Below are positions 1-64,000 of a DNA stretch of 64,000 nucleotides, in pieces. Within the stretch, counting starts at the first letter, position 1; every line of letters starts with the position of its first letter. A model generated the notes under the pieces. That model saw only the letters and a list, made by a program, of their open reading frames with translations, was not told the origin of the DNA and searched no databases. Both the position numbers and the translations under genes were made by a program. The DNA is from Sulfurovum sp. XGS-02 (GTDB lineage: Bacteria; Campylobacterota; Campylobacteria; Campylobacterales; Sulfurovaceae): NCBI RefSeq assembly GCF_023213175.1, contig NZ_CP093312.1, positions 124,001 through 188,000 of the forward strand, read 5' to 3'.

Positions 1-7389
<7,389 letters not shown>

Positions 7390-7397
7390 TTTTCCCA

Positions 7398-7427
7398 CAC
7401 TGTTTCTAGTTTAGGCTAGAAGCAGTG
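7398..7427 (+). terminator. Hairpin downstream of rpoC
   Basis: A 12-bp stem (7398-7409 with 7416-7427, one G-U pair, 6-base loop) starts 9 bases after the rpoC stop. No strong T-run follows, so it may be a weak terminator or an mRNA 3'-end stabiliser rather than a classic intrinsic terminator. Confidence 0.5.
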
Positions 7428-7483
7428 ACCCTCTCTTCTGATCCTATTTCTCATCATATAAGAATTTCTAAAGATTATCTCAG

Positions 7484-7489
7484 TATAAT
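7484..7489 (+). promoter_or_regulatory. Putative -10 box of the str operon
   Basis: A perfect TATAAT lies about 125 bases before the rpsL start, between the rpoC hairpin and rpsL. Campylobacterota housekeeping promoters often show only a -10 box, so the lack of a clear -35 is not surprising. It would give a leader of roughly 115 bases for rpsL-rpsG-fusA. Confidence 0.5.
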
Positions 7490-7613
7490 ATGCCTCCAAA
7501 AATCTGTGTGGCCAGCTTCAGATCCAAGCATTTAAGTGAGTGCTTTGATGTGGTGTAAGAACCCAGATTCAAGAGATATGATCTCAATTCAAACTAACCA
7601 GAAAGGAAACGAT

Positions 7614-7985
7614 TTGCCTACAATTAATCAATTGATTCGTAAAGAACGTAAAAAGCAAGTGAAAAAATCAAAATCACCTGCACTCGTAAAATGTCCTCAG
7701 AGAAGAGGCGTATGTACTAGAGTATATACTACAACACCAAAGAAACCTAACTCGGCACTTAGAAAAGTTGCTAAAGTAAGATTGACAAGTGGTTTTGAAG
7801 TAATCTCATACATCGGTGGTGAGGGTCACAACCTTCAAGAACACTCTATCGTACTTGTAAGAGGCGGAAGAATTAAAGATTTACCTGGTGTTAAGTATCA
7901 CATTGTACGTGGTGCGCTAGATGCTTCAGGTGTAACTGGAAGAACAGTTGCAAGATCTAAATACGGTACTAAAAAACCTAAGTAA
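7614..7985 (+). CDS. rpsL: 30S ribosomal protein S12
   Basis: Small-subunit protein S12 of the decoding centre, 123 residues, the normal family length. The start must be the TTG at 7614: it gives [13 protein letters not shown] as the mature N-terminus and has AGAAAGGAAA upstream. The longer frame from 7536 adds 26 residues foreign to the family. Conserved blocks [20 protein letters not shown] and [10 protein letters not shown] are present, with lysines at the two sites where streptomycin-resistance mutations occur, so the sequence is of the sensitive type. First gene of the str operon. Confidence 0.97.
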
Positions 7986-8078
7986 TCCTAGATTATTTAA
8001 ACGTGTTAAAGTAAAAGTTTAGTCTAGAGATAGACTTGAAACAGGTGTTGTCATTTATCCTTAGGGGACAAGACTTGA

Positions 8079-8582
<504 letters not shown>

Positions 8583-8593
8583 GGAACTAAGTT

Positions 8594-10684
8594 ATGGCAA
8601 GATCGCACAAACTTGAAGACGTAAGAAACATAGGTATTGCTGCTCACATTGATGCAGGTAAAACGACAACAACTGAAAGAATCCTTTTCTACACAGGTGT
8701 TGAACACAAGATAGGTGAAGTACATGATGGTGCTGCAACTATGGACTGGATGGAGCAAGAGCAGGAGAGAGGTATTACGATTACTTCTGCTGCGACAACT
8801 TGTGAGTGGCTAGGTAAGCAGATCAACATTATTGACACTCCGGGTCACGTTGACTTTACGATTGAAGTTGAACGTTCAATGAGAGTACTTGACGGTGCTG
8901 TTTCAGTATTCTGTGCTGTTGGTGGGGTTCAACCACAATCAGAAACAGTATGGAGACAAAGAAACCGTTATGGTGTACCATCACTTGTATTTGTTAACAA
9001 GATGGACAGAACGGGTGCAGATTTCCTAGAAGTTGAAAGACAGATCCGTGAGAGACTTAAAGGTAACCCATTGGTTATCCAGCTTCCAATCGGTGCAGAA
9101 GAGAACTTCGAAGGTGTAGTTGATCTTGTAAAAATGAAAGAAGTTGTATGGGATGCTGAAGCAGCAATGGGTTCAGCATACAGTGAGCAAGATATCCGTC
9201 CTGAACTTCAAGAACAAGCTGAAGAGTACCGTGAAAAAATGATCGAAGAGATTTCTTCAGTAGACGGTAACGAAGAGCTTATGGAAAAATACATGGAGGG
9301 TGAAGAGCTTACTCAAGATGAGATCGTGGCTGGTATCAAAGCTGCAACGATCGGTATGCATGTTGTTCCAATGCTTCCAGGTACAGCATTTAAAAACAAA
9401 GGTGTTCAAACTCTACTTGACGCTGTTGTTGCTTACCTTCCATCTCCGGTTGAAGCACCTGCGATCAAGGGTACTAAAATGGAAGATGAAGATGCTGAAG
9501 TGACTGTTGAGTCAACAGACAACGGTGAGTTTGCTTCACTTGCATTTAAGATCATGACAGACCCATTTGTTGGTCAGTTGACATTTATCCGTGTGTATCG
9601 TGGTTCTTTAGAGTCAGGGTCTTATGTACTGAACTCAACAAAAGAGAAAAAAGAGCGTATCGGTCGTATCATGAAAATGCACGCGATCAAACGTGAAGAA
9701 GTAGCTGAGATCTACGCGGGTGAGATCGGTGCAGTTGTTGGTCTTAAAAATACAACAACAGGTGATACACTTTGTTCAGATAAAGATAAAGTGGTTCTTG
9801 AAAGAATGGATTTCCCAGAGCCGGTTATCTCTGTTGCAGTTGAGCCTAAAACAAAAGCTGACCAGGAAAAAATGGGACTTGCACTTGGTAAACTTGCTGC
9901 AGAAGATCCATCTTTCCGTGTGGCTACTGATGAAGAGTCTGGTCAAACGATCATCTCAGGAATGGGTGAACTTCACCTTGAAATTCTTGTAGACAGAATG
10001 AAGAGAGAGTTTAAAGTTGAAGCGGAAGTTGGTGCACCGCAAGTTGCATACCGTGAGACGATCAGAAAAGCGGTTGACAAAGAATACAAGTACGCGAAAC
10101 AATCAGGTGGTCGTGGACAGTTCGGTCACGTATACCTTAGAATCGAGCCGCAAGAGCCAGGTTTCGGTTACGAGTTCGTTGATGAAGTTAAAGGTGGGGT
10201 TGTTCCAAAAGAGTTTATCCAGCCGGTTAACAAAGGTGTACAAGAAGCAATGGCTAGAGGTATCCAGGCTGGGTATCCTGTAGAAGACGTAAAAGTAACA
10301 CTTTACGATGGTTCTTACCATGATGTTGACTCATCAGAAATGGCGTTTAAACTTGCTGGTTCTATGGGATTCAGAGAAGGTTGTAAAACAGCAAATCCAG
10401 TGATCCTTGAGCCAATGATGAAAGTTGAAGTTGAAACTCCGGAAGACTTTATGGGTGACGTGATCGGTGACGTTGCAAAAAGAAGAGGAAATGTTTCTGG
10501 TATGGATGACAGAGCTGGTAACAAGATCGTTAATGCATTTGTACCGCTTTCAGAAATGTTCGGTTACTCAACAGACCTACGTTCAATGACACAGGGTCGT
10601 GCAACGTATGCAATGGAATTTGATCACTATGAAGAGGTTCCTGCGAATGTAGCTAAAGAGATCATCGAAAAAAGAAATAGCTAA
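8594..10684 (+). CDS. fusA: Elongation factor G
   Basis: Translocation GTPase, 696 residues, full length. G1 [10 protein letters not shown]3 DTPGHVDF and G4 NKMD are intact near the N-terminus, followed by domains II-V (for example [19 protein letters not shown] and [11 protein letters not shown]). It is the last gene of the str cluster here; no tuf gene follows, unlike in many proteobacteria. A short hairpin follows at 10716-10731. Confidence 0.98.
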
Positions 10685-10715
10685 TTTCGAGTTCCTTTAC
10701 TGCACATTCGGTCGG

Positions 10716-10731
10716 ATGGAGTTTTCTCCAT
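10716..10731 (+). terminator. Short hairpin after fusA
   Basis: ATGGAG-TTTT-CTCCAT, flanked on both sides by ATTCGGTC direct repeats. It has no T-run, so terminator function is uncertain. The remaining gap to the next gene at 10890 shows nothing recognisable. Confidence 0.35.
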
Positions 10732-10889
10732 TCGGTCACTTACTTATTGTAAGCTCTCTCATTACGAAAATACCATCAAACCAAATCTACAGCAAATTAA
10801 CTACGAACTTAACTATTACTAACATCATTGAAGAGTATTATTCTATTTTAATTTTTAAATTAGCATAGCATAGTATTTAAAGGATATCC

Positions 10890-11255
10890 ATGAGAGTAAT
10901 TATTGACCTTATAGAAGATGTAAGAGAACAGATCGGTAACCATGAAACCTATGAGGTGATGGCCGGCTTACTTAAAACTGATGCGCAGGATAGTGAAAAA
11001 CTTATCTATGCGGGGGAAGCACCACTAAATTCTGTAGAACTAGAGAGAGAAAAAAGACAACTGAGATTCAAGATAGATGGTAGTGATCAAAAATTGACGA
11101 TAGGAGAGCTTATCCCCTCCATCCTGATATTGGATATGGAAGCAATGCTGTTTGAGCTTAAAATGGACGTCAATGCACAGTATAAAGATATGGAGATCGT
11201 TGGATTCGGAAAAAATGATGAGCAGAAGAGATATATCTTGTTTATCAAGATATAA
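10890..11255 (+). CDS. Conserved hypothetical protein, 121 residues
   Basis: I do not recognise the family. The protein is acidic and soluble, with no signal peptide, no membrane helix and no cysteines. It has an N-terminal amphipathic segment (MRVIIDLIEDVREQI) and ends in alternating hydrophobic/charged strands (KRYILFIKI). AAAGGATATCC precedes the ATG. It stands alone between fusA and a convergent DUF2853 gene. Codon use resembles the neighbours, which argues for a real native gene. Confidence 0.75.
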   Translation: MRVIIDLIEDVREQIGNHETYEVMAGLLKTDAQDSEKLIYAGEAPLNSVELEREKRQLRFKIDGSDQKLTIGELIPSILILDMEAMLFELKMDVNAQYKDMEIVGFGKNDEQKRYILFIKI

Positions 11256-11270
11256 AACTTCTTTCAGTGT

Positions 11271-11612
11271 TTACGTATAGAGAGACTCTTTGCCAAACTC
11301 TTTGGCAAGTAGTGCATAGAAAAGCGCTCTGTATTTATGTCTGTTTGATGTTCCCATCGCTTCACATACTTTTTTGATAGCAGCATCTAAAGTGGCATCG
11401 TCCACATCAACTCCGAGTTTATTCCCTAAAAAGTTCTTTTTGACTGTGTCAAGTTCTGAACTGTCTGAACATGATACGGTTTCAGCATCCTGTTGATAGA
11501 TAGATGGTCCCAGCCCAGCCGTTACTTTACTAATGAGGTCTTCTGACAAACCCAATCCTAACTCTTTGGAAACAGCAACATAGTGTTCAACTTTTTCATC
11601 TAATTTACTCAT
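11271..11612 (-). CDS. DUF2853 family protein
   Basis: 113-residue helical protein of the DUF2853 family. The recalled family pattern is visible: N-terminal MSKLDEKVEHYV, then LISKVTAGLGPSIYQ, SELDTVKKNFL and a C-terminal MGTSNRHKYRALFYALLAKEFG. The length matches the family. No function is established to my knowledge. It converges with the gene at 10890-11255 and lies about 50 bases downstream of the small regulator gene on the same strand. Confidence 0.8.
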   Translation of the reverse strand: MSKLDEKVEHYVAVSKELGLGLSEDLISKVTAGLGPSIYQQDAETVSCSDSSELDTVKKNFLGNKLGVDVDDATLDAAIKKVCEAMGTSNRHKYRALFYALLAKEFGKESLYT

Positions 11613-11666
11613 GATGTCCCTTTAATAAGATTTTGTAACGCATTTTATTATAGCTATAAATGCTAT

Positions 11667-11903
11667 TCAGGTCAAATATTGGGGTTTTTGTGCCAGAAGT
11701 ATCCAGTTCAGGCTGATCTTATGTTGCTTACAAAAATGGGCCAGTGACTCATAAGGTATCTTTTTGCGTCTTTTAATGACCGCAAAGTATTGGGGATCCA
11801 GCTTCAGAGAATCTGCTATATCCCGGTCAAGTATTTTTTCTTTATTCGTCTGTGTTGAGAGGATCTCTTTGACTCTTTGCATCACTTCATGGAAATCTAT
11901 CAT
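11667..11903 (-). CDS. Small helix-turn-helix protein
   Basis: 78-residue protein. The segment DRDIADSLKLDPQYFAVIKR reads as a helix-turn-helix: residues about 28-47, with alanine and small residues at helix positions, followed by YESLAHFCKQHKISLNWIL. This resembles the N-terminal DNA-binding part of phage CI-type repressors, but no peptidase/dimerisation domain follows, so it is a stand-alone HTH protein. A possible partner or target is the adjacent DUF2853 gene. The regulatory role is inferred only from the fold. Confidence 0.65.
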   Translation of the reverse strand: MIDFHEVMQRVKEILSTQTNKEKILDRDIADSLKLDPQYFAVIKRRKKIPYESLAHFCKQHKISLNWILLAQKPQYLT

Positions 11904-12016
11904 CTCTATCCTTCGTATTCATATAGGGGGTATGATAATGGATTTTAAGAAAGAAGTTTAAATATATGGCAAATTGTAATATTTTGAAGCAAGAATAAAA
12001 ATGTCATTCCCTGCAG

Positions 12017-12041
12017 ACCGAAGGGTGAGAGTACCTTCGGT
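12017..12041 (-). terminator. Hairpin downstream of queF
   Basis: Perfect 8-bp stem ACCGAAGG/CCTTCGGT with a 9-base loop, 13 bases beyond the queF stop on the minus strand. A TTTTTATT tract follows after about 15 bases. Probably the 3' end of the cdsA-to-queF cluster. Confidence 0.5.
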
Positions 12042-12053
12042 GTGAATCAAGGG

Positions 12054-12431
12054 TTAGTTTTTCGTACTGTCTATCTCAATGATGGTATGTACGTTTCCTC
12101 TTGGATTGAAATCTGCGATGAGCTTCATGGATTTAGGCTTCAGCTTGCTGTAAAGTGCATCATAGATCTCATTGGCAGAGTTTTCGTGTGAAATGTACCT
12201 TCTCATAAATGAATTGATGTAGAGTTTGAGTGCTTTGAGCTCTATCACTTTCTGATCCGGTTGATAGCTGAGTTTGAGTGTCGCAAAATCAGGATACCCT
12301 GAACGCGGGCACATACACATGAACTCAGGAAGTTCAATATTGATCGTATAATTCTTTTGATGTTCATTGGGCCAATAATTCTCTTCATTGTTAATGTCAA
12401 ATTCCAGTATCTCTTTTTCGCCGTATTTCAT
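12054..12431 (-). CDS. queF: NADPH-dependent 7-cyano-7-deazaguanine reductase
   Basis: Reduces preQ0 to preQ1 in queuosine biosynthesis (tRNA wobble-base modification). The 125 residues match the short, single-domain QueF type. The catalytic cysteine lies in FMCMCPRSGYPDFATL and the conserved substrate-binding region in VIELKALKLYINSF; HTIIEID near the end is also typical. It lies 10 bases downstream of the GGDEF/EAL gene on the same strand, so the two are probably co-transcribed, but there is no obvious functional link. Confidence 0.93.
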   Translation of the reverse strand: MKYGEKEILEFDINNEENYWPNEHQKNYTINIELPEFMCMCPRSGYPDFATLKLSYQPDQKVIELKALKLYINSFMRRYISHENSANEIYDALYSKLKPKSMKLIADFNPRGNVHTIIEIDSTKN

Positions 12432-12441
12432 TGTTTTTCCT

Positions 12442-13869
12442 TTAGTTGTATCGATTGATTAATGTTGCTTCATTAATGGATTTACTTACACCAAATCCTT
12501 GTATATAGTCTATACCCAGCATTTTTAGCTTGCTCTCTTGGGCTTCATTGTCGACCCATTTGGCCACAGTCTGTACGTTTAGCTCTTTTGCCATATTGAT
12601 CAAAGAGTGCAGCATGGCATAGGTGGTTTCATCCTCCAGGTTTGTCACATAACTTCTATCAAACTGTATCATGTCAAATTTAAAATGTTTCATATATTCC
12701 ATAGAGGCATTGGAGGAACCAAAATTATCGATACAGATCCGTATGCCTTGAGATCTAAAGCTCTTGAGTGTTTTCAGGTATCCGCTGAGATCATGGTGTG
12801 TTTTGCGTTCATAGAGCTGGATAATGAGACGGGAAGGGTCGACCTTCTTCTCCTCTAAATAAGCAAAAAGTTTTGCCTGAAAAGAGCTGTCCCTGAGAGA
12901 AAAGGGCGAGAGATTAAAGGTAAAGGAGATCGATTCATCCACAAGGGGTAAGAGTTCTATCACATGTGTGATCAAGGTAAAGTCATACTCTCTCCCCAGA
13001 CCCAAGCGGTTAATGATGGGCAAAAATACACGCGGTAGGATATCTTTATGGGTCTCTGATTCCAGTTTGACCGAAATTTCATAGGTATCTATCGTATCGT
13101 TCGATGTGTTCATGAGAGGCCTGAAGGATAAAAGCAGTTTTTTCTTCTGGATCGTACTGATCACCTCTTTTTCTATACCCGAAAGTTCCTGAGCATCTTT
13201 GGTCTTAGAGCTGTCTTTCTCTTGACTGTCATCTTCAGATTGACTTGCAAGGATATCTCTAAGTTGCAGTATGGCTTTTGCGAAGTCCTCATGAGGATTA
13301 GTGATAATCGCAAATTTAAACTCTACGTCAATATCATTGATGCGAGCATTCTCGTTTATGAGCGTTTCCAAAATCGTTTCTATATGTGTATAGTTATCAT
13401 CAAGTGCGATCAAAAATTCTGAACCGCGCCCCCGGCCAATCAGTACCTTTTCCAAACCATTTTGTTTAAATACGAGGTTCAATTTCCTGGAAATGGTATA
13501 GAGAAGGTTATCAATCTGGTCGCTACTGTAATTTTCACTTAATAAGGGAAGGTTTTCGATACTCAGGCATGCCAATGATTTTGGTTTATACTTTTGTAGT
13601 TTTTTTACAAATGTTTTTTTATTGAAACCCTGTGTAGTTTGATCCAAGAAGGTTTCCTGCACACTGAGATTCATTAAAAAATAAATATAATAGATGGCAA
13701 TAAAAGTAATTGCTGCAAGCAGTACCCCATCTTTCAGCCCGATACTGATTGTATTCTCATGATCAAGTGTCGTGTAAAAAACAAGAAAAACAAGAACGAG
13801 TATGGGCATACCTGCTCTAAGAGCCAGGGTAAAACGTCGTTCTCTCTCTTCTTTTTGTGAGTAGAGCAT
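12442..13869 (-). CDS. Membrane GGDEF/EAL-type protein with degenerate active sites
   Basis: 475 residues: two membrane helices (about 15-35 and 48-67), a GGDEF-like domain (about 85-215) and an EAL-like domain (about 235-475). Both catalytic signatures are broken. The GGDEF position reads RGSEF, EAL reads EIS, the usual DDFG reads DNFG, the LKID lysine is a glutamine (IQFD), and AEGVE reads AKWVD. Structural motifs (NLSPFSLRD, QGFGVSKSI) remain. Catalysis of cyclic di-GMP synthesis or breakdown is therefore unlikely; a role as cyclic di-GMP sensor or protein-interaction hub is an inference. The start overlaps the gyrB stop as TAATG. Confidence 0.85.
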   Translation of the reverse strand: MLYSQKEERERRFTLALRAGMPILVLVFLVFYTTLDHENTISIGLKDGVLLAAITFIAIYYIYFLMNLSVQETFLDQTTQGFNKKTFVKKLQKYKPKSLACLSIENLPLLSENYSSDQIDNLLYTISRKLNLVFKQNGLEKVLIGRGRGSEFLIALDDNYTHIETILETLINENARINDIDVEFKFAIITNPHEDFAKAILQLRDILASQSEDDSQEKDSSKTKDAQELSGIEKEVISTIQKKKLLLSFRPLMNTSNDTIDTYEISVKLESETHKDILPRVFLPIINRLGLGREYDFTLITHVIELLPLVDESISFTFNLSPFSLRDSSFQAKLFAYLEEKKVDPSRLIIQLYERKTHHDLSGYLKTLKSFRSQGIRICIDNFGSSNASMEYMKHFKFDMIQFDRSYVTNLEDETTYAMLHSLINMAKELNVQTVAKWVDNEAQESKLKMLGIDYIQGFGVSKSINEATLINRYN

Positions 13870-16184
13870 TAAACATCCAAGTGTTTTACATCTTTGGCAT
13901 GGCTTTCAATGTAGTTTCTTCTAGGTTCTACTTCATCACCCATGAAGAGTGTGAATGTATCACTGGCACTTTCATCATCTTCTATGGTGACCTGCAACAG
14001 TCTTCTGTTCTCCGGTGTCATGGTTGTTTCCCAAAGTTGTTCAGGGTTCATTTCCCCCAAACCTTTATAACGCTGGATATAGGCACCTTTTTTTGCTGAA
14101 CTTTCTACCTCCGCAAAGAGTGCAAGAAGGTCCTGGTCTTTAAATTCGTCTGTGATGTGGTCATTAATCTTTTGGTGTATATGTATCGCTTCATTATAAT
14201 GAGGGTTTGTAAAGAGTATCTCATCTACGATGAGTTCTTCCAGCCCGTCATTGGTCTGTACAAAGAGGTGTATCGTATCCTCTGTAACGGTTTTGTTGAG
14301 AATGTTATACCCCAATTCAGCGATGTATGCCTCTATCGTTTTTGCAAGCTCTTTGTTGTTTGTACCTATCACATCAGGGTTTTCGATCATATATCGAAGT
14401 ACTTCAGGCAGGGCAAAACGTTTTTCTATCTCTTTAAGCGTCATACGGTAGTATGCGACCAGTTTAAAGAGATCAACAAGGTCTGCCTGCCCCATAGTAT
14501 TGCTTTCAATAGCAGAGATACCGTTTTCTATCAGATAATCATTGAGGGCTTTTTCATCTTTCAGGTAGGTCTCATTTTTACCTTTTTTATAGCGGTAAAG
14601 CGGTGGCTGTGCAAGATAGAGATATCCTTTTTCAATGATCGGTTTCAAGAACCTGAAGAAGAATGTCATAAGCAGTGTCTGAATGTGAGAACCATCCACA
14701 TCGGCATCGGTCATGATAATGATCTTGTGATATCTTAATTTCTCTTCGTCAAACTCTTCACCGATACCGCAACCCAGTGCCGTGATCATATTTTTTATCT
14801 CGTCGGATTTGAGGATCTTTTCCAAACGTGCTTTCTCTACGTTCAGGATCTTACCTTTGAGCGGAAGGATCGCCTGGAAAACCCTGTCACGTCCCTGCTT
14901 CGCAGAACCACCGGCAGAATCCCCTTCCACCAGGTAGATCTCAGAGATCTCAGGATCCTTGCTTTGACAGTCCGCAAGTTTACCCGGGAGTGTTCCGACA
15001 CTCATAGAGTCTTTACGTTTTACCAAGTCTTTGGCACGTTTTGCTGCATCCCTACCTCTGGCTGCAAGGAGTATCTGTGCCATAATCTCTTTTGCTTCCA
15101 AAGGGGTCTCTTCAAGGTATTTGTTAAAGTTTTCAGAGAAGAACTTCTGTACCAAAGGACGTACATAAGAAGAACCCAGTTTCCCTTTGGTCTGCCCCTC
15201 GAACTGTGGTTCGGGTACACGTACGGAAACGATGGCGATAAGCCCCTCTTTACAGTCATCACCCGTGATCTTAGTCCCTTTCTCTTTGGCATTGGCATTT
15301 TTAGAGATGTAGCTGGCCATAGAACGTGTAAGACCTGCTCTAAAACCTGCTTCATGGGTTCCCCCCTCAGCTGTTTTAATATTGTTTACAAAAGAGAGCA
15401 CCTTTTCCGAATCTGCATCACAATACATGAGTGCGATATCGATTTCGATGTCATCTGCTTTACCCTGGAAGAACTGTGCCGTTGAAAGAGGGTTTTTCGT
15501 ATTCATATCTTCAACGAATTGTCTGATACCGCCTTCAAAATGATACAACTCTTTTGTACCGTCACGCTCATCTCTAAAGTCGATCGTGATCTTTGGGTTC
15601 AGGTAACAGAGTTCCTTGAAACGTTTCATCAGGATCTCTTTTTGGAAAGTGACACTCTCCTTAAAGATGGTCTCATCCGGCCAGAACTCTATTCTGGTTC
15701 CGTGTTTTCTTGTGCTATCACCAGATGTTAGCGGAGCTTCAGGGATACCCTTTTGGAAGCTTTGTGTGTGGATCTCACCATCTTTAAAGATCGTCATATC
15801 CAGTTTTTTGGAGAGGGCATTTACAACAGAGACACCCACACCGTGAAGTCCTCCTGAAACCTTATAGGTATCTTTATCGAATTTACCACCGGCATGCAGT
15901 ACGGTCAGTACGACTGTTGCTGCAGAGATTTTTTCAGTTGGGTGCTCTTTTACAGGGATACCACGACCATTGTCTTCAATGATCGCTGAACCCTCTTTTG
16001 TAAGGGTGACCTTGATCGTATCACAGAAGCCTGCCATCGCTTCATCGATAGAGTTGTCTACGACTTCGTATACAAGGTGATGAAGACCTTTGATTGAGGT
16101 ATCACCAATGTACATACCAGGTCTTTTTCTTACCGCTTCCAGTCCTTTAAGGACTTTAATATTACTAGCACCATATTCTGACAT
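13869..16184 (-). CDS. gyrB: DNA gyrase subunit B
   Basis: ATPase subunit of DNA gyrase, 771 residues, normal for this phylum. I chose the ATG at 16184 (MSEYGASNIKVLKGLEAVR) because it has GGAG upstream and matches family N-termini; the upstream in-frame extension to 16277 looks non-coding. GHKL ATPase motifs (DNSIDEAMAG, DNGRGIPV, GGLHGVG), the TOPRIM block (EGDSAGGSAKQGRDR, DADVDGSHI) and the C-terminal QRYKGLGEMNPEQLWETTM are present. It lies 93 bases downstream of tsaD on the same strand and is coupled to the GGDEF/EAL gene. Confidence 0.97.
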   Translation of the reverse strand: MSEYGASNIKVLKGLEAVRKRPGMYIGDTSIKGLHHLVYEVVDNSIDEAMAGFCDTIKVTLTKEGSAIIEDNGRGIPVKEHPTEKISAATVVLTVLHAGGKFDKDTYKVSGGLHGVGVSVVNALSKKLDMTIFKDGEIHTQSFQKGIPEAPLTSGDSTRKHGTRIEFWPDETIFKESVTFQKEILMKRFKELCYLNPKITIDFRDERDGTKELYHFEGGIRQFVEDMNTKNPLSTAQFFQGKADDIEIDIALMYCDADSEKVLSFVNNIKTAEGGTHEAGFRAGLTRSMASYISKNANAKEKGTKITGDDCKEGLIAIVSVRVPEPQFEGQTKGKLGSSYVRPLVQKFFSENFNKYLEETPLEAKEIMAQILLAARGRDAAKRAKDLVKRKDSMSVGTLPGKLADCQSKDPEISEIYLVEGDSAGGSAKQGRDRVFQAILPLKGKILNVEKARLEKILKSDEIKNMITALGCGIGEEFDEEKLRYHKIIIMTDADVDGSHIQTLLMTFFFRFLKPIIEKGYLYLAQPPLYRYKKGKNETYLKDEKALNDYLIENGISAIESNTMGQADLVDLFKLVAYYRMTLKEIEKRFALPEVLRYMIENPDVIGTNNKELAKTIEAYIAELGYNILNKTVTEDTIHLFVQTNDGLEELIVDEILFTNPHYNEAIHIHQKINDHITDEFKDQDLLALFAEVESSAKKGAYIQRYKGLGEMNPEQLWETTMTPENRRLLQVTIEDDESASDTFTLFMGDEVEPRRNYIESHAKDVKHLDV

Positions 16185-16277
16185 GTTTAAGACTCCGTTT
16201 CGTGGGGGTATAAGTGTATATATTCTAGCTAAAAATAGCTTAGATATCTGGCTATAAAACGGGGATTGAAGTGACAA

Positions 16278-17291
16278 TCAAAGAAGCATCCCGTTTTGTT
16301 GTTTTTTGTTGCTTACAATATCGATGTCATTGGGATCGACGAAGAGATCTCTTTTGTAGGCTTCGAGTGCATATCTTCCTATCATAGCTGCATTGTCTGC
16401 ACAGTATTGAAGCGGTGCCACATGCATTGTTTTCCCAAACTCATTACAAAGGTCCTGGTAGGCATTCCGCAGGTATTTATTGGCAGATGCTCCGCCGACG
16501 ATGGCAAAGTCTTTGATCTTCTCTTTGGCAAAGATCTTTTTGCTTTTCTGGAGCAGGTGAAGTTTGACCGCTTTTTGAAAGGATGCAGAGAGATCCGCCT
16601 TATCCTGTTCGCTCATATTCTCACTGCCGCCAAGTGCTTCCACTTGAAGTCTGACAGCATTTTTCAGTCCTGAGAGAGAAAAGGAAATGAGGGGAGAGTT
16701 GCGTAAGGGTACAGGCAGGTCAAAACGGTCTTCATCGCCTTTGAGGGCAAGTGCTTCGATGAGAGGTCCTCCGGGATAGCCCAAGCCCATCATTTTGGCA
16801 CATTTGTCGAAGCTTTCGCCCACTGAATCATCCATACTTGTAGCAAGGATCTCCATATGTTCAAAACTTTCAACCCGTATCACCTGCGTATGCCCTCCAG
16901 AAATGAGAAGTACAAGAAGGGGCATAATAGGTTCTTTTTCGATAAAAAGTGAGTAGATATGCCCTTTGAGGTGATGTACAGGGATAAGCGGTATCTCAAG
17001 CAACGTACTTAAGGTTTTTGCCATAGCTATACCTTCAAGCAGTGTGACCCCCAGTCCGGGCTGGTTGGTGACCGCTATGGCTTTGAGCTTTTCAAAGTAG
17101 GGCCGGGTCTCTTTGAGTATCTCAGGCAGTGCGACAGCATGCAGTCTCGATGCAAGTTCAGGGACCACGCCGCCGTAACACGAGTGTTGTGCCTCCTGGG
17201 AGATCTTTTTATGATAAAGGACTTTTTTCGTGGCTATTTCAGTGATGGCTATGGAGCTGTCATCACAGCTTGATTCAATACTTAAGATCAT
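16278..17291 (-). CDS. tsaD: tRNA N6-threonylcarbamoyladenosine transferase, TsaD
   Basis: Transfers the threonylcarbamoyl group to A37 of ANN-decoding tRNAs, acting with TsaB and TsaE. The 337-residue form starts at the ATG at 17291 ([13 protein letters not shown]), which overlaps the preceding stop as ATGA; a longer frame to 17327 adds 12 atypical residues. Metal-binding histidines are in HHLKGHIYS, and the ASKHA nucleotide motifs include [20 protein letters not shown] and [11 protein letters not shown]. The C-terminus is acidic to polar and slightly variable, as usual. Confidence 0.95.
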
Positions 17292-17845
17292 GCTCTTTCC
17301 AATACAAGGTTTTCTATAAGGTCCCATTTTCCGTAGCCGCTGTCAGCATTGATATGGCCTGCATCTTTGATCACAGTAAGGGGGACTTCATACTGCTCTG
17401 CCATGTTTTTGGCCTCTTCTACCTGGATGTATGGGTCATTGTCCGAAACGATCATCTGTATCTCTTTGGCATAGAGGTTTTTAGGCAGAGAACAAGGGAA
17501 AAAGGTTTTGATGGTATCTATATCCGTGGTAAGGCTTGGCGGGGATACCATAAAAAGTCTTTTGATCTGAGGTATCTTTCGCATGAAATCCTCTTCTTCG
17601 CAGAGCCAGAACCATAGTGTATTGGCCAAAGAGTGGCATACGACAGTATCGGGTTCAAAATCGCGAAGTATCTCTTTGAGTTGTTTGACCCATCTGTTCT
17701 TGCTGGGAAAGTGACAGTTATCAAGCAGAGGGAAAGAGACCGTCCCGTACGCTTTAGCAACTGCAGCAGCCAATTCTGCCTGCCAGTGTGGTGCATCACT
17801 CCCTCCCCAGCCGTGCAGGATGAGTACTTTATCGTTGTTTGACAT
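17288..17845 (-). CDS. RBBP9/YdeN-family alpha/beta hydrolase
   Basis: 185-residue serine hydrolase of the RBBP9/YdeN type. The oxyanion segment [14 protein letters not shown] lies at the N-terminus, the nucleophile serine in [13 protein letters not shown], the acidic residue in SDNDPYI and the histidine in [10 protein letters not shown], giving a complete triad. The substrate is unknown. It overlaps dxr upstream by 17 bases and tsaD downstream by 4, so it is translated as part of this cluster. Confidence 0.9.
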
Positions 17846-18908
17846 ACGCTCTTACCTCTTGATCTATTTGGATGATCTCATCGATGTTCGATGCTTTCAC
17901 CGCTTCAAACTTTTTATAGGCATCTAAAACCATTTCACTCATACCAAAGAAGCAGCATTGATCTTCCTGAAATGCCTCTATCGCTTCTTCATTGGCTGCA
18001 TTGACCACGACACCCAAATGGGCATGTTCCAAGATATGCTCTTTGATGCTCCAGATAGGGTAACGCTCCGCTTCAATAGGCAGAAATTCCAAGGCACCTA
18101 TGCCAAGCAGGTCTGTAGGAGGCAGGATGGCCTCTTCTACTTCTCCTCTCAGTGCAAAAGCAATAGGGAGTTTCATGTCGACCCCTGCAAAGTGTGCCGT
18201 GGTAGAACCGTCTGTGAATTCTGAAAGTGCATGGATGATCGACTTTTTTTCTATCACTGCATCCACCTTTGTTGTATTAAAGAGCCATTTTGCTTCCAAC
18301 AGTTCGAAGAGTTTATTGGTCATGGTCGCTGAATCGATGGTGATCTTGTTTCCCATGGACCAGTTAGGGTGTTTGAGGGCATCTGAAAAGGTAGCATCCT
18401 TCATTTTATCCAATTCCCAGTCTCTAAATGCACCACCGCTGGCAGTGATATAGAGTTTAGAGATAGGCCGTTCATTCATAAGGTACCAGAGTCCAAAGTG
18501 CTCAGAGTCTATAGGCGTGATAAGTGACATGTCTATGAACTCCCCTGCAACCACTAGAGACTCCTTGTTTGCCAGTGCAACCCGTTTCCCAAGACCAGTG
18601 GCTTTGAGTGTAGGCGCAAGGCCGGCATACCCTACGAGTGCATTTACTACCGTGCCGCTATGGGACATCTCTATCAACTCCAAAATACCTTGTGCCCCGC
18701 AGAGTACATGGGGGTGGTCCACTTTGGCTCTATCCGCTTCGTTGGCGATAGCAACCATTTTGGGTCGGTACTTTTTGATCTGCTGATTAAGCAGCTCGAT
18801 ATTGTTGCCTGCGACAAGCGCTTCTATGGCGATGTCATAGCGTTCTGCGATGATGAGGGTATTGACCCCTATGGAGCCGGTCGAGCCGAGTAAAACGATA
18901 CTGGACAT
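17829..18908 (-). CDS. dxr: 1-deoxy-D-xylulose 5-phosphate reductoisomerase
   Basis: Second step of the MEP isoprenoid pathway (DXP to MEP, NADPH-dependent). 359 residues, slightly shorter than the ~390 of E. coli but typical of this phylum. The NADPH-binding loop is GSTGSIGVNTL at the N-terminus. The metal/substrate segment is SEHFGLWYL, the active-site loop TASGGAFRDW, and ITIDSATMTNKLFELLEAKW is intact. It is placed 3 bases after cdsA, linking lipid and isoprenoid synthesis genes. ispA lies elsewhere in the window. Confidence 0.96.
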   Translation of the reverse strand: MSSIVLLGSTGSIGVNTLIIAERYDIAIEALVAGNNIELLNQQIKKYRPKMVAIANEADRAKVDHPHVLCGAQGILELIEMSHSGTVVNALVGYAGLAPTLKATGLGKRVALANKESLVVAGEFIDMSLITPIDSEHFGLWYLMNERPISKLYITASGGAFRDWELDKMKDATFSDALKHPNWSMGNKITIDSATMTNKLFELLEAKWLFNTTKVDAVIEKKSIIHALSEFTDGSTTAHFAGVDMKLPIAFALRGEVEEAILPPTDLLGIGALEFLPIEAERYPIWSIKEHILEHAHLGVVVNAANEEAIEAFQEDQCCFFGMSEMVLDAYKKFEAVKASNIDEIIQIDQEVRAYVKQR

Positions 18909-18911
18909 AGA

Positions 18912-19670
18912 TTAGAGCAGGGACCTGAGTGCAATGACCATAATAACCGCACCAAAGAGGTAACCGTCTATTCTGTCTAGGATACCGCCATGCCCGGGGA
19001 GCAGGTCTCCAGAGTCTTTGACCCCTGCCTCACGTTTAAGATAAGATTCAAAAAGATCTCCAAACACTGAAGCGACAGAAGTCACAACCGTGACAATGAT
19101 CGCGATCCACCACTCCACGACAAAAAGTCCGGCAAAACTACCTCCAAGGGTTGCGATGGTAATACCGCCGAAGACACCTTCGAGTGTCTTATTTGGAGAG
19201 GTATCTGAAAATTTTGTCTTACCTATGGTTTTGCCTGTAAAAAATGCACCGACATCCGTGAGTGCTACGGTGACAAGGAGCCAGAACATAGACGCGATAC
19301 CAAAATCCTGGTAGAGGATCAGAAAGAAGAGTATCCCGCTGACCGGGTAAAGGAAAGGAAGGATCAGTCTTTTGTCAAAATTATGAAAATAAGCAAGGGA
19401 AGAGGCAAATATGACCGCCATAAAGAAGAAGAGGTCATCCGGATTAGGGTAGAAATATGCCACCAGCCATAAAAGCGCAGCCCATACATACATAGAGGAA
19501 TCGGTAAGTTTGAAAAGTTTCATCGCTTCATAAAAGGCGAACATATAGATAAGACCTAAAAAAGCCCACATAACAAAAAAGCTATCTACCCAACCGATAA
19601 ATCCAACCAGTGCTAATAGTCCAATGCCCGTAAGCCACCGTTCTTGATACTCTGTAAATATTTTTGTCAT
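18912..19670 (-). CDS. cdsA: Phosphatidate cytidylyltransferase
   Basis: Makes CDP-diacylglycerol from phosphatidate and CTP in the inner membrane. 252 residues with about seven or eight hydrophobic helices. The family signature is clear at the C-terminus: [20 protein letters not shown] followed by [15 protein letters not shown] precedes the ATG. It is the first gene of the cdsA-dxr-hydrolase-tsaD-gyrB run, behind a TATAAT box. Confidence 0.95.
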
Positions 19671-19700
19671 GACGATTCCCTCGTTGTTTAAATGAAGAAT

Positions 19701-19706
19701 ATTATA
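19701..19706 (-). promoter_or_regulatory. Putative -10 box for cdsA
   Basis: TATAAT on the minus strand, about 31 bases before the cdsA start, in the short gap after the NFACT gene. Confidence 0.5.
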
Positions 19707-19728
19707 GCACGCTTTGGATTAGAAGGCA

Positions 19729-21072
19729 CTAGACTCTGATTTCAACACCTTCTTTAGTGATAGAGATCGTGTCATATTTGTTGTAAAGCACATTGGAGCC
19801 TTCTTGTACTTTGACAAATTTACGCTTGGTGTAATCGACTTCATAATCCCCGGGGTTTTTGACAGAAAAATCTACACAGAGCTTTGCGGCAGCTTTGAGT
19901 ACGGACTCAGGCAGGTTTTGTTTATCGGTCCTGATGATGACATGACTTGAGGGGATATCACGTATATGCATCCAAAGGTCATTGGCTTTTGCCATCTCCA
20001 GGAGTTTTTGGTTTTCATGACTGTTACGTCCCACGAGGACCTTATAGTCTTCTATCCAGAAGAGTTCCCCCTCTTTTAGGCGTTCTTTTTTACGTTTGGA
20101 CTTTCCGCGTTTGGGCACAAGAAGTTCAAGTTCATAAGGATCTTTTGCCTGTTCGATCGCATAATAGATATTCTCATAGAACGCTTTTTTACTTTGCAGG
20201 TTCTCTTTTTCTATGTGCACGTTCTTGGCTTTATTCTTGGCACGTTTGGATAGGTTGAAAAAGTGGTCACTCATACGGTTGACCTTCGTATCTTTAGGCA
20301 GTTTTATAGTGATTTCATTGCCTTCAAAATCATAGGTTTTAAGTTTCGTATCGTAAGGTTTTATCTGGTAGAGATTGGCCAGGATGAGGTTGGCATAGGC
20401 TTTGAACTTCTGCGCTTCATCGTTCAGTTGCACTTCATCGGGAAGTTTTTTCAAAAGCTGGTTCAGTTTTTGGATCTTTTTATCGGTAAGAGAGAGTTTC
20501 TGTTTTTTTAACTCGACAAGTTTTTTTGTATGGACCTGAAGATATTTCTCTTCAAGGTAAGCATCAACATCGGGGATCTCCTGGTGCTCTTCTGTACGTC
20601 TGAAAGGAGGTATGGCAAGGAGTTCCACACCCGGACGAATGACACGAAAAGAGCTCTCTGCATCAATGTGTCTGAGCGCCTCTATAATGATTTCATTCTC
20701 ATCGATGAGTATGGCATTGGTATTTTTCCCTGTAAATTCCAACTGCAGGTAGATGATTTTGTCCTTATAAGAGCTTTTTGGCGCGAGTGTCAAACGCACG
20801 ATACGGTCTTCATCTGGTACCTCCACAGAGAGGATCCTGCTGGCAGAAAGCAGGGTGTGCAGCAGGGTGTCAAAAGGTGCATTATAGCCTTGGATCGGTC
20901 TTTGTGAAGGGGCCTTATAGATGAAACTGTGCCCTCTTGTCATGTTGAAAAAATAGCTGTCAGATTTGTCAAATACCAACTCTATTGTATTGTCTTCCAC
21001 ACGTCTGGCCCGACTGATAAAAGAGAAGTCGTTCAGACGTTCGGCAATGGCTTTGAGTTCGTATAATTTCAT
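19729..21072 (-). CDS. rqcH: NFACT-family ribosome quality-control protein, RqcH-like
   Basis: 447 residues with the NFACT layout: an N-terminal NFACT-N domain, a lysine-rich coiled coil (about 185-300) and an NFACT-R domain near the C-terminus (KVLVGRNSHENQKLLEMA, DLWMHIRDIPSSHVII). The Asp-Arg pair that in Bacillus RqcH is needed for alanyl-tRNA recruitment is present (D89-R90 in DEDRIVRL). RqcH adds C-terminal alanine tails to nascent chains stalled on split 50S subunits. The protein is shorter than the ~570-residue Bacillus protein. An older label for the family is fibronectin-binding protein, which I would not use here. Confidence 0.85.
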   Translation of the reverse strand: MKLYELKAIAERLNDFSFISRARRVEDNTIELVFDKSDSYFFNMTRGHSFIYKAPSQRPIQGYNAPFDTLLHTLLSASRILSVEVPDEDRIVRLTLAPKSSYKDKIIYLQLEFTGKNTNAILIDENEIIIEALRHIDAESSFRVIRPGVELLAIPPFRRTEEHQEIPDVDAYLEEKYLQVHTKKLVELKKQKLSLTDKKIQKLNQLLKKLPDEVQLNDEAQKFKAYANLILANLYQIKPYDTKLKTYDFEGNEITIKLPKDTKVNRMSDHFFNLSKRAKNKAKNVHIEKENLQSKKAFYENIYYAIEQAKDPYELELLVPKRGKSKRKKERLKEGELFWIEDYKVLVGRNSHENQKLLEMAKANDLWMHIRDIPSSHVIIRTDKQNLPESVLKAAAKLCVDFSVKNPGDYEVDYTKRKFVKVQEGSNVLYNKYDTISITKEGVEIRV

Positions 21073-21123
21073 TTGAATCTTTCCCTATCATTGTTGTGAA
21101 ATTCTAGCATAATTTTTTTTCGC

Positions 21124-21129
21124 TATAAT
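21124..21129 (+). promoter_or_regulatory. Putative -10 box for leuC
   Basis: TATAAT about 105 bases before the leuC start, in the divergent gap with the NFACT gene. The implied leader contains the AT-rich hairpin at 21187-21209. Confidence 0.5.
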
Positions 21130-21186
21130 TCGCGTAATATTATCATAATTAGAACGATCAAGTAAGTTGCCATAATGGCAGCGTAG

Positions 21187-21209
21187 TTTTTTGGACATTG
21201 TTCAAAAAA
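21187..21209 (+). promoter_or_regulatory. AT-rich hairpin in the leuC leader
   Basis: TTTTTTGGAC pairs with GTTCAAAAAA (one G-U, 3-base loop) 24 bases before the leuC start. It could act as an mRNA structure or a protein-binding site. No leucine-rich leader peptide is apparent. Confidence 0.4.
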
Positions 21210-21233
21210 CGTTCTAGAATAAAAGGACAACCT

Positions 21234-22514
21234 ATGGGACAAACTATGACAGAGAAGATCTTCTCGGAGCATGCAGGGCGTGAAGTGCATGCAGGAGAGA
21301 TCGTTAGAGTAGATATCGATATGATCATCGGAAATGACATTACGACGCCTATTTCCATTAGAGCATTTGAAGAGTCAGGTGCTGAGAAGTTGGCAAGACC
21401 AGATAATTTTTGTATCGTGATGGATCACTATATTCCGGCAAAAGATATTGCTTCAGCTAACCAGGCAAAGATCTCCAGAGATTTTGCCTATAAGCATGAT
21501 ATGAAATATTTCTTCGATGAAAAAGATATGGGTATTGAGCATGCACTGCTTCCGGAAAAAGGGTTGGTTGTTCCTGGTGATGTGATCATCGGTGCGGACA
21601 GCCATACCTGTACGCATGGTGCACTGGGTGCATTTTCAACAGGTATGGGAAGTACGGACCTTTCATTCGGTATGATCACAGGTGGTAACTGGTTCAAAGT
21701 ACCCGAAACGATTAAAGTGGAATTGACAGGTGTTCCGGGTGAGCATATTTACGGTAAAGACATCATCTTGGAGCTTATCCGCCAGATAGGTGTGGATGGT
21801 GCCTTGTATAAAGCGATCGAATTCACAGGTGAAGCGGTCCAGCACCTTGGTATGGACGATAGATTCTCTATCTCGAACATGGTGATCGAAGCGGGAGCGA
21901 AAAATGGTATCTTCGCAGTCGATGAGATCACATTGGCGTACCTTGAAGAGCGAAAAGAGGTGAATGGCGGATTAAGAGCTGAACCTAAGATCCATGTGGC
22001 GGATGCGGATGCCGAGTATTGCCAAGTGATCACGATAGACACCGCAGCACTTTCACCGGTGATCGCTTATCCTTTCTTACCATCAAATGGTAAGCCTGTA
22101 GAGCAAGCTGTTGCAGATGATTTAAAGGTAGACCAGGTAATGATCGGATCGTGTACGAATGGTCGTATCGAGGACCTTCGTATCGCAGCGGAGATCATGA
22201 AAGGGAAAAGAGTGGCAAAGCATACACGTATGATCGTGACGCCAGCCACACAGAAGATACTCCTTCAGGCACAGCATGAAGGTTTGATGGATATTCTGAT
22301 CGAAGCGGGTGCGGTGGTCTCTAACCCTACGTGTGGTGCTTGTCTGGGTGGATATATGGGTATCCTTGGAGACGGTGAGCGCTGTGTTGCTACCACAAAC
22401 CGTAACTTCGTAGGCCGTATGGGTGCCAGAACCTCTGAGATCTATCTGGCGAATTCAGCTGTAGCAGCGGCTTCAGCCATCGCCGGTAAGATCGTGGATC
22501 CTAGAGACCTCTAA
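21234..22514 (+). CDS. leuC: 3-isopropylmalate dehydratase large subunit
   Basis: [4Fe-4S] aconitase-family subunit isomerising 2- and 3-isopropylmalate in leucine synthesis. 426 residues, so it belongs to the shorter LeuC/HacA-like group rather than the ~466-residue E. coli type. Cluster cysteines lie in GSCTNGRIEDL and NPTCGACLGG; GADSHTCTHGALGAF is the other hallmark. The ATG at 21234 has AAAAGGACAA upstream; the frame from 21198 runs into the leader hairpin. The small subunit leuD and leuB are not adjacent, which is a departure from many operons. A homoaconitase role cannot be excluded from sequence alone. Confidence 0.9.
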   Translation: MGQTMTEKIFSEHAGREVHAGEIVRVDIDMIIGNDITTPISIRAFEESGAEKLARPDNFCIVMDHYIPAKDIASANQAKISRDFAYKHDMKYFFDEKDMGIEHALLPEKGLVVPGDVIIGADSHTCTHGALGAFSTGMGSTDLSFGMITGGNWFKVPETIKVELTGVPGEHIYGKDIILELIRQIGVDGALYKAIEFTGEAVQHLGMDDRFSISNMVIEAGAKNGIFAVDEITLAYLEERKEVNGGLRAEPKIHVADADAEYCQVITIDTAALSPVIAYPFLPSNGKPVEQAVADDLKVDQVMIGSCTNGRIEDLRIAAEIMKGKRVAKHTRMIVTPATQKILLQAQHEGLMDILIEAGAVVSNPTCGACLGGYMGILGDGERCVATTNRNFVGRMGARTSEIYLANSAVAAASAIAGKIVDPRDL

Positions 22515-23242
22515 AATCCTGCATTGGGGTCAAACCCAAATCCCCCGCCGCCAAAATCCGGCGTGCCGAAACTCTGTGTAGCAAAGGATGGATCCTGATA
22601 TCCCTCCTGTACAGAGAGCCCTCTTAACATCGTAATGTCCATTTTTGGGTCTATACCTTTTGGACAGACAGCGGTACACTCGCCGCATAGGGTACAGTCC
22701 CACACCCCATTACTCTGAATGTTATCTATAATGTTTTTTGTACTGCTTTCACGTTTGTCCGTACTGTAGCGGTAGGCACGAGTCAGTGCGAACGGTCCAA
22801 GGAAATCTGGGTTGACTGCATAGACAGGGCAGGCGGAGTAGCAGGAGTCGCAGAGTATGCAGTCTGTCTGTCTTTCAGAGAGTTTTTCATCACTGTGTGT
22901 GAGTGAAGCTTCCTGCGGTGTGTGCAGCCACGCGGTACTTTTCAAGAGGGTCTCTTTGGCTCTGTGTTTGTCCACTTTGAGGTCACGCAGTACAGGATGG
23001 TATTGTAGCGGTTCTATGATATCTCCGGGTTTTACTTTATAGGCACAGGCAAGCTCTTCTCTTCCATTTACGCGAACAGCACAGGTACCGCAGACCGAAG
23101 CACGGCATCCTGCAGAGAAAGTCAGCGTGGCATCTTGCGTCTCTTTGATATAGCTCAAGGCATTCAAAAGAGGGATCTCTCCCGCAGGCAGTGTATAGAG
23201 CTGGTGGGTATCGGTTTCAGAGCGAAGGATCTTTATCTGCAT
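22511..23242 (-). CDS. Fumarate reductase/succinate dehydrogenase-like iron-sulfur subunit
   Basis: 243 residues. The [2Fe-2S] ligands are C46, C51, C54 and C66. The first cubane motif is C128-x2-C131-x2-C134-x3-C138P. The third motif is C183-x2-C186-x2-C189-x3-C193P: four cysteines, where classical SdhB/FrdB has three and holds a [3Fe-4S] cluster, so a second [4Fe-4S] is predicted. The C-terminus is a glycine/phenylalanine-rich tail. I chose the ATG at 23242 because GGAAG lies 5 bases upstream; it overlaps the flavoprotein stop by 10 bases. No cytochrome b or SdhE-type anchor gene is adjacent. The stop interlocks with that of leuC (CTAA). Confidence 0.85.
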   Translation of the reverse strand: MQIKILRSETDTHQLYTLPAGEIPLLNALSYIKETQDATLTFSAGCRASVCGTCAVRVNGREELACAYKVKPGDIIEPLQYHPVLRDLKVDKHRAKETLLKSTAWLHTPQEASLTHSDEKLSERQTDCILCDSCYSACPVYAVNPDFLGPFALTRAYRYSTDKRESSTKNIIDNIQSNGVWDCTLCGECTAVCPKGIDPKMDITMLRGLSVQEGYQDPSFATQSFGTPDFGGGGFGFDPNAGF

Positions 23243-24837
23243 GTTGCTTCCTTTTTCCACTGGATGAGCGTATGTTTTTTGTGTGTTTCATCTTCCTGTT
23301 CGAATCCGACTTTGTAGTGGGCACCGCGGCTTTCATCTCTGTCAATAGCCGATGTGATGATCGTAGGCGCCAGAAGCAGGGCATTTTGGAACTCTAAAAA
23401 CTCTATGAGGTTCTGATTGTTCGCTCGGCTTTGATCGACAATCCCCATCGCTTTTTGCATCTCTTGCATAGCGGTTACTTCTTTTAGTGCATCTTGGAGC
23501 TGCGCATTGTCTCTGACAATACCGACCTTCTCATACAAAAGATTCCCCAGCTTCTCTCTGTAAGGGTAAAAGTTGACAATCTCTTTTTGTGCAAAAAGTG
23601 CTTCGACCGCTTCTGTATCTTTTTGTTGTTGTGCATCATCGGCAGGTTTTGAACTAGCATCAGCAGCATGTTTAGTGGCATTTTCTCCCGCCAATTTTCC
23701 AAATACTGTAATTTCAAGCAGAGAGTTCCCGCCAAGACGGTTGGCACCATGGACTTTGGCATTGGAGCATTCACCCACGGCAAAGCATCCTTTGATCCCA
23801 TGAACCCCCAGGCCCTGATCGACATCTATCCCGCCCATCGTGTAGTGGGCGACAGGCTGGATGGGAATAAGCTCTTTGGCAGGGTCGACATGTTCATGCA
23901 GTTTGCATAGCTCCACCTCTTGGGGAAGCAGTTCCATGAGTTTTTCTTCTCCCAGGTGACGGACATCCAAAAATACACGCTGTCCCTCTTGGATCTGGCC
24001 GAAGATGGCACGGGCCACTTCATCACGCGGCTTGAGTTCATCTACAAAACGCTCTCCCTTTTCATTGACCAGATAGCCGCCTTCTCCCCTGGCCGATTCA
24101 GAGACCAAAATAGAGGAGTGTTTGAGTGCTGTGGGGTGGAATTGGATGAACTCCATGTCAGAGACTGCCCCGCCTGCACGCAGTACAGCCGCTACACCAT
24201 CACCGGTAGAACCGTAGGCATTGGTCGTGGATCCATGATAGAGTGCACCATATCCGCCTGTAGCGATGATCACGGATCTTGCACTGATCTGCTTCACTTC
24301 GCCTGTACGTATCTCTAGAAAGGTGGCACCTTTGACGGTGCCTTCTTCTGTGATGAGATTGAGAAGATAGTGTTCATCCAAAAAGTCTATCTCTTCTTTC
24401 AAACAGGTGTCATAAAGGGTATGGAGTATCTTGAGTCCGGTATAGTCCTGGGCATAACAGGCACGTTTTGCCGAGGCACCCCCCATTTGACGCTGGGCTA
24501 CGGTTTGGGTACCGGATTTTCCGTTGTCAAGTCTTGAAAAAGGTACACCCAGACTCTCCAACCACGCGATGGTCCCCGGAGCATTTTCGCACATATGTTT
24601 TACCATCACTTCATCGCAAAGTCCCTTTGCAGACTTGATGGTATCTGCAATGTGTGAACCTATATCATCCTCACCGACATTGCCAAGGGCAGCGTTCATA
24701 CCTCCCTGTGCCATAGAGGTTTGTGAATTGGTAGGATAGGCTTTCCCCGCTACAGCGACCGAAGCCCCGGCATCTTTTGCTGCCAGTGCGGCTGTGAGTC
24801 CGGCACCGCCAGAACCGATGATCAGTACATCTATCAT
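23233..24837 (-). CDS. Fumarate reductase/succinate dehydrogenase-like flavoprotein subunit
   Basis: 534 residues with an FAD-binding GSGGAGLTAAL start. Substrate residues occur in FIQFHPTAL, SESARGEGG, RDEVARAI, HYTMGGIDVD and GANRLGGNSLLE. The histidine that covalently holds FAD in classical SdhA/FrdA (SHT) is replaced by glutamine, Q39 in TNSQTSMAQGG, so FAD should be bound non-covalently, as in soluble fumarate reductases and L-aspartate oxidase. It is also shorter than typical SdhA/FrdA (570-660). The paired iron-sulfur subunit argues against a plain aspartate oxidase. The start overlaps the upstream dehydrogenase stop as ATGA. Confidence 0.85.
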   Translation of the reverse strand: MIDVLIIGSGGAGLTAALAAKDAGASVAVAGKAYPTNSQTSMAQGGMNAALGNVGEDDIGSHIADTIKSAKGLCDEVMVKHMCENAPGTIAWLESLGVPFSRLDNGKSGTQTVAQRQMGGASAKRACYAQDYTGLKILHTLYDTCLKEEIDFLDEHYLLNLITEEGTVKGATFLEIRTGEVKQISARSVIIATGGYGALYHGSTTNAYGSTGDGVAAVLRAGGAVSDMEFIQFHPTALKHSSILVSESARGEGGYLVNEKGERFVDELKPRDEVARAIFGQIQEGQRVFLDVRHLGEEKLMELLPQEVELCKLHEHVDPAKELIPIQPVAHYTMGGIDVDQGLGVHGIKGCFAVGECSNAKVHGANRLGGNSLLEITVFGKLAGENATKHAADASSKPADDAQQQKDTEAVEALFAQKEIVNFYPYREKLGNLLYEKVGIVRDNAQLQDALKEVTAMQEMQKAMGIVDQSRANNQNLIEFLEFQNALLLAPTIITSAIDRDESRGAHYKVGFEQEDETHKKHTLIQWKKEATCR

Positions 24838-25769
24838 ATGCGCTCCATAAATCGTTGAATATTCTCTACAATACCTTCAAGAAGCTTTTTCCTCGCTTCG
24901 ATGCTTGCCCAAGCCATATGCGGCGTGATCAGGAGCCTCTCTTTATGTTTGACCTCATTGAGTCTGTTGTTAAGGGTAATCGGTTCTTGTTCAAGTACGT
25001 CCAGTCCGGCATAGAGGGTCCGCTTGTCAAGCTCCAAAGCCAGGTCTGCTTCATTGACGATGCCTCCCCGTCCGAGGTTTAAAATCATACCATCCTCTTT
25101 GATAAACGGCAGGTTGTTTTGGTTGATGAGGTTATAGGTAGCATCATTGAGCGGTGCATGAATAGAGATGATGTCACACGCTTTGAGCAGAGATTCCAAA
25201 CTCTGATGCGGGTAGTCATGATGAAGATTTTTCCCGCTGGTAGAGTGGTAAGAGACTTCGGCCCCGAATGCCGTTGCGATCTTGGCAACCTCCTGGCCTA
25301 TGGTTCCAAAACCGATAATGCCCCATTTTTTCCCTGAGATCTCATAAAAGGGTTGGCTTACATCGGTAAAAAGTCCTGATGCACTCCATGACCCCTCTTT
25401 TACCACAGTATCATAATATGCCATTTTTTCAAGGAGATAAAGTGCCATAGCAAACGTGTGCTGCACCACACTCTTAGTTGAGTATCCCGCAACATTTTTG
25501 ACCTCTATCCCTTTCTCTTTGGCAGCATCCAGGTCTACATTGTTCATGCCTGTGGCAGCGATACAGATGAGTTTCAGTGAAGGGGTTGCTTCCATCATAT
25601 CTGCAGTGATGACCACTTTATTGGTGATGATGATATCTGCACTTTGGATGCGTTCAAGTGTCTCTTCTTTAGAAGTAGTCTGGTAGACGGTCAGTGTTCC
25701 AAAAGATTCCAGTGCAGTGATGTCCAGGTCACCACCTAATGTTTTAGCGTCAAGTAATACGATATTCAT
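24834..25769 (-). CDS. D-isomer-specific 2-hydroxyacid dehydrogenase
   Basis: 311 residues, NAD(P)-dependent reduction of a 2-oxoacid. The Rossmann loop is WGIIGFGTIGQEVA (about residues 148-161), and the catalytic Arg, Glu and His are in NLGRGGIVNE, LEQEP and TPHMAW. The substrate cannot be told from sequence; hydroxypyruvate/glyoxylate reductase-like or D-lactate dehydrogenase-like are both possible. It is translationally coupled (4-base overlap) to the fumarate reductase-like flavoprotein gene, suggesting a linked redox function. Confidence 0.9.
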   Translation of the reverse strand: MNIVLLDAKTLGGDLDITALESFGTLTVYQTTSKEETLERIQSADIIITNKVVITADMMEATPSLKLICIAATGMNNVDLDAAKEKGIEVKNVAGYSTKSVVQHTFAMALYLLEKMAYYDTVVKEGSWSASGLFTDVSQPFYEISGKKWGIIGFGTIGQEVAKIATAFGAEVSYHSTSGKNLHHDYPHQSLESLLKACDIISIHAPLNDATYNLINQNNLPFIKEDGMILNLGRGGIVNEADLALELDKRTLYAGLDVLEQEPITLNNRLNEVKHKERLLITPHMAWASIEARKKLLEGIVENIQRFMERI

Positions 25770-25777
25770 CTATTGCC

Positions 25778-26635
25778 TTAGTGTTGAGGTATGGGTGTAG
25801 CATTATCATCTGCACAGGAAGGTGTTTCTGTGATGGTCAGGGCACAGCCTGCATCCCCTCCTGCTCCCAGGAAATCTGAAGAGAGTTCCAGTGCAGTGCT
25901 TTGTACCGGCATTGGGGCTACTTTATGTACTTCTTCTTTATGCTGTGCATCAAAATATGCAATGATCTTTCTATCACCCTTTAAAATGGTGATAGTTGAA
26001 GCCTCTTTGATAATGAGTACAGGGATAGTGCCGATATCTACAAATTTCAGAAATCCTCTGGCATTGATCTCTTTTGAAGCGATAGGGGTATAGGCTATCT
26101 GATGTTCTGAAAAATACTCTTTGACTCTTTTGCAATGGCTGCATGTCTCTGACTGTATGAGGTAGAGGCCAGGAGCGGTCACAAACGATCGATTTTGAGG
26201 AATGGTCAGTGTATTCAAACCGATAAAAATGAAAAGCACGATAGCCAGAACCACAGCAAAATGCCTCACTTGACTGAAGAGTGCAATGAGAAGCAGAGAG
26301 GAGAAGACACTGAGGCAAAAGAGGCAGGGTTCGGGATTTGAAATGAACTGATAGCCTATGATGGTTGCTTCAAAAGCTATACCCGCGTAAAGCATAATGA
26401 AAAAGAGTGTTTCAAAAAAACGGATTTTGAGTGAAAGGTAGCCCGAAATGATCAAAGAGAGTACGCCGGCCAAACCAAAATAATTGAGATAAATATGGTC
26501 AAATCTAAGGAGTTCTCCTGCAAGTGCACACCCTACTTCTCCGCAAAGAGAGGTATGCTGTACTCTGAGATACGTCTCAATAGCAATATAGACAAAGAGT
26601 AAAAAGGGTAAAAAAACCCTAGCAAAAAAATGCAT
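25778..26635 (-). CDS. VKOR-type membrane oxidoreductase fused to a thioredoxin-like domain
   Basis: 285 residues. The first ~150 residues contain about five membrane helices, a loop cysteine pair (C31, C36) and a CxxC (C104-C107 in PCLFC), the vitamin K epoxide reductase pattern. A thioredoxin/glutaredoxin-like part follows, with C165-x2-C168 (ETCSHCKR) and a cis-proline-like segment TIPVLII. Such proteins use quinone to drive periplasmic disulfide formation, replacing DsbB/DsbA. The C-terminal tail is low-complexity with two extra cysteines. It is 11 bases downstream of purT. Confidence 0.85.
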   Translation of the reverse strand: MHFFARVFLPFLLFVYIAIETYLRVQHTSLCGEVGCALAGELLRFDHIYLNYFGLAGVLSLIISGYLSLKIRFFETLFFIMLYAGIAFEATIIGYQFISNPEPCLFCLSVFSSLLLIALFSQVRHFAVVLAIVLFIFIGLNTLTIPQNRSFVTAPGLYLIQSETCSHCKRVKEYFSEHQIAYTPIASKEINARGFLKFVDIGTIPVLIIKEASTITILKGDRKIIAYFDAQHKEEVHKVAPMPVQSTALELSSDFLGAGGDAGCALTITETPSCADDNATPIPQH

Positions 26636-26646
26636 CCGAACTCCCC

Positions 26647-27810
26647 TTAGTTGTCTGAAATGGATTCTACGATCTCTGTGGCTCTTCTTTTTGCCTCTTC
26701 TACTTCATCGAGTACGAGACTCACTGCCATTCGACGCCCTACATGGGATTCAGGTTTACCAAAGACCCTTACAAAACTGTCTTTTGTAAAGGCAGTGTCT
26801 GGTACTTCAAGTGTAGGGGTGTGGCTTTCATTTTTGGCTTTGTAGGCACCACAGGCACCGGAACCGTAGAAGGTAAAGTCAAGGGGGAGCCCAAGTACCG
26901 CTCTTACATGCAGGGCAAACTCACTTTGGCTTTGTGTTACGAGTGTGACCATCCCTGTATCATGAGGACGCGGGCTGAGTTCAGAGAAGTAGACTTCATC
27001 ATCTTTCACGAAGAACTCCACACCGAAGATACCGCGGCCACCCAGCCCATCGGTCACTGCTTTTGCGATCTCTTGTGCTTTTTTCAGTGATGCCGGGGTC
27101 ATCTGCATCGGCTGCCACGAGAGGATGAAATCCCCGTCTTTTTGCACATGCCCGATAGGTTCACAGAATGTCGTACCTGTTTCGTTACGTACGGTCAAAA
27201 GCGTGATCTCATAGTCAAAAGGAACGAACTCTTCAACGATCAGTTCAGAAGCATCACCACGTGCCTCTTTTGCCATCTCCCATGATCTCTCTATATCATC
27301 TGGGGTTCTTGCGATACTCTGCCCATGACCGGATGAGCTCATCACGGGTTTTATGACACAAGGGAAACCTATGCGTTCACCGGCAGCCTTGAGCCCATCG
27401 AGTGTCGTAACAAATTCATACTTGCTTGTCTTTAACCCCAGCTCTTCTGCAGCAAAAACACGGATGTTCTTGCGGTTCATCGTTTTATTGACCGCTTCGG
27501 CATTTGGGATCACATGAAAACCTCTGGCTTCTGCTTCAAAGAGGGCCGCGATGCTGATAGCTTCCACTTCAGGCAGGATAAAGCTCGGCTGCTCTTTCTC
27601 TATCAGTGCAAGTACGGCTTCTTTGTCCTGCATGTCTATAGCATAAGAGCGGTTGGCCACAAGGTGTGCAGGGGCATTCTCATATTTATCTACGGCGACG
27701 ACCTCTATGCCAAGTCGTTGTGCTTCAATAGCCACCTCTTTGCCAAGTTCACCCGAACCCAGGAGCATGATCTTAATAGCGTCTTTTTGTAATGTGGTCG
27801 TAAATGTCAT
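26647..27810 (-). CDS. purT: Formate-dependent phosphoribosylglycinamide formyltransferase
   Basis: ATP-grasp enzyme that formylates GAR with free formate in purine synthesis. 387 residues, normal length. N-terminal [24 protein letters not shown]-grasp segments [15 protein letters not shown] and [17 protein letters not shown]; metal-ligand region [20 protein letters not shown] with DTGMVTL following. The folate-dependent purN also lies in this window (29764-30321), so both routes are present. Confidence 0.95.
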
Positions 27811-27917
27811 AAGAAAACCTTCGAAAAAATATGAGATTATTCTAGCGAAAAGTTAAATAATATGTAATGAGTTAAAGGAAAATTTGTGGCGGTTTAAGTA
27901 AAAAAGTAGGATGAGTC

Positions 27918-27935
27918 GCAGGGCAAATGCCCTGC
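27918..27935 (-). terminator. Hairpin downstream of rpsU
   Basis: Perfect 8-bp stem GCAGGGCA/TGCCCTGC with a 2-base apex, 12 bases beyond the rpsU stop on the minus strand. A TTTTTT run follows about 12 bases later. Plausible but not ideal intrinsic terminator. Confidence 0.5.
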
Positions 27936-27946
27936 TGCTGTAAAGA

Positions 27947-28159
27947 TTACAGTCTTGACTCGTATCTTCTAAGCATGAAGAGTTTTTTAAGGATTTTCTT
28001 GCGAGTTGCAATCTTCTCTTTTTTTCTCTTTTCAGTCTCAGTTTCGTGGTTTTGTCTAGCTCTCGCTTCTGTCACGATAAGGTTTCTGTCGCATTGTCTT
28101 TTGAATTTTCTGTAAGCATCATCAAAAGAGTCACGTTGTGATAGCATAATTCCTGGCAT
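27947..28159 (-). CDS. rpsU: 30S ribosomal protein S21
   Basis: 70-residue basic protein, full family length, starting [20 protein letters not shown] and ending [15 protein letters not shown]21 helps initiation by acting near the 3' end of 16S rRNA. AAGGAAGGGGG lies 10 bases before the ATG. A hairpin and a -10 box (28226-28231) lie in its upstream region, which is shared with the divergent nnr gene. Confidence 0.95.
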
Positions 28160-28188
28160 CGAAAAGCACCCCCTTCCTTATCAAGATT

Positions 28189-28207
28189 TTTTGGTTCTGA
28201 ACCAAAA
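28189..28207. promoter_or_regulatory. Palindrome in the rpsU/nnr divergent region
   Basis: TTTTGGTT-CTG-AACCAAAA. It would be transcribed in the rpsU leader about 30 bases before the start codon and could form an mRNA hairpin near the ribosome site, or bind a protein. Confidence 0.4.
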
Positions 28208-28225
28208 TAGATAAATTATGATGGG

Positions 28226-28231
28226 ATTATA
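28226..28231 (-). promoter_or_regulatory. Putative -10 box for rpsU
   Basis: TATAAT on the minus strand, about 67 bases before the rpsU start. Confidence 0.5.
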
Positions 28232-28290
28232 TCGAGATAGTATTAATTTGTGATAAAATGGGAAGAGTATAAGTCGCCGAAGGAGTCAAG

Positions 28291-29709
28291 ATGCAAAAAG
28301 TATTTGAAAATTGTTATGCCTTGGATAAAAGATGTTATGAAAGCTACGGGCTGAGTGAAGATATACTGATGGAGCATGCAGCTGCAGGTATGGCTGGCTA
28401 TATTCGTACACATTTCCCCAAAGGGAGTTCCGTACTGATCGTGGCAGGTATGGGGAACAATGGTGCAGACGGTATTGCATTGGGGCGTCAGCTTCATGGA
28501 GATTACAGGGTGAAACTCTATCTTCCTTATCCTCTCAGTTCCGATATGGCAAAAATACAGTTGGAACGTGCCACGCTTATAGGTGTCAAAAAAGTTGATG
28601 AGATAAGCCAGGCGGATATAGTGGTGGATGCTCTCTTTGGTGCAGGCCTCAACCGGAATATCGACGAGAATACAGAACATCTGCTGCATCAGCTCAATGC
28701 CATGAAAGCACATAAGATCGCCTGTGATATTCCTACCGGGGTAGGAGAGGAAGGTACACTCATGCCTATGGCATTTCATGCAGATGTGACCTTGACCATG
28801 GGTGCCTATAAAGAGGCATTGTTTCTAGATGCCTGCAAAGATGTGGTAGGTGAACTTTTACGTGTTGATCTTGGCGTGAGTTCACTCTTCTATGAGGGGG
28901 AGAGCCACACCTGTCTGCTGGAGAAGTCTGATCTGAAACTTCCCAGCAGAAGAGAACAGTCCACGCACAAAGGCAGCTTCGGGCATGCCGCTGTGTTTTG
29001 CGGAGAAAAGGAGGGTGCGGGTATTATCTCCGGTATGGCTGCGGCTACATTTGGTGCAGGTCTTACGACACTGGTGGTACACGAAAAGATCACACCGCCT
29101 GCTTATCTAATGCACTCCACGGTTGTCCCTGACAATGCATCGGCTATGGCCATAGGTATGGGACTGGGGTGCCACTTTGAGAGTGAGTTTTTGCAGAAGT
29201 ATGTGGTAAAAAGCCACCTGCCTATCGTCTTGGATGCAGACAGTTTCTATAATGAAGAGATCCTGGCTGTTTTGGAGCAGAAAGACAGGGAGATCGTCAT
29301 CACCCCGCATCCCAAAGAGTTTGTCGTACTTTGGAAAACAGTGACAGGGGAGCAGTTGACGGTTACACAAGTCCAGAACAGACGTTTTGAGATGGTTCGA
29401 AAGTTCAATACCAAGTATCCGCATATTACGATCCTGCTTAAAGGGGCCAATACCCTTATCATGCAGGAAGAGAGACTCTACATCAACCCTTTGGGATGTT
29501 CCAAGCTCAGCAAAGGGGGGAGTGGAGATGTACTTTCGGGTCTTATCGTTGCACTGCTTGCACAGGGATATACAGCCATTGATGCAGCCATTCAGGCTTC
29601 TTTGGCCCTAGTGATCGCTGCAGATCAATATGAAGGTTCTTCTTATGCGATGCTGTCAACGGACCTGGTAGAAGAGATAGGAAAATTAGAGTGTACAGTT
29701 AAGGGCTAA
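28291..29709 (+). CDS. nnr: Bifunctional NAD(P)H-hydrate epimerase / dehydratase
   Basis: Repairs hydrated NAD(P)H. 472 residues with two fused domains. The N-terminal YjeF/epimerase domain (about 1-210) contains IVAGMGNNGADGIALGRQL and CDIPTGVGEEG. The C-terminal ribokinase-like dehydratase (about 220-472) contains HKGSFGHAAV, VLDADSF, ITPHPKEF, KGANTLI and the catalytic KGGSGDVLSG. AAGGAG precedes the ATG. purN follows 54 bases later on the same strand. Confidence 0.94.
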   Translation: MQKVFENCYALDKRCYESYGLSEDILMEHAAAGMAGYIRTHFPKGSSVLIVAGMGNNGADGIALGRQLHGDYRVKLYLPYPLSSDMAKIQLERATLIGVKKVDEISQADIVVDALFGAGLNRNIDENTEHLLHQLNAMKAHKIACDIPTGVGEEGTLMPMAFHADVTLTMGAYKEALFLDACKDVVGELLRVDLGVSSLFYEGESHTCLLEKSDLKLPSRREQSTHKGSFGHAAVFCGEKEGAGIISGMAAATFGAGLTTLVVHEKITPPAYLMHSTVVPDNASAMAIGMGLGCHFESEFLQKYVVKSHLPIVLDADSFYNEEILAVLEQKDREIVITPHPKEFVVLWKTVTGEQLTVTQVQNRRFEMVRKFNTKYPHITILLKGANTLIMQEERLYINPLGCSKLSKGGSGDVLSGLIVALLAQGYTAIDAAIQASLALVIAADQYEGSSYAMLSTDLVEEIGKLECTVKG

Positions 29710-29763
29710 AACGCTACAATGCGACGAACATAAGCATGATAGACCAAGGCAGGAAAGCATTGA

Positions 29764-30321
29764 ATGGCAAATGGTAAAAAAATAGCTGTACTTTTTAGCG
29801 GTAAGGGAAGCAACTTCGCGTATATTGTCAAGACTTTACACCATAAAGGATTTGAAGTGGTTGTCGCATTGACAAATAATCCCAATGCCCAGGGGATAGA
29901 GATCGCAAAAGAGGCATCTATCCCTCTTGAGATCATCGACTCAAAAACGTATGAGAGCAGGGAGGCCTTTGATGCAGCAGTGGTGGAGTGTCTGAAAAAG
30001 TACGATCCCGATCTCACCGTACTTGCAGGCTTTATGCGTATCTTGACACCCACCTTTACAGACCAGATCAAAAGTATCAACCTTCATCCCTCTCTGCTCC
30101 CAAGACACAAAGGGTTGAATGCTATAGAGAAGAGTTATAAGGACGAACATACCCATGGCGGTGCATCGGTGCATTATGTCACTTCCGAACTGGATGGAGG
30201 AGAGGTGATCTTGCAAAAAGAGGTTGCCAAAGAGGGGCTGAGTTTTGAAGCCTATGATAAAAAGGTACGGAGTATTGAAAAAGAGGCACTGGCAGAAGCC
30301 ATTCAAAAGGTGCTGAGCTAA
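29764..30321 (+). CDS. purN: Phosphoribosylglycinamide formyltransferase, folate-dependent
   Basis: Formylates GAR using 10-formyltetrahydrofolate. 185 residues. N-terminal IAVLFSGKGSN for phosphate binding; catalytic Asn/His in INLHPSLLPRHKG; catalytic Asp in TSELDGGEVILQ. It stands 54 bases after nnr. The stop codon interlocks with that of the convergent thpR gene on the four bases CTAA. Confidence 0.95.
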   Translation: MANGKKIAVLFSGKGSNFAYIVKTLHHKGFEVVVALTNNPNAQGIEIAKEASIPLEIIDSKTYESREAFDAAVVECLKKYDPDLTVLAGFMRILTPTFTDQIKSINLHPSLLPRHKGLNAIEKSYKDEHTHGGASVHYVTSELDGGEVILQKEVAKEGLSFEAYDKKVRSIEKEALAEAIQKVLS

Positions 30322-30818
30322 GTTTTTTTGAGGCTATATCTGCAACTGTAGTGTGCACCCTTGGAGGATAGGCTGCTCTCATAGAGGTGTATCTCAGGGA
30401 GTATGACGCCCAAAGATCTTTCACGATAGGTTTTGAGTTTCTCTTTGTATGCTTTGTAATCACGTATGGCTTTGATACGGCAGAGTGTGATGTGTGGTTT
30501 GAAACGGTAAAGGTCAAAGCCTGAACCTCTGAGCTCCCTTGCTTTGTCGTAAAGTGCCTTCTCTTCGGATTTAGCAAAAAAGATTTTAGGCGGCCGTCCA
30601 AAATACCCCAACTCTTTTATGCCGGTTTGATGTTCCAGGGGAGATACCCCCTTGAGTTTATCTATGATAGGTTTTACCTCTTCCACATCACCCAGAAATA
30701 CCCAGGTCAGATGCAGGTTTTGCTCTGCTACCCACTTCCCTTCGATAATATCTTTGAAATCCTCCTGGATGGAAGCATAGTCATCCAGGATGACGGGTGA
30801 ACCGATGAAGAGTCTCAT
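30318..30818 (-). CDS. thpR: RNA 2',3'-cyclic phosphodiesterase (2H family)
   Basis: 166 residues with the two HxTx motifs of the 2H phosphoesterase superfamily: HLTW near residue 36 and HITL near 109, with FKP before the second. This is the former bacterial 2'-5' RNA ligase family, now known to act mainly as a cyclic phosphodiesterase. Convergent with purN. Confidence 0.88.
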   Translation of the reverse strand: MRLFIGSPVILDDYASIQEDFKDIIEGKWVAEQNLHLTWVFLGDVEEVKPIIDKLKGVSPLEHQTGIKELGYFGRPPKIFFAKSEEKALYDKARELRGSGFDLYRFKPHITLCRIKAIRDYKAYKEKLKTYRERSLGVILPEIHLYESSLSSKGAHYSCRYSLKKT

Positions 30819-30948
30819 TTAGGCTGCCTTTTTTAGTAATGCACTGTGATATTTTGACATACTTTTTCACTTTTTTCTTTAAGGTATCAGTGATCCCAGT
30901 AGGGAATGCGTTGAATGAGGTCAAAAATCAGATAGAATAAAAAATCGC

Positions 30949-30954
30949 TATAAT
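30949..30954 (+). promoter_or_regulatory. Putative -10 box for the site-2 protease gene
   Basis: TATAAT about 37 bases before the start at 30991. Confidence 0.5.
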
Positions 30955-30990
30955 TAAAAAATGATCCTATAAAAGTTGTGAAGGTCTAGC

Positions 30991-32124
30991 ATGTTCAAAA
31001 GAAAAATAGCACTATTCAAACTGCTTGGTTTTACAGTATCACTCGATGTGAGCTGGGGTATTATCCTTTTTTTGGTGGTATGGTCGCTCTCTAAAGGGTT
31101 CTTCCCGAGTTATTTCCCGGGACTCAGCCCTCAAACCTACTGGTGGATGGGAGTCATTGGTGCCATAGGGCTTTTTATTTCCATCATCATTCATGAATTT
31201 TCCCACGCACTGATCGCCCGTAAATATGGCTTGAAGATCAAAGGTATCACGCTCTTTATCTTTGGAGGTGTGGCTGAGATGCAGGATGAACCCAGCACGC
31301 CCAAAAGTGAATTTTTTATGGCGATCGCAGGGCCGATAGCCAGCTTTACGCTCTCCATCATATTCAGTGGTCTTGCACAAGCTGCGGAGACCATGAAATT
31401 CTCAGTACCCGTTGTAGCGCTTTTGGGCTATTTGAGTACGATCAACCTGTTGGTTGCCATCTTCAATCTCATCCCCGCATTCCCAACCGATGGGGGACGG
31501 GTACTTCGTTCATTTCTATGGTGGATAAAGGGTGATATCCACTGGGGAACACAGATCGCTTCGCGTATCAGTCTACTATTTGCCGTTGTCATTATTTTTA
31601 TGGGGTTTATGCATATGATAGGAGATAATCCCATAGGAGGATTATGGTGGATACTTATCGGATCTTTTCTTTTCTTCGCTGCAAATGCTTCGTACCAAAG
31701 GTTAGTCATAAAGGAGTCATTTGAAGGAAAAACCGTACGTCATTTTATGAACCCCTCACCCGTGAGTGTGCCTTTTGATATCACACTGCAAACTTTTGTT
31801 GAGAGGTATCTCTACCGCTATCACTACAAAATGTTCCCTGTGGTCAAAGAGGGGAAGATCTTTGGAGTCATCACGGTTCAGATGCTGAAGCTGCATACCC
31901 ATGAAGAGTGGAAGCATCTCCTTGTCGGAGAGGTCATGGAAGCACAAAACCCCTCCAATTCGATCGACGCAAATACGCCTATCGACGATGCCCTGAACCG
32001 AATGAATGAAAGTGGATATACACGTCTTCTAGTCGTTGAACACCATAAAGTTGTTGGTATCATCACGCTCAAGGACCTGCTTGAATATATCGCACTGAAA
32101 ATGGAGCTGGAAACCATACCGTAG
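30991..32124 (+). CDS. Site-2 protease (M50 family) with tandem CBS domains
   Basis: 377-residue intramembrane zinc metallopeptidase. About six membrane helices lie in the first 235 residues. The zinc site is H68-E-F-S-H72 in IIIHEFSHALIARKYG, and the third ligand is the Asp of FPTDGGR (D167). Two CBS domains follow (about 250-377), which in this subfamily are thought to sense nucleotides and gate activity. The target, such as an anti-sigma factor, is not evident from the neighbours. A hairpin follows at 32126-32154. Confidence 0.92.
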   Translation: MFKRKIALFKLLGFTVSLDVSWGIILFLVVWSLSKGFFPSYFPGLSPQTYWWMGVIGAIGLFISIIIHEFSHALIARKYGLKIKGITLFIFGGVAEMQDEPSTPKSEFFMAIAGPIASFTLSIIFSGLAQAAETMKFSVPVVALLGYLSTINLLVAIFNLIPAFPTDGGRVLRSFLWWIKGDIHWGTQIASRISLLFAVVIIFMGFMHMIGDNPIGGLWWILIGSFLFFAANASYQRLVIKESFEGKTVRHFMNPSPVSVPFDITLQTFVERYLYRYHYKMFPVVKEGKIFGVITVQMLKLHTHEEWKHLLVGEVMEAQNPSNSIDANTPIDDALNRMNESGYTRLLVVEHHKVVGIITLKDLLEYIALKMELETIP

Positions 32125-32125
32125 A

Positions 32126-32154
32126 AAATCCTGCTATATAGAGAGACAGGATTT
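32126..32154 (+). terminator. Hairpin after the site-2 protease gene
   Basis: Perfect 8-bp stem AAATCCTG/CAGGATTT with a 13-base loop, right after the stop codon; no T-run beyond the TTT of the stem. Confidence 0.4.
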
Positions 32155-32176
32155 GCAGTCAGGCGAATAAATTTGA

Positions 32177-32182
32177 TATAAT
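32177..32182 (+). promoter_or_regulatory. Putative -10 box for the DUF4389 gene
   Basis: TATAAT inside the inverted repeat TTTGAT-ATA-ATCAAA, 22 bases before the start codon. Confidence 0.45.
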
Positions 32183-32203
32183 CAAATCAAAAAGGGAGTC
32201 AAG

Positions 32204-32476
32204 ATGGAAGAGATCGAAACGAATGAGCGAGAAAAACCAGGGATCGCAAGGGCAGTCTATATACTTTTATATCTGATCATAGGCAGATTTATCTCTATGG
32301 TGCTTTTTGTGGTCGCTATTACCCAATTTATCTACACTTGGCTGTCAGGTGAGCCTAATGAGAAGATCTTAGAATTTACAGAAGGTTTGTCGGAGTACGC
32401 AAAACAGCTGGTCTCTTATGTAGGATTAAACACAGATGAAAAACCATGGCCATTTGGCGATTGGCCAGATGTTTAG
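32204..32476 (+). CDS. DUF4389 family membrane protein
   Basis: 90 residues with one long hydrophobic stretch (about 17-47, perhaps one helix plus a re-entrant part) between a charged N-terminus and a polar C-terminus ending PWPFGDWPDV. This matches the DUF4389 family as I recall it; its function is unknown. AAAGGGAGTCAAG precedes the ATG. An intrinsic terminator follows immediately. Confidence 0.75.
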   Translation: MEEIETNEREKPGIARAVYILLYLIIGRFISMVLFVVAITQFIYTWLSGEPNEKILEFTEGLSEYAKQLVSYVGLNTDEKPWPFGDWPDV

Positions 32477-32499
32477 AAAGCAGTTTATGCTTTCTTTTT
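32476..32499 (+). terminator. Intrinsic terminator of the DUF4389 gene
   Basis: GAAAGCA-GTTTA-TGCTTTC followed directly by TTTTT. The stem begins at the last base of the stop codon. Confidence 0.8.
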
Positions 32500-32541
32500 A
32501 GTCTTGAAGCAACAGATTATTCAAGTATACCCACCTAAATA

Positions 32542-32586
32542 AAAACCTTATAAAACCTACTATGATAGAACATTTTATAAGGTTTT
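32542..32586. repeat. Inverted repeat copy 1 (AACCTTATAA family)
   Basis: Perfect 14-bp arms AAAACCTTATAAAA / TTTTATAAGGTTTT around a 17-base loop, followed by CTATTG. Related copies lie at 32635-32665 and 33385-33419. The three bracket a gene that looks foreign. Confidence 0.8.
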
Positions 32587-32634
32587 CTATTGAAAGGTGT
32601 AAATTTATCGCCCGCAAACGTCGCTACAGCGAAT

Positions 32635-32665
32635 AACCTTATAAAATATGTTAGATTATAAGGTT
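32635..32665. repeat. Inverted repeat copy 2 (AACCTTATAA family)
   Basis: 10-bp arms AACCTTATAA / TTATAAGGTT around an 11-base loop. It is 48 bases after copy 1, and the intervening bases (32587-32634) are more GC-rich and match nothing I recognise. The rest of the gap to the gene at 32793 contains no ORF worth reporting. Confidence 0.75.
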
Positions 32666-32792
32666 TTCATTTTTAAGCAATTACACAAGCAGTTGCTCAG
32701 GGCACATCATCTATACTATCAAATACTCCAATTAAGAGGATAGAGAGCGTAGTGTTCCTCTAATAAATAGTTCGATTTCATAGGACCAACTA

Positions 32793-33326
32793 ATGTACAA
32801 CACAGATGCCCCACTATATCCAGAGACAAAGACGGATGAATATTTTATCTACACATCTATAAAATCATCTGGCTTTGCTGGTCTAAACGTCAGAAATGGT
32901 CCTTATGGCGCTCTATCCAGCAATGAACCATCGGATGGAACCGTCGATTATTCAGCCGATAAGGACATGGACAAAGATACTTTCCTTTCCGAATCCAAAT
33001 GGATCAGCGATCATGCGGATGAAATTCTTAATTTAGCTCTTGCTGCTATGGTTGATCAGTACTGGGAGAATCGGGAATACGTACTTGAGTGTCTTATTGA
33101 TGAAAATCCAGACGATGTAGTCCCGGAAATTTCAGGTCCACAGGATCTCAAGAATCTATGTGGCATAGTTGCTATTCACATTAAAGACCCTGATAAATCA
33201 GAAAATCATCGATTCGGAATTGAATTTGGGTGTAATTGGGAAGAAGAGCATGGCGCGGGCGTGCGGTTCGAGAATTTAAAGGTTATTAAAAATGGACATG
33301 CGTCAGATGCATTTAGCTTTCGCTGA
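32793..33326 (+). CDS. Orphan cytosolic protein, possibly DUF6985-like, in an inverted-repeat-bracketed patch
   Basis: 177 residues, acidic, no signal peptide or membrane helix. The C-terminal part FGIEFGCNWEEEHGAGVRFE (141-160) resembles the conserved W-(D/E)-E-E-H-G-x-G-V motif I associate with DUF6985, a family I recall only loosely and cannot confirm. Function unknown; single-domain proteins of this kind are sometimes immunity-like, which is inference. Its five arginine codons are AGA, CGG, CGA, CGG and CGC, with no CGT, unlike the AGA/CGT-dominated neighbours. AGGA lies 7 bases before the ATG. It is flanked by related inverted repeats on both sides, suggesting lateral acquisition. Confidence 0.7.
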   Translation: MYNTDAPLYPETKTDEYFIYTSIKSSGFAGLNVRNGPYGALSSNEPSDGTVDYSADKDMDKDTFLSESKWISDHADEILNLALAAMVDQYWENREYVLECLIDENPDDVVPEISGPQDLKNLCGIVAIHIKDPDKSENHRFGIEFGCNWEEEHGAGVRFENLKVIKNGHASDAFSFR

Positions 33327-33384
33327 AATTGAACAAAATACCCATCCAGAGGCCTTTGGCACCGGTTAGATTTAACGTTACTCT

Positions 33385-33419
33385 AAAACCTTATAAAATA
33401 TATAAATTTATAAGGTTTT
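33385..33419. repeat. Inverted repeat copy 3 (AACCTTATAA family)
   Basis: Perfect 13-bp arms AAAACCTTATAAA / TTTATAAGGTTTT around a 9-base loop, followed by CTATTT as copy 1 is followed by CTATTG. It lies 58 bases after the orphan gene's stop and could also serve it as a terminator. Confidence 0.8.
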
Positions 33420-33509
33420 CTATTTTCATCTTTTATATTGAAAACGACATATACACGAAACGCGAATGAAAGAATCTATTTCAATAAGATGTTGAAACAA
33501 ACGGTGTGC

Positions 33510-33515
33510 TATAAT
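33510..33515 (+). promoter_or_regulatory. Putative -10 box for the small membrane protein gene
   Basis: TATAAT 30 bases before the start at 33546. Confidence 0.45.
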
Positions 33516-33545
33516 TCCGCAAAGATACCATAGAGGAATAAAGAT

Positions 33546-33866
33546 ATGCAGTCCTACGACGATGAAAAAAACAAAGCAGGTGCCAAAGTACTCTTTATGA
33601 TCGCACAGATGATAGTGCTCACTATGGTCTATATCATCATCTATACTTCTTTTGTAGCGGTCGGGTATGCTATAGAAGAGTATGGTATAAGCCCGTTGAT
33701 GTATTTCCCGGTGTTTGTGGCACTGGTCATTTTCCCCATTCTTCTTTATAAATATAGACAAATGTTCAATGCAGGCAGAATGATGGCTGCCTTTATATGG
33801 ACGATGGCTACAGCTTCACTGATCATTGTCCTGTTGTATGTCTATGTTGCACAGATCGTAGGGTAA
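33546..33866 (+). CDS. Small inner-membrane protein, unknown family
   Basis: 106 residues with three predicted membrane helices (about 13-40, 49-67 and 79-104) and a polar N-terminus (MQSYDDEKNKAGAKV). I do not recognise the family. It ends 9 bases before the MATE exporter start, so the two are likely co-transcribed and the MATE start may depend on translation of this gene. Confidence 0.75.
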   Translation: MQSYDDEKNKAGAKVLFMIAQMIVLTMVYIIIYTSFVAVGYAIEEYGISPLMYFPVFVALVIFPILLYKYRQMFNAGRMMAAFIWTMATASLIIVLLYVYVAQIVG

Positions 33867-33875
33867 CGGTTCTTC

Positions 33876-35201
33876 TTGATACGATTTTTTCCTAAAAAAC
33901 ACCAAAAGATACTCAAACTTGCACTCCCTGCAGCGGTGAATTCCCTGCTCGATATGCTTCAAGTGATCACAGACCTTATCATGGTGGGACGGCTTTCCGC
34001 TTTTGCCGTGGCAGCAGTAGGGCTTGGGCTGCAGTCACTGATGTTCTTGTTTGCAATGCTCTCTTTGCTTCACATAGGTACCTCTGCACTGCTTTCACGT
34101 TTTGTGGGTGCAGGGCAATTCAGGCGTGCTTCTACGGGGCTTTCAACGCTGCTTCAATTCGCTCTTTTCCTCTCTTTGCCTGTGATGGGATTCTGGTACT
34201 TTTTTGCATCCAATGTCTATGTATGGTTTGGCACCGTACACGAGGTTGTCAGATTAGGTGAGGAGTATGTACAAACATTGACATGGATGTTGCCGTTTGT
34301 CCTTGCCAAACTGGTCTTTGTTACGGCGCTCAATGCTGCGGGAGATACCAAAACACCGATGCAGATCAAGATAGCCTCCATTGCACTCAATGTATTTTTG
34401 AATTACCTGTTGATCTTCGGGAATCACGGATTTCCACAGCTGGGTGTGATGGGTGCAGCGGTAGGTACCGTGATCGTCAATATCTTGGAGATGATCGTCT
34501 ATATGGTTCTCTACCTTAGAGAGAAAACCCCCTATATCCCTGCCTGGCACTACTCGCAATCTCTTTTAAAGCGTGCACTTAAAGTAGGTATCCCCGCTTC
34601 GTTTGAACGCTCTTTGACCTTTGGAAGCTTTATGCTCTTTACGGTGATCATCGCACAGTTTGGGACAGAAGTCTTGGCAGGGTACCAGATAGGGTTAAGG
34701 GTAGAAGGGTTGGCTTTTATGCCGGGTATCGGATTTACCATTGCCGCAATGGCGCTGATGGGACAGGGGTTAGGTGCAAAAAAACCTGAACAGTCCAGGG
34801 AGGATGTCATTCTCGTGCTCAAATACACGGTAGGCTTCATGTTCTTTCTTTCGTTCTTTATGATCTTTATGCCGGAGAAGATCGTGTGGCTCTTTACCGA
34901 TGATGCACAGACCATTGAAGAAGCGAGTCTCTATCTGCGTATCGTCGGACTCTCACAGATCCCTTTGGCCTATAATTTTGTCCTCTCTGGTGCCCTGCGT
35001 GGTGCAGGGGATACCAAGCGGACATTGAAGATCAACCTTGTTTCTGTGTGGCTTGTGCGTATCATCCCTGCGTTTGTGTTGAGCTGGTATTTTGAGTCTA
35101 TCTTGCTGGTCTATATCGCGATGATATCAGATACGTTTGTCAAAGCCACATGGCTCTGGAGGACCTTTGATAAAGGTCAGTGGCAAAAGATCAAAGTCTA
35201 A
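33876..35201 (+). CDS. MATE-family multidrug/cation antiporter
   Basis: 441 residues with about 12 membrane helices, full MATE length. N-terminal ILKLALPAAVNSLLDMLQVITD and the internal repeat-like GAGDTKTPMQIKIAS and GALRGAGDTKRTLKIN are typical of the DinF/NorM-type superfamily. The best start is a TTG at 33876, because the first in-frame ATG (residue 28) would cut into helix 1. AGGG lies about 13 bases upstream, so initiation may be coupled to the preceding gene. The substrate cannot be predicted. Confidence 0.9.
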   Translation: MIRFFPKKHQKILKLALPAAVNSLLDMLQVITDLIMVGRLSAFAVAAVGLGLQSLMFLFAMLSLLHIGTSALLSRFVGAGQFRRASTGLSTLLQFALFLSLPVMGFWYFFASNVYVWFGTVHEVVRLGEEYVQTLTWMLPFVLAKLVFVTALNAAGDTKTPMQIKIASIALNVFLNYLLIFGNHGFPQLGVMGAAVGTVIVNILEMIVYMVLYLREKTPYIPAWHYSQSLLKRALKVGIPASFERSLTFGSFMLFTVIIAQFGTEVLAGYQIGLRVEGLAFMPGIGFTIAAMALMGQGLGAKKPEQSREDVILVLKYTVGFMFFLSFFMIFMPEKIVWLFTDDAQTIEEASLYLRIVGLSQIPLAYNFVLSGALRGAGDTKRTLKINLVSVWLVRIIPAFVLSWYFESILLVYIAMISDTFVKATWLWRTFDKGQWQKIKV

Positions 35202-35214
35202 ATGATCTATTGCT

Positions 35215-35910
35215 TTACATCGTCCTTACATCTAAAAAACTTCCGCTCTCATAGGCCAGAAGTTTGGGAAATGTAGCGATGAGGTTCTTGGCGGCTTCCC
35301 CAGGTGTTTGGATAGGGTTCTCTTTGAGTCTTTTGGCTGATGGGAAGAGCGTATCATCCACCTCTTCTATGATATGCTCAACCATAGGGGTACGGATGAC
35401 TCCGGGTGCCAGCGCGGTAAAATGGATCTCGGGCAACTCTTTGGCATAGACACTCAGTAGCATGTTCAGCGCAGCTTTTGAGAGTGCGTAGGCTCCCCAG
35501 CCTTTGGAACCGTTCACTGCCGCACCTGAACTGATGCCTACGATCTGGTTTACATGTGCTGCATGTGCATGGAGGGTGTCTATGAGTTCTTTGTTCGCCC
35601 AGACATTGACCTCCATCACCGCTTTGGCATCCATGAGGTCTGTCTTGGAAAGTGTCGTGATCTCACCTAAAAGCCCGGCATTGAGGATCACCATGTCAAA
35701 GGAGCGGTGCTGTAAAAACTCTTTGAGTGTCGATTGGATCATGAAAGTTTCACTCAGATCATACGGGAAAAAGAAAAAATGGGGATAATGGTCAAGTTTT
35801 TTTGGCAGGGTTTTGCCTATCGCATAGACACTGTCACCATTTTCCAAATATTGTATAGCCAAAGCTTCACCAAGTCCTGAACTCACACCTGTAATCAGAA
35901 TGTTTTTCAT
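35215..35910 (-). CDS. Short-chain dehydrogenase/reductase
   Basis: 231 residues. Nucleotide-binding TGVSSGLG at the N-terminus, NAG (LNAGLLG) and the catalytic Ser with YALSK tetrad (ISSGAAVNG ... GAYALSKAAL). I chose the ATG at 35910 since AGGA stands 8 bases upstream; the ATG at 35919 would have the same AGG right against it. The substrate is unknown; the family includes sepiapterin-reductase-like and general carbonyl reductases. It shares a symmetric promoter region with the divergent gene at 36039. Confidence 0.88.
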   Translation of the reverse strand: MKNILITGVSSGLGEALAIQYLENGDSVYAIGKTLPKKLDHYPHFFFFPYDLSETFMIQSTLKEFLQHRSFDMVILNAGLLGEITTLSKTDLMDAKAVMEVNVWANKELIDTLHAHAAHVNQIVGISSGAAVNGSKGWGAYALSKAALNMLLSVYAKELPEIHFTALAPGVIRTPMVEHIIEEVDDTLFPSAKRLKENPIQTPGEAAKNLIATFPKLLAYESGSFLDVRTM

Positions 35911-35948
35911 CACTGTCATCCTTTTGTAATATATTTGCCATTTTGATA

Positions 35949-35964
35949 TGATATAATTATATCA
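35949..35964. promoter_or_regulatory. Palindromic, apparently bidirectional -10 region
   Basis: A perfect 16-bp palindrome contains TATAAT on the + strand (35952-35957) and TATAAT on the - strand (35956-35961), overlapping by two bases. It lies between the divergent SDR gene and the gene at 36039. Confidence 0.6.
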
Positions 35965-36038
35965 GAAAGTAAAAGTCCCATGAAGCATAATGGAAATATG
36001 ATATTTGAACGGGGTTTATCTAATCAAAAAGGAAAGCA

Positions 36039-36281
36039 ATGAGCAATAAAGAAGTAAAAACTTTAGATCAAAGAATTGAGCGAATTTATAAAATGGCAAA
36101 AGAGCATTTCGGCGAAGTACGTTTTGTCGGGATCAAAAAACATACAAAGATCGGTTGGGTTGCCAAGATACAGTTCGATGAGTTTGAATCTCTTGTTGCT
36201 GAAGGTGAAAATGCTACGGTGGCATTGAAAAATCTGCGTAAACGTCTTTCAAGAATTATCGATCGTTACAACATGGTATAA
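36039..36281 (+). CDS. Conserved hypothetical protein, 80 residues
   Basis: Small basic cytosolic protein: helix (LDQRIERIYKMAKEHFG), then strands (VRFVGIKK, GWVAKIQF) and a C-terminal helix rich in arginine (ALKNLRKRLSRIIDRYN). I do not recognise the family; the size and alpha-beta order would suit a small RNA- or protein-binding fold, which is only a guess. AAAGGAAAGCA precedes the ATG. It ends 3 bases before aroK, so it is probably co-transcribed with it. Confidence 0.75.
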   Translation: MSNKEVKTLDQRIERIYKMAKEHFGEVRFVGIKKHTKIGWVAKIQFDEFESLVAEGENATVALKNLRKRLSRIIDRYNMV

Positions 36282-36284
36282 GCC

Positions 36285-36797
36285 TTGAAAAAGAATATTA
36301 TCCTCATAGGTTTCATGGGTGTAGGAAAAGGTACGACTGCGCGTGCATTTACAAAAAAATACGGTACCTATATCATAGATACGGATGATCTTATAGAGTC
36401 CAAAGAGAACAAAGAGGTCAAAAAAATATTTGCTAAAAAAGGCGAAGCGTATTTTAGGGCACAGGAGCAGGAAACCGCCAACTGGATAGAGAAATGCGTG
36501 ACAGGTACGCTCATCTCTTGCGGCGGCGGTTTCTACAAAGTGGATAACCTGAAGAAGCTGGGGACGGTCGTCTTGCTCGATGCTTCGTTTGAATGGATCC
36601 ACAACCGTCTGAAAACAGCGAAAAATGCTGAATCAAAACTGGCAAAACGTCCACTTTTTTCAGATGAGAAAAAGGCGAAGAAACTCTATGATGAACGTGA
36701 AAAGGCCTATAGAAAAGTCGCGGATGTGATCATCGATGTAGAGAAGCTTACTTTAGAGGAACAGATCAAGCAAATTGCTAAGAAATGCAAGGTTTAA
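36285..36797 (+). CDS. aroK: Shikimate kinase
   Basis: Phosphorylates shikimate in the aromatic amino-acid pathway. 170 residues. Walker A GFMGVGKGT (residues 9-17), the substrate Asp in DTDDLIE, CGGGFY in the shikimate site and the LID arginine in LAKRPLF. The start is a TTG at 36285 giving MKKNIILIGFMGV; no strong ribosome site is seen, so re-initiation after the gene at 36039 (stop 3 bases upstream) is likely. Confidence 0.93.
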   Translation: MKKNIILIGFMGVGKGTTARAFTKKYGTYIIDTDDLIESKENKEVKKIFAKKGEAYFRAQEQETANWIEKCVTGTLISCGGGFYKVDNLKKLGTVVLLDASFEWIHNRLKTAKNAESKLAKRPLFSDEKKAKKLYDEREKAYRKVADVIIDVEKLTLEEQIKQIAKKCKV

Positions 36798-36839
36798 AGT
36801 TTATTTGATTGACTAAATTGCCTTTTTGTTTAATCTGTG

Positions 36840-36990
36840 GTGTTGTTCCCCTCTTACTTTTTTAGAAAAAGCGCCCTGACAAAAGGAAGAAGTACCCTTG
36901 GAGAGAAGCAAGAATCGTCGTGTCTCTCGATGTAATCCCGTAGGAACGAGGACAATCGCTTCACTTACAAGGGTATTCGCCACGACAGAA
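36840..36990. other. Structured non-coding stretch of unknown nature
   Basis: The gap between aroK and the small membrane protein at 37011 has no credible ORF but has clear pairing potential. TACCCTTG (36893-36900) pairs with CAAGGGTA (36968-36975), and inside it GAAGC (36905-36909) pairs with GCTTC (36958-36962). GTCGTG (36917-36922) could alternatively pair with CACGAC (36981-36986). The stretch is more GC-rich than other gaps in the window. It could be a small RNA or a dispersed intergenic repeat; it does not match 6S RNA, tmRNA, RNase P RNA or SRP RNA patterns that I can recall. Confidence 0.45.
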
Positions 36991-37010
36991 TTTATAAATA
37001 GTGAGAGATA

Positions 37011-37232
37011 TTACTTATTATTTTGTGAAATCAAATAATCCAACCCTTTATAGACTGCGGTCAAGAGAGCGAAGATGAGCATGGTGCTGCCCATACAGTA
37101 GGGTGCCTGTTCTATAAATGGGGCTGGAGATTGTGAGATGGTGAAAATCACATATCCCCACACTAAAAAAGCGATAAACCCCAGCAGCCGTTTGGTCCAT
37201 GTGATAAGTAAGAGTGATGTTTCTTTTTTCAT
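37011..37232 (-). CDS. Small membrane protein, 73 residues
   Basis: Two predicted membrane helices (about 14-33 and 46-64) with a lysine-rich N-terminus (MKKETSLLLITWTKR). I do not recognise the family. It stands alone on the minus strand, divergent from ispA, which has its own -10 box. The short length and isolation make the call moderate. Confidence 0.6.
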   Translation of the reverse strand: MKKETSLLLITWTKRLLGFIAFLVWGYVIFTISQSPAPFIEQAPYCMGSTMLIFALLTAVYKGLDYLISQNNK

Positions 37233-37255
37233 ATGCTTATTTTATCCAAATTTGA

Positions 37256-37261
37256 TATAAT
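37256..37261 (+). promoter_or_regulatory. Putative -10 box for ispA
   Basis: TATAAT 28 bases before the ispA start. Confidence 0.5.
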
Positions 37262-37288
37262 TTCAACAAATAAACTTCGAGAGTGTGC

Positions 37289-38137
37289 ATGCAACGATTT
37301 GAAACGTATCTAAATGAAAACTTACCAAAAGTACCAAGTTTCCATCCCGTATATGAAGAAGCGCTCGGTGTGATGCTGACTGCCGGGGGGAAACGTTTCC
37401 GTCCTATGTTGCTTCTGAATATCGTTGATGCGTATGAACCGATGCTTTATAACGGTGCTTTACCCGTAGCATTGGCACTTGAAATGTTCCATACCTATTC
37501 ACTGATACATGATGATCTGCCTGCAATGGATGATGCGGATCTGCGTCGCGGACATGAGACGCTGCATAAGCGTTTTGATGAAGTGACCGCTATTCTTGCA
37601 GGAGATGCGCTTAACACCGATGCGTTTTATCTCATTGCCAAGGCACCGCTGCGCGAAGATGTGAAAATAAAACTGGTAGAGTTACTTGCACGCGATGGAG
37701 GCGGTCGCGGTATGGTACTTGGACAAGCCATAGACTGCTATTTTGAAAACCAGCCATTGGATATAGAACAGGTCAAAACACTCCATAAAAACAAAACAGC
37801 CAAACTCATCGCTACCTCCATGCAGATGGGAGCGGTGATCGTGGGGCTTGAGAAGAAAGCACAGGATGCACTCTATGATTTCGGTATCGATCTTGGGCTG
37901 CTCTTCCAGATACAAGATGATATCATAGATGAGACACAGAGTGAAGAAGAGGCGGGAAAACCGACAGGAAATGACAGTGATAAAAATAGCTTTGTCAATC
38001 TTTTAGGACTGGAAAAGACGCTTGAAGAGGCAGACAGTTTGGCAAAAGATTTACAAAGACGATTTGAAGACTTTGATGAGAAGTTACAAACAGCTTTACA
38101 ACCCTTAATGAACACATACCTATACAGACACAACTAA
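37289..38137 (+). CDS. ispA: Polyprenyl (farnesyl/geranyl) diphosphate synthase
   Basis: Chain-elongating prenyltransferase, 282 residues. First aspartate-rich motif in HDDLPAMDDADLRRG, second in QIQDDIIDE; GGKRFRPML near the N-terminus binds IPP. The position before the first DDxxD carries H-T-Y-S, and with the two-residue insertion in DDLPAMDD this matches bacterial short-chain (type II FPP) synthases. Start ATG at 37289; the GTG at 37283 is an alternative. tkt follows 10 bases later. Confidence 0.93.
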   Translation: MQRFETYLNENLPKVPSFHPVYEEALGVMLTAGGKRFRPMLLLNIVDAYEPMLYNGALPVALALEMFHTYSLIHDDLPAMDDADLRRGHETLHKRFDEVTAILAGDALNTDAFYLIAKAPLREDVKIKLVELLARDGGGRGMVLGQAIDCYFENQPLDIEQVKTLHKNKTAKLIATSMQMGAVIVGLEKKAQDALYDFGIDLGLLFQIQDDIIDETQSEEEAGKPTGNDSDKNSFVNLLGLEKTLEEADSLAKDLQRRFEDFDEKLQTALQPLMNTYLYRHN

Positions 38138-38147
38138 AGGAATAACT

Positions 38148-40136
38148 ATGGCAATGACAGAGCAGAACAAGATGCGCAAAAAGATGGCAAACACGATCAG
38201 ATTTTTAGCCGCTGATGCGGTACAAAAAGCAAATTCAGGACACCCGGGTGCACCTATGGGTCTTGCAGATATCGCAGTGGTATTGAGTGAAAAACTGAGC
38301 CATAACCCTAAAAACCCGAAATGGCTCAACCGTGACCGCTTGGTTTTCTCAGGGGGACATGCATCTGCACTGATCTACTCTCTTTTACATCTTTGGGGCT
38401 ACGATGTGACGATTGATGATCTGAAAAATTTCCGTCAATTAGACTCCAAGACTCCGGGGCACCCGGAGTATGGGCATACTGAAGGTATAGAGATCACTAC
38501 AGGGCCTTTGGGACAGGGTATCGCCAATGCGGTAGGTTTTGCTATGGCAGAAGCTTATACAGCCAATCAGGTAAACTCAGAGACCTGCGAACTGATAGAC
38601 CATAAAGTCTACTGTCTCTGTGGTGACGGTGACTTGCAGGAAGGTATCTCTTACGAAGCCTGTGCACTTGCCGGACACTTGGGGCTTAAAGATCTGGTGC
38701 TTATCTATGACAACAATGAGATCACGATCGAGGGTGATACAAGCATCGCATGGAGTGAAGATGTTGAAAAACGTTTTGATGCACAGAACTGGAACGTGAT
38801 GAAGATCAACGGTCACTGTTATGATGATATCGAGAAAGCCTTGGAAGAGGTACAAACCGCTACGAAACCTACGATCATCATCGCCAATACGATCATCGGT
38901 AAGGGTGCAGGTGATATGGAAGGCTCTCATCATACACATGGTGCGCCTCTAGGTGCAGATATCATCGCGGAGTCAAAAGCAAAAGAAGGGTTTGACCCTG
39001 AAGCATTCTTCCAGATTCCAGAAGATGTGCTGCTGAGATTCAGATGTGCACTAGAGCAAGGTGAACTTGCAGAGAAAGAGTGGATACACAGACAAAAAGA
39101 AGCACCGCTTATCGAGCAGAATGAAGCGTTGGATAGACTTCTTAACCCTGATTTCTCAGCGATCGAGTTCCCGGACTTCTCTGGAGATAAAACGATGGCA
39201 ACCAGAGATTCAAACGGTAAGATCCTTAACGCTATTGCGACAGCGGTTCCATCTTTCATCGGTGGTTCAGCAGACCTGGCACCGTCGAACAAAACAGAGC
39301 TCAAAGATCTGGGAGACTTCCCTAAAGGAAGAAACCTTCACTTTGGTATCCGTGAGCACTCTATGGCAGCGATCACGAATGCGATGGCACTCTATGGTAC
39401 GACGATCCCGTTCAATGCAACCTTCTTTGTATTCTCTGATTATTTGAAGCCTGCTGCACGTATCGCAGCGTTGACAAAGATCCAAAACTTCTTTGTCTGG
39501 ACGCATGACAGTATCGGTGTAGGGGAAGATGGTCCTACCCATGAGCCTATTGAACACCTCTCTCAGTTTAGAGCACTGCCTAACTTCTATGTATGGAGAC
39601 CGGCAGATGCAACGGAGAATGTAGAAGCATGGAGAACAGCACTGACGATGCAAGCGCCGCACGGTTTTGTATTGAGCCGTCAAAAGCTTGAAACATTGAA
39701 GCCAAAAAGAGATTTCGGTGAGGTAAGCAGAGGTGCCTACATCGTCAAGAAAAGAAAAGATGCGAACTTTACATTGATGGCTTCAGGTTCAGAGTTGATG
39801 CCTTGTCTAAAGGCAGCATGCCACCTGGCTGTACTCGGTATCAAAGCAAACGTTGTCTCTGTACCATGTTTGGATCTTTTCAATGAGCAGGATGCAGAGT
39901 ACAAAGCAGCTGTGGTGGATCCAAATACAAAAGTACTTGCAGTCGAAGCAGCGACAGGTACAGAGTACTACCGTTATGCGGATGATGTTCTCGGTATGGA
40001 GAGTTTCGGAGCCTCAGCACCGGCAGAACAGCTCTTTGAGAAGTTCGGATTTACGCAAGAAGGCATCATGAAACGTGCATGTGCCTTGATGGATGTAGAG
40101 TACAGAGAAGTGGAGCTTGGAGAGTGTAAACTCTAA
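38148..40136 (+). CDS. tkt: Transketolase
   Basis: Thiamine-diphosphate enzyme of the pentose phosphate pathway, 662 residues. Conserved GHPGAPMG (substrate side), the ThDP/metal motif GDGDLQEG, and the pyrimidine-domain HDSIGVGEDGPTH. AAAGGAATAACT precedes the ATG. In a Campylobacterota autotroph or amino-acid user it would mainly supply pentoses and erythrose 4-phosphate, the latter being the entry to the pathway served by aroK nearby. Confidence 0.96.
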   Translation: MAMTEQNKMRKKMANTIRFLAADAVQKANSGHPGAPMGLADIAVVLSEKLSHNPKNPKWLNRDRLVFSGGHASALIYSLLHLWGYDVTIDDLKNFRQLDSKTPGHPEYGHTEGIEITTGPLGQGIANAVGFAMAEAYTANQVNSETCELIDHKVYCLCGDGDLQEGISYEACALAGHLGLKDLVLIYDNNEITIEGDTSIAWSEDVEKRFDAQNWNVMKINGHCYDDIEKALEEVQTATKPTIIIANTIIGKGAGDMEGSHHTHGAPLGADIIAESKAKEGFDPEAFFQIPEDVLLRFRCALEQGELAEKEWIHRQKEAPLIEQNEALDRLLNPDFSAIEFPDFSGDKTMATRDSNGKILNAIATAVPSFIGGSADLAPSNKTELKDLGDFPKGRNLHFGIREHSMAAITNAMALYGTTIPFNATFFVFSDYLKPAARIAALTKIQNFFVWTHDSIGVGEDGPTHEPIEHLSQFRALPNFYVWRPADATENVEAWRTALTMQAPHGFVLSRQKLETLKPKRDFGEVSRGAYIVKKRKDANFTLMASGSELMPCLKAACHLAVLGIKANVVSVPCLDLFNEQDAEYKAAVVDPNTKVLAVEAATGTEYYRYADDVLGMESFGASAPAEQLFEKFGFTQEGIMKRACALMDVEYREVELGECKL

Positions 40137-40170
40137 GCGCTCTATCCGCTTCGTTTAAAACCTCAGTGTT

Positions 40171-40848
40171 TTATTGGGGTGGGCATACAAAGTAACGCAT
40201 GTTGATACTTTGCAGTGGTGTGCTCCATCCTAGATAGTAGCTCTTTTCTGCATTTCGTATCACAGTATAATCTTCTTTAAAATAGTGTTTCAGTACTCTC
40301 TCTATGGAGTTGCTTTGCCCTTCTATCTCTACGATCCAGACAAAGGTGAGTTTTTTTAACTGATGCACCTCTTTTCTTTTTCGTATGATGGCACGTAAAG
40401 AGGCTTCCGCTTCACACGCTGTAGTATCGTCGGCCAATACCGTGACTTCGATCACAGCTTCCAGACCATCGACACTTTGGATCTTTTTCCAGTAGTCGTG
40501 TTTGAATTTATTGAAAAATGCCGGTTTAGGAATGGATTTACTTGAGGCAACCATGTAGTTGACCCTTTGGATGTAATCAGGTGCATGGGCAACGATCTGT
40601 TCGATCTGCGTATCATCATATGTACAAGGGGTAAATCCCTCTGTATCTATCAGGTTGCTCTGTGTGAAAAAAGTAAGAGATACGGGGTCGGTGATCCTTG
40701 TTTTTTCATGCACTATAGCGACAGGATACGCTTTTTGGCAACCATAGGTACTCTCATTAAAGCACAGATGTAATGACTCTTTGATCTGTATCTTAGAAGG
40801 CGTGTGTTGCAGTGACTCTTGAAGCTCTTTGATGAGAGGTGTAAGCAT
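40171..40848 (-). CDS. Conserved hypothetical protein, 225 residues
   Basis: Soluble protein with no signal peptide and no membrane helix. I do not recognise it. It has a cysteine-containing N-terminal half (LHLCFNESTYGCQKAYP), a central FFNKFKHDYWKKIQ helix and a C-terminal alpha/beta part with strand LTFVWIVEIEG. It ends about 35 bases from tkt (convergent). The start overlaps the stop of the MFS exporter by one base (TGATG), so the two are coupled and may act together. Confidence 0.7.
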   Translation of the reverse strand: MLTPLIKELQESLQHTPSKIQIKESLHLCFNESTYGCQKAYPVAIVHEKTRITDPVSLTFFTQSNLIDTEGFTPCTYDDTQIEQIVAHAPDYIQRVNYMVASSKSIPKPAFFNKFKHDYWKKIQSVDGLEAVIEVTVLADDTTACEAEASLRAIIRKRKEVHQLKKLTFVWIVEIEGQSNSIERVLKHYFKEDYTVIRNAEKSYYLGWSTPLQSINMRYFVCPPQ

Positions 40849-42179
40849 CAGCTCAGCATCCCTCTGATCTCATCTTCATCTATGAGGTCTTTTTCGTATT
40901 TGATGACAGCGATGTTTTCTGTTTCATTCACATAACTCTCTACGATCGCTTCATGACTCTTCAGTGAAGCCACCCTTTCACGGTCGAAAATATCCAGAGG
41001 AAGGTAGACATTCCCTCGGTTGTTCGGGTTTGGCATGGTAGCTACCCAGATGAACCATACTATAGAGATCATCGCCACCACAACGGCAAGTGTAGCTCTG
41101 TCATAGTGCTGCATAAGCCAACCAGCAAGCAGACCTCCCAGGAAGATACCTACATAGGCAAAGGTATTGGCTACACCCAGGGCCGCACCTTTTTGGTGGA
41201 CCTTGGCGAATTTGGCCACGAAACTCTGCAAGAGAGGCTCAAACATATTGAACCCGATGAAGAAAAGTACTACACCCACGACAAAGACCCATGCTGTACT
41301 TGCAAATCCCATCGCAAGAAACCCTAGGAAGATCACGGAAACCGAGATCATAAAGACCTGTTTCCCTTTTCCGTACTTCTCTCCGAATATCGCTGCAGGT
41401 GCCATAGCAAAGAAACCAAAGATCATTGCAGGGAAATAGACTTTCCAGAGTTCGGATTTATCCCAACCAAATCCGCCCTCTGTGAGTCCATGTGTCATGA
41501 CGACGGGGATGATAAAAAATGCCATGGTCATAATAGAGGAGTGGAAAAGAAAAGTAATATACATACGTGTCAGTGATCTGTCTTTAAAGACCTCTATCAT
41601 TTTGGACTCCTCCTCTTCATAGCTGTGTACGATCGTCGGAGGTTGAGGTACGGAAGTAAATAAGATACCTATCGCCATCACTGAAAGAATCGCCGTCAGC
41701 CAAAAGAGTTTGTCTATCCCCCAGTGACCGCCCACAACAGGCGCGATGATCATCGCTGCGGCAAAGCTCAGTGCGATCGTCCCACCCATGATGGCCATGG
41801 CATGTGCACGCTGCTCCTCTTTTACCAAGTCTGCAACCATTGCTGAGACCACAGAACCGATGGCGCCTGCACCCTGAAGGAAACGTCCGATAAGAAGCAT
41901 ATAGATATTTTCACTCACCGCAGCGATCACAGAACCGATAATAAAGATGATCAGACCAAAAAGCAGGGTCTTCTTACGTCCCAGTTTGTCACTCGCTAGT
42001 CCAAATGGTACCTGAAAAGCCGCCTGTGTAAGGGCATAACCCCCTACAACAAGTCCTGCAAGGAAGGGTGTTGCACCTTCCATATCAAGTGCATAGATGG
42101 AGAGAACAGGAAGAACGATAAAGAGTCCAAAAAATCTCAATCCCACAATGAGACTGAGCGGCATGATCTGTTTAATCAT
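40848..42179 (-). CDS. MFS exporter, YajR-like
   Basis: 443 residues with 12 membrane helices and the MFS motif A GLASDKLGRKKTLLFG between helices 2 and 3. After the last helix comes a soluble C-terminal domain of about 60 residues (from NPNNRGNVYLPLD to DEDEIRGMLS) with a beta-alpha-beta pattern. This fits the YAM domain of E. coli YajR. Motif C-like GRFLQGAGAIGSV supports a drug:proton antiporter grouping. Substrate unknown. Divergent from rdgB. Confidence 0.87.
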   Translation of the reverse strand: MIKQIMPLSLIVGLRFFGLFIVLPVLSIYALDMEGATPFLAGLVVGGYALTQAAFQVPFGLASDKLGRKKTLLFGLIIFIIGSVIAAVSENIYMLLIGRFLQGAGAIGSVVSAMVADLVKEEQRAHAMAIMGGTIALSFAAAMIIAPVVGGHWGIDKLFWLTAILSVMAIGILFTSVPQPPTIVHSYEEEESKMIEVFKDRSLTRMYITFLFHSSIMTMAFFIIPVVMTHGLTEGGFGWDKSELWKVYFPAMIFGFFAMAPAAIFGEKYGKGKQVFMISVSVIFLGFLAMGFASTAWVFVVGVVLFFIGFNMFEPLLQSFVAKFAKVHQKGAALGVANTFAYVGIFLGGLLAGWLMQHYDRATLAVVVAMISIVWFIWVATMPNPNNRGNVYLPLDIFDRERVASLKSHEAIVESYVNETENIAVIKYEKDLIDEDEIRGMLS

Positions 42180-42332
42180 AGTGATACCTCTATTTAGATA
42201 AAATTTCTCTCATTATATAACGAAATATTTAAGAGTAGATGATATAGGTAAAGATCTGTCATCTCACGCAAAATAGGAAGCCTGAGTGGAAGGTATTTTC
42301 ACACGGTTTCACGCTGTAAGAAGGAGATTGAA

Positions 42333-42926
42333 ATGCGTATGGTGTTAGCGACAGGGAATAAAGGAAAGCTACGTGAATTCAAACAAATGTGTGAAGATGA
42401 AGTGGTCGCTTTTTCTGAACTTTTAGGTGAATTTGATATCGTAGAGGACGGCGATACATTTGCGGCCAATGCACTTATCAAAGCACGTGCAATCTATGAA
42501 AAACTGGGGGAAGAGTATCTGGTGATATCCGATGACAGCGGTATCTCCCTCCCTATACTTGACGGGGCACCGGGGATCTACTCCGCACGTTATGCAGGAG
42601 AGGGTGCCACAGATAAAGAGAACCTCTATAAGCTCATAGAAGCAGTGAAAGAAAAAGGGCTCAAGTCTACACCGGCATATTATACGGCGGCGATCGCCAT
42701 TGTCTCCAAGTATGGAGAGTATGTGGTACATGGCTGGATGCATGGAGATGTCATAGATGAGGTGAGAGGGGACAAGGGATTCGGGTATGACCCTATTTTC
42801 ATCCCTGCGGGGTTTGACAAGACTTTGGGCGAATTGGATGAGAGTGTTAAAAAAGAGATGTCACACAGAGCACAGGCAATGAAGTTGGCCAAACCGATCA
42901 TACAAATGTTAAAGGGTAAACAATGA
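42333..42926 (+). CDS. rdgB: Non-canonical purine NTP pyrophosphatase
   Basis: HAM1/RdgB family, hydrolyses ITP, dITP and XTP to keep them out of nucleic acids. 197 residues. [11 protein letters not shown] at the N-terminus, [27 protein letters not shown] and SHRAQAM near the end are all family hallmarks. AAGGAG lies 7 bases before the ATG. The stop overlaps the next gene's start as ATGA. Confidence 0.95.
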
Positions 42927-44752
42927 AAAAACAGTTTATGGAAGACCTGCAGGTCATTTATGACGAACTGCAAAGCAGACAGGCAACGCTTAATGCCTAC
43001 TATGAACTTTTAGATAAGGGACATGACAAAGCAAACGAGATCGTGGATGCTTTTTTAACGCTTATCGATATACCCAGAGATGATGATGCTACGATGGCTG
43101 CACTGACACGTATCGTTAATCTTCGTGAAGATGCCCTGGAGCAGGTATTGGAAAAACAGGGGTGTTCTGAAGATGAGATCAGAGTCAAAAAAGAATTGGC
43201 ATACGGTTTTGTCAGTACGATGCATATCACACGGCATGAAAATTTCATTGCATGGGTGGAGGAGAAGCAGCTTCTTACCCCTTTTTACCGTTCATTGATG
43301 TTGGGTGTACATCATGTCGGTCTTGCTATGAGCGTCTGGCAAAGTCACTGGACACACCATATTCTTTATTCTGTAAACCTTGAGCTCAGTGAAATGTTTC
43401 ATGGTGATGATGCAAAAGTCTTTGAGATGCTTCAGAACGAGTCTCTGTTGGACAGGGATGAGAGCGGATCTGTAGGAGATAGATCCTACTCTGTACTTAA
43501 AAAAGAGGATGGAGAGTATAAAAGCATTGCTTATGCAGAAGCATTTCCTGAAGAGGTGGCACAAGTGACGACAGCACTTGAACAGCTCATTGCACTTTTG
43601 CACCAACATGAAGATGATGTCTTTGATCAAAAAGCGGAATGGATAGCCTATTTTACAGCGCTCAAAATCGCCTTTACACATACGAAAACCGATGAACTCA
43701 TAGGTAAATGGGCAGATGTGGACAGACGCTGGATGGCGGTTACGACACCCTTGCAGGTAGGGCATCCGTTAGAGTATTATGAAGACCATTATAGAAAAGC
43801 TGTTGCGTTGGAATGGGATCTGCGTATTGTCAACCCCAAATTACAAGAAGGATCAAGTACACGTAACAACATTAAACTTTTTGCCTATGAAATGGCAAAA
43901 AATTTTGGTCAAGATGCCTTGCATACGATGAGCAAAAACCTTTTACAGGTTGATGAAACCCAACTCTATATAGGTCAACCCGTTCTTTACTACGGAGCAG
44001 AATTCAATGGTCTTTTCTCGGCACAGGTCGTACCCAATGATGAACAGGTTTCCTCAGAACTTGGGAAAAAGATCTTTGCGTATGCCGACTTTGTCATGGA
44101 GTCTAAAAAATCTAAGCCGATCATGAAACTTTCAGTCGAAACAATGGGTGAAGATTTTGTGAAGGCGCAACGAGAGCTTATTGATACAGATCCCGATCTT
44201 TGGCAAGAGATCTACGATATCTCCACGGTAGGGCATGAGTACGGGCATATCTTATGGATAGATGCAGATACAGAGACCAAGATGAACTGCTCCGGGCAGT
44301 TTAAAAATATCGAAGAGTTTAAAGCCACTTCAGGCGGTTTGATGGCGTTTTTTCATAATGAACGTGAAGCACTTAAAGAGCACATTGTCAATGACCTTGT
44401 TTTCCGTGCAGTGGGGCTAATGGCGTGGCGTGAAGTCGGTGAAGTATTGCCCTATTATTGTGAAGGGTTGATTCATCTTGATATCCTCTTCAGCTCAGGG
44501 GTCATTACCTATGACGGCGAGATACAGATCGACTACAGCAAATATGACAAGATGAAAGAGACCTATCAAAATGCCTATAAAAATCTGGCAGAAAATTATC
44601 TTTCAAAAGTGGATGCAAACCTCTATTTGAGCACCTATGCGCGTAAGGAAAATGGTGTATTTTTACCGGTAAAAGAGGAGATCAGGGCGTTTGTAGAGCA
44701 CTATTACAGAAGATATAAAGAGATAGGTCAGCAAACAACCGTACTCTCCTAA
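42923..44752 (+). CDS. CiaB-like protein with a zinc-metallopeptidase motif
   Basis: 609 residues, close to the length of Campylobacter CiaB, a protein annotated from its link to host-cell invasion. I identify it by overall pattern from memory, so the family name is moderate. What is plain in the sequence is [10 protein letters not shown] (H438-E-Y-G-H442) followed by EEFKAT at 464-469, i.e. HExxH with a glutamate about 22 residues later, a gluzincin-type zinc site. There is no signal peptide. Finding it in a core-metabolic setting, coupled to rdgB by a 4-base overlap, points to a housekeeping peptidase role rather than virulence. Confidence 0.75.
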
Positions 44753-44831
44753 AAACGGAGCAGAGGGGATCTCCTCCTCTTCTGGTATTATTTAATTATT
44801 CTCCTTCACCATTCTCTAACCTCATTTTGGG

Positions 44832-44837
44832 TATAAT
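44832..44837 (+). promoter_or_regulatory. Putative -10 box for the class V aminotransferase gene
   Basis: TATAAT 48 bases before the start codon at 44885, after a weak hairpin (44768-44783) that follows the CiaB-like gene. Confidence 0.45.
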
Positions 44838-44884
44838 CCACGTAATTATGCCGTCTTCGGAACGGTGACACAGTGAGGATATGT

Positions 44885-45994
44885 ATGCTACTTTTTACCC
44901 CAGGACCTACACCAGTACCGGAGTCTGTACGCCAAGCTATGGCAACACCTACGTTACACCATAGAACACCAGAATTTGAAGCTATTTTTAAAGAGGCTCG
45001 TGAAAGACTTTTAAAGCTTTTCGGGATGGATGAGTGTGTGATGATAGCGTCGTCAGGTACAGGTGCGATGCAAGCATGTATGTTAAACCTGTGCAAGAGC
45101 AAAGCATTGACGGTAAACGCCGGTAAGTTCGGTGAGCGTTTCGGGAAGATCGCTGATGCAATAGGAAGAGACAAAGTGGAGCTTAGCTACGAGTGGAATA
45201 CGCCTTGTTCCGTAGCAGACGTTGAAAATGCTTTGAGCGAGCATGCAGATATCGATGCGATCTTTATACAGGTGTGTGAAAGTGCCGGCGGACTTCGTCA
45301 TCCGGTAGAGGCGATCGCGAAAAGAGCCAAAGAGATCAATCCTGACATCATGATCGTCGCGGACGGTATCACGGCAGTAGGGGTAGAGCCTATCGATGTT
45401 TCGAATATCGATGCATTGGTCACTGGAAGCCAAAAAGCCTTGATGCTTCCTCCCGGCCTTGCAATGATCGGTTTTTCAAATGCAGCTGTAGAGAAGATAG
45501 GCAAAGGGGTAGACTACTACTTCAACCTTGCTTCAGAGATCAAAAAACAGCAGCAGAACACGACAGCATACACGGCTGCGACAACACTGATCATCGGGCT
45601 CAACGCTATCTTTGATGCGATCGATGAAGAGGGGATCGATGCGTTGTATGCAAATACAGCAGCAAGAGCCGCAGCAACACAGGCAGCGCTTGAAGCGATA
45701 GGTTTTTCTATGTATCCTCAAACACCGGCACCCTCTATGAGTACGGTATTCGATGAAGATGCAGAGCCGATACGCAAACTGCTTAAAACGAAGTACGGTG
45801 TAAACATGGCAGGGGGACAGGACCATCTCAAAGGAAAACTTTTCCGTATCAACCAGATGGGTCTTATCCCTGTGTATGAGTCTGCATGGGTAGTCAATGC
45901 TATCGAGCTGGCATTGGCCGATCTGGGGAGAAGAGCGTTTGACGGTACGGCAAGCCGCGTCTTTAACGAAACGTATTTTAAGAAGAGTAATTAG
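44885..45994 (+). CDS. Class V PLP-dependent aminotransferase
   Basis: 369 residues. Starts MLLFTPGPTPVPESVRQAM, typical of the alanine-glyoxylate/serine-pyruvate/phosphoserine-like group. The PLP lysine is in TGSQKALMLPPGLAM, and the Asp contacting the pyridine nitrogen is in VADGITAVGVEPID. I chose the ATG at 44885 since GAGGAT lies 6 bases upstream. The true substrate pair (alanine/glyoxylate, serine/pyruvate or aspartate) cannot be settled from sequence. It leads into hisZ with no gap (TAG then ATG). Confidence 0.88.
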   Translation: MLLFTPGPTPVPESVRQAMATPTLHHRTPEFEAIFKEARERLLKLFGMDECVMIASSGTGAMQACMLNLCKSKALTVNAGKFGERFGKIADAIGRDKVELSYEWNTPCSVADVENALSEHADIDAIFIQVCESAGGLRHPVEAIAKRAKEINPDIMIVADGITAVGVEPIDVSNIDALVTGSQKALMLPPGLAMIGFSNAAVEKIGKGVDYYFNLASEIKKQQQNTTAYTAATTLIIGLNAIFDAIDEEGIDALYANTAARAAATQAALEAIGFSMYPQTPAPSMSTVFDEDAEPIRKLLKTKYGVNMAGGQDHLKGKLFRINQMGLIPVYESAWVVNAIELALADLGRRAFDGTASRVFNETYFKKSN

Positions 45995-46840
45995 ATGATA
46001 TTTGAACACGAGATCCCTAGCGGAAGCAGGCTTTACTTTGGACAAAGCGCCAAGGTAAAAAGAGAGATAGAGAGTATTGCAAGTGAAACATTGGAGAGGC
46101 TTGGATTTGAAGAGATCGTTACACCGCTCTTCTCTTACCACCAGCATGAGTGTTTCGAAGATCAAAAGCTTCTGGTGAGACTCAATGATGCAGAAAATCA
46201 CGAAGTGACCCTGCGTGCTGACTCTACGGCAGATGTGGTACGTATCGTGACAAAGAGACTGGGACGCAGTACAGAGTCTAAAAAATGGTTCTATATCCAG
46301 CCAACAGTGACGTTCCCGACAAAAGAGCAGTATCAGATCGGTGCAGAAGTGATCGACGGCAGTTTTGAGCAGATCGCTGAGACAACGACAACACTTTTAA
46401 AACAGATAGGGGCAGAACCGGTGATGCAGATAGCCAATATCCGTATCCCGCATCTTTTAAATGAAAAATACGGGGTCTCTTTAGAGGTATTGAAATCGAT
46501 GCATGTGGAACAGATCATGGCGGCAGACCTGCCTTGGATCGAACAGCTTGTAAGAATCAATGCCGTCAGTGATCTTGAAGATCTGAGCCCGTTCCCTGAG
46601 GATATCAAAGCGGAACTTGGAAAGATCAAAGAGGCGACAGACAAGGTAGCATACAGCAACATGGTGATCTCTCCGCTCTTCTATGCGAAGATGAGATATT
46701 ATGACTCTTTGACATTCAGAATGTTTGAAGGAAACAGCCTTTTGGCAATGGGCGGAATATACACCATAGACGGTGTAGAAGCAGCAGGATTTGCACTCTA
46801 TACAGATGAGTGTATCAGTAATAAAATGAACAGAGGATAG
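45995..46840 (+). CDS. hisZ: ATP phosphoribosyltransferase regulatory subunit (HisZ-like)
   Basis: 281 residues resembling the catalytic core of histidyl-tRNA synthetase without the tRNA-binding domain. Class II motif 1-like segment near the N-terminus (LERLGFEEIVTPLFSY), motif 2-like LRADSTADVVRIV with WFYIQPTV, and motif 3-like region near EGNSLLAMGGIY. HisZ works with the short form of HisG in the first step of histidine synthesis. hisG is not in this window. It lies directly upstream of purA (5-base gap). Confidence 0.8.
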   Translation: MIFEHEIPSGSRLYFGQSAKVKREIESIASETLERLGFEEIVTPLFSYHQHECFEDQKLLVRLNDAENHEVTLRADSTADVVRIVTKRLGRSTESKKWFYIQPTVTFPTKEQYQIGAEVIDGSFEQIAETTTTLLKQIGAEPVMQIANIRIPHLLNEKYGVSLEVLKSMHVEQIMAADLPWIEQLVRINAVSDLEDLSPFPEDIKAELGKIKEATDKVAYSNMVISPLFYAKMRYYDSLTFRMFEGNSLLAMGGIYTIDGVEAAGFALYTDECISNKMNRG

Positions 46841-46845
46841 GGTAG

Positions 46846-48096
<1,251 letters not shown>

Positions 48097-48112
48097 TAAA
48101 TAAGGGGTAGCA

Positions 48113-48664
48113 ATGAGATTAAAACCACAACAGACAGGGTATGTAGCAACAAAAATAGGAATAGATCTAGCCAATGCACCTTTTATCACTCTGCCAAAAG
48201 GAAGAGAGGCAGTGGTTGCTGCAGCAAAAAAGATTATAGATGAAAATCTTGAAAAAGAACGTGCGCTTGACGAAAAGGTCAAAAAGATCCTTGATGAGAA
48301 TTATGATGAGATAGAGTTCCAGCATGCGGACGAGAGACAACTCTTTTTTATGATCAAGAAGAAAATGGCTCCTGAATATGGTGTGATCATGAACTATGAT
48401 GACAGATACAATGACCTGGCACATTTGATCTTGGATGAATTGTATGAAAACTACCTTGCAGAATATACAGTGAATGAAAACCAGGTGAAGAATGTGATCT
48501 TTAAATCTTTCAAAGCCTTTGCAGATGCCTATGATGAGATAGACGATATTGTATATACAAAGATCAAAGGTATGGAGAAAGAAGTGATCCCTGGTTCTCA
48601 GGATTATGAACTACTCTATGAAAGATTGTATCAGGAAGAACTTTCAAAGAGAGGTATGCTGTAA
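48113..48664 (+). CDS. DUF507 family protein
   Basis: 183 residues, mostly helical and acidic. MRLKPQQTGYVATKIGIDL at the start, charged helices DENLEKERALDEKVKKILDE and a tail QEELSKRGML are the DUF507 pattern. It has no known function. It lies between purA (16-base gap) and carA (1-base overlap, TAATG), an arrangement of nucleotide-related genes, though that is no proof of function. Confidence 0.85.
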   Translation: MRLKPQQTGYVATKIGIDLANAPFITLPKGREAVVAAAKKIIDENLEKERALDEKVKKILDENYDEIEFQHADERQLFFMIKKKMAPEYGVIMNYDDRYNDLAHLILDELYENYLAEYTVNENQVKNVIFKSFKAFADAYDEIDDIVYTKIKGMEKEVIPGSQDYELLYERLYQEELSKRGML

Positions 48665-49782
48665 TGAGTAAAATATCTTTGTATTTTGAAAACGGATTGA
48701 TGCTTGAAGCAAACAGTTTTGGTGCAGAGGGTACAGCAGTAGGAGAGATCGTATTTAATACCTCTTTGACAGGATACCAGGAGATCACGACAGACCCTTC
48801 TTATGCAGGACAGTTTGTGACATTTACGACACCTGAGATAGGCAATGTAGGATGTAATGCTCAAGATATGGAGAGTAAAGGTGCCTACTGTAAAGGTATC
48901 ATCGTACGCAGTTATCAGGACCGTCCTTCCAACTTTAGATGTGAAGAGACTTTGGCAGCGTTGCTGAAAAGAGAGAATGTACTGGGTATCACGGACATAG
49001 ATACGCGTTTTTTAACAAAAATGCTCAGGGATGAAGGTGCGATGATGATGGTGGCCTCCACGGAGATCCATGACGAAGATGGGTTGAAAAAAGTATTGGA
49101 GTCTTCGCCGCGTATTGAAGAGGTGAATTATATTGAACAGGTGAGTACAAAAGAGAGTTATATCCATCCTGAAGGACGTTACAATACCAAGACATTCCAG
49201 TATGATGCGCCCAATACCACAAAAAAGATCATTGCACTCGATTTTGGTGTTAAAAGAAATATCCTTAATGAACTGACCCATGCAGGTATGGAAGTGACGG
49301 TGGTACCAAACTCTATATCAGCCGAGGAGATCATTACGCAATTTGATGCAAAAGAGATTGATGGGGTTTTCCTTTCCAATGGACCCGGTGACCCGCTTAT
49401 TTTAAAAGATGAACACGAGAAGATCAAGAAACTGATCGCCCGTAAAGTGCCGATATTCGGTATCTGTCTTGGGCATCAGTTGCTTTCTATCTCGCATGGC
49501 TACGATACATACAAACTGAAGTTCGGACACCATGGTGGAAATCACCCTGTGAGCAACGTTGTAACAGGTACAGTGGAGATCACGGCACAAAACCACAACT
49601 ATAATGTACCCGATAACATTACTGAAGTGGCGACTGTCACACATATGAACCTTTTTGACAATACGATAGAGGGTCTCAAATACAATGACTCTCCGACCAT
49701 GTCGGTACAGCATCACCCTGAAGCGAGTCCCGGACCGCATGAGAGTGCTTATATCTTCGGCGAATTTGCCAAAATGCTGTAA
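48664..49782 (+). CDS. carA: Carbamoyl phosphate synthase small subunit
   Basis: Glutamine amidotransferase subunit providing ammonia for carbamoyl phosphate (pyrimidines, arginine). 372 residues. N-terminal LYFENGLMLEANSFGAEG and TSLTGYQEITTDPSYAGQ; nucleophile cysteine in GICLGHQLLS, His/Glu in QHHPEASPGPHE. carB is not adjacent; ddl follows 9 bases later. Confidence 0.96.
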   Translation: MSKISLYFENGLMLEANSFGAEGTAVGEIVFNTSLTGYQEITTDPSYAGQFVTFTTPEIGNVGCNAQDMESKGAYCKGIIVRSYQDRPSNFRCEETLAALLKRENVLGITDIDTRFLTKMLRDEGAMMMVASTEIHDEDGLKKVLESSPRIEEVNYIEQVSTKESYIHPEGRYNTKTFQYDAPNTTKKIIALDFGVKRNILNELTHAGMEVTVVPNSISAEEIITQFDAKEIDGVFLSNGPGDPLILKDEHEKIKKLIARKVPIFGICLGHQLLSISHGYDTYKLKFGHHGGNHPVSNVVTGTVEITAQNHNYNVPDNITEVATVTHMNLFDNTIEGLKYNDSPTMSVQHHPEASPGPHESAYIFGEFAKML

Positions 49783-49791
49783 GGAAGAGAG

Positions 49792-50832
49792 ATGAAAATA
49801 GCGATATTGTTTGGTGGATCCAGTTTTGAGCATGAGATCAGCATCGTCTCTGCCATTACAATGAAAAAGGTCTTAAAAAATGCTACGCTTGTGTACATCT
49901 TTGTCAGCAGCGATAGAAAATTTTATCTTATGGATACAGAGAAGATAAATTCTAAACTCTTTTCATCGGGTGAATATAAAAAATCCAAAGCATTGACGCT
50001 TACAAATGGCGGTTTTCAGATAGACGGCATGTTTGGAAGCAAGCGTGTTGATTTTGATGTGGCGCTGAACCTTATTCATGGAAGAGATGGAGAGGATGGA
50101 AAGATAGCGTCATTGATGGAGTTCTACAGTATTCCTTTCATTTCTCCTCGTATAGAAGCTTCGGCCCTCTCTTATAATAAACTCTATACTAAATTTTTAG
50201 CAGAAAGTTTAGGTGTAAAAACAGTACCTTACGAATATCTTTCTAAAAATGATGAGAGAAAGATCTCCATGGCGTACCCTGTGATCATCAAGCCGGTCCG
50301 TTTGGGCTCGAGCATTGGTGTAAGTATCGTAAAAGAAGCTTCCGAGCTTGATTATGCGCTTGATGTGGCATTTGAATTTGACACAGAAGTGATCATAGAA
50401 CCTTTTATCGAAGGGGTAAAAGAGTTCAACCAGGCAGGCTCATATACGGATGAGTGGGAACTTTCCATAGTGGAAGAGCCGCACAAAGAAGAGTTCTTGG
50501 ATTTTGAAAAAAAATATATGGACTTCTCCAGAGATTCTCAGGTTTTGGCAGCGGATATTTCAGATGCGCTGAAAGTAAAGATCCAAGAGAGTTTCAAAAA
50601 GATCTATGATCCCCTTTTCAGAGGAAGTATCATCCGATGTGACTTTTTTGTTGTAGAGGGCGAAGTACTTCTCAACGAGATCAATCCTATTCCGGGTTCA
50701 ATGGCCAACTATCTCTTCGAAGATTTTGAAGGCTTGGTAGGTAGACTCTCAAAAAACCTGCCTAAAGAACAAAATATAGCGGTAGACTACCAATATATCC
50801 ACTCTATCCAAAGTGCAAAAGGCAAAGCCTAA
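49792..50832 (+). CDS. ddl: D-alanine--D-alanine ligase
   Basis: ATP-grasp ligase making the D-Ala-D-Ala dipeptide for peptidoglycan. 346 residues. LFGGSSFEHEISIVSA at the N-terminus, HGRDGEDG, the ATP-grasp lysine region IIKPVRLGSSIGVSIV and the metal-binding LLNEINPIPGSMANYLF. Downstream is a hairpin and an AT-rich gap of about 290 bases before the oxidase cluster. Confidence 0.95.
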   Translation: MKIAILFGGSSFEHEISIVSAITMKKVLKNATLVYIFVSSDRKFYLMDTEKINSKLFSSGEYKKSKALTLTNGGFQIDGMFGSKRVDFDVALNLIHGRDGEDGKIASLMEFYSIPFISPRIEASALSYNKLYTKFLAESLGVKTVPYEYLSKNDERKISMAYPVIIKPVRLGSSIGVSIVKEASELDYALDVAFEFDTEVIIEPFIEGVKEFNQAGSYTDEWELSIVEEPHKEEFLDFEKKYMDFSRDSQVLAADISDALKVKIQESFKKIYDPLFRGSIIRCDFFVVEGEVLLNEINPIPGSMANYLFEDFEGLVGRLSKNLPKEQNIAVDYQYIHSIQSAKGKA

Positions 50833-50886
50833 ACTTTCTGACGATACGCGTAACAGTATCATTATCCACTCTATCAAAATACCTAT

Positions 50887-50906
50887 GGGGAAGTTCAAAC
50901 TTTCCC
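50887..50906 (+). terminator. Hairpin after ddl
   Basis: 8-bp stem (one G-U pair) GGGGAAGT/ACTTTCCC with a TCAA loop, 54 bases after the stop; followed by TTAACAT rather than a T-run. The rest of the gap to 51120 is AT-rich and shows no ORF. Confidence 0.45.
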
Positions 50907-51120
50907 TTAACATAAGCCTTCTACAAATATAAATCACCCCATATAATATAAAAAATTATAAAATCTTATATTTAAATAAAAAAATTACTTTCTGTAACTT
51001 AAAAGTCTTATTTATCAAATAAATATAGTTTAATCAATATTTTTTCATTGCGATTTAAGTGATTGTGGCATAAAATTGTTCGTATTTTTTACAAATATAG
51101 ACAAGAATGGGGGAGTGTAG

Positions 51121-51915
51121 ATGAAGAAAATTGTGATGTTTGTAGTACTGTTTCTAACTGTACTACAAGCAGAGTCTTTGGGCGTAAATGAAAAGTTGGG
51201 TGAATATGTTCCACTTGATTTAACATTTATCGATGAAGACGGAAAAAGTAGAACACTCAAAGAGTATATGGATGGGAAACCTACGATCATCTCTTTAAAC
51301 TACTTTAGATGTGCAGGTATCTGTACACCACAACTTGAAGATATGGCAAAAATGCTGTCTAAACTTGACTTGGCTGAAAATACTGACTACAAAGCGTTGA
51401 CCATCAGTTTTGCACCGGATGAAACACCACCATTGGCAAAAGCAAAAAGAAAAACGATGCTAGACGCAATGACCAGACCCTACGTGAAGGATGCATGGCA
51501 CTTTTTACTCAGTGAAAACAACTCTTCGGCTATTTTGGCTGACAAAGTTGGATTTACGTATAAAAAGGAAGTATCCCAAGCAGGTGTGGTTGAGTGGATT
51601 CATGCTGCAACATTGATCATTATTTCACCGGAAGGGAAGATCACACGTTACCTTAATGGTATCGAACAACTTCCTTTTGATGTGAAAATGGCAGTGTTGG
51701 AGTCAGCACAGGGAAAGGTTGGACCGACCATAGCTAAAACTTTACTTTACTGTTTCGCATACGATCCAAAAGGCAAAACCTATGTGTTTGCCTGGGAGAA
51801 GATAGCAGCAACAGTAATATTGACGATTACAATTATCTTTTTTATCTGGCTTATCAAAGCAGGGAGAAGAGATCAAGAAGAACATCTAAATCAAAGGAGA
51901 GACATAGATGAGTAA
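51121..51915 (+). CDS. SCO1/SenC-family copper chaperone
   Basis: 264 residues, exported by an N-terminal signal (MKKIVMFVVLFLTVLQAES). Copper-binding C64-x3-C68 (FRCAGICTPQ) and H161 (EWIHAATL) are intact. Unusually there is also a C-terminal membrane helix (about residues 222-246). SCO proteins deliver copper to the CuA site of cytochrome oxidase subunit II. That suits its place as first gene of the cox cluster; it overlaps coxA by 8 bases (ATGAGTAA). Confidence 0.9.
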   Translation: MKKIVMFVVLFLTVLQAESLGVNEKLGEYVPLDLTFIDEDGKSRTLKEYMDGKPTIISLNYFRCAGICTPQLEDMAKMLSKLDLAENTDYKALTISFAPDETPPLAKAKRKTMLDAMTRPYVKDAWHFLLSENNSSAILADKVGFTYKKEVSQAGVVEWIHAATLIIISPEGKITRYLNGIEQLPFDVKMAVLESAQGKVGPTIAKTLLYCFAYDPKGKTYVFAWEKIAATVILTITIIFFIWLIKAGRRDQEEHLNQRRDIDE

Positions 51916-53563
51916 AACTTATTTCGACGAAACACACTGTGCCATCGGGCACCCTAAGAGTACATTCATGCAATGGATGCTTACGATCGACCATAAAAGA
52001 ATCGGTATTATGTATGCAGCTGTCATGTTTGTATTCTTTTTTGTAGCTGTATTTACAGCATTTGCAATGAGACTTGAACTGTTTGCACCAGGGGGACAGT
52101 ATATGGATGGAGACACCTTTAACCAGGCCTTCACACTACATGGTGTAATTATGATCTTCCTTTTTATTATCCCGGGGATCCCTGCGATATTTGGAAACAT
52201 CGTTATGCCATTGATGATCGGTGCGAAAGATGTATCTTTCCCAAGATTGAACTGGTTTACGTTCTGGCTCTATATTGCGGGTTGTTGTATTGCACTTGCA
52301 TCACTATTTATAGGTGAAGGTGTAGCCGATACAGGTTGGACATTCTATGCACCATACTCAATGAATACAGGAACAAACGTTATTATGGCGCTTGTGGCTG
52401 CATTTGTTCTTGGTTTTGCTTCTATTCTTACTGGACTTAACTTTCTTGTTACGATCCACAGACTTAGAGCTCCGGGTATGACTTTCTTTAAAATGCCACT
52501 GTTTGTATGGGGTATCTACGCAACGGCATGGATCCAGCTTCTTGCAACACCGGTTGTGGGTATTACGCTTGTATTAGCTATTTTGGAAAAATATTTTGGT
52601 ATCGGTATCTTTGATCCGGCTAAAGGGGGAGACCCGGTATTGTTCCAACACCTGTTCTGGATCTACTCTCACCCGGCTGTTTATCTTATGATTCTTCCTG
52701 CATTCGGTATTATGTCTGAAATTATTCCTACTTTCTCAAGAAAAGAGGTATTCGGATATAGAACGATCGCTCTTTCATCAGCATCAATTGCAGGTATCGG
52801 TTATCTTGTATGGGGTCACCACCTTTATACATCTGGTATGTCAGATATTGCTAAAACTGTATTCTCATTCCTGACTTTCTTTGTTGCTATTCCAACAGGT
52901 GTAAAGTTCTATGACTGGGTTGCTACAATGTATCAAGGTAAGATCGTTCTTTCAACACCAATGATCTGGGCATTAGGAACAATCATTACATTTGCGATCG
53001 GTGGTATTACAGGGGTTACTATTACAATGATCGGTATGGACGTTCACTTGCAAGATACTTACTATACAGTGGCACACTTCCATTACGCAATTCTTGGTGG
53101 GGTTGTATTCTTGCTGTTTGCTGGTATGCACTATTGGTTCCCGCTTGTAACAGGTAAAATGTACAACGAAACAAAAGCAAAAATCGCTTTCTATCTTAAT
53201 TTTATTGGATTTAACCTACTATGGTTCCCAATGTTCATTGCTGGTTACTACGGTATGCCAAGACGTTATTTTGACTACTTACCGGAATTTGAAATCTATC
53301 ACCAAATCTCATTTGTAGGAGCAGTGATCTTTATTGCTGGTCTAATCTATATGTTCTGGGTATTCTTTAAAGGTTGGACAAAAGGTGAGGCAACTACGCC
53401 TAACCCATGGAATGCAACAACACTTGAGTGGCACTTACCAACATCACCACCACCGCTAGAGAACCACTCTAAAGTACCATATGTAGATTTTGATCCATAT
53501 GAGTATAAACATGGTGAGCCAGTGGTTAAATTTAATTATGAAACGATGCAAAGGATAGACTAA
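51908..53563 (+). CDS. coxA: Haem-copper oxidase subunit I, A2 type
   Basis: 551 residues, about 12 membrane helices. The proton-channel region reads IYSHPAVYLMILP, the YSHP variant that defines A2-type oxidases and lacks the GHPEVY glutamate of A1 types. Copper B/haem ligands are in HPAVY, WGHHLYTSG and VAHFHYAILGG; the K-channel lysine is in PTGVKFYDW; low-spin haem ligand is in TLHGVIMIF. It is the catalytic subunit of a quinol- or cytochrome-c-oxidising complex; the haem-c-bearing CoxB here favours cytochrome c/quinol-complex electron donors. The stop overlaps coxC as TAATG. Confidence 0.95.
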   Translation: MSKTYFDETHCAIGHPKSTFMQWMLTIDHKRIGIMYAAVMFVFFFVAVFTAFAMRLELFAPGGQYMDGDTFNQAFTLHGVIMIFLFIIPGIPAIFGNIVMPLMIGAKDVSFPRLNWFTFWLYIAGCCIALASLFIGEGVADTGWTFYAPYSMNTGTNVIMALVAAFVLGFASILTGLNFLVTIHRLRAPGMTFFKMPLFVWGIYATAWIQLLATPVVGITLVLAILEKYFGIGIFDPAKGGDPVLFQHLFWIYSHPAVYLMILPAFGIMSEIIPTFSRKEVFGYRTIALSSASIAGIGYLVWGHHLYTSGMSDIAKTVFSFLTFFVAIPTGVKFYDWVATMYQGKIVLSTPMIWALGTIITFAIGGITGVTITMIGMDVHLQDTYYTVAHFHYAILGGVVFLLFAGMHYWFPLVTGKMYNETKAKIAFYLNFIGFNLLWFPMFIAGYYGMPRRYFDYLPEFEIYHQISFVGAVIFIAGLIYMFWVFFKGWTKGEATTPNPWNATTLEWHLPTSPPPLENHSKVPYVDFDPYEYKHGEPVVKFNYETMQRID

Positions 53564-54252
53564 TGGGACACGAATACGTACCTGAGATCGCGATCGATCG
53601 CGATGGGAATCAACACGAAGTACAAGGTTGGCAAGGTGATTATTACGGCGGGAAACTAGGTTTCTGGCTGTTCATGCTCACAGAAGTAATGATGTTTGGA
53701 GCAATGTTTCTCTCATTGGCTTACTATAATTCATTGCACCCGCAAGACTTTTTAGATGCATCTGCAGGATTGAACAGACTATTGGGTGGTACGAATACAG
53801 TGATTCTACTTGTTTCAGCACTTACAATGGGACTAGGGTTACTTAGAATGAGAGCCGGTGATGTAAAAGGTTCTAAGCTTATGATCTGGGCAACTATTCT
53901 TTTGGCAGTTGCTTTCTTGGTGATCAAAGGATTTGAATGGACTGCTGAATACCATCACGGTATCTTCTTGATGCATGACAAACTATTGCCTGAGTCATCT
54001 TTACCATTTGGTCAGAAATTATTCTATGGTCTTTACTTTGCAATGACTGGTCTCCACGGATTCCACATTATCATTGGTATCGGTCTTATGCTATGGTTAC
54101 TTAAAAGAATCAATGCGGGTAAAGTAAGCACAGAGCATCATATTTTACACTGGAACATCGCACTATATTGGGATATCGTACACCTTATTTGGGTATTCGT
54201 ATTCCCTTATTTCTATATGATCGGAGCAGGAGGAGCTACAGGTGGACACTAA
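53563..54252 (+). CDS. coxC: Haem-copper oxidase subunit III
   Basis: 229 residues with about five to seven membrane helices, family features GKLGFWLFMLTEVMMFGAMF and TGLHGFHIIIGIGLMLW, and HWNIALYWDIVHLIWVFVFP at the C-terminus. It is a non-catalytic subunit supporting proton uptake and stability. It overlaps coxA by one base and coxD by 11. Confidence 0.94.
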   Translation: MGHEYVPEIAIDRDGNQHEVQGWQGDYYGGKLGFWLFMLTEVMMFGAMFLSLAYYNSLHPQDFLDASAGLNRLLGGTNTVILLVSALTMGLGLLRMRAGDVKGSKLMIWATILLAVAFLVIKGFEWTAEYHHGIFLMHDKLLPESSLPFGQKLFYGLYFAMTGLHGFHIIIGIGLMLWLLKRINAGKVSTEHHILHWNIALYWDIVHLIWVFVFPYFYMIGAGGATGGH

Positions 54253-54571
54253 TACAGTAAATTATCAAGAAGAGAAAAAAGTATATTATAAAGTACTCGT
54301 GGGACTATTGCTACTGACAGCGGTTACATTTATTCAACCGCATATGTTTATGACACATTCAACATTTTTAGCGCAAATGCTTATTGCAGTGGTGAAAGCT
54401 TGGTTGATCGTGATCTACTACATGCACTTAAAAGGTGAGAAACTGATCGGCGCTATGGTATGGTTTGCACTAGCATTAGTCGCAGTTTTCTTTATTATCG
54501 TCATTGGTATTGATGTTGCCAATTTCCAATTTGGAGCTGAAAGTCATATTACTGCTCCTGCAGCACACTAA
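54242..54571 (+). CDS. coxD: Oxidase subunit IV (caa3 type small subunit)
   Basis: 109 residues with three membrane helices (about 17-35, 41-61 and 71-95) and the family-typical KAWLIVIYYMHLKGEKL. The start is a GTG at 54242 within the end of coxC, with GGAGGAG upstream; no later in-frame ATG would retain the N-terminal part. It is the small subunit of caa3/bo3-like oxidases. Confidence 0.88.
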   Translation: MDTNTVNYQEEKKVYYKVLVGLLLLTAVTFIQPHMFMTHSTFLAQMLIAVVKAWLIVIYYMHLKGEKLIGAMVWFALALVAVFFIIVIGIDVANFQFGAESHITAPAAH

Positions 54572-54586
54572 GAGGGGTTTTATTAT

Positions 54587-55798
54587 ATGAGTAATACATT
54601 AGAAGGATTTAGTACAAGTGCATCGACTTTTAACGCAGACCATGAGTTTGCGTTCTGGCTGCACGTATGGATTTCAATTGCACTATTTTTATCAGTAGTT
54701 GCACCGATGATCTACTTTGCATGGAAGTATCGTGCAGACAAGGTCAAAAATGAAGATATCGGTACATTAACACATCATACCGGGTTGGAATTGGCATGGA
54801 CGATCATACCTATCATCGCCGTGATGGTTTTCTTTTACTATGGTAATACAACACTACAAATGTTTAGAACACTTCCGACAGTGACTGATGATACAGTTGT
54901 AGTCAAGGTTGAAGGTTCTAAGTGGAAGTGGAAGTATGAGTACCCTGCAAATAAAAGCGGATATGTACATAAAATCGGTGGCGCTTTCAAAAAACCTGTT
55001 ATGGATGAGAACGGTAAATTGATCGAAGAGGGTACAATGGGTATCACTGCACTCTATGTACCGGTGGATACAGATGTTATCTTGGAGATGACAGCACCAG
55101 TGGATGATGTAATCCACTCATTTTATATCCCTGCATTCCGTATGAAAGAGGATGTGGTTCCGGGACGTACAACAAAACAATGGTTTAATGCATCTAAAGT
55201 GGGTGAGTATGATGTAGAGTGTGCCGAGTACTGTGGTACGGACCACTCATATATGTACTCTAGAGTAGTAGTACTTCCAAAAGAGGAGTATGATGCATGG
55301 TTTAACGGTACAGATAATACACCAAAAGGTAATTATGCTAAAGGTGGTGATGCACTAGTACAACGACATGGATGTACACAATGTCATGCAATTGAAACAG
55401 ATAAAGTATTAGTTGGACCTTCTCTTAAAACTAGAAGATTAACTGAAGAACAAGTATTAGATGTCATCAATAATGGTCAAGATCAACTTGGATATGCTAT
55501 GGGTGCAATGCCAGCTGGTATGGCTACAGGTGCAGATGCTAAAGAGATCGCTGCGTATGTAGCTGGTGGTATGAAAGGTGAACAACCTGCATCATTTGCA
55601 GCATGTAGTTCTTGCCATGGAATGGATGGTAAAGGTATGAGCGGAATGTCTCCAAACCTTGTAGAATACGATGCGCCACTTATAGGTCATGTATTGAAAA
55701 ATGGTAAAAAAGGTATGATAGGTCAAATGCCAGCATACCCTGATATGACAGAAGAAGAGATTTCAACAATTGCTGAATATCTCGAAACAGGTAAGTAA
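54587..55798 (+). CDS. coxB: Oxidase subunit II with CuA site and two c-type haem sites
   Basis: 403 residues. Two N-terminal membrane helices (about 22-46, 67-85). CuA ligands H177, C212, C216, H220 and M223 in a cupredoxin domain. Then a C-terminal extension with CxxCH at 263-267 and 340-344, i.e. two haem-c sites; most caa3 subunits II carry only one. Residues 286-385 match CcoP residues 177-276 at 77 of 100 positions by hand count, and the distance from the first CxxCH is also equal, so the module is shared with the cbb3 oxidase. The stop overlaps ctaB as TAATG. Confidence 0.95.
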   Translation: MSNTLEGFSTSASTFNADHEFAFWLHVWISIALFLSVVAPMIYFAWKYRADKVKNEDIGTLTHHTGLELAWTIIPIIAVMVFFYYGNTTLQMFRTLPTVTDDTVVVKVEGSKWKWKYEYPANKSGYVHKIGGAFKKPVMDENGKLIEEGTMGITALYVPVDTDVILEMTAPVDDVIHSFYIPAFRMKEDVVPGRTTKQWFNASKVGEYDVECAEYCGTDHSYMYSRVVVLPKEEYDAWFNGTDNTPKGNYAKGGDALVQRHGCTQCHAIETDKVLVGPSLKTRRLTEEQVLDVINNGQDQLGYAMGAMPAGMATGADAKEIAAYVAGGMKGEQPASFAACSSCHGMDGKGMSGMSPNLVEYDAPLIGHVLKNGKKGMIGQMPAYPDMTEEEISTIAEYLETGK

Positions 55799-56661
55799 TG
55801 ATTAAAGATTTTTTCGTAGTTACCAAATTTATTCTCTCCTTTGCAGTCAGTTTATCTGCACTCTTTGCCTATATCATGGCAAAGGGAGAGATTGGTGTAG
55901 ATATGTTTATTGCTACCTTCTCTGTACTTTTAGTAGCGATGGGAGTTTCGACTCTTAATCAAGTACAAGAGTATAAAGAAGATTCCAAGATGGAAAGAAC
56001 GAAAAATCGTCCTATCGCAGCGGGACGTATGTCCCCTCGTACCGGGATTATCATCGCATTAGTATTGATCCTGGTCTCATTTGCGTCTATCTATTCACTC
56101 TTAGGCCTTACAGGGATAAACTTTTTTGGTTTTGCATTTATTTGGTACAACCTCATGTATACACCTTTGAAGAAGAGATCTGCCGTAGCGGTGGTTCCAG
56201 GAGCGATACTGGGTGTTATCCCACCGGCTATCGGGTGGCTGGCAGCAGGCCATACACTCTTTGAGTTGGAGTTCATTGCCTTAGCGGTCTATTATTTTAT
56301 CTGGCAGGTACCACACTTTTGGTTATTGGTCATGCTCTTTCACGGTGATTACAAAGATGGTGGGTATCCAACAGCGATGCGTCTGTTTGGGGAAGGGACA
56401 CTACAGAGACTTACCTTTGTATGGCTCATACTGACCATACATGCAGGTATCTACCTGGTCTATACCTTCAATGTTTATTTAATGGTGACAGTGGTACTTT
56501 CTGCAGCACTTGGAGTATGGGCATTTATCACATCCCTGCAACTGCTCAAAAAAGAGTTTAAACTGACAGATGCACGTGCGATCTTCTGGAAGATCAATGC
56601 AGCATTTTTAGGGATCATCATACTTCTTAGTATCGATGAATATGTAAAACATCATATATAA
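55798..56661 (+). CDS. ctaB: Protohaem IX farnesyltransferase (haem O synthase)
   Basis: UbiA-family membrane prenyltransferase, 287 residues and about nine helices, that converts haem B to haem O. Aspartate/asparagine motif in NQVQEYKEDSKMERTKNRP and the second conserved region around WQVPHFWLL and HGDYKDGGYP. It closes the cox cluster. No haem A synthase (ctaA) gene is present in the window. TAATG overlap with coxB. Confidence 0.93.
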   Translation: MIKDFFVVTKFILSFAVSLSALFAYIMAKGEIGVDMFIATFSVLLVAMGVSTLNQVQEYKEDSKMERTKNRPIAAGRMSPRTGIIIALVLILVSFASIYSLLGLTGINFFGFAFIWYNLMYTPLKKRSAVAVVPGAILGVIPPAIGWLAAGHTLFELEFIALAVYYFIWQVPHFWLLVMLFHGDYKDGGYPTAMRLFGEGTLQRLTFVWLILTIHAGIYLVYTFNVYLMVTVVLSAALGVWAFITSLQLLKKEFKLTDARAIFWKINAAFLGIIILLSIDEYVKHHI

Positions 56662-56670
56662 TGATATAAG

Positions 56671-56712
56671 TAATAGCAGATCTTTCTGCTATTAAACTGC
56701 AGTTTAATAGCA
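56671..56712 (+). promoter_or_regulatory. Mutually exclusive hairpins downstream of ctaB
   Basis: TAATAGCAG (56671-56679) pairs with CTGCTATTA (56686-56694). The latter is also the left side of a perfect 26-bp palindrome (56687-56712, arms TGCTATTAAACTG and its complement). Only one of the two hairpins can form at a time, as in attenuators. It lies between ctaB and the gene at 56752. Confidence 0.5.
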
Positions 56713-56751
56713 CTTACTACACTTACATAAGTGACATTTTAAGGAACAAAT

Positions 56752-57285
56752 ATGCAAGAAAACCAATATACAATTCAAACGATCATAGAGAGTGTTTTTA
56801 AAGAACACAACTATAAGATCAAAAAAAGACTTATTTATGATAATGCACTGTTCGGAGGACTGAGCAGCAAGTGGATCAAATTGGCTTTTCTTATTTTACC
56901 GTTTGCGATGTATGCTGCCATATTCAATCCTACATCTTTTAAAGCGTTGGGTATCGCACAAGCCATTGTATTTTATATCATTCTTCTTGTATTTGCCATG
57001 CAGATCGTTGTAGCAGTCTCTTACTTTAACAATAAAAAGGTGTTAAAAACAGCTACCAAAGCATGGGAGGACTACTTCCCCAATATTGATTTTAAAATGA
57101 TACTCTCTTCTGGTGCCACACCTTATGCGGATTTTAAAAAATATTATGAAGCTGCACTCAGTGAGGGGTTAACTGAAGATGCACTCAAGGATAAAATGAG
57201 TGAAGCTTTCCAACAGATGGAATCTGAAAACACTCACCTTGTCGAGGCGATGAAGAAAGACAAAGAGAAAAGAGCAGGTAAATAG
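56752..57285 (+). CDS. Membrane protein of unknown family, 177 residues
   Basis: Two adjacent membrane helices in the middle (about 42-61 and 68-91) with a soluble N-terminal helix region and a long charged C-terminal helical tail (QQMESENTHLVEAMKKDKEKR). I do not recognise the family. AAGGAACAAAT precedes the ATG. It ends 1 base before the next gene's start, between the two oxidase clusters, so a role in oxidase assembly is conceivable but only from position. Confidence 0.7.
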   Translation: MQENQYTIQTIIESVFKEHNYKIKKRLIYDNALFGGLSSKWIKLAFLILPFAMYAAIFNPTSFKALGIAQAIVFYIILLVFAMQIVVAVSYFNNKKVLKTATKAWEDYFPNIDFKMILSSGATPYADFKKYYEAALSEGLTEDALKDKMSEAFQQMESENTHLVEAMKKDKEKRAGK

Positions 57286-57286
57286 T

Positions 57287-57901
57287 ATGTTCAAGCGTAT
57301 CATAGTAGTCAGTGTACTTTTCTTATCCGTACTCTCAGTATCACAAAGTGAAACGTTAAAAGTTTTATGCAGTGATAATAATTCAACTGCATGTTATGAG
57401 CATGGGCTCCCTATGGTCACCGGTGACAATGCGAAAGTTCAGGATATCAAAGAAGAGGGGTTGAGTTATATACGTAAAGCCTGTACGCTTGGAGAAGAGA
57501 GAGCGTGTGATATTATGGGTGATAACTACTACAAGGATACCAATTACGGTGCAGCGATACCCTATCTTGAAAAATCATGTCTCAGGGGTATAAAGTCTGC
57601 ATGTGAGGCGATGGGGACGATCTATCGTGATGGTCATGACGTAAGACCTGATGATGTCAGATCAAGAGAGTTTTATGAAAAGGCATGTGAACTCAAAAGC
57701 GGTGATGCCTGCTTTAATGTGGCTATCATCTATCGTGGCGGTTTTGGTGTCGAAAAAAACAGAACACAAGAAAAAGCGTTCTACAAAAAAGGTTGTGATG
57801 CCGGATTGAAAGCCGGGTGTGACCGATATGCCGAGTTAGATAATGAAGACAAAGGTATAGAAACCGGTATTTGGGCTACGATAAAAGGCTGGTTTCAATA
57901 A
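57287..57901 (+). CDS. Exported Sel1-repeat, cysteine-rich protein
   Basis: 204 residues with a signal peptide (MFKRIIVVSVLFLSVLSVSQS) and about three Sel1-like repeats of ~36 residues carrying regularly spaced cysteine pairs (EERACDIMGDNYYK, IKSACEAMGTIYRDG, SGDACFNVAIIYRGG, KAGCDRYAEL). This is the Helicobacter cysteine-rich protein (Hcp)-like pattern typical of Campylobacterota, where disulfide-linked helix pairs build a solenoid. Periplasmic scaffold or interaction role is likely; the partner is unknown. The periplasmic disulfides may be made by the VKOR-type system at 25778. Confidence 0.82.
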   Translation: MFKRIIVVSVLFLSVLSVSQSETLKVLCSDNNSTACYEHGLPMVTGDNAKVQDIKEEGLSYIRKACTLGEERACDIMGDNYYKDTNYGAAIPYLEKSCLRGIKSACEAMGTIYRDGHDVRPDDVRSREFYEKACELKSGDACFNVAIIYRGGFGVEKNRTQEKAFYKKGCDAGLKAGCDRYAELDNEDKGIETGIWATIKGWFQ

Positions 57902-57925
57902 ATCTTCTCTCCCTCTCAAAGTATA

Positions 57926-57948
57926 TTTAGGAGTAATACACTCCTAAA
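57926..57948. promoter_or_regulatory. Hairpin between the Sel1 gene and ccoN
   Basis: Perfect 9-bp stem TTTAGGAGT-AATAC-ACTCCTAAA, 24 bases after the Sel1 gene's stop. On the + strand it is followed by an A-run, so it is not a classic terminator in that direction. Confidence 0.45.
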
Positions 57949-58076
57949 AAAATCAATTAAATTGATAGATTAAACAGGAGTTAATTTCTCTTTTGGTGCT
58001 TTAAATCCCTCCATATTTGCGTTAAATGTAACCTATCCTCACATATATTTACATTCAATAATTTTTTAAGTACAGA

Positions 58077-58098
58077 TATAATCAAATAAGATTATAAT
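58077..58098 (+). promoter_or_regulatory. Two candidate -10 boxes upstream of ccoN
   Basis: TATAAT at 58077-58082 and again at 58093-58098, about 53-74 bases before ccoN. Tandem promoters are possible. An inverted ATCAAT-TAA-ATTGAT lies further up near 57951-57965; its half-site orientation is opposite to the usual FNR box. Confidence 0.45.
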
Positions 58099-58150
58099 TA
58101 TTATTGAGTGTTGTAATTTTATAACATAGAATTTATTCAAGGGGGTATGT

Positions 58151-59617
58151 ATGCAATCAAATGCAGCATTGGAATATGATTATTCATTAGCAAAAAAGTT
58201 TACCTTTTTAACTATTTTGTTTGGATTTTTAGGAATGTTGATCGGTACGATTATTGCCGCACAAATGGCATTTCCTGAATTAAACTATCTATTGGGAGAG
58301 TATGGGACATTCTCAAGACTCAGACCACTTCATACAAATACGGTTGTATTTGGATTTACGGTTTCGGCAATCTTTGCTACTTGGTTTTATATAGGGCAAA
58401 GAGTCCTTAAAGTATCTATGGCAGAATCGAAGTTTTTGATGGTGGTCGGAAACATTCAATTTTGGCTTTATTTTGTAGGAGCACTTTTAGCGACGATATC
58501 TTTGCTATTGGGTATTTCTTCTGGTAAAGAGTATGCTCAGTATGAGTGGTGGGCTGATCTTGTTGTAGTAGTCATTTGGGTACTTTGGGGCCTTGGTATC
58601 ATGGGTCTTATAGGGATCAGAAGAGAGAAAGCACTCTATATCTCTATATGGTATTTTCTTGCATGTTTCCTTGGTATTGCCATGTTGTATCTTTTCAACA
58701 ATATGTCGATCCCTACTTATTTCGCAACGGAAGGGCTTGGTGCTATCACACACTCGGTATCTATGTATTCAGGTACAAATGATGCACTAGTACAATGGTG
58801 GTATGGACACAATGCGGTTGCATTTGGATTTACTGTACCTATCGTTGGTATGATCTACTACTTCCTGCCAAAAGAGTCTGGACAGGCTATCTATTCTTAT
58901 AAGCTCTCTTTACTCTCTTTCTGGGGATTGATGTTCGTTTACCTATGGGCAGGTTCTCACCACCTTTTATGGTCAACAGTTCCAGATTGGATGCAAACAA
59001 TGGGTTCTGCGTTCTCAGTGGTACTAATTTTGCCATCATGGGGTTCAGCAATCAACATGCTCCTTACGATGAAAGGTGAGTGGAATCAGTTAACAGACAA
59101 TCCATTGATCAAATTCATGGTGCTTGCATCTACATTCTATATGTTATCAACGATCGAAGGTCCTATCCAAGCGATCAAATCAGTGAATGCCATTGCACAC
59201 TTTACTGACTGGATCCCTGGACATGTACATGATGGTGTACTTGGTTGGGTAACATTTATGATCATGGCTTCATTGTTCCATATGGCTCCGCGTATGTTCA
59301 AAAGAGAGATCTACTCTAGAAAACTTATGGAGACACAGTTCTGGCTTCAGACAACAGCGGTCGTGCTTTACTTTACATCTATGTGGATCGCAGGTATTAC
59401 ACAAGGTATGATGTGGAGAGCAGTAGATGAGTATGGTAACTTGATGTATTCTTTCATAGATACGGTCAATGTACTTCACCCTTACTACACGATCAGAGCA
59501 CTAGCAGGTGTAATGTACCTTATTGGTTTCATTATGTTCGCTTACAATATGTATAAAACGATGACTTCTGCTAAAGAGATTACAGAAGAACCACAGTTTA
59601 GAACACCTATGGCATAA
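58151..59617 (+). CDS. ccoN: cbb3-type cytochrome c oxidase subunit I
   Basis: Catalytic haem-copper subunit of the high-affinity cbb3 oxidase, 488 residues and about 12 helices. Copper B/haem ligands in WWYGHNAVAFGF, AGSHHLLWST and DWIPGHVHDGVLGW; low-spin haem ligand in RPLHTNTVVFGF. It has AAGGGGG before the ATG. First gene of ccoN-O-Q-P, the oxidase that normally works at low oxygen in this phylum. Confidence 0.97.
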   Translation: MQSNAALEYDYSLAKKFTFLTILFGFLGMLIGTIIAAQMAFPELNYLLGEYGTFSRLRPLHTNTVVFGFTVSAIFATWFYIGQRVLKVSMAESKFLMVVGNIQFWLYFVGALLATISLLLGISSGKEYAQYEWWADLVVVVIWVLWGLGIMGLIGIRREKALYISIWYFLACFLGIAMLYLFNNMSIPTYFATEGLGAITHSVSMYSGTNDALVQWWYGHNAVAFGFTVPIVGMIYYFLPKESGQAIYSYKLSLLSFWGLMFVYLWAGSHHLLWSTVPDWMQTMGSAFSVVLILPSWGSAINMLLTMKGEWNQLTDNPLIKFMVLASTFYMLSTIEGPIQAIKSVNAIAHFTDWIPGHVHDGVLGWVTFMIMASLFHMAPRMFKREIYSRKLMETQFWLQTTAVVLYFTSMWIAGITQGMMWRAVDEYGNLMYSFIDTVNVLHPYYTIRALAGVMYLIGFIMFAYNMYKTMTSAKEITEEPQFRTPMA

Positions 59618-59632
59618 GGGAGGTACTTTATT

Positions 59633-60301
59633 ATGTTTTTTCATTGGTTAGAAAAAAATCCATTCTTCTTCGCTTCGGGGATCTCGATCGTTATTGCATT
59701 TGCAGGACTTATTGAGATCGTACCGAATTTTGCGAAGGCGGCAAGACCGGTAGTAGACCTTAAACCTCGTACTGTCCTCGAGCTTGCAGGTAAAAATGTC
59801 TATATTAAAGACAACTGTATGTCATGTCACTCACAGCTTATCCGTCCATTTAAATCTGAGACGGACCGTTATGGGGATTATTCACTTTCAGGTGAGTATG
59901 CATTTGACAGACCATTCCTTTGGGGTTCTAAAAGAACTGGTCCGGACCTTCACCGTGTAGGAAACTACAGAACAACAGATTGGCATGAAAACCATATGTT
60001 GAATCCTGCTGAGATTGTACCTGGGTCTATTATGCCGGCATATAAACACCAGTTCACGAACCTGGCTGATATTGAAACTGCCTATGCTGAAGCGGTAACG
60101 GTTAAAAATGCATTTCACACACCATACGGCCCTGAGTTTAAAGGAACCAGAGCTGCATGGGAAGCACATAAACCGAAAGTTCTTGCAGACGCAAAAGCAA
60201 TTGCAGATGATATGAAAAACAAAGACGTTAAAGAAGCAGTTGCGAGAGGTGAAGTACCTGAAATCGTAGCACTGATTGCTTACCTTAACAGTTTGAAATA
60301 G
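59633..60301 (+). CDS. ccoO: cbb3 oxidase subunit II, mono-haem cytochrome c
   Basis: 222 residues. One N-terminal membrane anchor (about 11-30) and a single CxxCH haem-c site in DNCMSCHSQLIRP; later PGSIMPAYKH supplies the axial methionine. Conserved WGSKRTGPDLHRVG is a CcoO/FixO hallmark. It follows ccoN by 15 bases. Confidence 0.96.
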   Translation: MFFHWLEKNPFFFASGISIVIAFAGLIEIVPNFAKAARPVVDLKPRTVLELAGKNVYIKDNCMSCHSQLIRPFKSETDRYGDYSLSGEYAFDRPFLWGSKRTGPDLHRVGNYRTTDWHENHMLNPAEIVPGSIMPAYKHQFTNLADIETAYAEAVTVKNAFHTPYGPEFKGTRAAWEAHKPKVLADAKAIADDMKNKDVKEAVARGEVPEIVALIAYLNSLK

Positions 60302-60312
60302 GCGAGAGAAAG

Positions 60313-60531
60313 ATGGACATCAGGGATCTTCAAGGCTATGCCAGTTTCTTTATGACCATTTTTTTGGTAGTGATGCTGTATGGGTATATTATACACCTGT
60401 ACAGAAGTGAAAAAAAAGGTGAGCGTGATTATGAAAAATACGGGAATATTGCACTTGATGATGAAGTCACAAGTACACCCGTAGAAGATAAACCCGCATC
60501 ACAAAGAGAATATAAGGAGGAGAATAAATGA
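60313..60531 (+). CDS. ccoQ: cbb3 oxidase small subunit CcoQ
   Basis: 72 residues with one membrane helix (about 9-30) and a charged cytosolic tail. In other bacteria CcoQ stabilises the CcoNO-CcoP assembly. It overlaps the ccoP start as ATGA, with GGAGGAG in its last codons acting as the ccoP ribosome site. Confidence 0.88.
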   Translation: MDIRDLQGYASFFMTIFLVVMLYGYIIHLYRSEKKGERDYEKYGNIALDDEVTSTPVEDKPASQREYKEENK

Positions 60532-61418
60532 ATGCATTAATGATAAAAGCATTGGCATTTGCAGCGGTGTTGATCATCGCAACGATCGCTGTTGTAACGA
60601 GTCTGGATATTGATATCTTTGCAGACTCTGTAAATGCGATAACAATGGGGGGAGCAATTGCAGTTGCGACGATCACAGCATCGGTTGCGGTTAAATATGT
60701 GAATCAGATGAAAACGGATACAGCAGCTGGTCCGCTTGCAGAGGATAACTGGGACGGTATCGGAGAGTATGAGAATGAACTACCATCAGGTTGGGCATAT
60801 TCATTCTTGGCAGTTTTTCTTTGGTCAATGTGGTATGGTCTTATAGGGTATCCTGTAAATGCCTATAGCCAGATCGGTGAGTACAATGAAGATGTACTGG
60901 CATATAATGCAAAGTTTGAAGCTATACACAAAAATGCGGATGAAGCAACACTAAAAGAGATGGGTGAGTCTATCTTTTTGGTACAGTGTCAGCAGTGTCA
61001 CGGTGTGACAGGAGATGGTCTTTCAGGTAAAGCACAAGATTTTACAGCCAGAATGAGCAAAGAGCAAGTATTGGATGTGATCAAGAATGGTCAAAACCAA
61101 TTAGGGTATCCTATGGGTGCAATGCCTGCAGGTATGGCACAAGGTGCAGATGCTGAAGCGATCGCTGAGTATGTTGCCGGTGGTATGAAAGGTGAACAGC
61201 CTGCAGCATTCGCAGCGTGTGGTTCTTGTCACGGAATGGATGGTAAAGGAAACAATGGTATGTCACCAAACCTTGTATCTTACGATGCTGCATTGATGAA
61301 CCATGTAGTTCAAAACGGTAAGAAGGGTATGATCGGTAAAATGCCGTCATTTAAGACACTTATTACACCAGTACAAGAGAAAGCTTTGACTGTATATATT
61401 CAGTCATTGTCAAACTAA
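60528..61418 (+). CDS. ccoP: cbb3 oxidase subunit III, di-haem cytochrome c
   Basis: 296 residues. Two membrane helices near the N-terminus (about 6-24 and 37-56) and a third hydrophobic stretch (about 89-109); then two haem-c sites, CQQCH at 154-158 and CGSCH at 231-235, with methionine-rich axial-ligand regions GAMPAGM and MIGKMP. It passes electrons to CcoO/CcoN. Residues 177-276 are nearly identical to the CoxB C-terminal module about 5.6 kb upstream. Confidence 0.96.
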   Translation: MNALMIKALAFAAVLIIATIAVVTSLDIDIFADSVNAITMGGAIAVATITASVAVKYVNQMKTDTAAGPLAEDNWDGIGEYENELPSGWAYSFLAVFLWSMWYGLIGYPVNAYSQIGEYNEDVLAYNAKFEAIHKNADEATLKEMGESIFLVQCQQCHGVTGDGLSGKAQDFTARMSKEQVLDVIKNGQNQLGYPMGAMPAGMAQGADAEAIAEYVAGGMKGEQPAAFAACGSCHGMDGKGNNGMSPNLVSYDAALMNHVVQNGKKGMIGKMPSFKTLITPVQEKALTVYIQSLSN

Positions 61419-61428
61419 GGAGTTTCAT

Positions 61429-61668
61429 ATGGCAGAAAATACAAAACGAAGTTTATTTGGACTACATGGAATATTCGGGGTTTTGATCTCGATCGTAGGT
61501 TTACTTGCAATTCTGATTACATTGATGCTCATGGTGGTCGTTGTACAAAGACATGCAGCGGTAAAGCCTTATGATCCGACAGCGATCAGAGACATAAATA
61601 ACGTTAAAATGATTGATGTAGAGAATAAGCAGTATTCATTTATAGATGCAGAGAAAAAGGATAAATAA
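61429..61668 (+). CDS. DUF4006 family membrane protein
   Basis: 79 residues, one membrane helix (about 13-41) and a short periplasmic tail (DPTAIRDINNVKMIDVEN). DUF4006 genes typically sit right after ccoP in Campylobacterota, so an accessory role in cbb3 assembly or stability is likely but unproven. The stop overlaps the start of a micro-ORF as TAATG. Confidence 0.85.
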   Translation: MAENTKRSLFGLHGIFGVLISIVGLLAILITLMLMVVVVQRHAAVKPYDPTAIRDINNVKMIDVENKQYSFIDAEKKDK

Positions 61669-61769
61669 TGATTAAATATATGGATAAAGTACTTATTGCA
61701 TGTATGGCTTTTGCGGCGGTAGCGGCACTCTATTTGTCATTAAGTGGCAACCTTTTATACGTAGGATAA
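61668..61769 (+). CDS. 33-residue membrane micro-protein in the cbb3 cluster
   Basis: ATG at 61668 overlapping the DUF4006 stop, TAA at 61767-61769. It encodes 33 residues with one clear membrane helix (DKVLIACMAFAAVAALYLSL) and a short tail NLLYVG. The tight coupling on both sides (1-base overlap, then 3 bases before the next ATG) and the codon use like its neighbours argue that it is translated. A role as a small oxidase subunit or assembly factor is inference. Confidence 0.65.
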   Translation: MIKYMDKVLIACMAFAAVAALYLSLSGNLLYVG

Positions 61770-61772
61770 AAT

Positions 61773-62402
61773 ATGTTCAAAGCAAAAGTAAGGGCAACCT
61801 TGCTTGCTTTGGTACTTCCTCTTCTTCTAAACGCTAGTCATATACTCAAAGATGACATTCTAAAAATTGAAGCTGCACAACTCATCAATGAGATGGGTGA
61901 TGAACTTTTTTCAAAAACAGGTATTAATGGATATGTGATAGCAACCAATGAACACTTTCCTGTAGGTTTCAACCTGGTAGCGTATAGCAAGAAGTATGAG
62001 GCACAAATGAGCAAGCCTTATGTCTTATTTATATTTGCACCTCAGGCACGAATCACTGAGCAAGCAGATACAAAGGGCAGGGTAGCGTTGATCCCTTCAT
62101 CTGATGAAATCCGTGATTTATATGATAAAGATGATGTGGAAGATGCTGTAGTGGATATTGTCTCTTCGAAAGATAGTAACTCCGATGAAGATAAACATAA
62201 CATTGGTGTACTGCAGGCTTTTTCAGAGCTGGCAGAAGGCATTGCTGAGTCCAAAGGGATTAAACTGACCAAAACGATACCTAATGAGACACGGCATATG
62301 GTATGGGGCTTAAGTGTGCTTATCTACATCGGTTCATTCTTGGTACTCTGGATCTTTGCAATCAGACCACTATATATGAGGATAAAACATGGCAAAAAAT
62401 AG
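61773..62402 (+). CDS. Exported membrane-anchored protein of the cbb3 cluster, unknown family
   Basis: 209 residues: signal peptide (MFKAKVRATLLALVLPLLLNAS), a periplasmic domain (about 23-170) and a C-terminal membrane helix (about 177-199) followed by RIKHGKK. The periplasmic part has an alternating helix/strand pattern (NEMGDELFSKTG, KPYVLFIFAP, GRVALIPSSDEIRDLYD) faintly like TPM domains, but I would not assign it. It overlaps the FixH-like gene by 14 bases, so it belongs to the same operon. Confidence 0.75.
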   Translation: MFKAKVRATLLALVLPLLLNASHILKDDILKIEAAQLINEMGDELFSKTGINGYVIATNEHFPVGFNLVAYSKKYEAQMSKPYVLFIFAPQARITEQADTKGRVALIPSSDEIRDLYDKDDVEDAVVDIVSSKDSNSDEDKHNIGVLQAFSELAEGIAESKGIKLTKTIPNETRHMVWGLSVLIYIGSFLVLWIFAIRPLYMRIKHGKK

Positions 62403-62937
62403 CGGAAAAACATACTGGCCGCACATGATACTCGGCTTTCTTGTGCTTGGGATCACGTTAAGTTACTGGACGGTAAAGTCAGCATCGTCCATACCGGTGC
62501 AAGAGTCCAACCAGTATATGCTCAAATACCAAATGGCTGATATGAATATCAACCAGATCATGGAGAAAAGAAAAGCATTTGATACAGCATATGCAATTCA
62601 TCTATTGGATGTGGAAACGATGGTGATGACAGATAATGTGAACAGTAACCGTCCTCAACCAAACCCCGTGAAATTATCACAGGGGATGAATGCATTCACT
62701 TATGATGTGGTGACCAAAGAGGGGACCAGCGTATCAGATGCAAATGTCACCTTTTTGCTGACACGGCCTCACAGCAGGAGTGAAGATCAACTTTTCAAAA
62801 ATATTCCTTATGTGAACGGAAAATACCGGGTAACAGATGTGAATATCACCAAAGCGGGAAGGTACACCCTGCAGCTTAGAGCAGAAGTCGGTGATACGAT
62901 GGGTTACTCGGAAGTATCCGCTTACCTTAAACCATAA
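62389..62937 (+). CDS. FixH-like cbb3 assembly protein
   Basis: 182 residues: one N-terminal membrane helix (about 11-30) and a periplasmic beta-rich domain ending GRYTLQLRAEVGDTMGYSEVS, the FixH/CcoH pattern. FixH/CcoH is needed for assembly of the cbb3 oxidase. It is the last gene of the ccoN-to-fixH unit and is followed by a strong terminator. CcoG, CcoI and CcoS genes are not in the window. Confidence 0.75.
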   Translation: MAKNSGKTYWPHMILGFLVLGITLSYWTVKSASSIPVQESNQYMLKYQMADMNINQIMEKRKAFDTAYAIHLLDVETMVMTDNVNSNRPQPNPVKLSQGMNAFTYDVVTKEGTSVSDANVTFLLTRPHSRSEDQLFKNIPYVNGKYRVTDVNITKAGRYTLQLRAEVGDTMGYSEVSAYLKP

Positions 62938-62978
62938 GGTGTCACCCCGAGAGAGGGATTCACCTTCTCTCATCTTTA

Positions 62979-62999
62979 TCTGTCATATTGACAGATTTT
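62979..62999 (+). terminator. Intrinsic terminator of the cbb3 operon
   Basis: TCTGTCA-TAT-TGACAGA followed directly by TTTTTCCTTTTT, 42 bases after the FixH-like gene. A second, weaker hairpin (GAGAG...CTCTC) precedes it. Confidence 0.85.
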
Positions 63000-63036
63000 T
63001 CCTTTTTATCTTCTACACTATGCTATACTACTCAGC

Positions 63037-64000
63037 ATGAATCAACTCCATATTTATCCCACATCAAGAGCATTAAGGACAGTCAGTGCTGCACAGAAAG
63101 AACAAGAGGGTTTTCTCCCCGCACTCATGCGCATGGATGAGTTTGAACAGCGCGCTATTCTGTTAGAAGACAAAGTACAGATAGACCCGCTTCAGCGTAT
63201 TCTTCTTTTACGTGAAGCAGCCTCTTTTCAAGCCTTTGAAGCGTTGAACCTCAATCTTGAACTGGTGAGGTTCTTTACCAAGAGTGATGCACTGTTTAAA
63301 TTCTTTGAAGAGTTGGCTGCCGAACAGATAAGCTTTGAGACGTTGGCAGAGGCTGATGCCTATGCAGAGTTCGAGACACATCTTGGTATCCTGGAACAGC
63401 TTTTTGAGAACTATAGAGGACTGCTTGAGGCGCAGGGTTTTACCGACAAAGCATTAATCCCCCATGCCTACAGACTCAATGAGGGATTTTTACAAGCGTA
63501 TGAAAGTATAGAGATACATTTGGAAGGGTACTTGAGTCGCTTTGAACTGGAGCTGATAGAAAACATATCCAAGAGAACACAGCTTATCATACACTATACG
63601 ACCAGTCCGTTCAATGTGAAGATGCAGGAGCGTTTTGAAGCACTGGGGATGAGCTTGGAAAATGATGTAACTGTGAGTTTTGACCTGACAGAGAGAAAAA
63701 TACTTTCGACCAGGCCCAATAAGGCAAAGATCAATGCAAATGTCTTCGCTGTGGAAGAACGACAGGAACAGATCGCTGTGGCATTTGTAGAGATAGAAAA
63801 GATGGTACGTTCGGGCATTCCTCCCGAAGAGATCGTGCTGATCCTGCCTGATGAGGATTTCAAAGAGCATTTTACGCTTTATGACACCCATAATAACCTG
63901 AACTTTGCGATGGGGTATGACTACTCCAACGGCCGTATCTACAAATCGCTTGAAGCACTCTATAGCTATTGGCAGAACTTTGACAGTGAGCACAGAGCGC
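63037..64000 (+). CDS. AddB-like helicase/nuclease family protein, 5' part (runs off the window)
   Basis: The frame is open from an ATG at 63037 to the window end, 321 codons with no stop. It starts MNQLHIYPTSRALRTVSAAQ and contains FEQRAILLEDKVQIDPLQRILLLREAA, VAFVEIEKMVRSGIPPEEIVLILPDE and FAMGYDYSNGRIYKSLEALY. The last two read like the inactivated helicase core of the AddB/RecBCD-type PD-(D/E)XK nuclease proteins of Campylobacterota. The nuclease end is outside the window, so the call is provisional. A weak -10-like TATACT stands very close to the start; no strong ribosome site is seen. Confidence 0.65.
   Translation, partial: MNQLHIYPTSRALRTVSAAQKEQEGFLPALMRMDEFEQRAILLEDKVQIDPLQRILLLREAASFQAFEALNLNLELVRFFTKSDALFKFFEELAAEQISFETLAEADAYAEFETHLGILEQLFENYRGLLEAQGFTDKALIPHAYRLNEGFLQAYESIEIHLEGYLSRFELELIENISKRTQLIIHYTTSPFNVKMQERFEALGMSLENDVTVSFDLTERKILSTRPNKAKINANVFAVEERQEQIAVAFVEIEKMVRSGIPPEEIVLILPDEDFKEHFTLYDTHNNLNFAMGYDYSNGRIYKSLEALYSYWQNFDSEHRA

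Follow-up and report, generated by a model that had tools for sequence, protein, structure and literature searches.

CoxB, the subunit II of the A2-type oxidase encoded in the window (the whole 64,000-nucleotide stretch of Sulfurovum sp. XGS-02 DNA that was analysed), is, judging from its sequence, a natural chimera: most of its two-haem tail derives from CcoP, a subunit of cbb3 oxidase. We consider it rather likely that the enzyme is an A2-type oxidase with haem O and/or B, in which CoxB became chimeric by insertion of a CcoP segment, through one main fusion that subsequently spread between lineages, and in which electrons enter through CcoP-like haem.

The oxidase cluster and its metal sites

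Inspection of the open reading frames confirms the gene order sco-coxACDB-ctaB proposed at positions 51121–56661 in the original prediction: all the genes are on the + strand, and neighbouring genes overlap or nearly abut. The cbb3 operon ccoNOQP, also predicted, is real and lies downstream of the cox cluster.

51121–51915, + strand: sco, SCO1/SenC-like copper chaperone, which opens the cluster (Pfam SCO1-SenC 3e-7, over the cut-off; no supporting model in NCBIfam)
51908–53563, + strand: coxA, A2-type haem-copper oxidase subunit I (Pfam COX1 1e-150; aligned to solved A-type subunits)
53563–54252, + strand: coxC, subunit III (Pfam COX3 2e-13)
54242–54571, + strand: coxD, subunit IV (Pfam COX4_pro 3.1e-9; TIGR02229 over the cut-off)
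54587–55798, + strand: coxB, subunit II, made of a membrane anchor, a CuA cupredoxin domain and a mosaic di-haem tail (Pfam COX2 6e-18, Cytochrome_CBB3 2.5e-19 and Cytochrom_C 1.7e-10; TIGR02866 CoxB over the cut-off)
55798–56661, + strand: ctaB, haem O synthase (UbiA 1.9e-39; TIGR01473 2.1e-46, below the model's cut-off)
56752–57285, + strand: orf177, protein of unknown function which follows ctaB in most sampled clusters (no match in a Pfam search)
58151–61418, + strand: ccoNOQP, cbb3 oxidase operon (ccoN 58151, ccoO 59633, ccoQ 60313, ccoP 60528; TIGR00780, TIGR00781 and TIGR02736 over the cut-off; TIGR00782 3.3e-34, below the cut-off)

The clusters of relatives likewise begin with sco, and 31 of the 37 named Campylobacterota loci have a homologue of orf177. 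Cox11 (PF04442) passed the cut-off in none of the 60 relatives, in a search where only 1 of the 14 control genomes was positive.

The assignment of CoxA to the A2 type is borne out by the sequence YSHP (Y253-S254-H255-P256), which we take to be the mark of this type when it replaces GHPE, and by the CuB and haem histidines, the cross-link tyrosine and the K-channel lysine (H78, H304/H305, H390/H392, Y259, K333 and D108 are the further residues present). The score of CoxA against the NCBIfam equivalog TIGR02891 is 639.9, below the cut-off of 670.75. The proposal of CuA plus two c-haems in the subunit II of an A2-type oxidase beside a cbb3 enzyme is consistent with the ligand residues found in CoxB: the CuA site is complete (H177, C212, E214, C216, H220 and M223), and the tail contains two CxxCH motifs, for haem 1 (C263-C266-H267) and haem 2 (C340-C343-H344), with M308 and M381, respectively, as predicted axial ligands.

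The mosaic tail of CoxB

The tail consists of a CcoP-like segment between two CoxB-like ones, the last line below giving its counterpart in the cbb3 operon.

55322–55429, + strand: CoxB residues 246–281, CoxB-type N-terminal half of haem domain 1 (CTQCH)
55430–55738, + strand: CoxB residues 282–384, CcoP-derived on the basis of BLASTP identity, tail tree and codon profile (about 103 residues, with Met308, CSSCH at 340–344 and Met381)
55739–55795, + strand: CoxB residues 385–403, CoxB-type C-terminal helix
60978–61361, + strand: stretch of ccoP that corresponds to the CoxB tail by homology (BLASTP; CcoP residues 151–278)

The homology of the di-haem module with CcoP is apparent from sequence identity, since the CoxB tail and the CcoP of the same genome have 87 of 131 residues in common (66%, BLASTP), and from a tail tree based on 101 columns, which places 21 of the 22 chimeric tails together in a clade (99/92) among the Sulfurovum CcoPs. 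The original prediction does not mention this likeness to the adjoining CcoP. The outer segments resemble mono-haem CoxB: over residues 254–281, 18 of 28 positions are identical to the mono-haem CoxB of genome G003 and 5 of 28 to the window's own CcoP, and in the last 15 residues the G003 protein has 7 identities, versus 1 for CcoP aligned end to end and 3 at the best offset. With the whole-CcoP model TIGR00782, CoxB scores 44.6 bits (cut-off 179.95) and has no FixP_N anchor; the window's own CcoP is also under this cut-off (118.5) but FixP_N is present.

Modelling of whole CoxB gave a structure of mediocre quality (pLDDT 71.6, pTM 0.53), which was excluded from the analysis. A model of the tail alone (pLDDT 80.8) gave no match at E ≤ 0.001 in a Foldseek comparison with solved structures, where the best cbb3 CcoP chain came tenth (E 0.14); VIA-align matched it to single cytochrome c chains with Z up to 9.4, no CcoP chain being among the matches listed. 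More speculatively, the fold may be nested, with the two outer CoxB halves together making a cytochrome that encloses a permuted one of CcoP origin.

The starting point would have been a mono-haem CoxB of the Sulfurovum type, whose haem domain was interrupted mid-way by a CcoP segment comprising the second half of haem domain 1 and nearly all of domain 2. One such insertion would have been enough to add a second c-haem. The nearest named relative is the oxidase of Sulfurovum sp. AR (L083), which belongs to the same family and whose CoxB is 88% identical to that of the window. The inserts of these two proteins (77 of 102 amino acids identical) diverge more than the rest of CoxB, which could reflect relaxed constraint.

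Distribution and probable exchange of the tails

The di-haem arrangement is not universal in the phylum. CoxB was found in 17 of 397 phylum genomes and in 27 of the 78 genomes of the genus Sulfurovum, where 11 tails are mono-haem, 11 chimeric and 5 of the tandem type. In the phylum search, CoxB was counted only at E<1e-12, because most PF00116 matches (frames of 860–900 aa) were taken to be nitrous oxide reductases; two possible additional proteins, G345 (257 aa) and G107 (194 aa), were left out at this threshold.

Mono-haem and di-haem CoxB replace each other at one locus, and the type of tail does not match the core tree, on which all labels together require 9 changes and the starred branches force at least 5 for the chimera. 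The nesting of two chimeras with a sister of the mono-haem type recurs in a tree of CoxA only. The CoxA proteins of G003 and of the window are identical at 544 of 551 residues, yet one oxidase has one c-haem and the other two.

A MaxChi-type test, applied to 14 triples with significance assessed per triple, points to a break within the gene.

55217–55288, + strand: inferred recombination breakpoint zone in the window's coxB (residues 211–234)

The breakpoint is located after residues 211–234 in four triples; the main triple places it after residue 226, directly after the CuA site. In the main triple, the window's CoxB is like its mono-haem sister at 122 of 155 informative sites to the left of 226 and at 15 of 53 to the right, a contrast reached in 0 of 5000 permutations, compared to 742 and 1137 of 5000 for two mono-haem controls. 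The break is at residue 125 instead in the triple with L087. Different lineages appear to have exchanged tails by recombination. We infer that the main fusion happened once, and that the chimera then spread from one lineage to another both by homologous recombination within coxB and by transfer of the entire cluster.

It is also conceivable, if rather unlikely, that the chimera is ancestral to the whole group and that mono-haem genes reappeared later, when mono-haem tails were imported. Chimeras do occur in several families, and some mono-haem sequences are placed inside chimera groups (L108 in Sulfuricurvum), but the linker behind CuA argues for the opposite direction in the window's core group: G003, L109, G012 and also the chimera L084 have a mono-type linker, the window and AR one of the chimera type, and the breakpoint of L084 is at 245, versus 226 in the window.

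The interchange of mono-haem and di-haem versions would agree with the idea that tail swaps are selectively neutral, the tail doing little and electrons going directly into CuA. We regard this as unlikely, since 20 chimeric CoxB proteins show no variation in the CuA ligands or in the CxxCH and methionine ligands of the two haems, which indicates that these sites are conserved, not due to chance.

Repeated capture or gene conversion, with ccoP copied into the coxB of the same genome in each lineage so that the tail stays like the resident CcoP, is improbable even though the two genes are only 5 kb apart. Against it stand the single clade of 21 tails, the Sulfurimonas and Sulfuricurvum tails, which are apart from their own CcoPs and closer to Sulfurovum CcoP, and the residues private to one tail, which match the CcoP of the same genome in 4 of 28 cases (seven genomes). 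Ongoing conversion from the resident ccoP had been suspected from one residue common to the window's tail and its own CcoP; the private residues gave it no support. The tail of L095, which has a fuller CcoP module and a CcoP-type first haem motif, is outside the clade of 21 and groups with other CcoPs. The tail tree and this motif hint at a second independent capture, but an AU test does not reject the grouping of all 22 tails in a single clade (p = 0.295).

That this is an ordinary ccaa3/cc(b/o)o3 oxidase with a second haem produced by a duplication within subunit II, as has been proposed for Desulfovibrio and Shewanella, is hardly credible: the number of domains is the same, and duplication does hold for the tandem CoxBs of the phylum (domains identical at 63 of 77 positions in L097 and 57 of 77 in L098), but it is contradicted for the chimeric tails by the low identity between the window's two domains (13 of 44, versus the 66% of the tail with CcoP) and by profile searches, in which 3 of the 6 PDB hits of the chimeric tails are CcoP chains, compared to 0 of 15 for the tandem tails. 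The Desulfovibrio-like subunit II of the original prediction is right as to the haem count but not as to the origin of the second haem, which would come from CcoP.

Haem type, electron entry and related oxidases

The haem A synthase CtaA (PF02628), expected for an aa3/caa3 oxidase, passed the cut-off neither in the 60 relatives, including the window's own genome (1 sub-threshold match), nor in the 397 phylum genomes (1 sub-threshold match; 7 of 14 controls positive). This supports the guess of a cco3-like enzyme; aa3/caa3 is probably a misnomer for the Campylobacterota oxidase, and haem O and/or B likelier than haem A. On the contrary, conservation of the arginine of Paracoccus CoxA which contacts the formyl group of haem a is read as a sign of haem A (PMC3899249), and R55 of the window's CoxA, assigned by motif, is its conserved counterpart, which counts against a reading without haem A.

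The cluster would encode an A2-type proton-pumping cytochrome c oxidase, most likely with haem O and/or B. Electrons would flow from the bc1 complex or a periplasmic cytochrome c to the CcoP-like haem(s), then to CuA, the low-spin haem and the haem-CuB site. Cytochrome b (PF00033) was found in the window's own genome; no bd oxidase was found there. Entry through a cbb3-like module would give the A2 oxidase the same donors as cbb3, so that both could run in parallel.

Thermus and other caa3 oxidases (chains 2yev, 1w2l) likewise have a C-terminal cytochrome c domain on CoxB, and these enzymes contain one c-haem and haem A. The cbb3 CcoPs (3mk7, 5djq, 8smr) are the source family of the tail segment, but CcoP is part of a C-type oxidase without CuA, whereas the segment in the window is attached to a CuA domain. 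Shewanella ccaa3 and Desulfovibrio cc(b/o)o3 are described as having, like the window's enzyme, CuA and two c-haems in subunit II (PMC3899249). According to the same source, di-haem subunits II also occur in other gamma-proteobacteria and are attributed to duplication; the Shewanella enzyme is of the A1 type, with ctaA and haem domains 61% identical, whereas that of the window is A2, lacks ctaA above the cut-off and has a second haem apparently derived from CcoP. The Desulfuromonas caa3 cluster has the identical order sco-coxA-coxC-coxD-coxB-ctaB, going by locus-tag numbers (PMC8235581).

The A2 oxidase of Campylobacterota and its horizontal transfer are already published: descriptions exist for Sulfurovum sp. 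AR and for Sulfurimonas pluma, and a role at high oxygen has been proposed (PMC10066037). Both oxidases are strongly expressed in plumes (PMC10066037), which does not demonstrate an oxygen switch. The S. pluma and AR enzyme is called caa3 in that paper, whose main text does not contain "subunit II", "coxB", "heme c", "chimer" or "fusion". A full-text search, covering mostly literature outside subscription journals, found no report of a CcoP-derived mosaic CoxB tail or of its swapping.

More tentatively, and with slightly less than even confidence, the region behind CuA could be seen as a cassette for electron entry that can be exchanged. From a CcoP fragment running from mid-domain to mid-domain, the A2 oxidase would have acquired the cbb3 donor interface, and this cassette would compete, by recombination near CuA, with those of the mono-haem and tandem types across Sulfurovum, Sulfurimonas, Sulfuricurvum and Arcobacter-like bacteria.

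The usual classification of haem-copper oxidases rests on subunit I, with subunit II assumed to follow. In the present case, a class C (cbb3) oxidase appears to have supplied the electron-entry part of an A2 enzyme, and this part seems to move independently of the catalytic core. In view of the CtaA result, the designations aa3/caa3 in use for Campylobacterota oxidases may need correcting. Nearly identical cores with one or two haems, such as those of G003 and the window, would be natural pairs for testing the role of the c-haem tail.

Oxidase cluster, neighbouring genes and expected haems

The window belongs to a genome of 2.19 Mb in one contig (G000:C1:124001-188000), and the nearest named relative found for it is Sulfurovum sp. 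AR (CoxB 88%). The coordinates of the genes named in the original prediction were borne out and the Pfam domains agree with them; with their neighbours, the features are:

51121-56661 (+), sco-coxACDB-ctaB, the A2 oxidase cluster
56752-57285, orf177, without Pfam match
58151-61418 (+), ccoNOQP, a complete cbb3 operon
61429-61668, a DUF4006 protein
61773-62402, a conserved 209-aa protein with no Pfam match

CoxA does carry the YSHP motif on which its A2 assignment was based (residues 253-256), and CoxB has the predicted complete set of CuA ligands and two CxxCH sites, each with Met-Pro downstream. All these CoxB sites are invariant across a 20-row alignment of chimeric CoxB, i.e. proteins with a CcoP-derived segment in the tail behind CuA. 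A cytochrome b (PF00033) is also encoded in the genome, in which no bd oxidase scored above cut-off.

Of the 37 named Campylobacterota oxidase loci, 31 have orf177 3' of ctaB, including loci whose fetched stretch is without cbb3; the protein may be an assembly factor of the A2 oxidase. In most fetched cbb3 loci the DUF4006 protein follows 3' of ccoP, and the 209-aa protein is likewise found after ccoP in most of them.

CtaA (PF02628) scored over the cut-off in none of the 60 relatives and none of the 397 genomes searched across the phylum, versus 7 of 14 control genomes, whereas ctaB is part of the oxidase cluster. Haem O can stand in for haem A in Bacillus oxidases, according to PMC9145763, which also states that E. 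coli makes haem O and not haem A. The A2 oxidase is therefore expected to carry haem O and/or B. However, an arginine linked to haem A in PMC3899249 is conserved here. The names aa3 and caa3 used in the consulted parts of PMC10066037, PMC8056087 and PMC12403661 are apparently based on annotation.

A CcoP-like segment within the CoxB tail

The di-haem tail of CoxB and the CcoP encoded 5 kb downstream share 87 of 131 residues (BLASTP). Compared codon by codon, coxB and its own ccoP have a nucleotide identity of 0.44-0.55 at the first haem motif, rising to 0.67-0.87 in the segment after it and falling to 0.45 at the 3' end. Residues 254-281, which include the first motif, match the mono-haem CoxB of a relative (G003) at 18 of 28 positions and CcoP at 5; the last helix matches the same CoxB at 7 of 15 positions, against 1 for CcoP when the ends are aligned and 3 at the CcoP offset that fits best. 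Both ends are thus CoxB-type and the middle CcoP-like: a stretch of CcoP that begins halfway through its haem domain 1 and stops shortly before the end of domain 2 sits inside a CoxB haem domain. The two haem domains that result are identical at only 13 of 44 positions.

Structure chains were searched with one profile from 12 chimeric tails and another from 5 tandem tails, in which the haem domain is duplicated. The best match of the chimeric profile at the first motif (positions 11-40) is a cytochrome c555 construct, and 3 of its 6 matches in all are cbb3 CcoP chains, aligned at the second haem; the tandem profile gave 0 CcoP among 15 matches.

In a predicted tail model (m0230c56bbd35, whose residues 9-160 are CoxB residues 252-403), single-domain cytochromes c align with the two ends but leave out the middle (one of them with 77 residues spread over model residues 9-160, Z 9.4). 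This pattern hints at a nested fold; a helix swap in the prediction, whose input alignment is shallow, would be an equally likely source of it.

Distribution, exchange and origin of the tails

A CoxB core is present in 27 of 78 genomes of the genus, low-scoring matches in 870-aa frames being excluded, and three tail architectures occupy one locus.

CoxB tails in genomes of the genus (G) and at 37 named Campylobacterota loci (partly the same organisms)
Chimera: 11 genomes (G000, G473, G027, G446, G437, G439, G026, G019, G455, G022, G013); 19 loci, including L095
Mono-haem: 11 genomes (G003, G459, G012, G007, G031, G471, G440, G470, G438, G008, G449); 8 loci
Tandem: 4 genomes (G004, G005, G028, G452); 8 loci
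Distant two-haem tail of tandem kind: G029
Truncated: 2 loci (L110, L145)

Loci with the chimera are titled Sulfurovum, Sulfuricurvum, Sulfurimonas, Arcobacter, Helicobacteraceae, Campylobacteraceae (L095) or bear less specific Campylobacterota names. Many of these genomes are MAGs and many are incomplete; a binning artefact is nevertheless unlikely because neither Sulfurovum sp. AR nor the single-cell Sulfurimonas genome is a MAG. Two genomes hold a second CoxB, on a second contig in G440 (in addition to L196) and of a distant kind in G446; the members of each pair differ in tail or core type and could represent two oxidases or contamination. A 557-aa CoxB of another phylum member (L052, genome G212) has three CxxCH motifs, apparently from a triplicated haem domain.

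On a 38-row core tree (CoxA plus CoxB to just behind CuA), the tail types need 9 changes, starred branches forcing the chimera to at least 5. The tree of CoxA only unites the chimeras of the window and AR with mono-haem G003 in a starred trio (98), their CoxA being identical to that of the window at 547 (AR) and 544 (G003) of 551 residues. Along residues 1-226, the window coxB resembles G003 at 122 of 155 informative sites; behind residue 226 it matches the locus L078 and resembles G003 at 15 of 53, a break reached by 0 of 5000 permutations. AR behaves in the same way, L084, also a chimera, has its break at 245, and neither of two mono-haem controls has one (742 and 1137 of 5000). Compared with the window and with L109, a locus with the mono-haem-type linker, G003 itself has a break at 230 (0 of 5000), which is either a second event or the same one viewed from the opposite side. 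These permutation counts are uncorrected for the number of tests. L084 retains the native linker of the core group (MEK..WFE), which is replaced in the window and AR. The simplest reading is that the chimeric tail was imported separately at least twice, by crossovers close to the conserved CuA motif. Between the window and AR, the insert is identical at 77 of 102 residues, changing faster at the protein level, and at 79 of 102 third positions, similar to ccoP (230 of 296).

A tree was built from 80 tails (58 CcoP and 22 CoxB) over a short 101 columns. It places 21 of the 22 chimeric tails together in a single clade (99/92) among Sulfurovum CcoPs. The CcoPs of Sulfurimonas and Sulfuricurvum fall outside this region, though their CoxB tails belong to the clade, which favours a single main capture from a Sulfurovum-like CcoP followed by spread. 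The tail of L095, from a Campylobacteraceae MAG, groups with other CcoPs (95/87), but one clade of all 22 is not rejected (p-AU 0.295). Both haem motifs of this CoxB (L095:6437-7630) are CcoP-like; it is perhaps a fuller, separate capture.

Possible role of the mosaic subunit

The oxidase and its horizontal acquisition are already known, as are di-haem subunits II, which have been described as arising by duplication. No account of a mosaic tail derived from CcoP, or of its exchange, turned up in a full-text literature search, most subscription journals being outside its coverage.

The functional scheme that we infer from the genes is that a donor cytochrome c or bc1 would reduce the CcoP-like haem(s), from which electrons would travel by way of CuA and the low-spin haem to the binuclear centre, with proton pumping as for other A2 enzymes. 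PMC10066037 reports strong expression of both oxidases in plumes, which fits parallel use and also the switch between high and low oxygen of the original prediction. The CcoP-derived face would open the A2 oxidase to the same electron donor as cbb3.

Follow-up and report, generated by a model that had tools for sequence, protein, structure and literature searches.

The gene coxB in a Sulfurovum genome (54587..55798, + strand; an ORF of 403 aa) encodes subunit II of an A2-type haem-copper oxidase with a chimeric two-haem C-terminal tail, in which a segment resembling CcoP, the di-haem subunit of the adjoining cbb3 oxidase, interrupts CoxB's own cytochrome domain. We consider it likely that this tail began as a single chimera, formed by recombination of a CcoP segment into a mono-haem CoxB domain, which then spread with cassette exchange. 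The observations behind this view are the mosaic anatomy of the tail, a junction common to all tails of this kind, the incongruence between tail and core, and the local replacement of the coxB 3' end.

The two-oxidase island and its subunit II

The window that we analysed is a stretch of 64,000 nucleotides (G000:C1:124001-188000) from a 2.19 Mb single-contig genome whose kin are Sulfurovum. By Pfam and NCBIfam matches, the island in it reads sco1-coxA-coxC-coxD-coxB-ctaB-orf-sel1-ccoN-ccoO-ccoQ-ccoP. SCO1, coxA (with a YSHP motif), coxC and coxD, the remaining genes of the A2 oxidase operon, lie 5' of coxB (51121..54571, +), and a ctaB/cyoE-like haem O synthase gene of the UbiA family follows it (55798..56661, +; PF01040, with TIGR01473 the best NCBIfam match, under its cut-off). 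The cbb3 oxidase is encoded by ccoN, ccoO and ccoQ (58151..60531, +), whose island order is kept in relatives, and by ccoP (60528..61418, +), an ORF of 296 aa with FixP_N (PF14715) and two PF13442 matches. The cox-to-cco order is kept in most relatives examined, three Sulfurimonas loci (L015-L017) among them; the sel1 gene is absent from several relatives' islands, and at locus L014 no cco genes were detected within the stretch of DNA examined there. Elsewhere in the window's genome (L001/L006, G000:C1:58271-59092) there is an open frame of 448 aa, matching Cytochrome_CBB3 twice, that was recognised neither as CoxB nor as CcoP.

The CoxA translation contains LFWIYSHPAVYLMILP, that is, a YSHP motif instead of GHPE, which makes the enzyme A2-type. 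Haem A synthase (CtaA, PF02628) gave no match in any of eight genomes searched, the window's included, while the controls were positive, and "caa3" is therefore probably a misnomer as far as the haems of subunit I are concerned; a caa3 oxidase in the strict sense requires CtaA, and the cofactor of subunit I is here likely to be haem O or B.

CoxB is a genuine subunit II: it matches TIGR02866 (183.9 bits over cut-off), PF00116 and PF13442 (twice), and its core (residues 1-240; 54587..55306, +; PF02790/PF00116) comprises two TM helices and a CuA domain with the Cys, Cys, His, His, Met and Glu ligands. These ligands (C212, E214, C216, H220, M223 and H177) are invariant among 40 homologues. In the CoxB model the CuA domain matches that of CoxB 4w9z (Z 16.8, 2.6 A, 134 residues), and the top whole-model Foldseek match is Thermus caa3 subunit IIc (2yev). 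What follows the CuA domain makes CoxB a di-haem (cc-type) subunit II, namely an invariant first CxxCH (residues 263-267; 55373..55387, +), a second CxxCH that is invariant across tails and CcoP (residues 340-344; 55604..55618, +), and Met ligands (M308 and the MP of "GQMP", both conserved). Conservation of the two CxxCH and of the Met positions extends over tails and CcoP alike. CoxB does not qualify as a CcoP, scoring 44.6 bits with TIGR00782 against a cut-off of 180 and having no FixP_N.

Mosaic anatomy of the CoxB tail

An earlier note on this DNA had described the two oxidases as sharing an almost identical di-haem cytochrome c module. The CxxCH sites that it named (CoxB residues 263 and 340, CcoP residues 154 and 231; 77 residues apart in both) were confirmed, and its hand count of 77 identical residues in 100 for the ungapped alignment of CoxB 286-385 with CcoP 177-276 proved exact. 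Such likeness is far above chance: over 100 aa without gaps, the CoxB core shares at best 17 identical residues with CcoP, and the maximum for the shuffled tail is 22 (2000 shuffles). BLASTP aligned CoxB and CcoP at 66% over 131 aa (E 4e-59), and in a PDB profile search with the tail the best match was CcoP 3mk7. DNA identity over the aligned 100 residues is 79%, and the identities at the three codon positions, 83/90/64%, indicate purifying selection, the 64% at third positions also arguing that the event was not recent. The same codon is used at 52 of the 77 identical residues, compared with 37.8 expected from codon usage (z 3.6), and this excess points to residual DNA homology that is not yet saturated. 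Both copies are intact, with two CxxCH each.

The likeness does not, however, extend over a whole module. When the tail was scored in ten-residue blocks by log-odds between a mono-haem CoxB profile and a CcoP profile, block 271-280 favoured mono-haem CoxB over CcoP by 57 bits, all blocks from 281 to 380 went towards CcoP by 22-47 bits each, block 381-390 was neutral, and residues 391-403 favoured mono-haem CoxB over CcoP by 24 bits. This pattern places the CcoP segment within CoxB's own haem domain. The tail accordingly starts with a CoxB-derived linker and the N-terminal half of haem domain 1 (residues 241-281; 55307..55429, +), holding the first CxxCH and ending in ...VGPSLK. Next comes the CcoP-derived segment, recognised by log-odds and by the tail trees (residues 284-382; 55436..55732, +), which supplies the Met-ligand half of domain 1 and most of domain 2 and is homologous to CcoP residues 175-273 (61050..61346, +). 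The C-terminal helix (residues 391-403; 55757..55795, +) is not CcoP-derived and is closest to the ends of mono-haem CoxB, although its source could also be another class I cytochrome c, as the profiles compared were those of CcoP and mono-haem CoxB only. Near-identity to CcoP thus holds for CoxB residues ~284-382 but not for the region around the first CxxCH, where DNA identity is ~0.44. The earlier suggestion that the CcoP module moved onto subunit II survives for the same segment only; the half-domain with the first CxxCH and the C-terminal helix are still CoxB's own, and copying of the whole module from CcoP is ruled out by the junction log-odds.

Recombination between homologous cytochrome domains is the simplest origin for such an arrangement. 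The ancestor would have been an A2-type oxidase subunit II with one fused haem c, which gained a segment of about 100 residues from a Sulfurovum cbb3 CcoP inside its own cytochrome domain. One crossover may have fallen directly behind "GPSLK" in domain 1 and the other close to the "MP" of the Met-ligand loop in domain 2 (log-odds breakpoints ~281-283 and 381-390); placed in the first and in the second half of homologous domains, the two would turn one haem domain into two. The product would have a domain 1 that starts as CoxB and goes on as CcoP, and a domain 2 that is CcoP with a CoxB-like helix at its end.

We also considered that the two haem domains arose by duplication of CoxB's own domain, and rejected this because residues 281-380 are CcoP-like, unlike the tandem cases L049 and G139. 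Tandem duplication of the own mono-haem domain did produce the two-haem CoxB of L021, L022, L049 and L116 (G139), which makes it the third way in which a subunit II has come by two haems. A longer CoxB type of 435-466 aa, with CxxCH motifs 121-141 residues apart, was seen at L121 (G133), L122, L108, L110, L158 and L159, G133 having it in addition to a CcoP-tailed CoxB. Among CcoP proteins, the open frames of L046 and L100 are 509 aa, far above the usual length, which suggests a C-terminal fusion or extension.

Distribution, exchange and possible origins of the tail

We found 32 CcoP-like CoxB tails, all with the same junction. Since they occur in two families, with the tail clade represented in Sulfurovum and Sulfurimonadaceae, the tail is not a duplication private to this genome. 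In a tree of 99 tails and CcoP sequences the tails form one clade (100/97) among Sulfurovaceae CcoP, and the tree comparison that the earlier note had called for placed them there in every ML tree. With the window and G133 tails and six further long-branch rows left out, the clade persists (29 rows, 100/96) among Sulfurovum CcoP, and the nearest donor lineage changes once the window and G133 tails are omitted. For this short segment, AU tests did not reject placements of the tails outside, or sister to, all CcoP compared (p 0.29, 0.37 and 0.19). Nesting of the tails among CcoP is, on these sequences, the best-supported reading, short of formal proof.

The tail does not follow the rest of the protein. 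The CoxB core tree requires the CcoP-tail state to change eight times or more, and mono-haem and tandem tails are interspersed with the CcoP-like ones. Genome G124 has the same two-oxidase island, but its coxB is mono-haem; its island proteins are mostly 84-99% identical to those of the window, the exceptions being coxB (73%) and fixH (82%). DNA identity between the two is ~0.8-0.97 on both flanks and falls to 0.48-0.75 only from ~55250 to the coxB stop. This confinement of the difference to the coxB 3' end indicates that tail states are exchanged as 3' cassettes (55250..55798, +), CcoP-like against mono-haem or tandem. After a single origin, then, the chimera would have spread across Sulfurovum and into Sulfurimonadaceae, with CcoP-like, mono-haem and tandem versions of the coxB 3' end changing places as cassettes at one locus. 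A plasmid search gave 610 matching records, all below 60% identity and none covering 80% of the query; the best 10 of the 610 stop by residue 283.

A second, independent CcoP-to-CoxB fusion was found in G017 (L064/L119, G017:C19; own CcoP L120, G017:C97). Its tail is 73% identical to, and sister to (100/96), the CcoP of its own genome.

The earlier note had favoured recent duplication within the genome, or ongoing gene conversion keeping the neighbouring operons alike, and we regard this as unlikely. G017 is a true within-genome pair, and the only case where the own CcoP ranks first among the 66 CcoPs. The window and G133 tails do have their own lineage's CcoP in the best four, the own CcoP ranking 4 and 2, respectively (others 8, 6, 14 and 11), so that the claim that the closest relative of a tail is the CcoP of the same genome holds for the G017 fusion but not for the window tail. 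Against such a process, (i) tails cluster with tails (100/97); (ii) with G017 left out, own-genome pairing shows no excess (double-centred diagonal, permutation, p 0.44); (iii) despite adjacent operons, the own CcoP ranks 58 in L011, 59 in L012, 49 in L013, 63 in L015, 65 in L016 and 65 in L017, and 38 in G128; and (iv) a DNA identity of 79-80% is not that of a recent event. The ranks of 38-65 of 66 in these seven genomes and the permutation test rule out within-genome concerted evolution as a general explanation. What stays suggestive is a tract in the window lineage (residues 338-355, ~17 codons; 55598..55651, +), picked out by a triplet walk test as a possible later CcoP-to-CoxB conversion (p 0.03-0.1 in the main comparisons, with no correction for how many triplets were tried). 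It is common to the window and G133 and absent from G142 and G122, which resemble other tails there, and this suggests either a short conversion or a tail exchange in G142/G122. Splitting the segment into halves lent weak support to conversion in the window lineage, the second half grouping the window and G133 tails with five CcoPs of the lineage (77/84).

It is somewhat less likely still that the tail goes back to an ancient di-haem cytochrome, sister to all CcoP, with the likeness kept from that ancestry or reached by convergence. The AU tests would allow such a placement (p 0.19-0.37), but it did not once give the best tree (lnL 10-24 lower), the window and G133 tails are 79-82% identical to CcoP, which is inside the range of CcoP in one family, and the sharing ends sharply at residues ~281 and ~382. 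Transfer in reverse, from the CoxB tail into the CcoP of the window's lineage, we consider very improbable; a symmetric identity by itself gives no direction, but every relative has the segment as part of its normal CcoP domain, even where the genome's CoxB is mono-haem, and in CoxB the segment breaks into a mono-haem domain.

Probable function of the tail and known oxidases

The fused cytochromes of known caa3 oxidases pass electrons to CuA. The second haem in the CoxB tail most likely extends this relay outward. With both haems attached, a periplasmic cytochrome c or the bc1 complex would feed electrons to the distal haem, from where they would go on to the proximal haem, CuA and the active site; contact with CuA would be kept by the CoxB-derived half of domain 1, and the CcoP-derived part would form the donor-facing surface. 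Where tail and CcoP are alike, a donor common to the A2 and cbb3 oxidases is plausible. Likeness to the resident CcoP is no general requirement, because in Sulfurimonas genomes the tail is paired with an own CcoP that is only 42-47% identical over the segment.

An AlphaFold model of the tail alone has a mean pLDDT of 84. Foldseek with this model gave no match at E<=0.001 (best 8smr_G, E 5e-3, TM 0.41), and the predicted structure does not look like a clean CcoP copy. Weak matches to single-domain cytochromes span residues 1-8 to 156-157, of which just ~70 are aligned. One could read this as a nested protein, with the CoxB N-helix and C-helix forming an outer cytochrome and the CcoP segment a circularly permuted inner one, but we find this doubtful, and it is simpler to assume a sequential CcoP-like fold.

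Families A and C of the haem-copper oxidases are commonly seen as separate lineages, each with its own electron-entry subunit. In the history that we favor, part of the entry subunit of family C recombined into subunit II of family A, crossed genera of sulfur-oxidising bacteria and was swapped against one-haem versions, which would mean that distantly related oxidases can swap parts. Islands of close kinship whose main difference is the cassette, such as those of the window and G124, offer natural pairs for studying the second haem, donor choice and transfer rate.

In the literature searched we found no description of a CcoP-derived CoxB tail or of a cbb3-derived recombining two-haem version. 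The caa3-type (A2) oxidase of Sulfurimonas pluma and Sulfurovum sp. AR is of the same kind and comes from the same two genera, and horizontal acquisition has been proposed for S. pluma, with a known relative in Sulfurovum; the passages found of that account mention no CcoP-like tail, tail exchange or chimera (PMC10066037). Another report calls two-haem subunit II uncommon and, for Shewanella and Desulfovibrio, explains it by internal duplication (PMC3899249, citing Lobo 2008 and Lamrabet 2011). Like the window's protein, the ccaa3-type subunit II of Shewanella oneidensis (CoxB) and Desulfovibrio vulgaris is an A-family subunit with two CxxCH in a C-terminal extension; its two haem domains share 61% identity, whereas the window's extra haem is CcoP-derived, and those enzymes are A1 whereas the window's is A2 (YSHP) (PMC3899249). 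CcoP of cbb3 oxidases (3mk7, 6xkw, 8smr), the source of the inserted segment, likewise has two serial class I haem domains, but it lacks a CuA domain, and its TM part and first CxxCH half-domain are missing in CoxB. Thermus caa3 subunit IIc (2yev) has, as in CoxB, a CuA domain fused to cytochrome c, but with one haem c.
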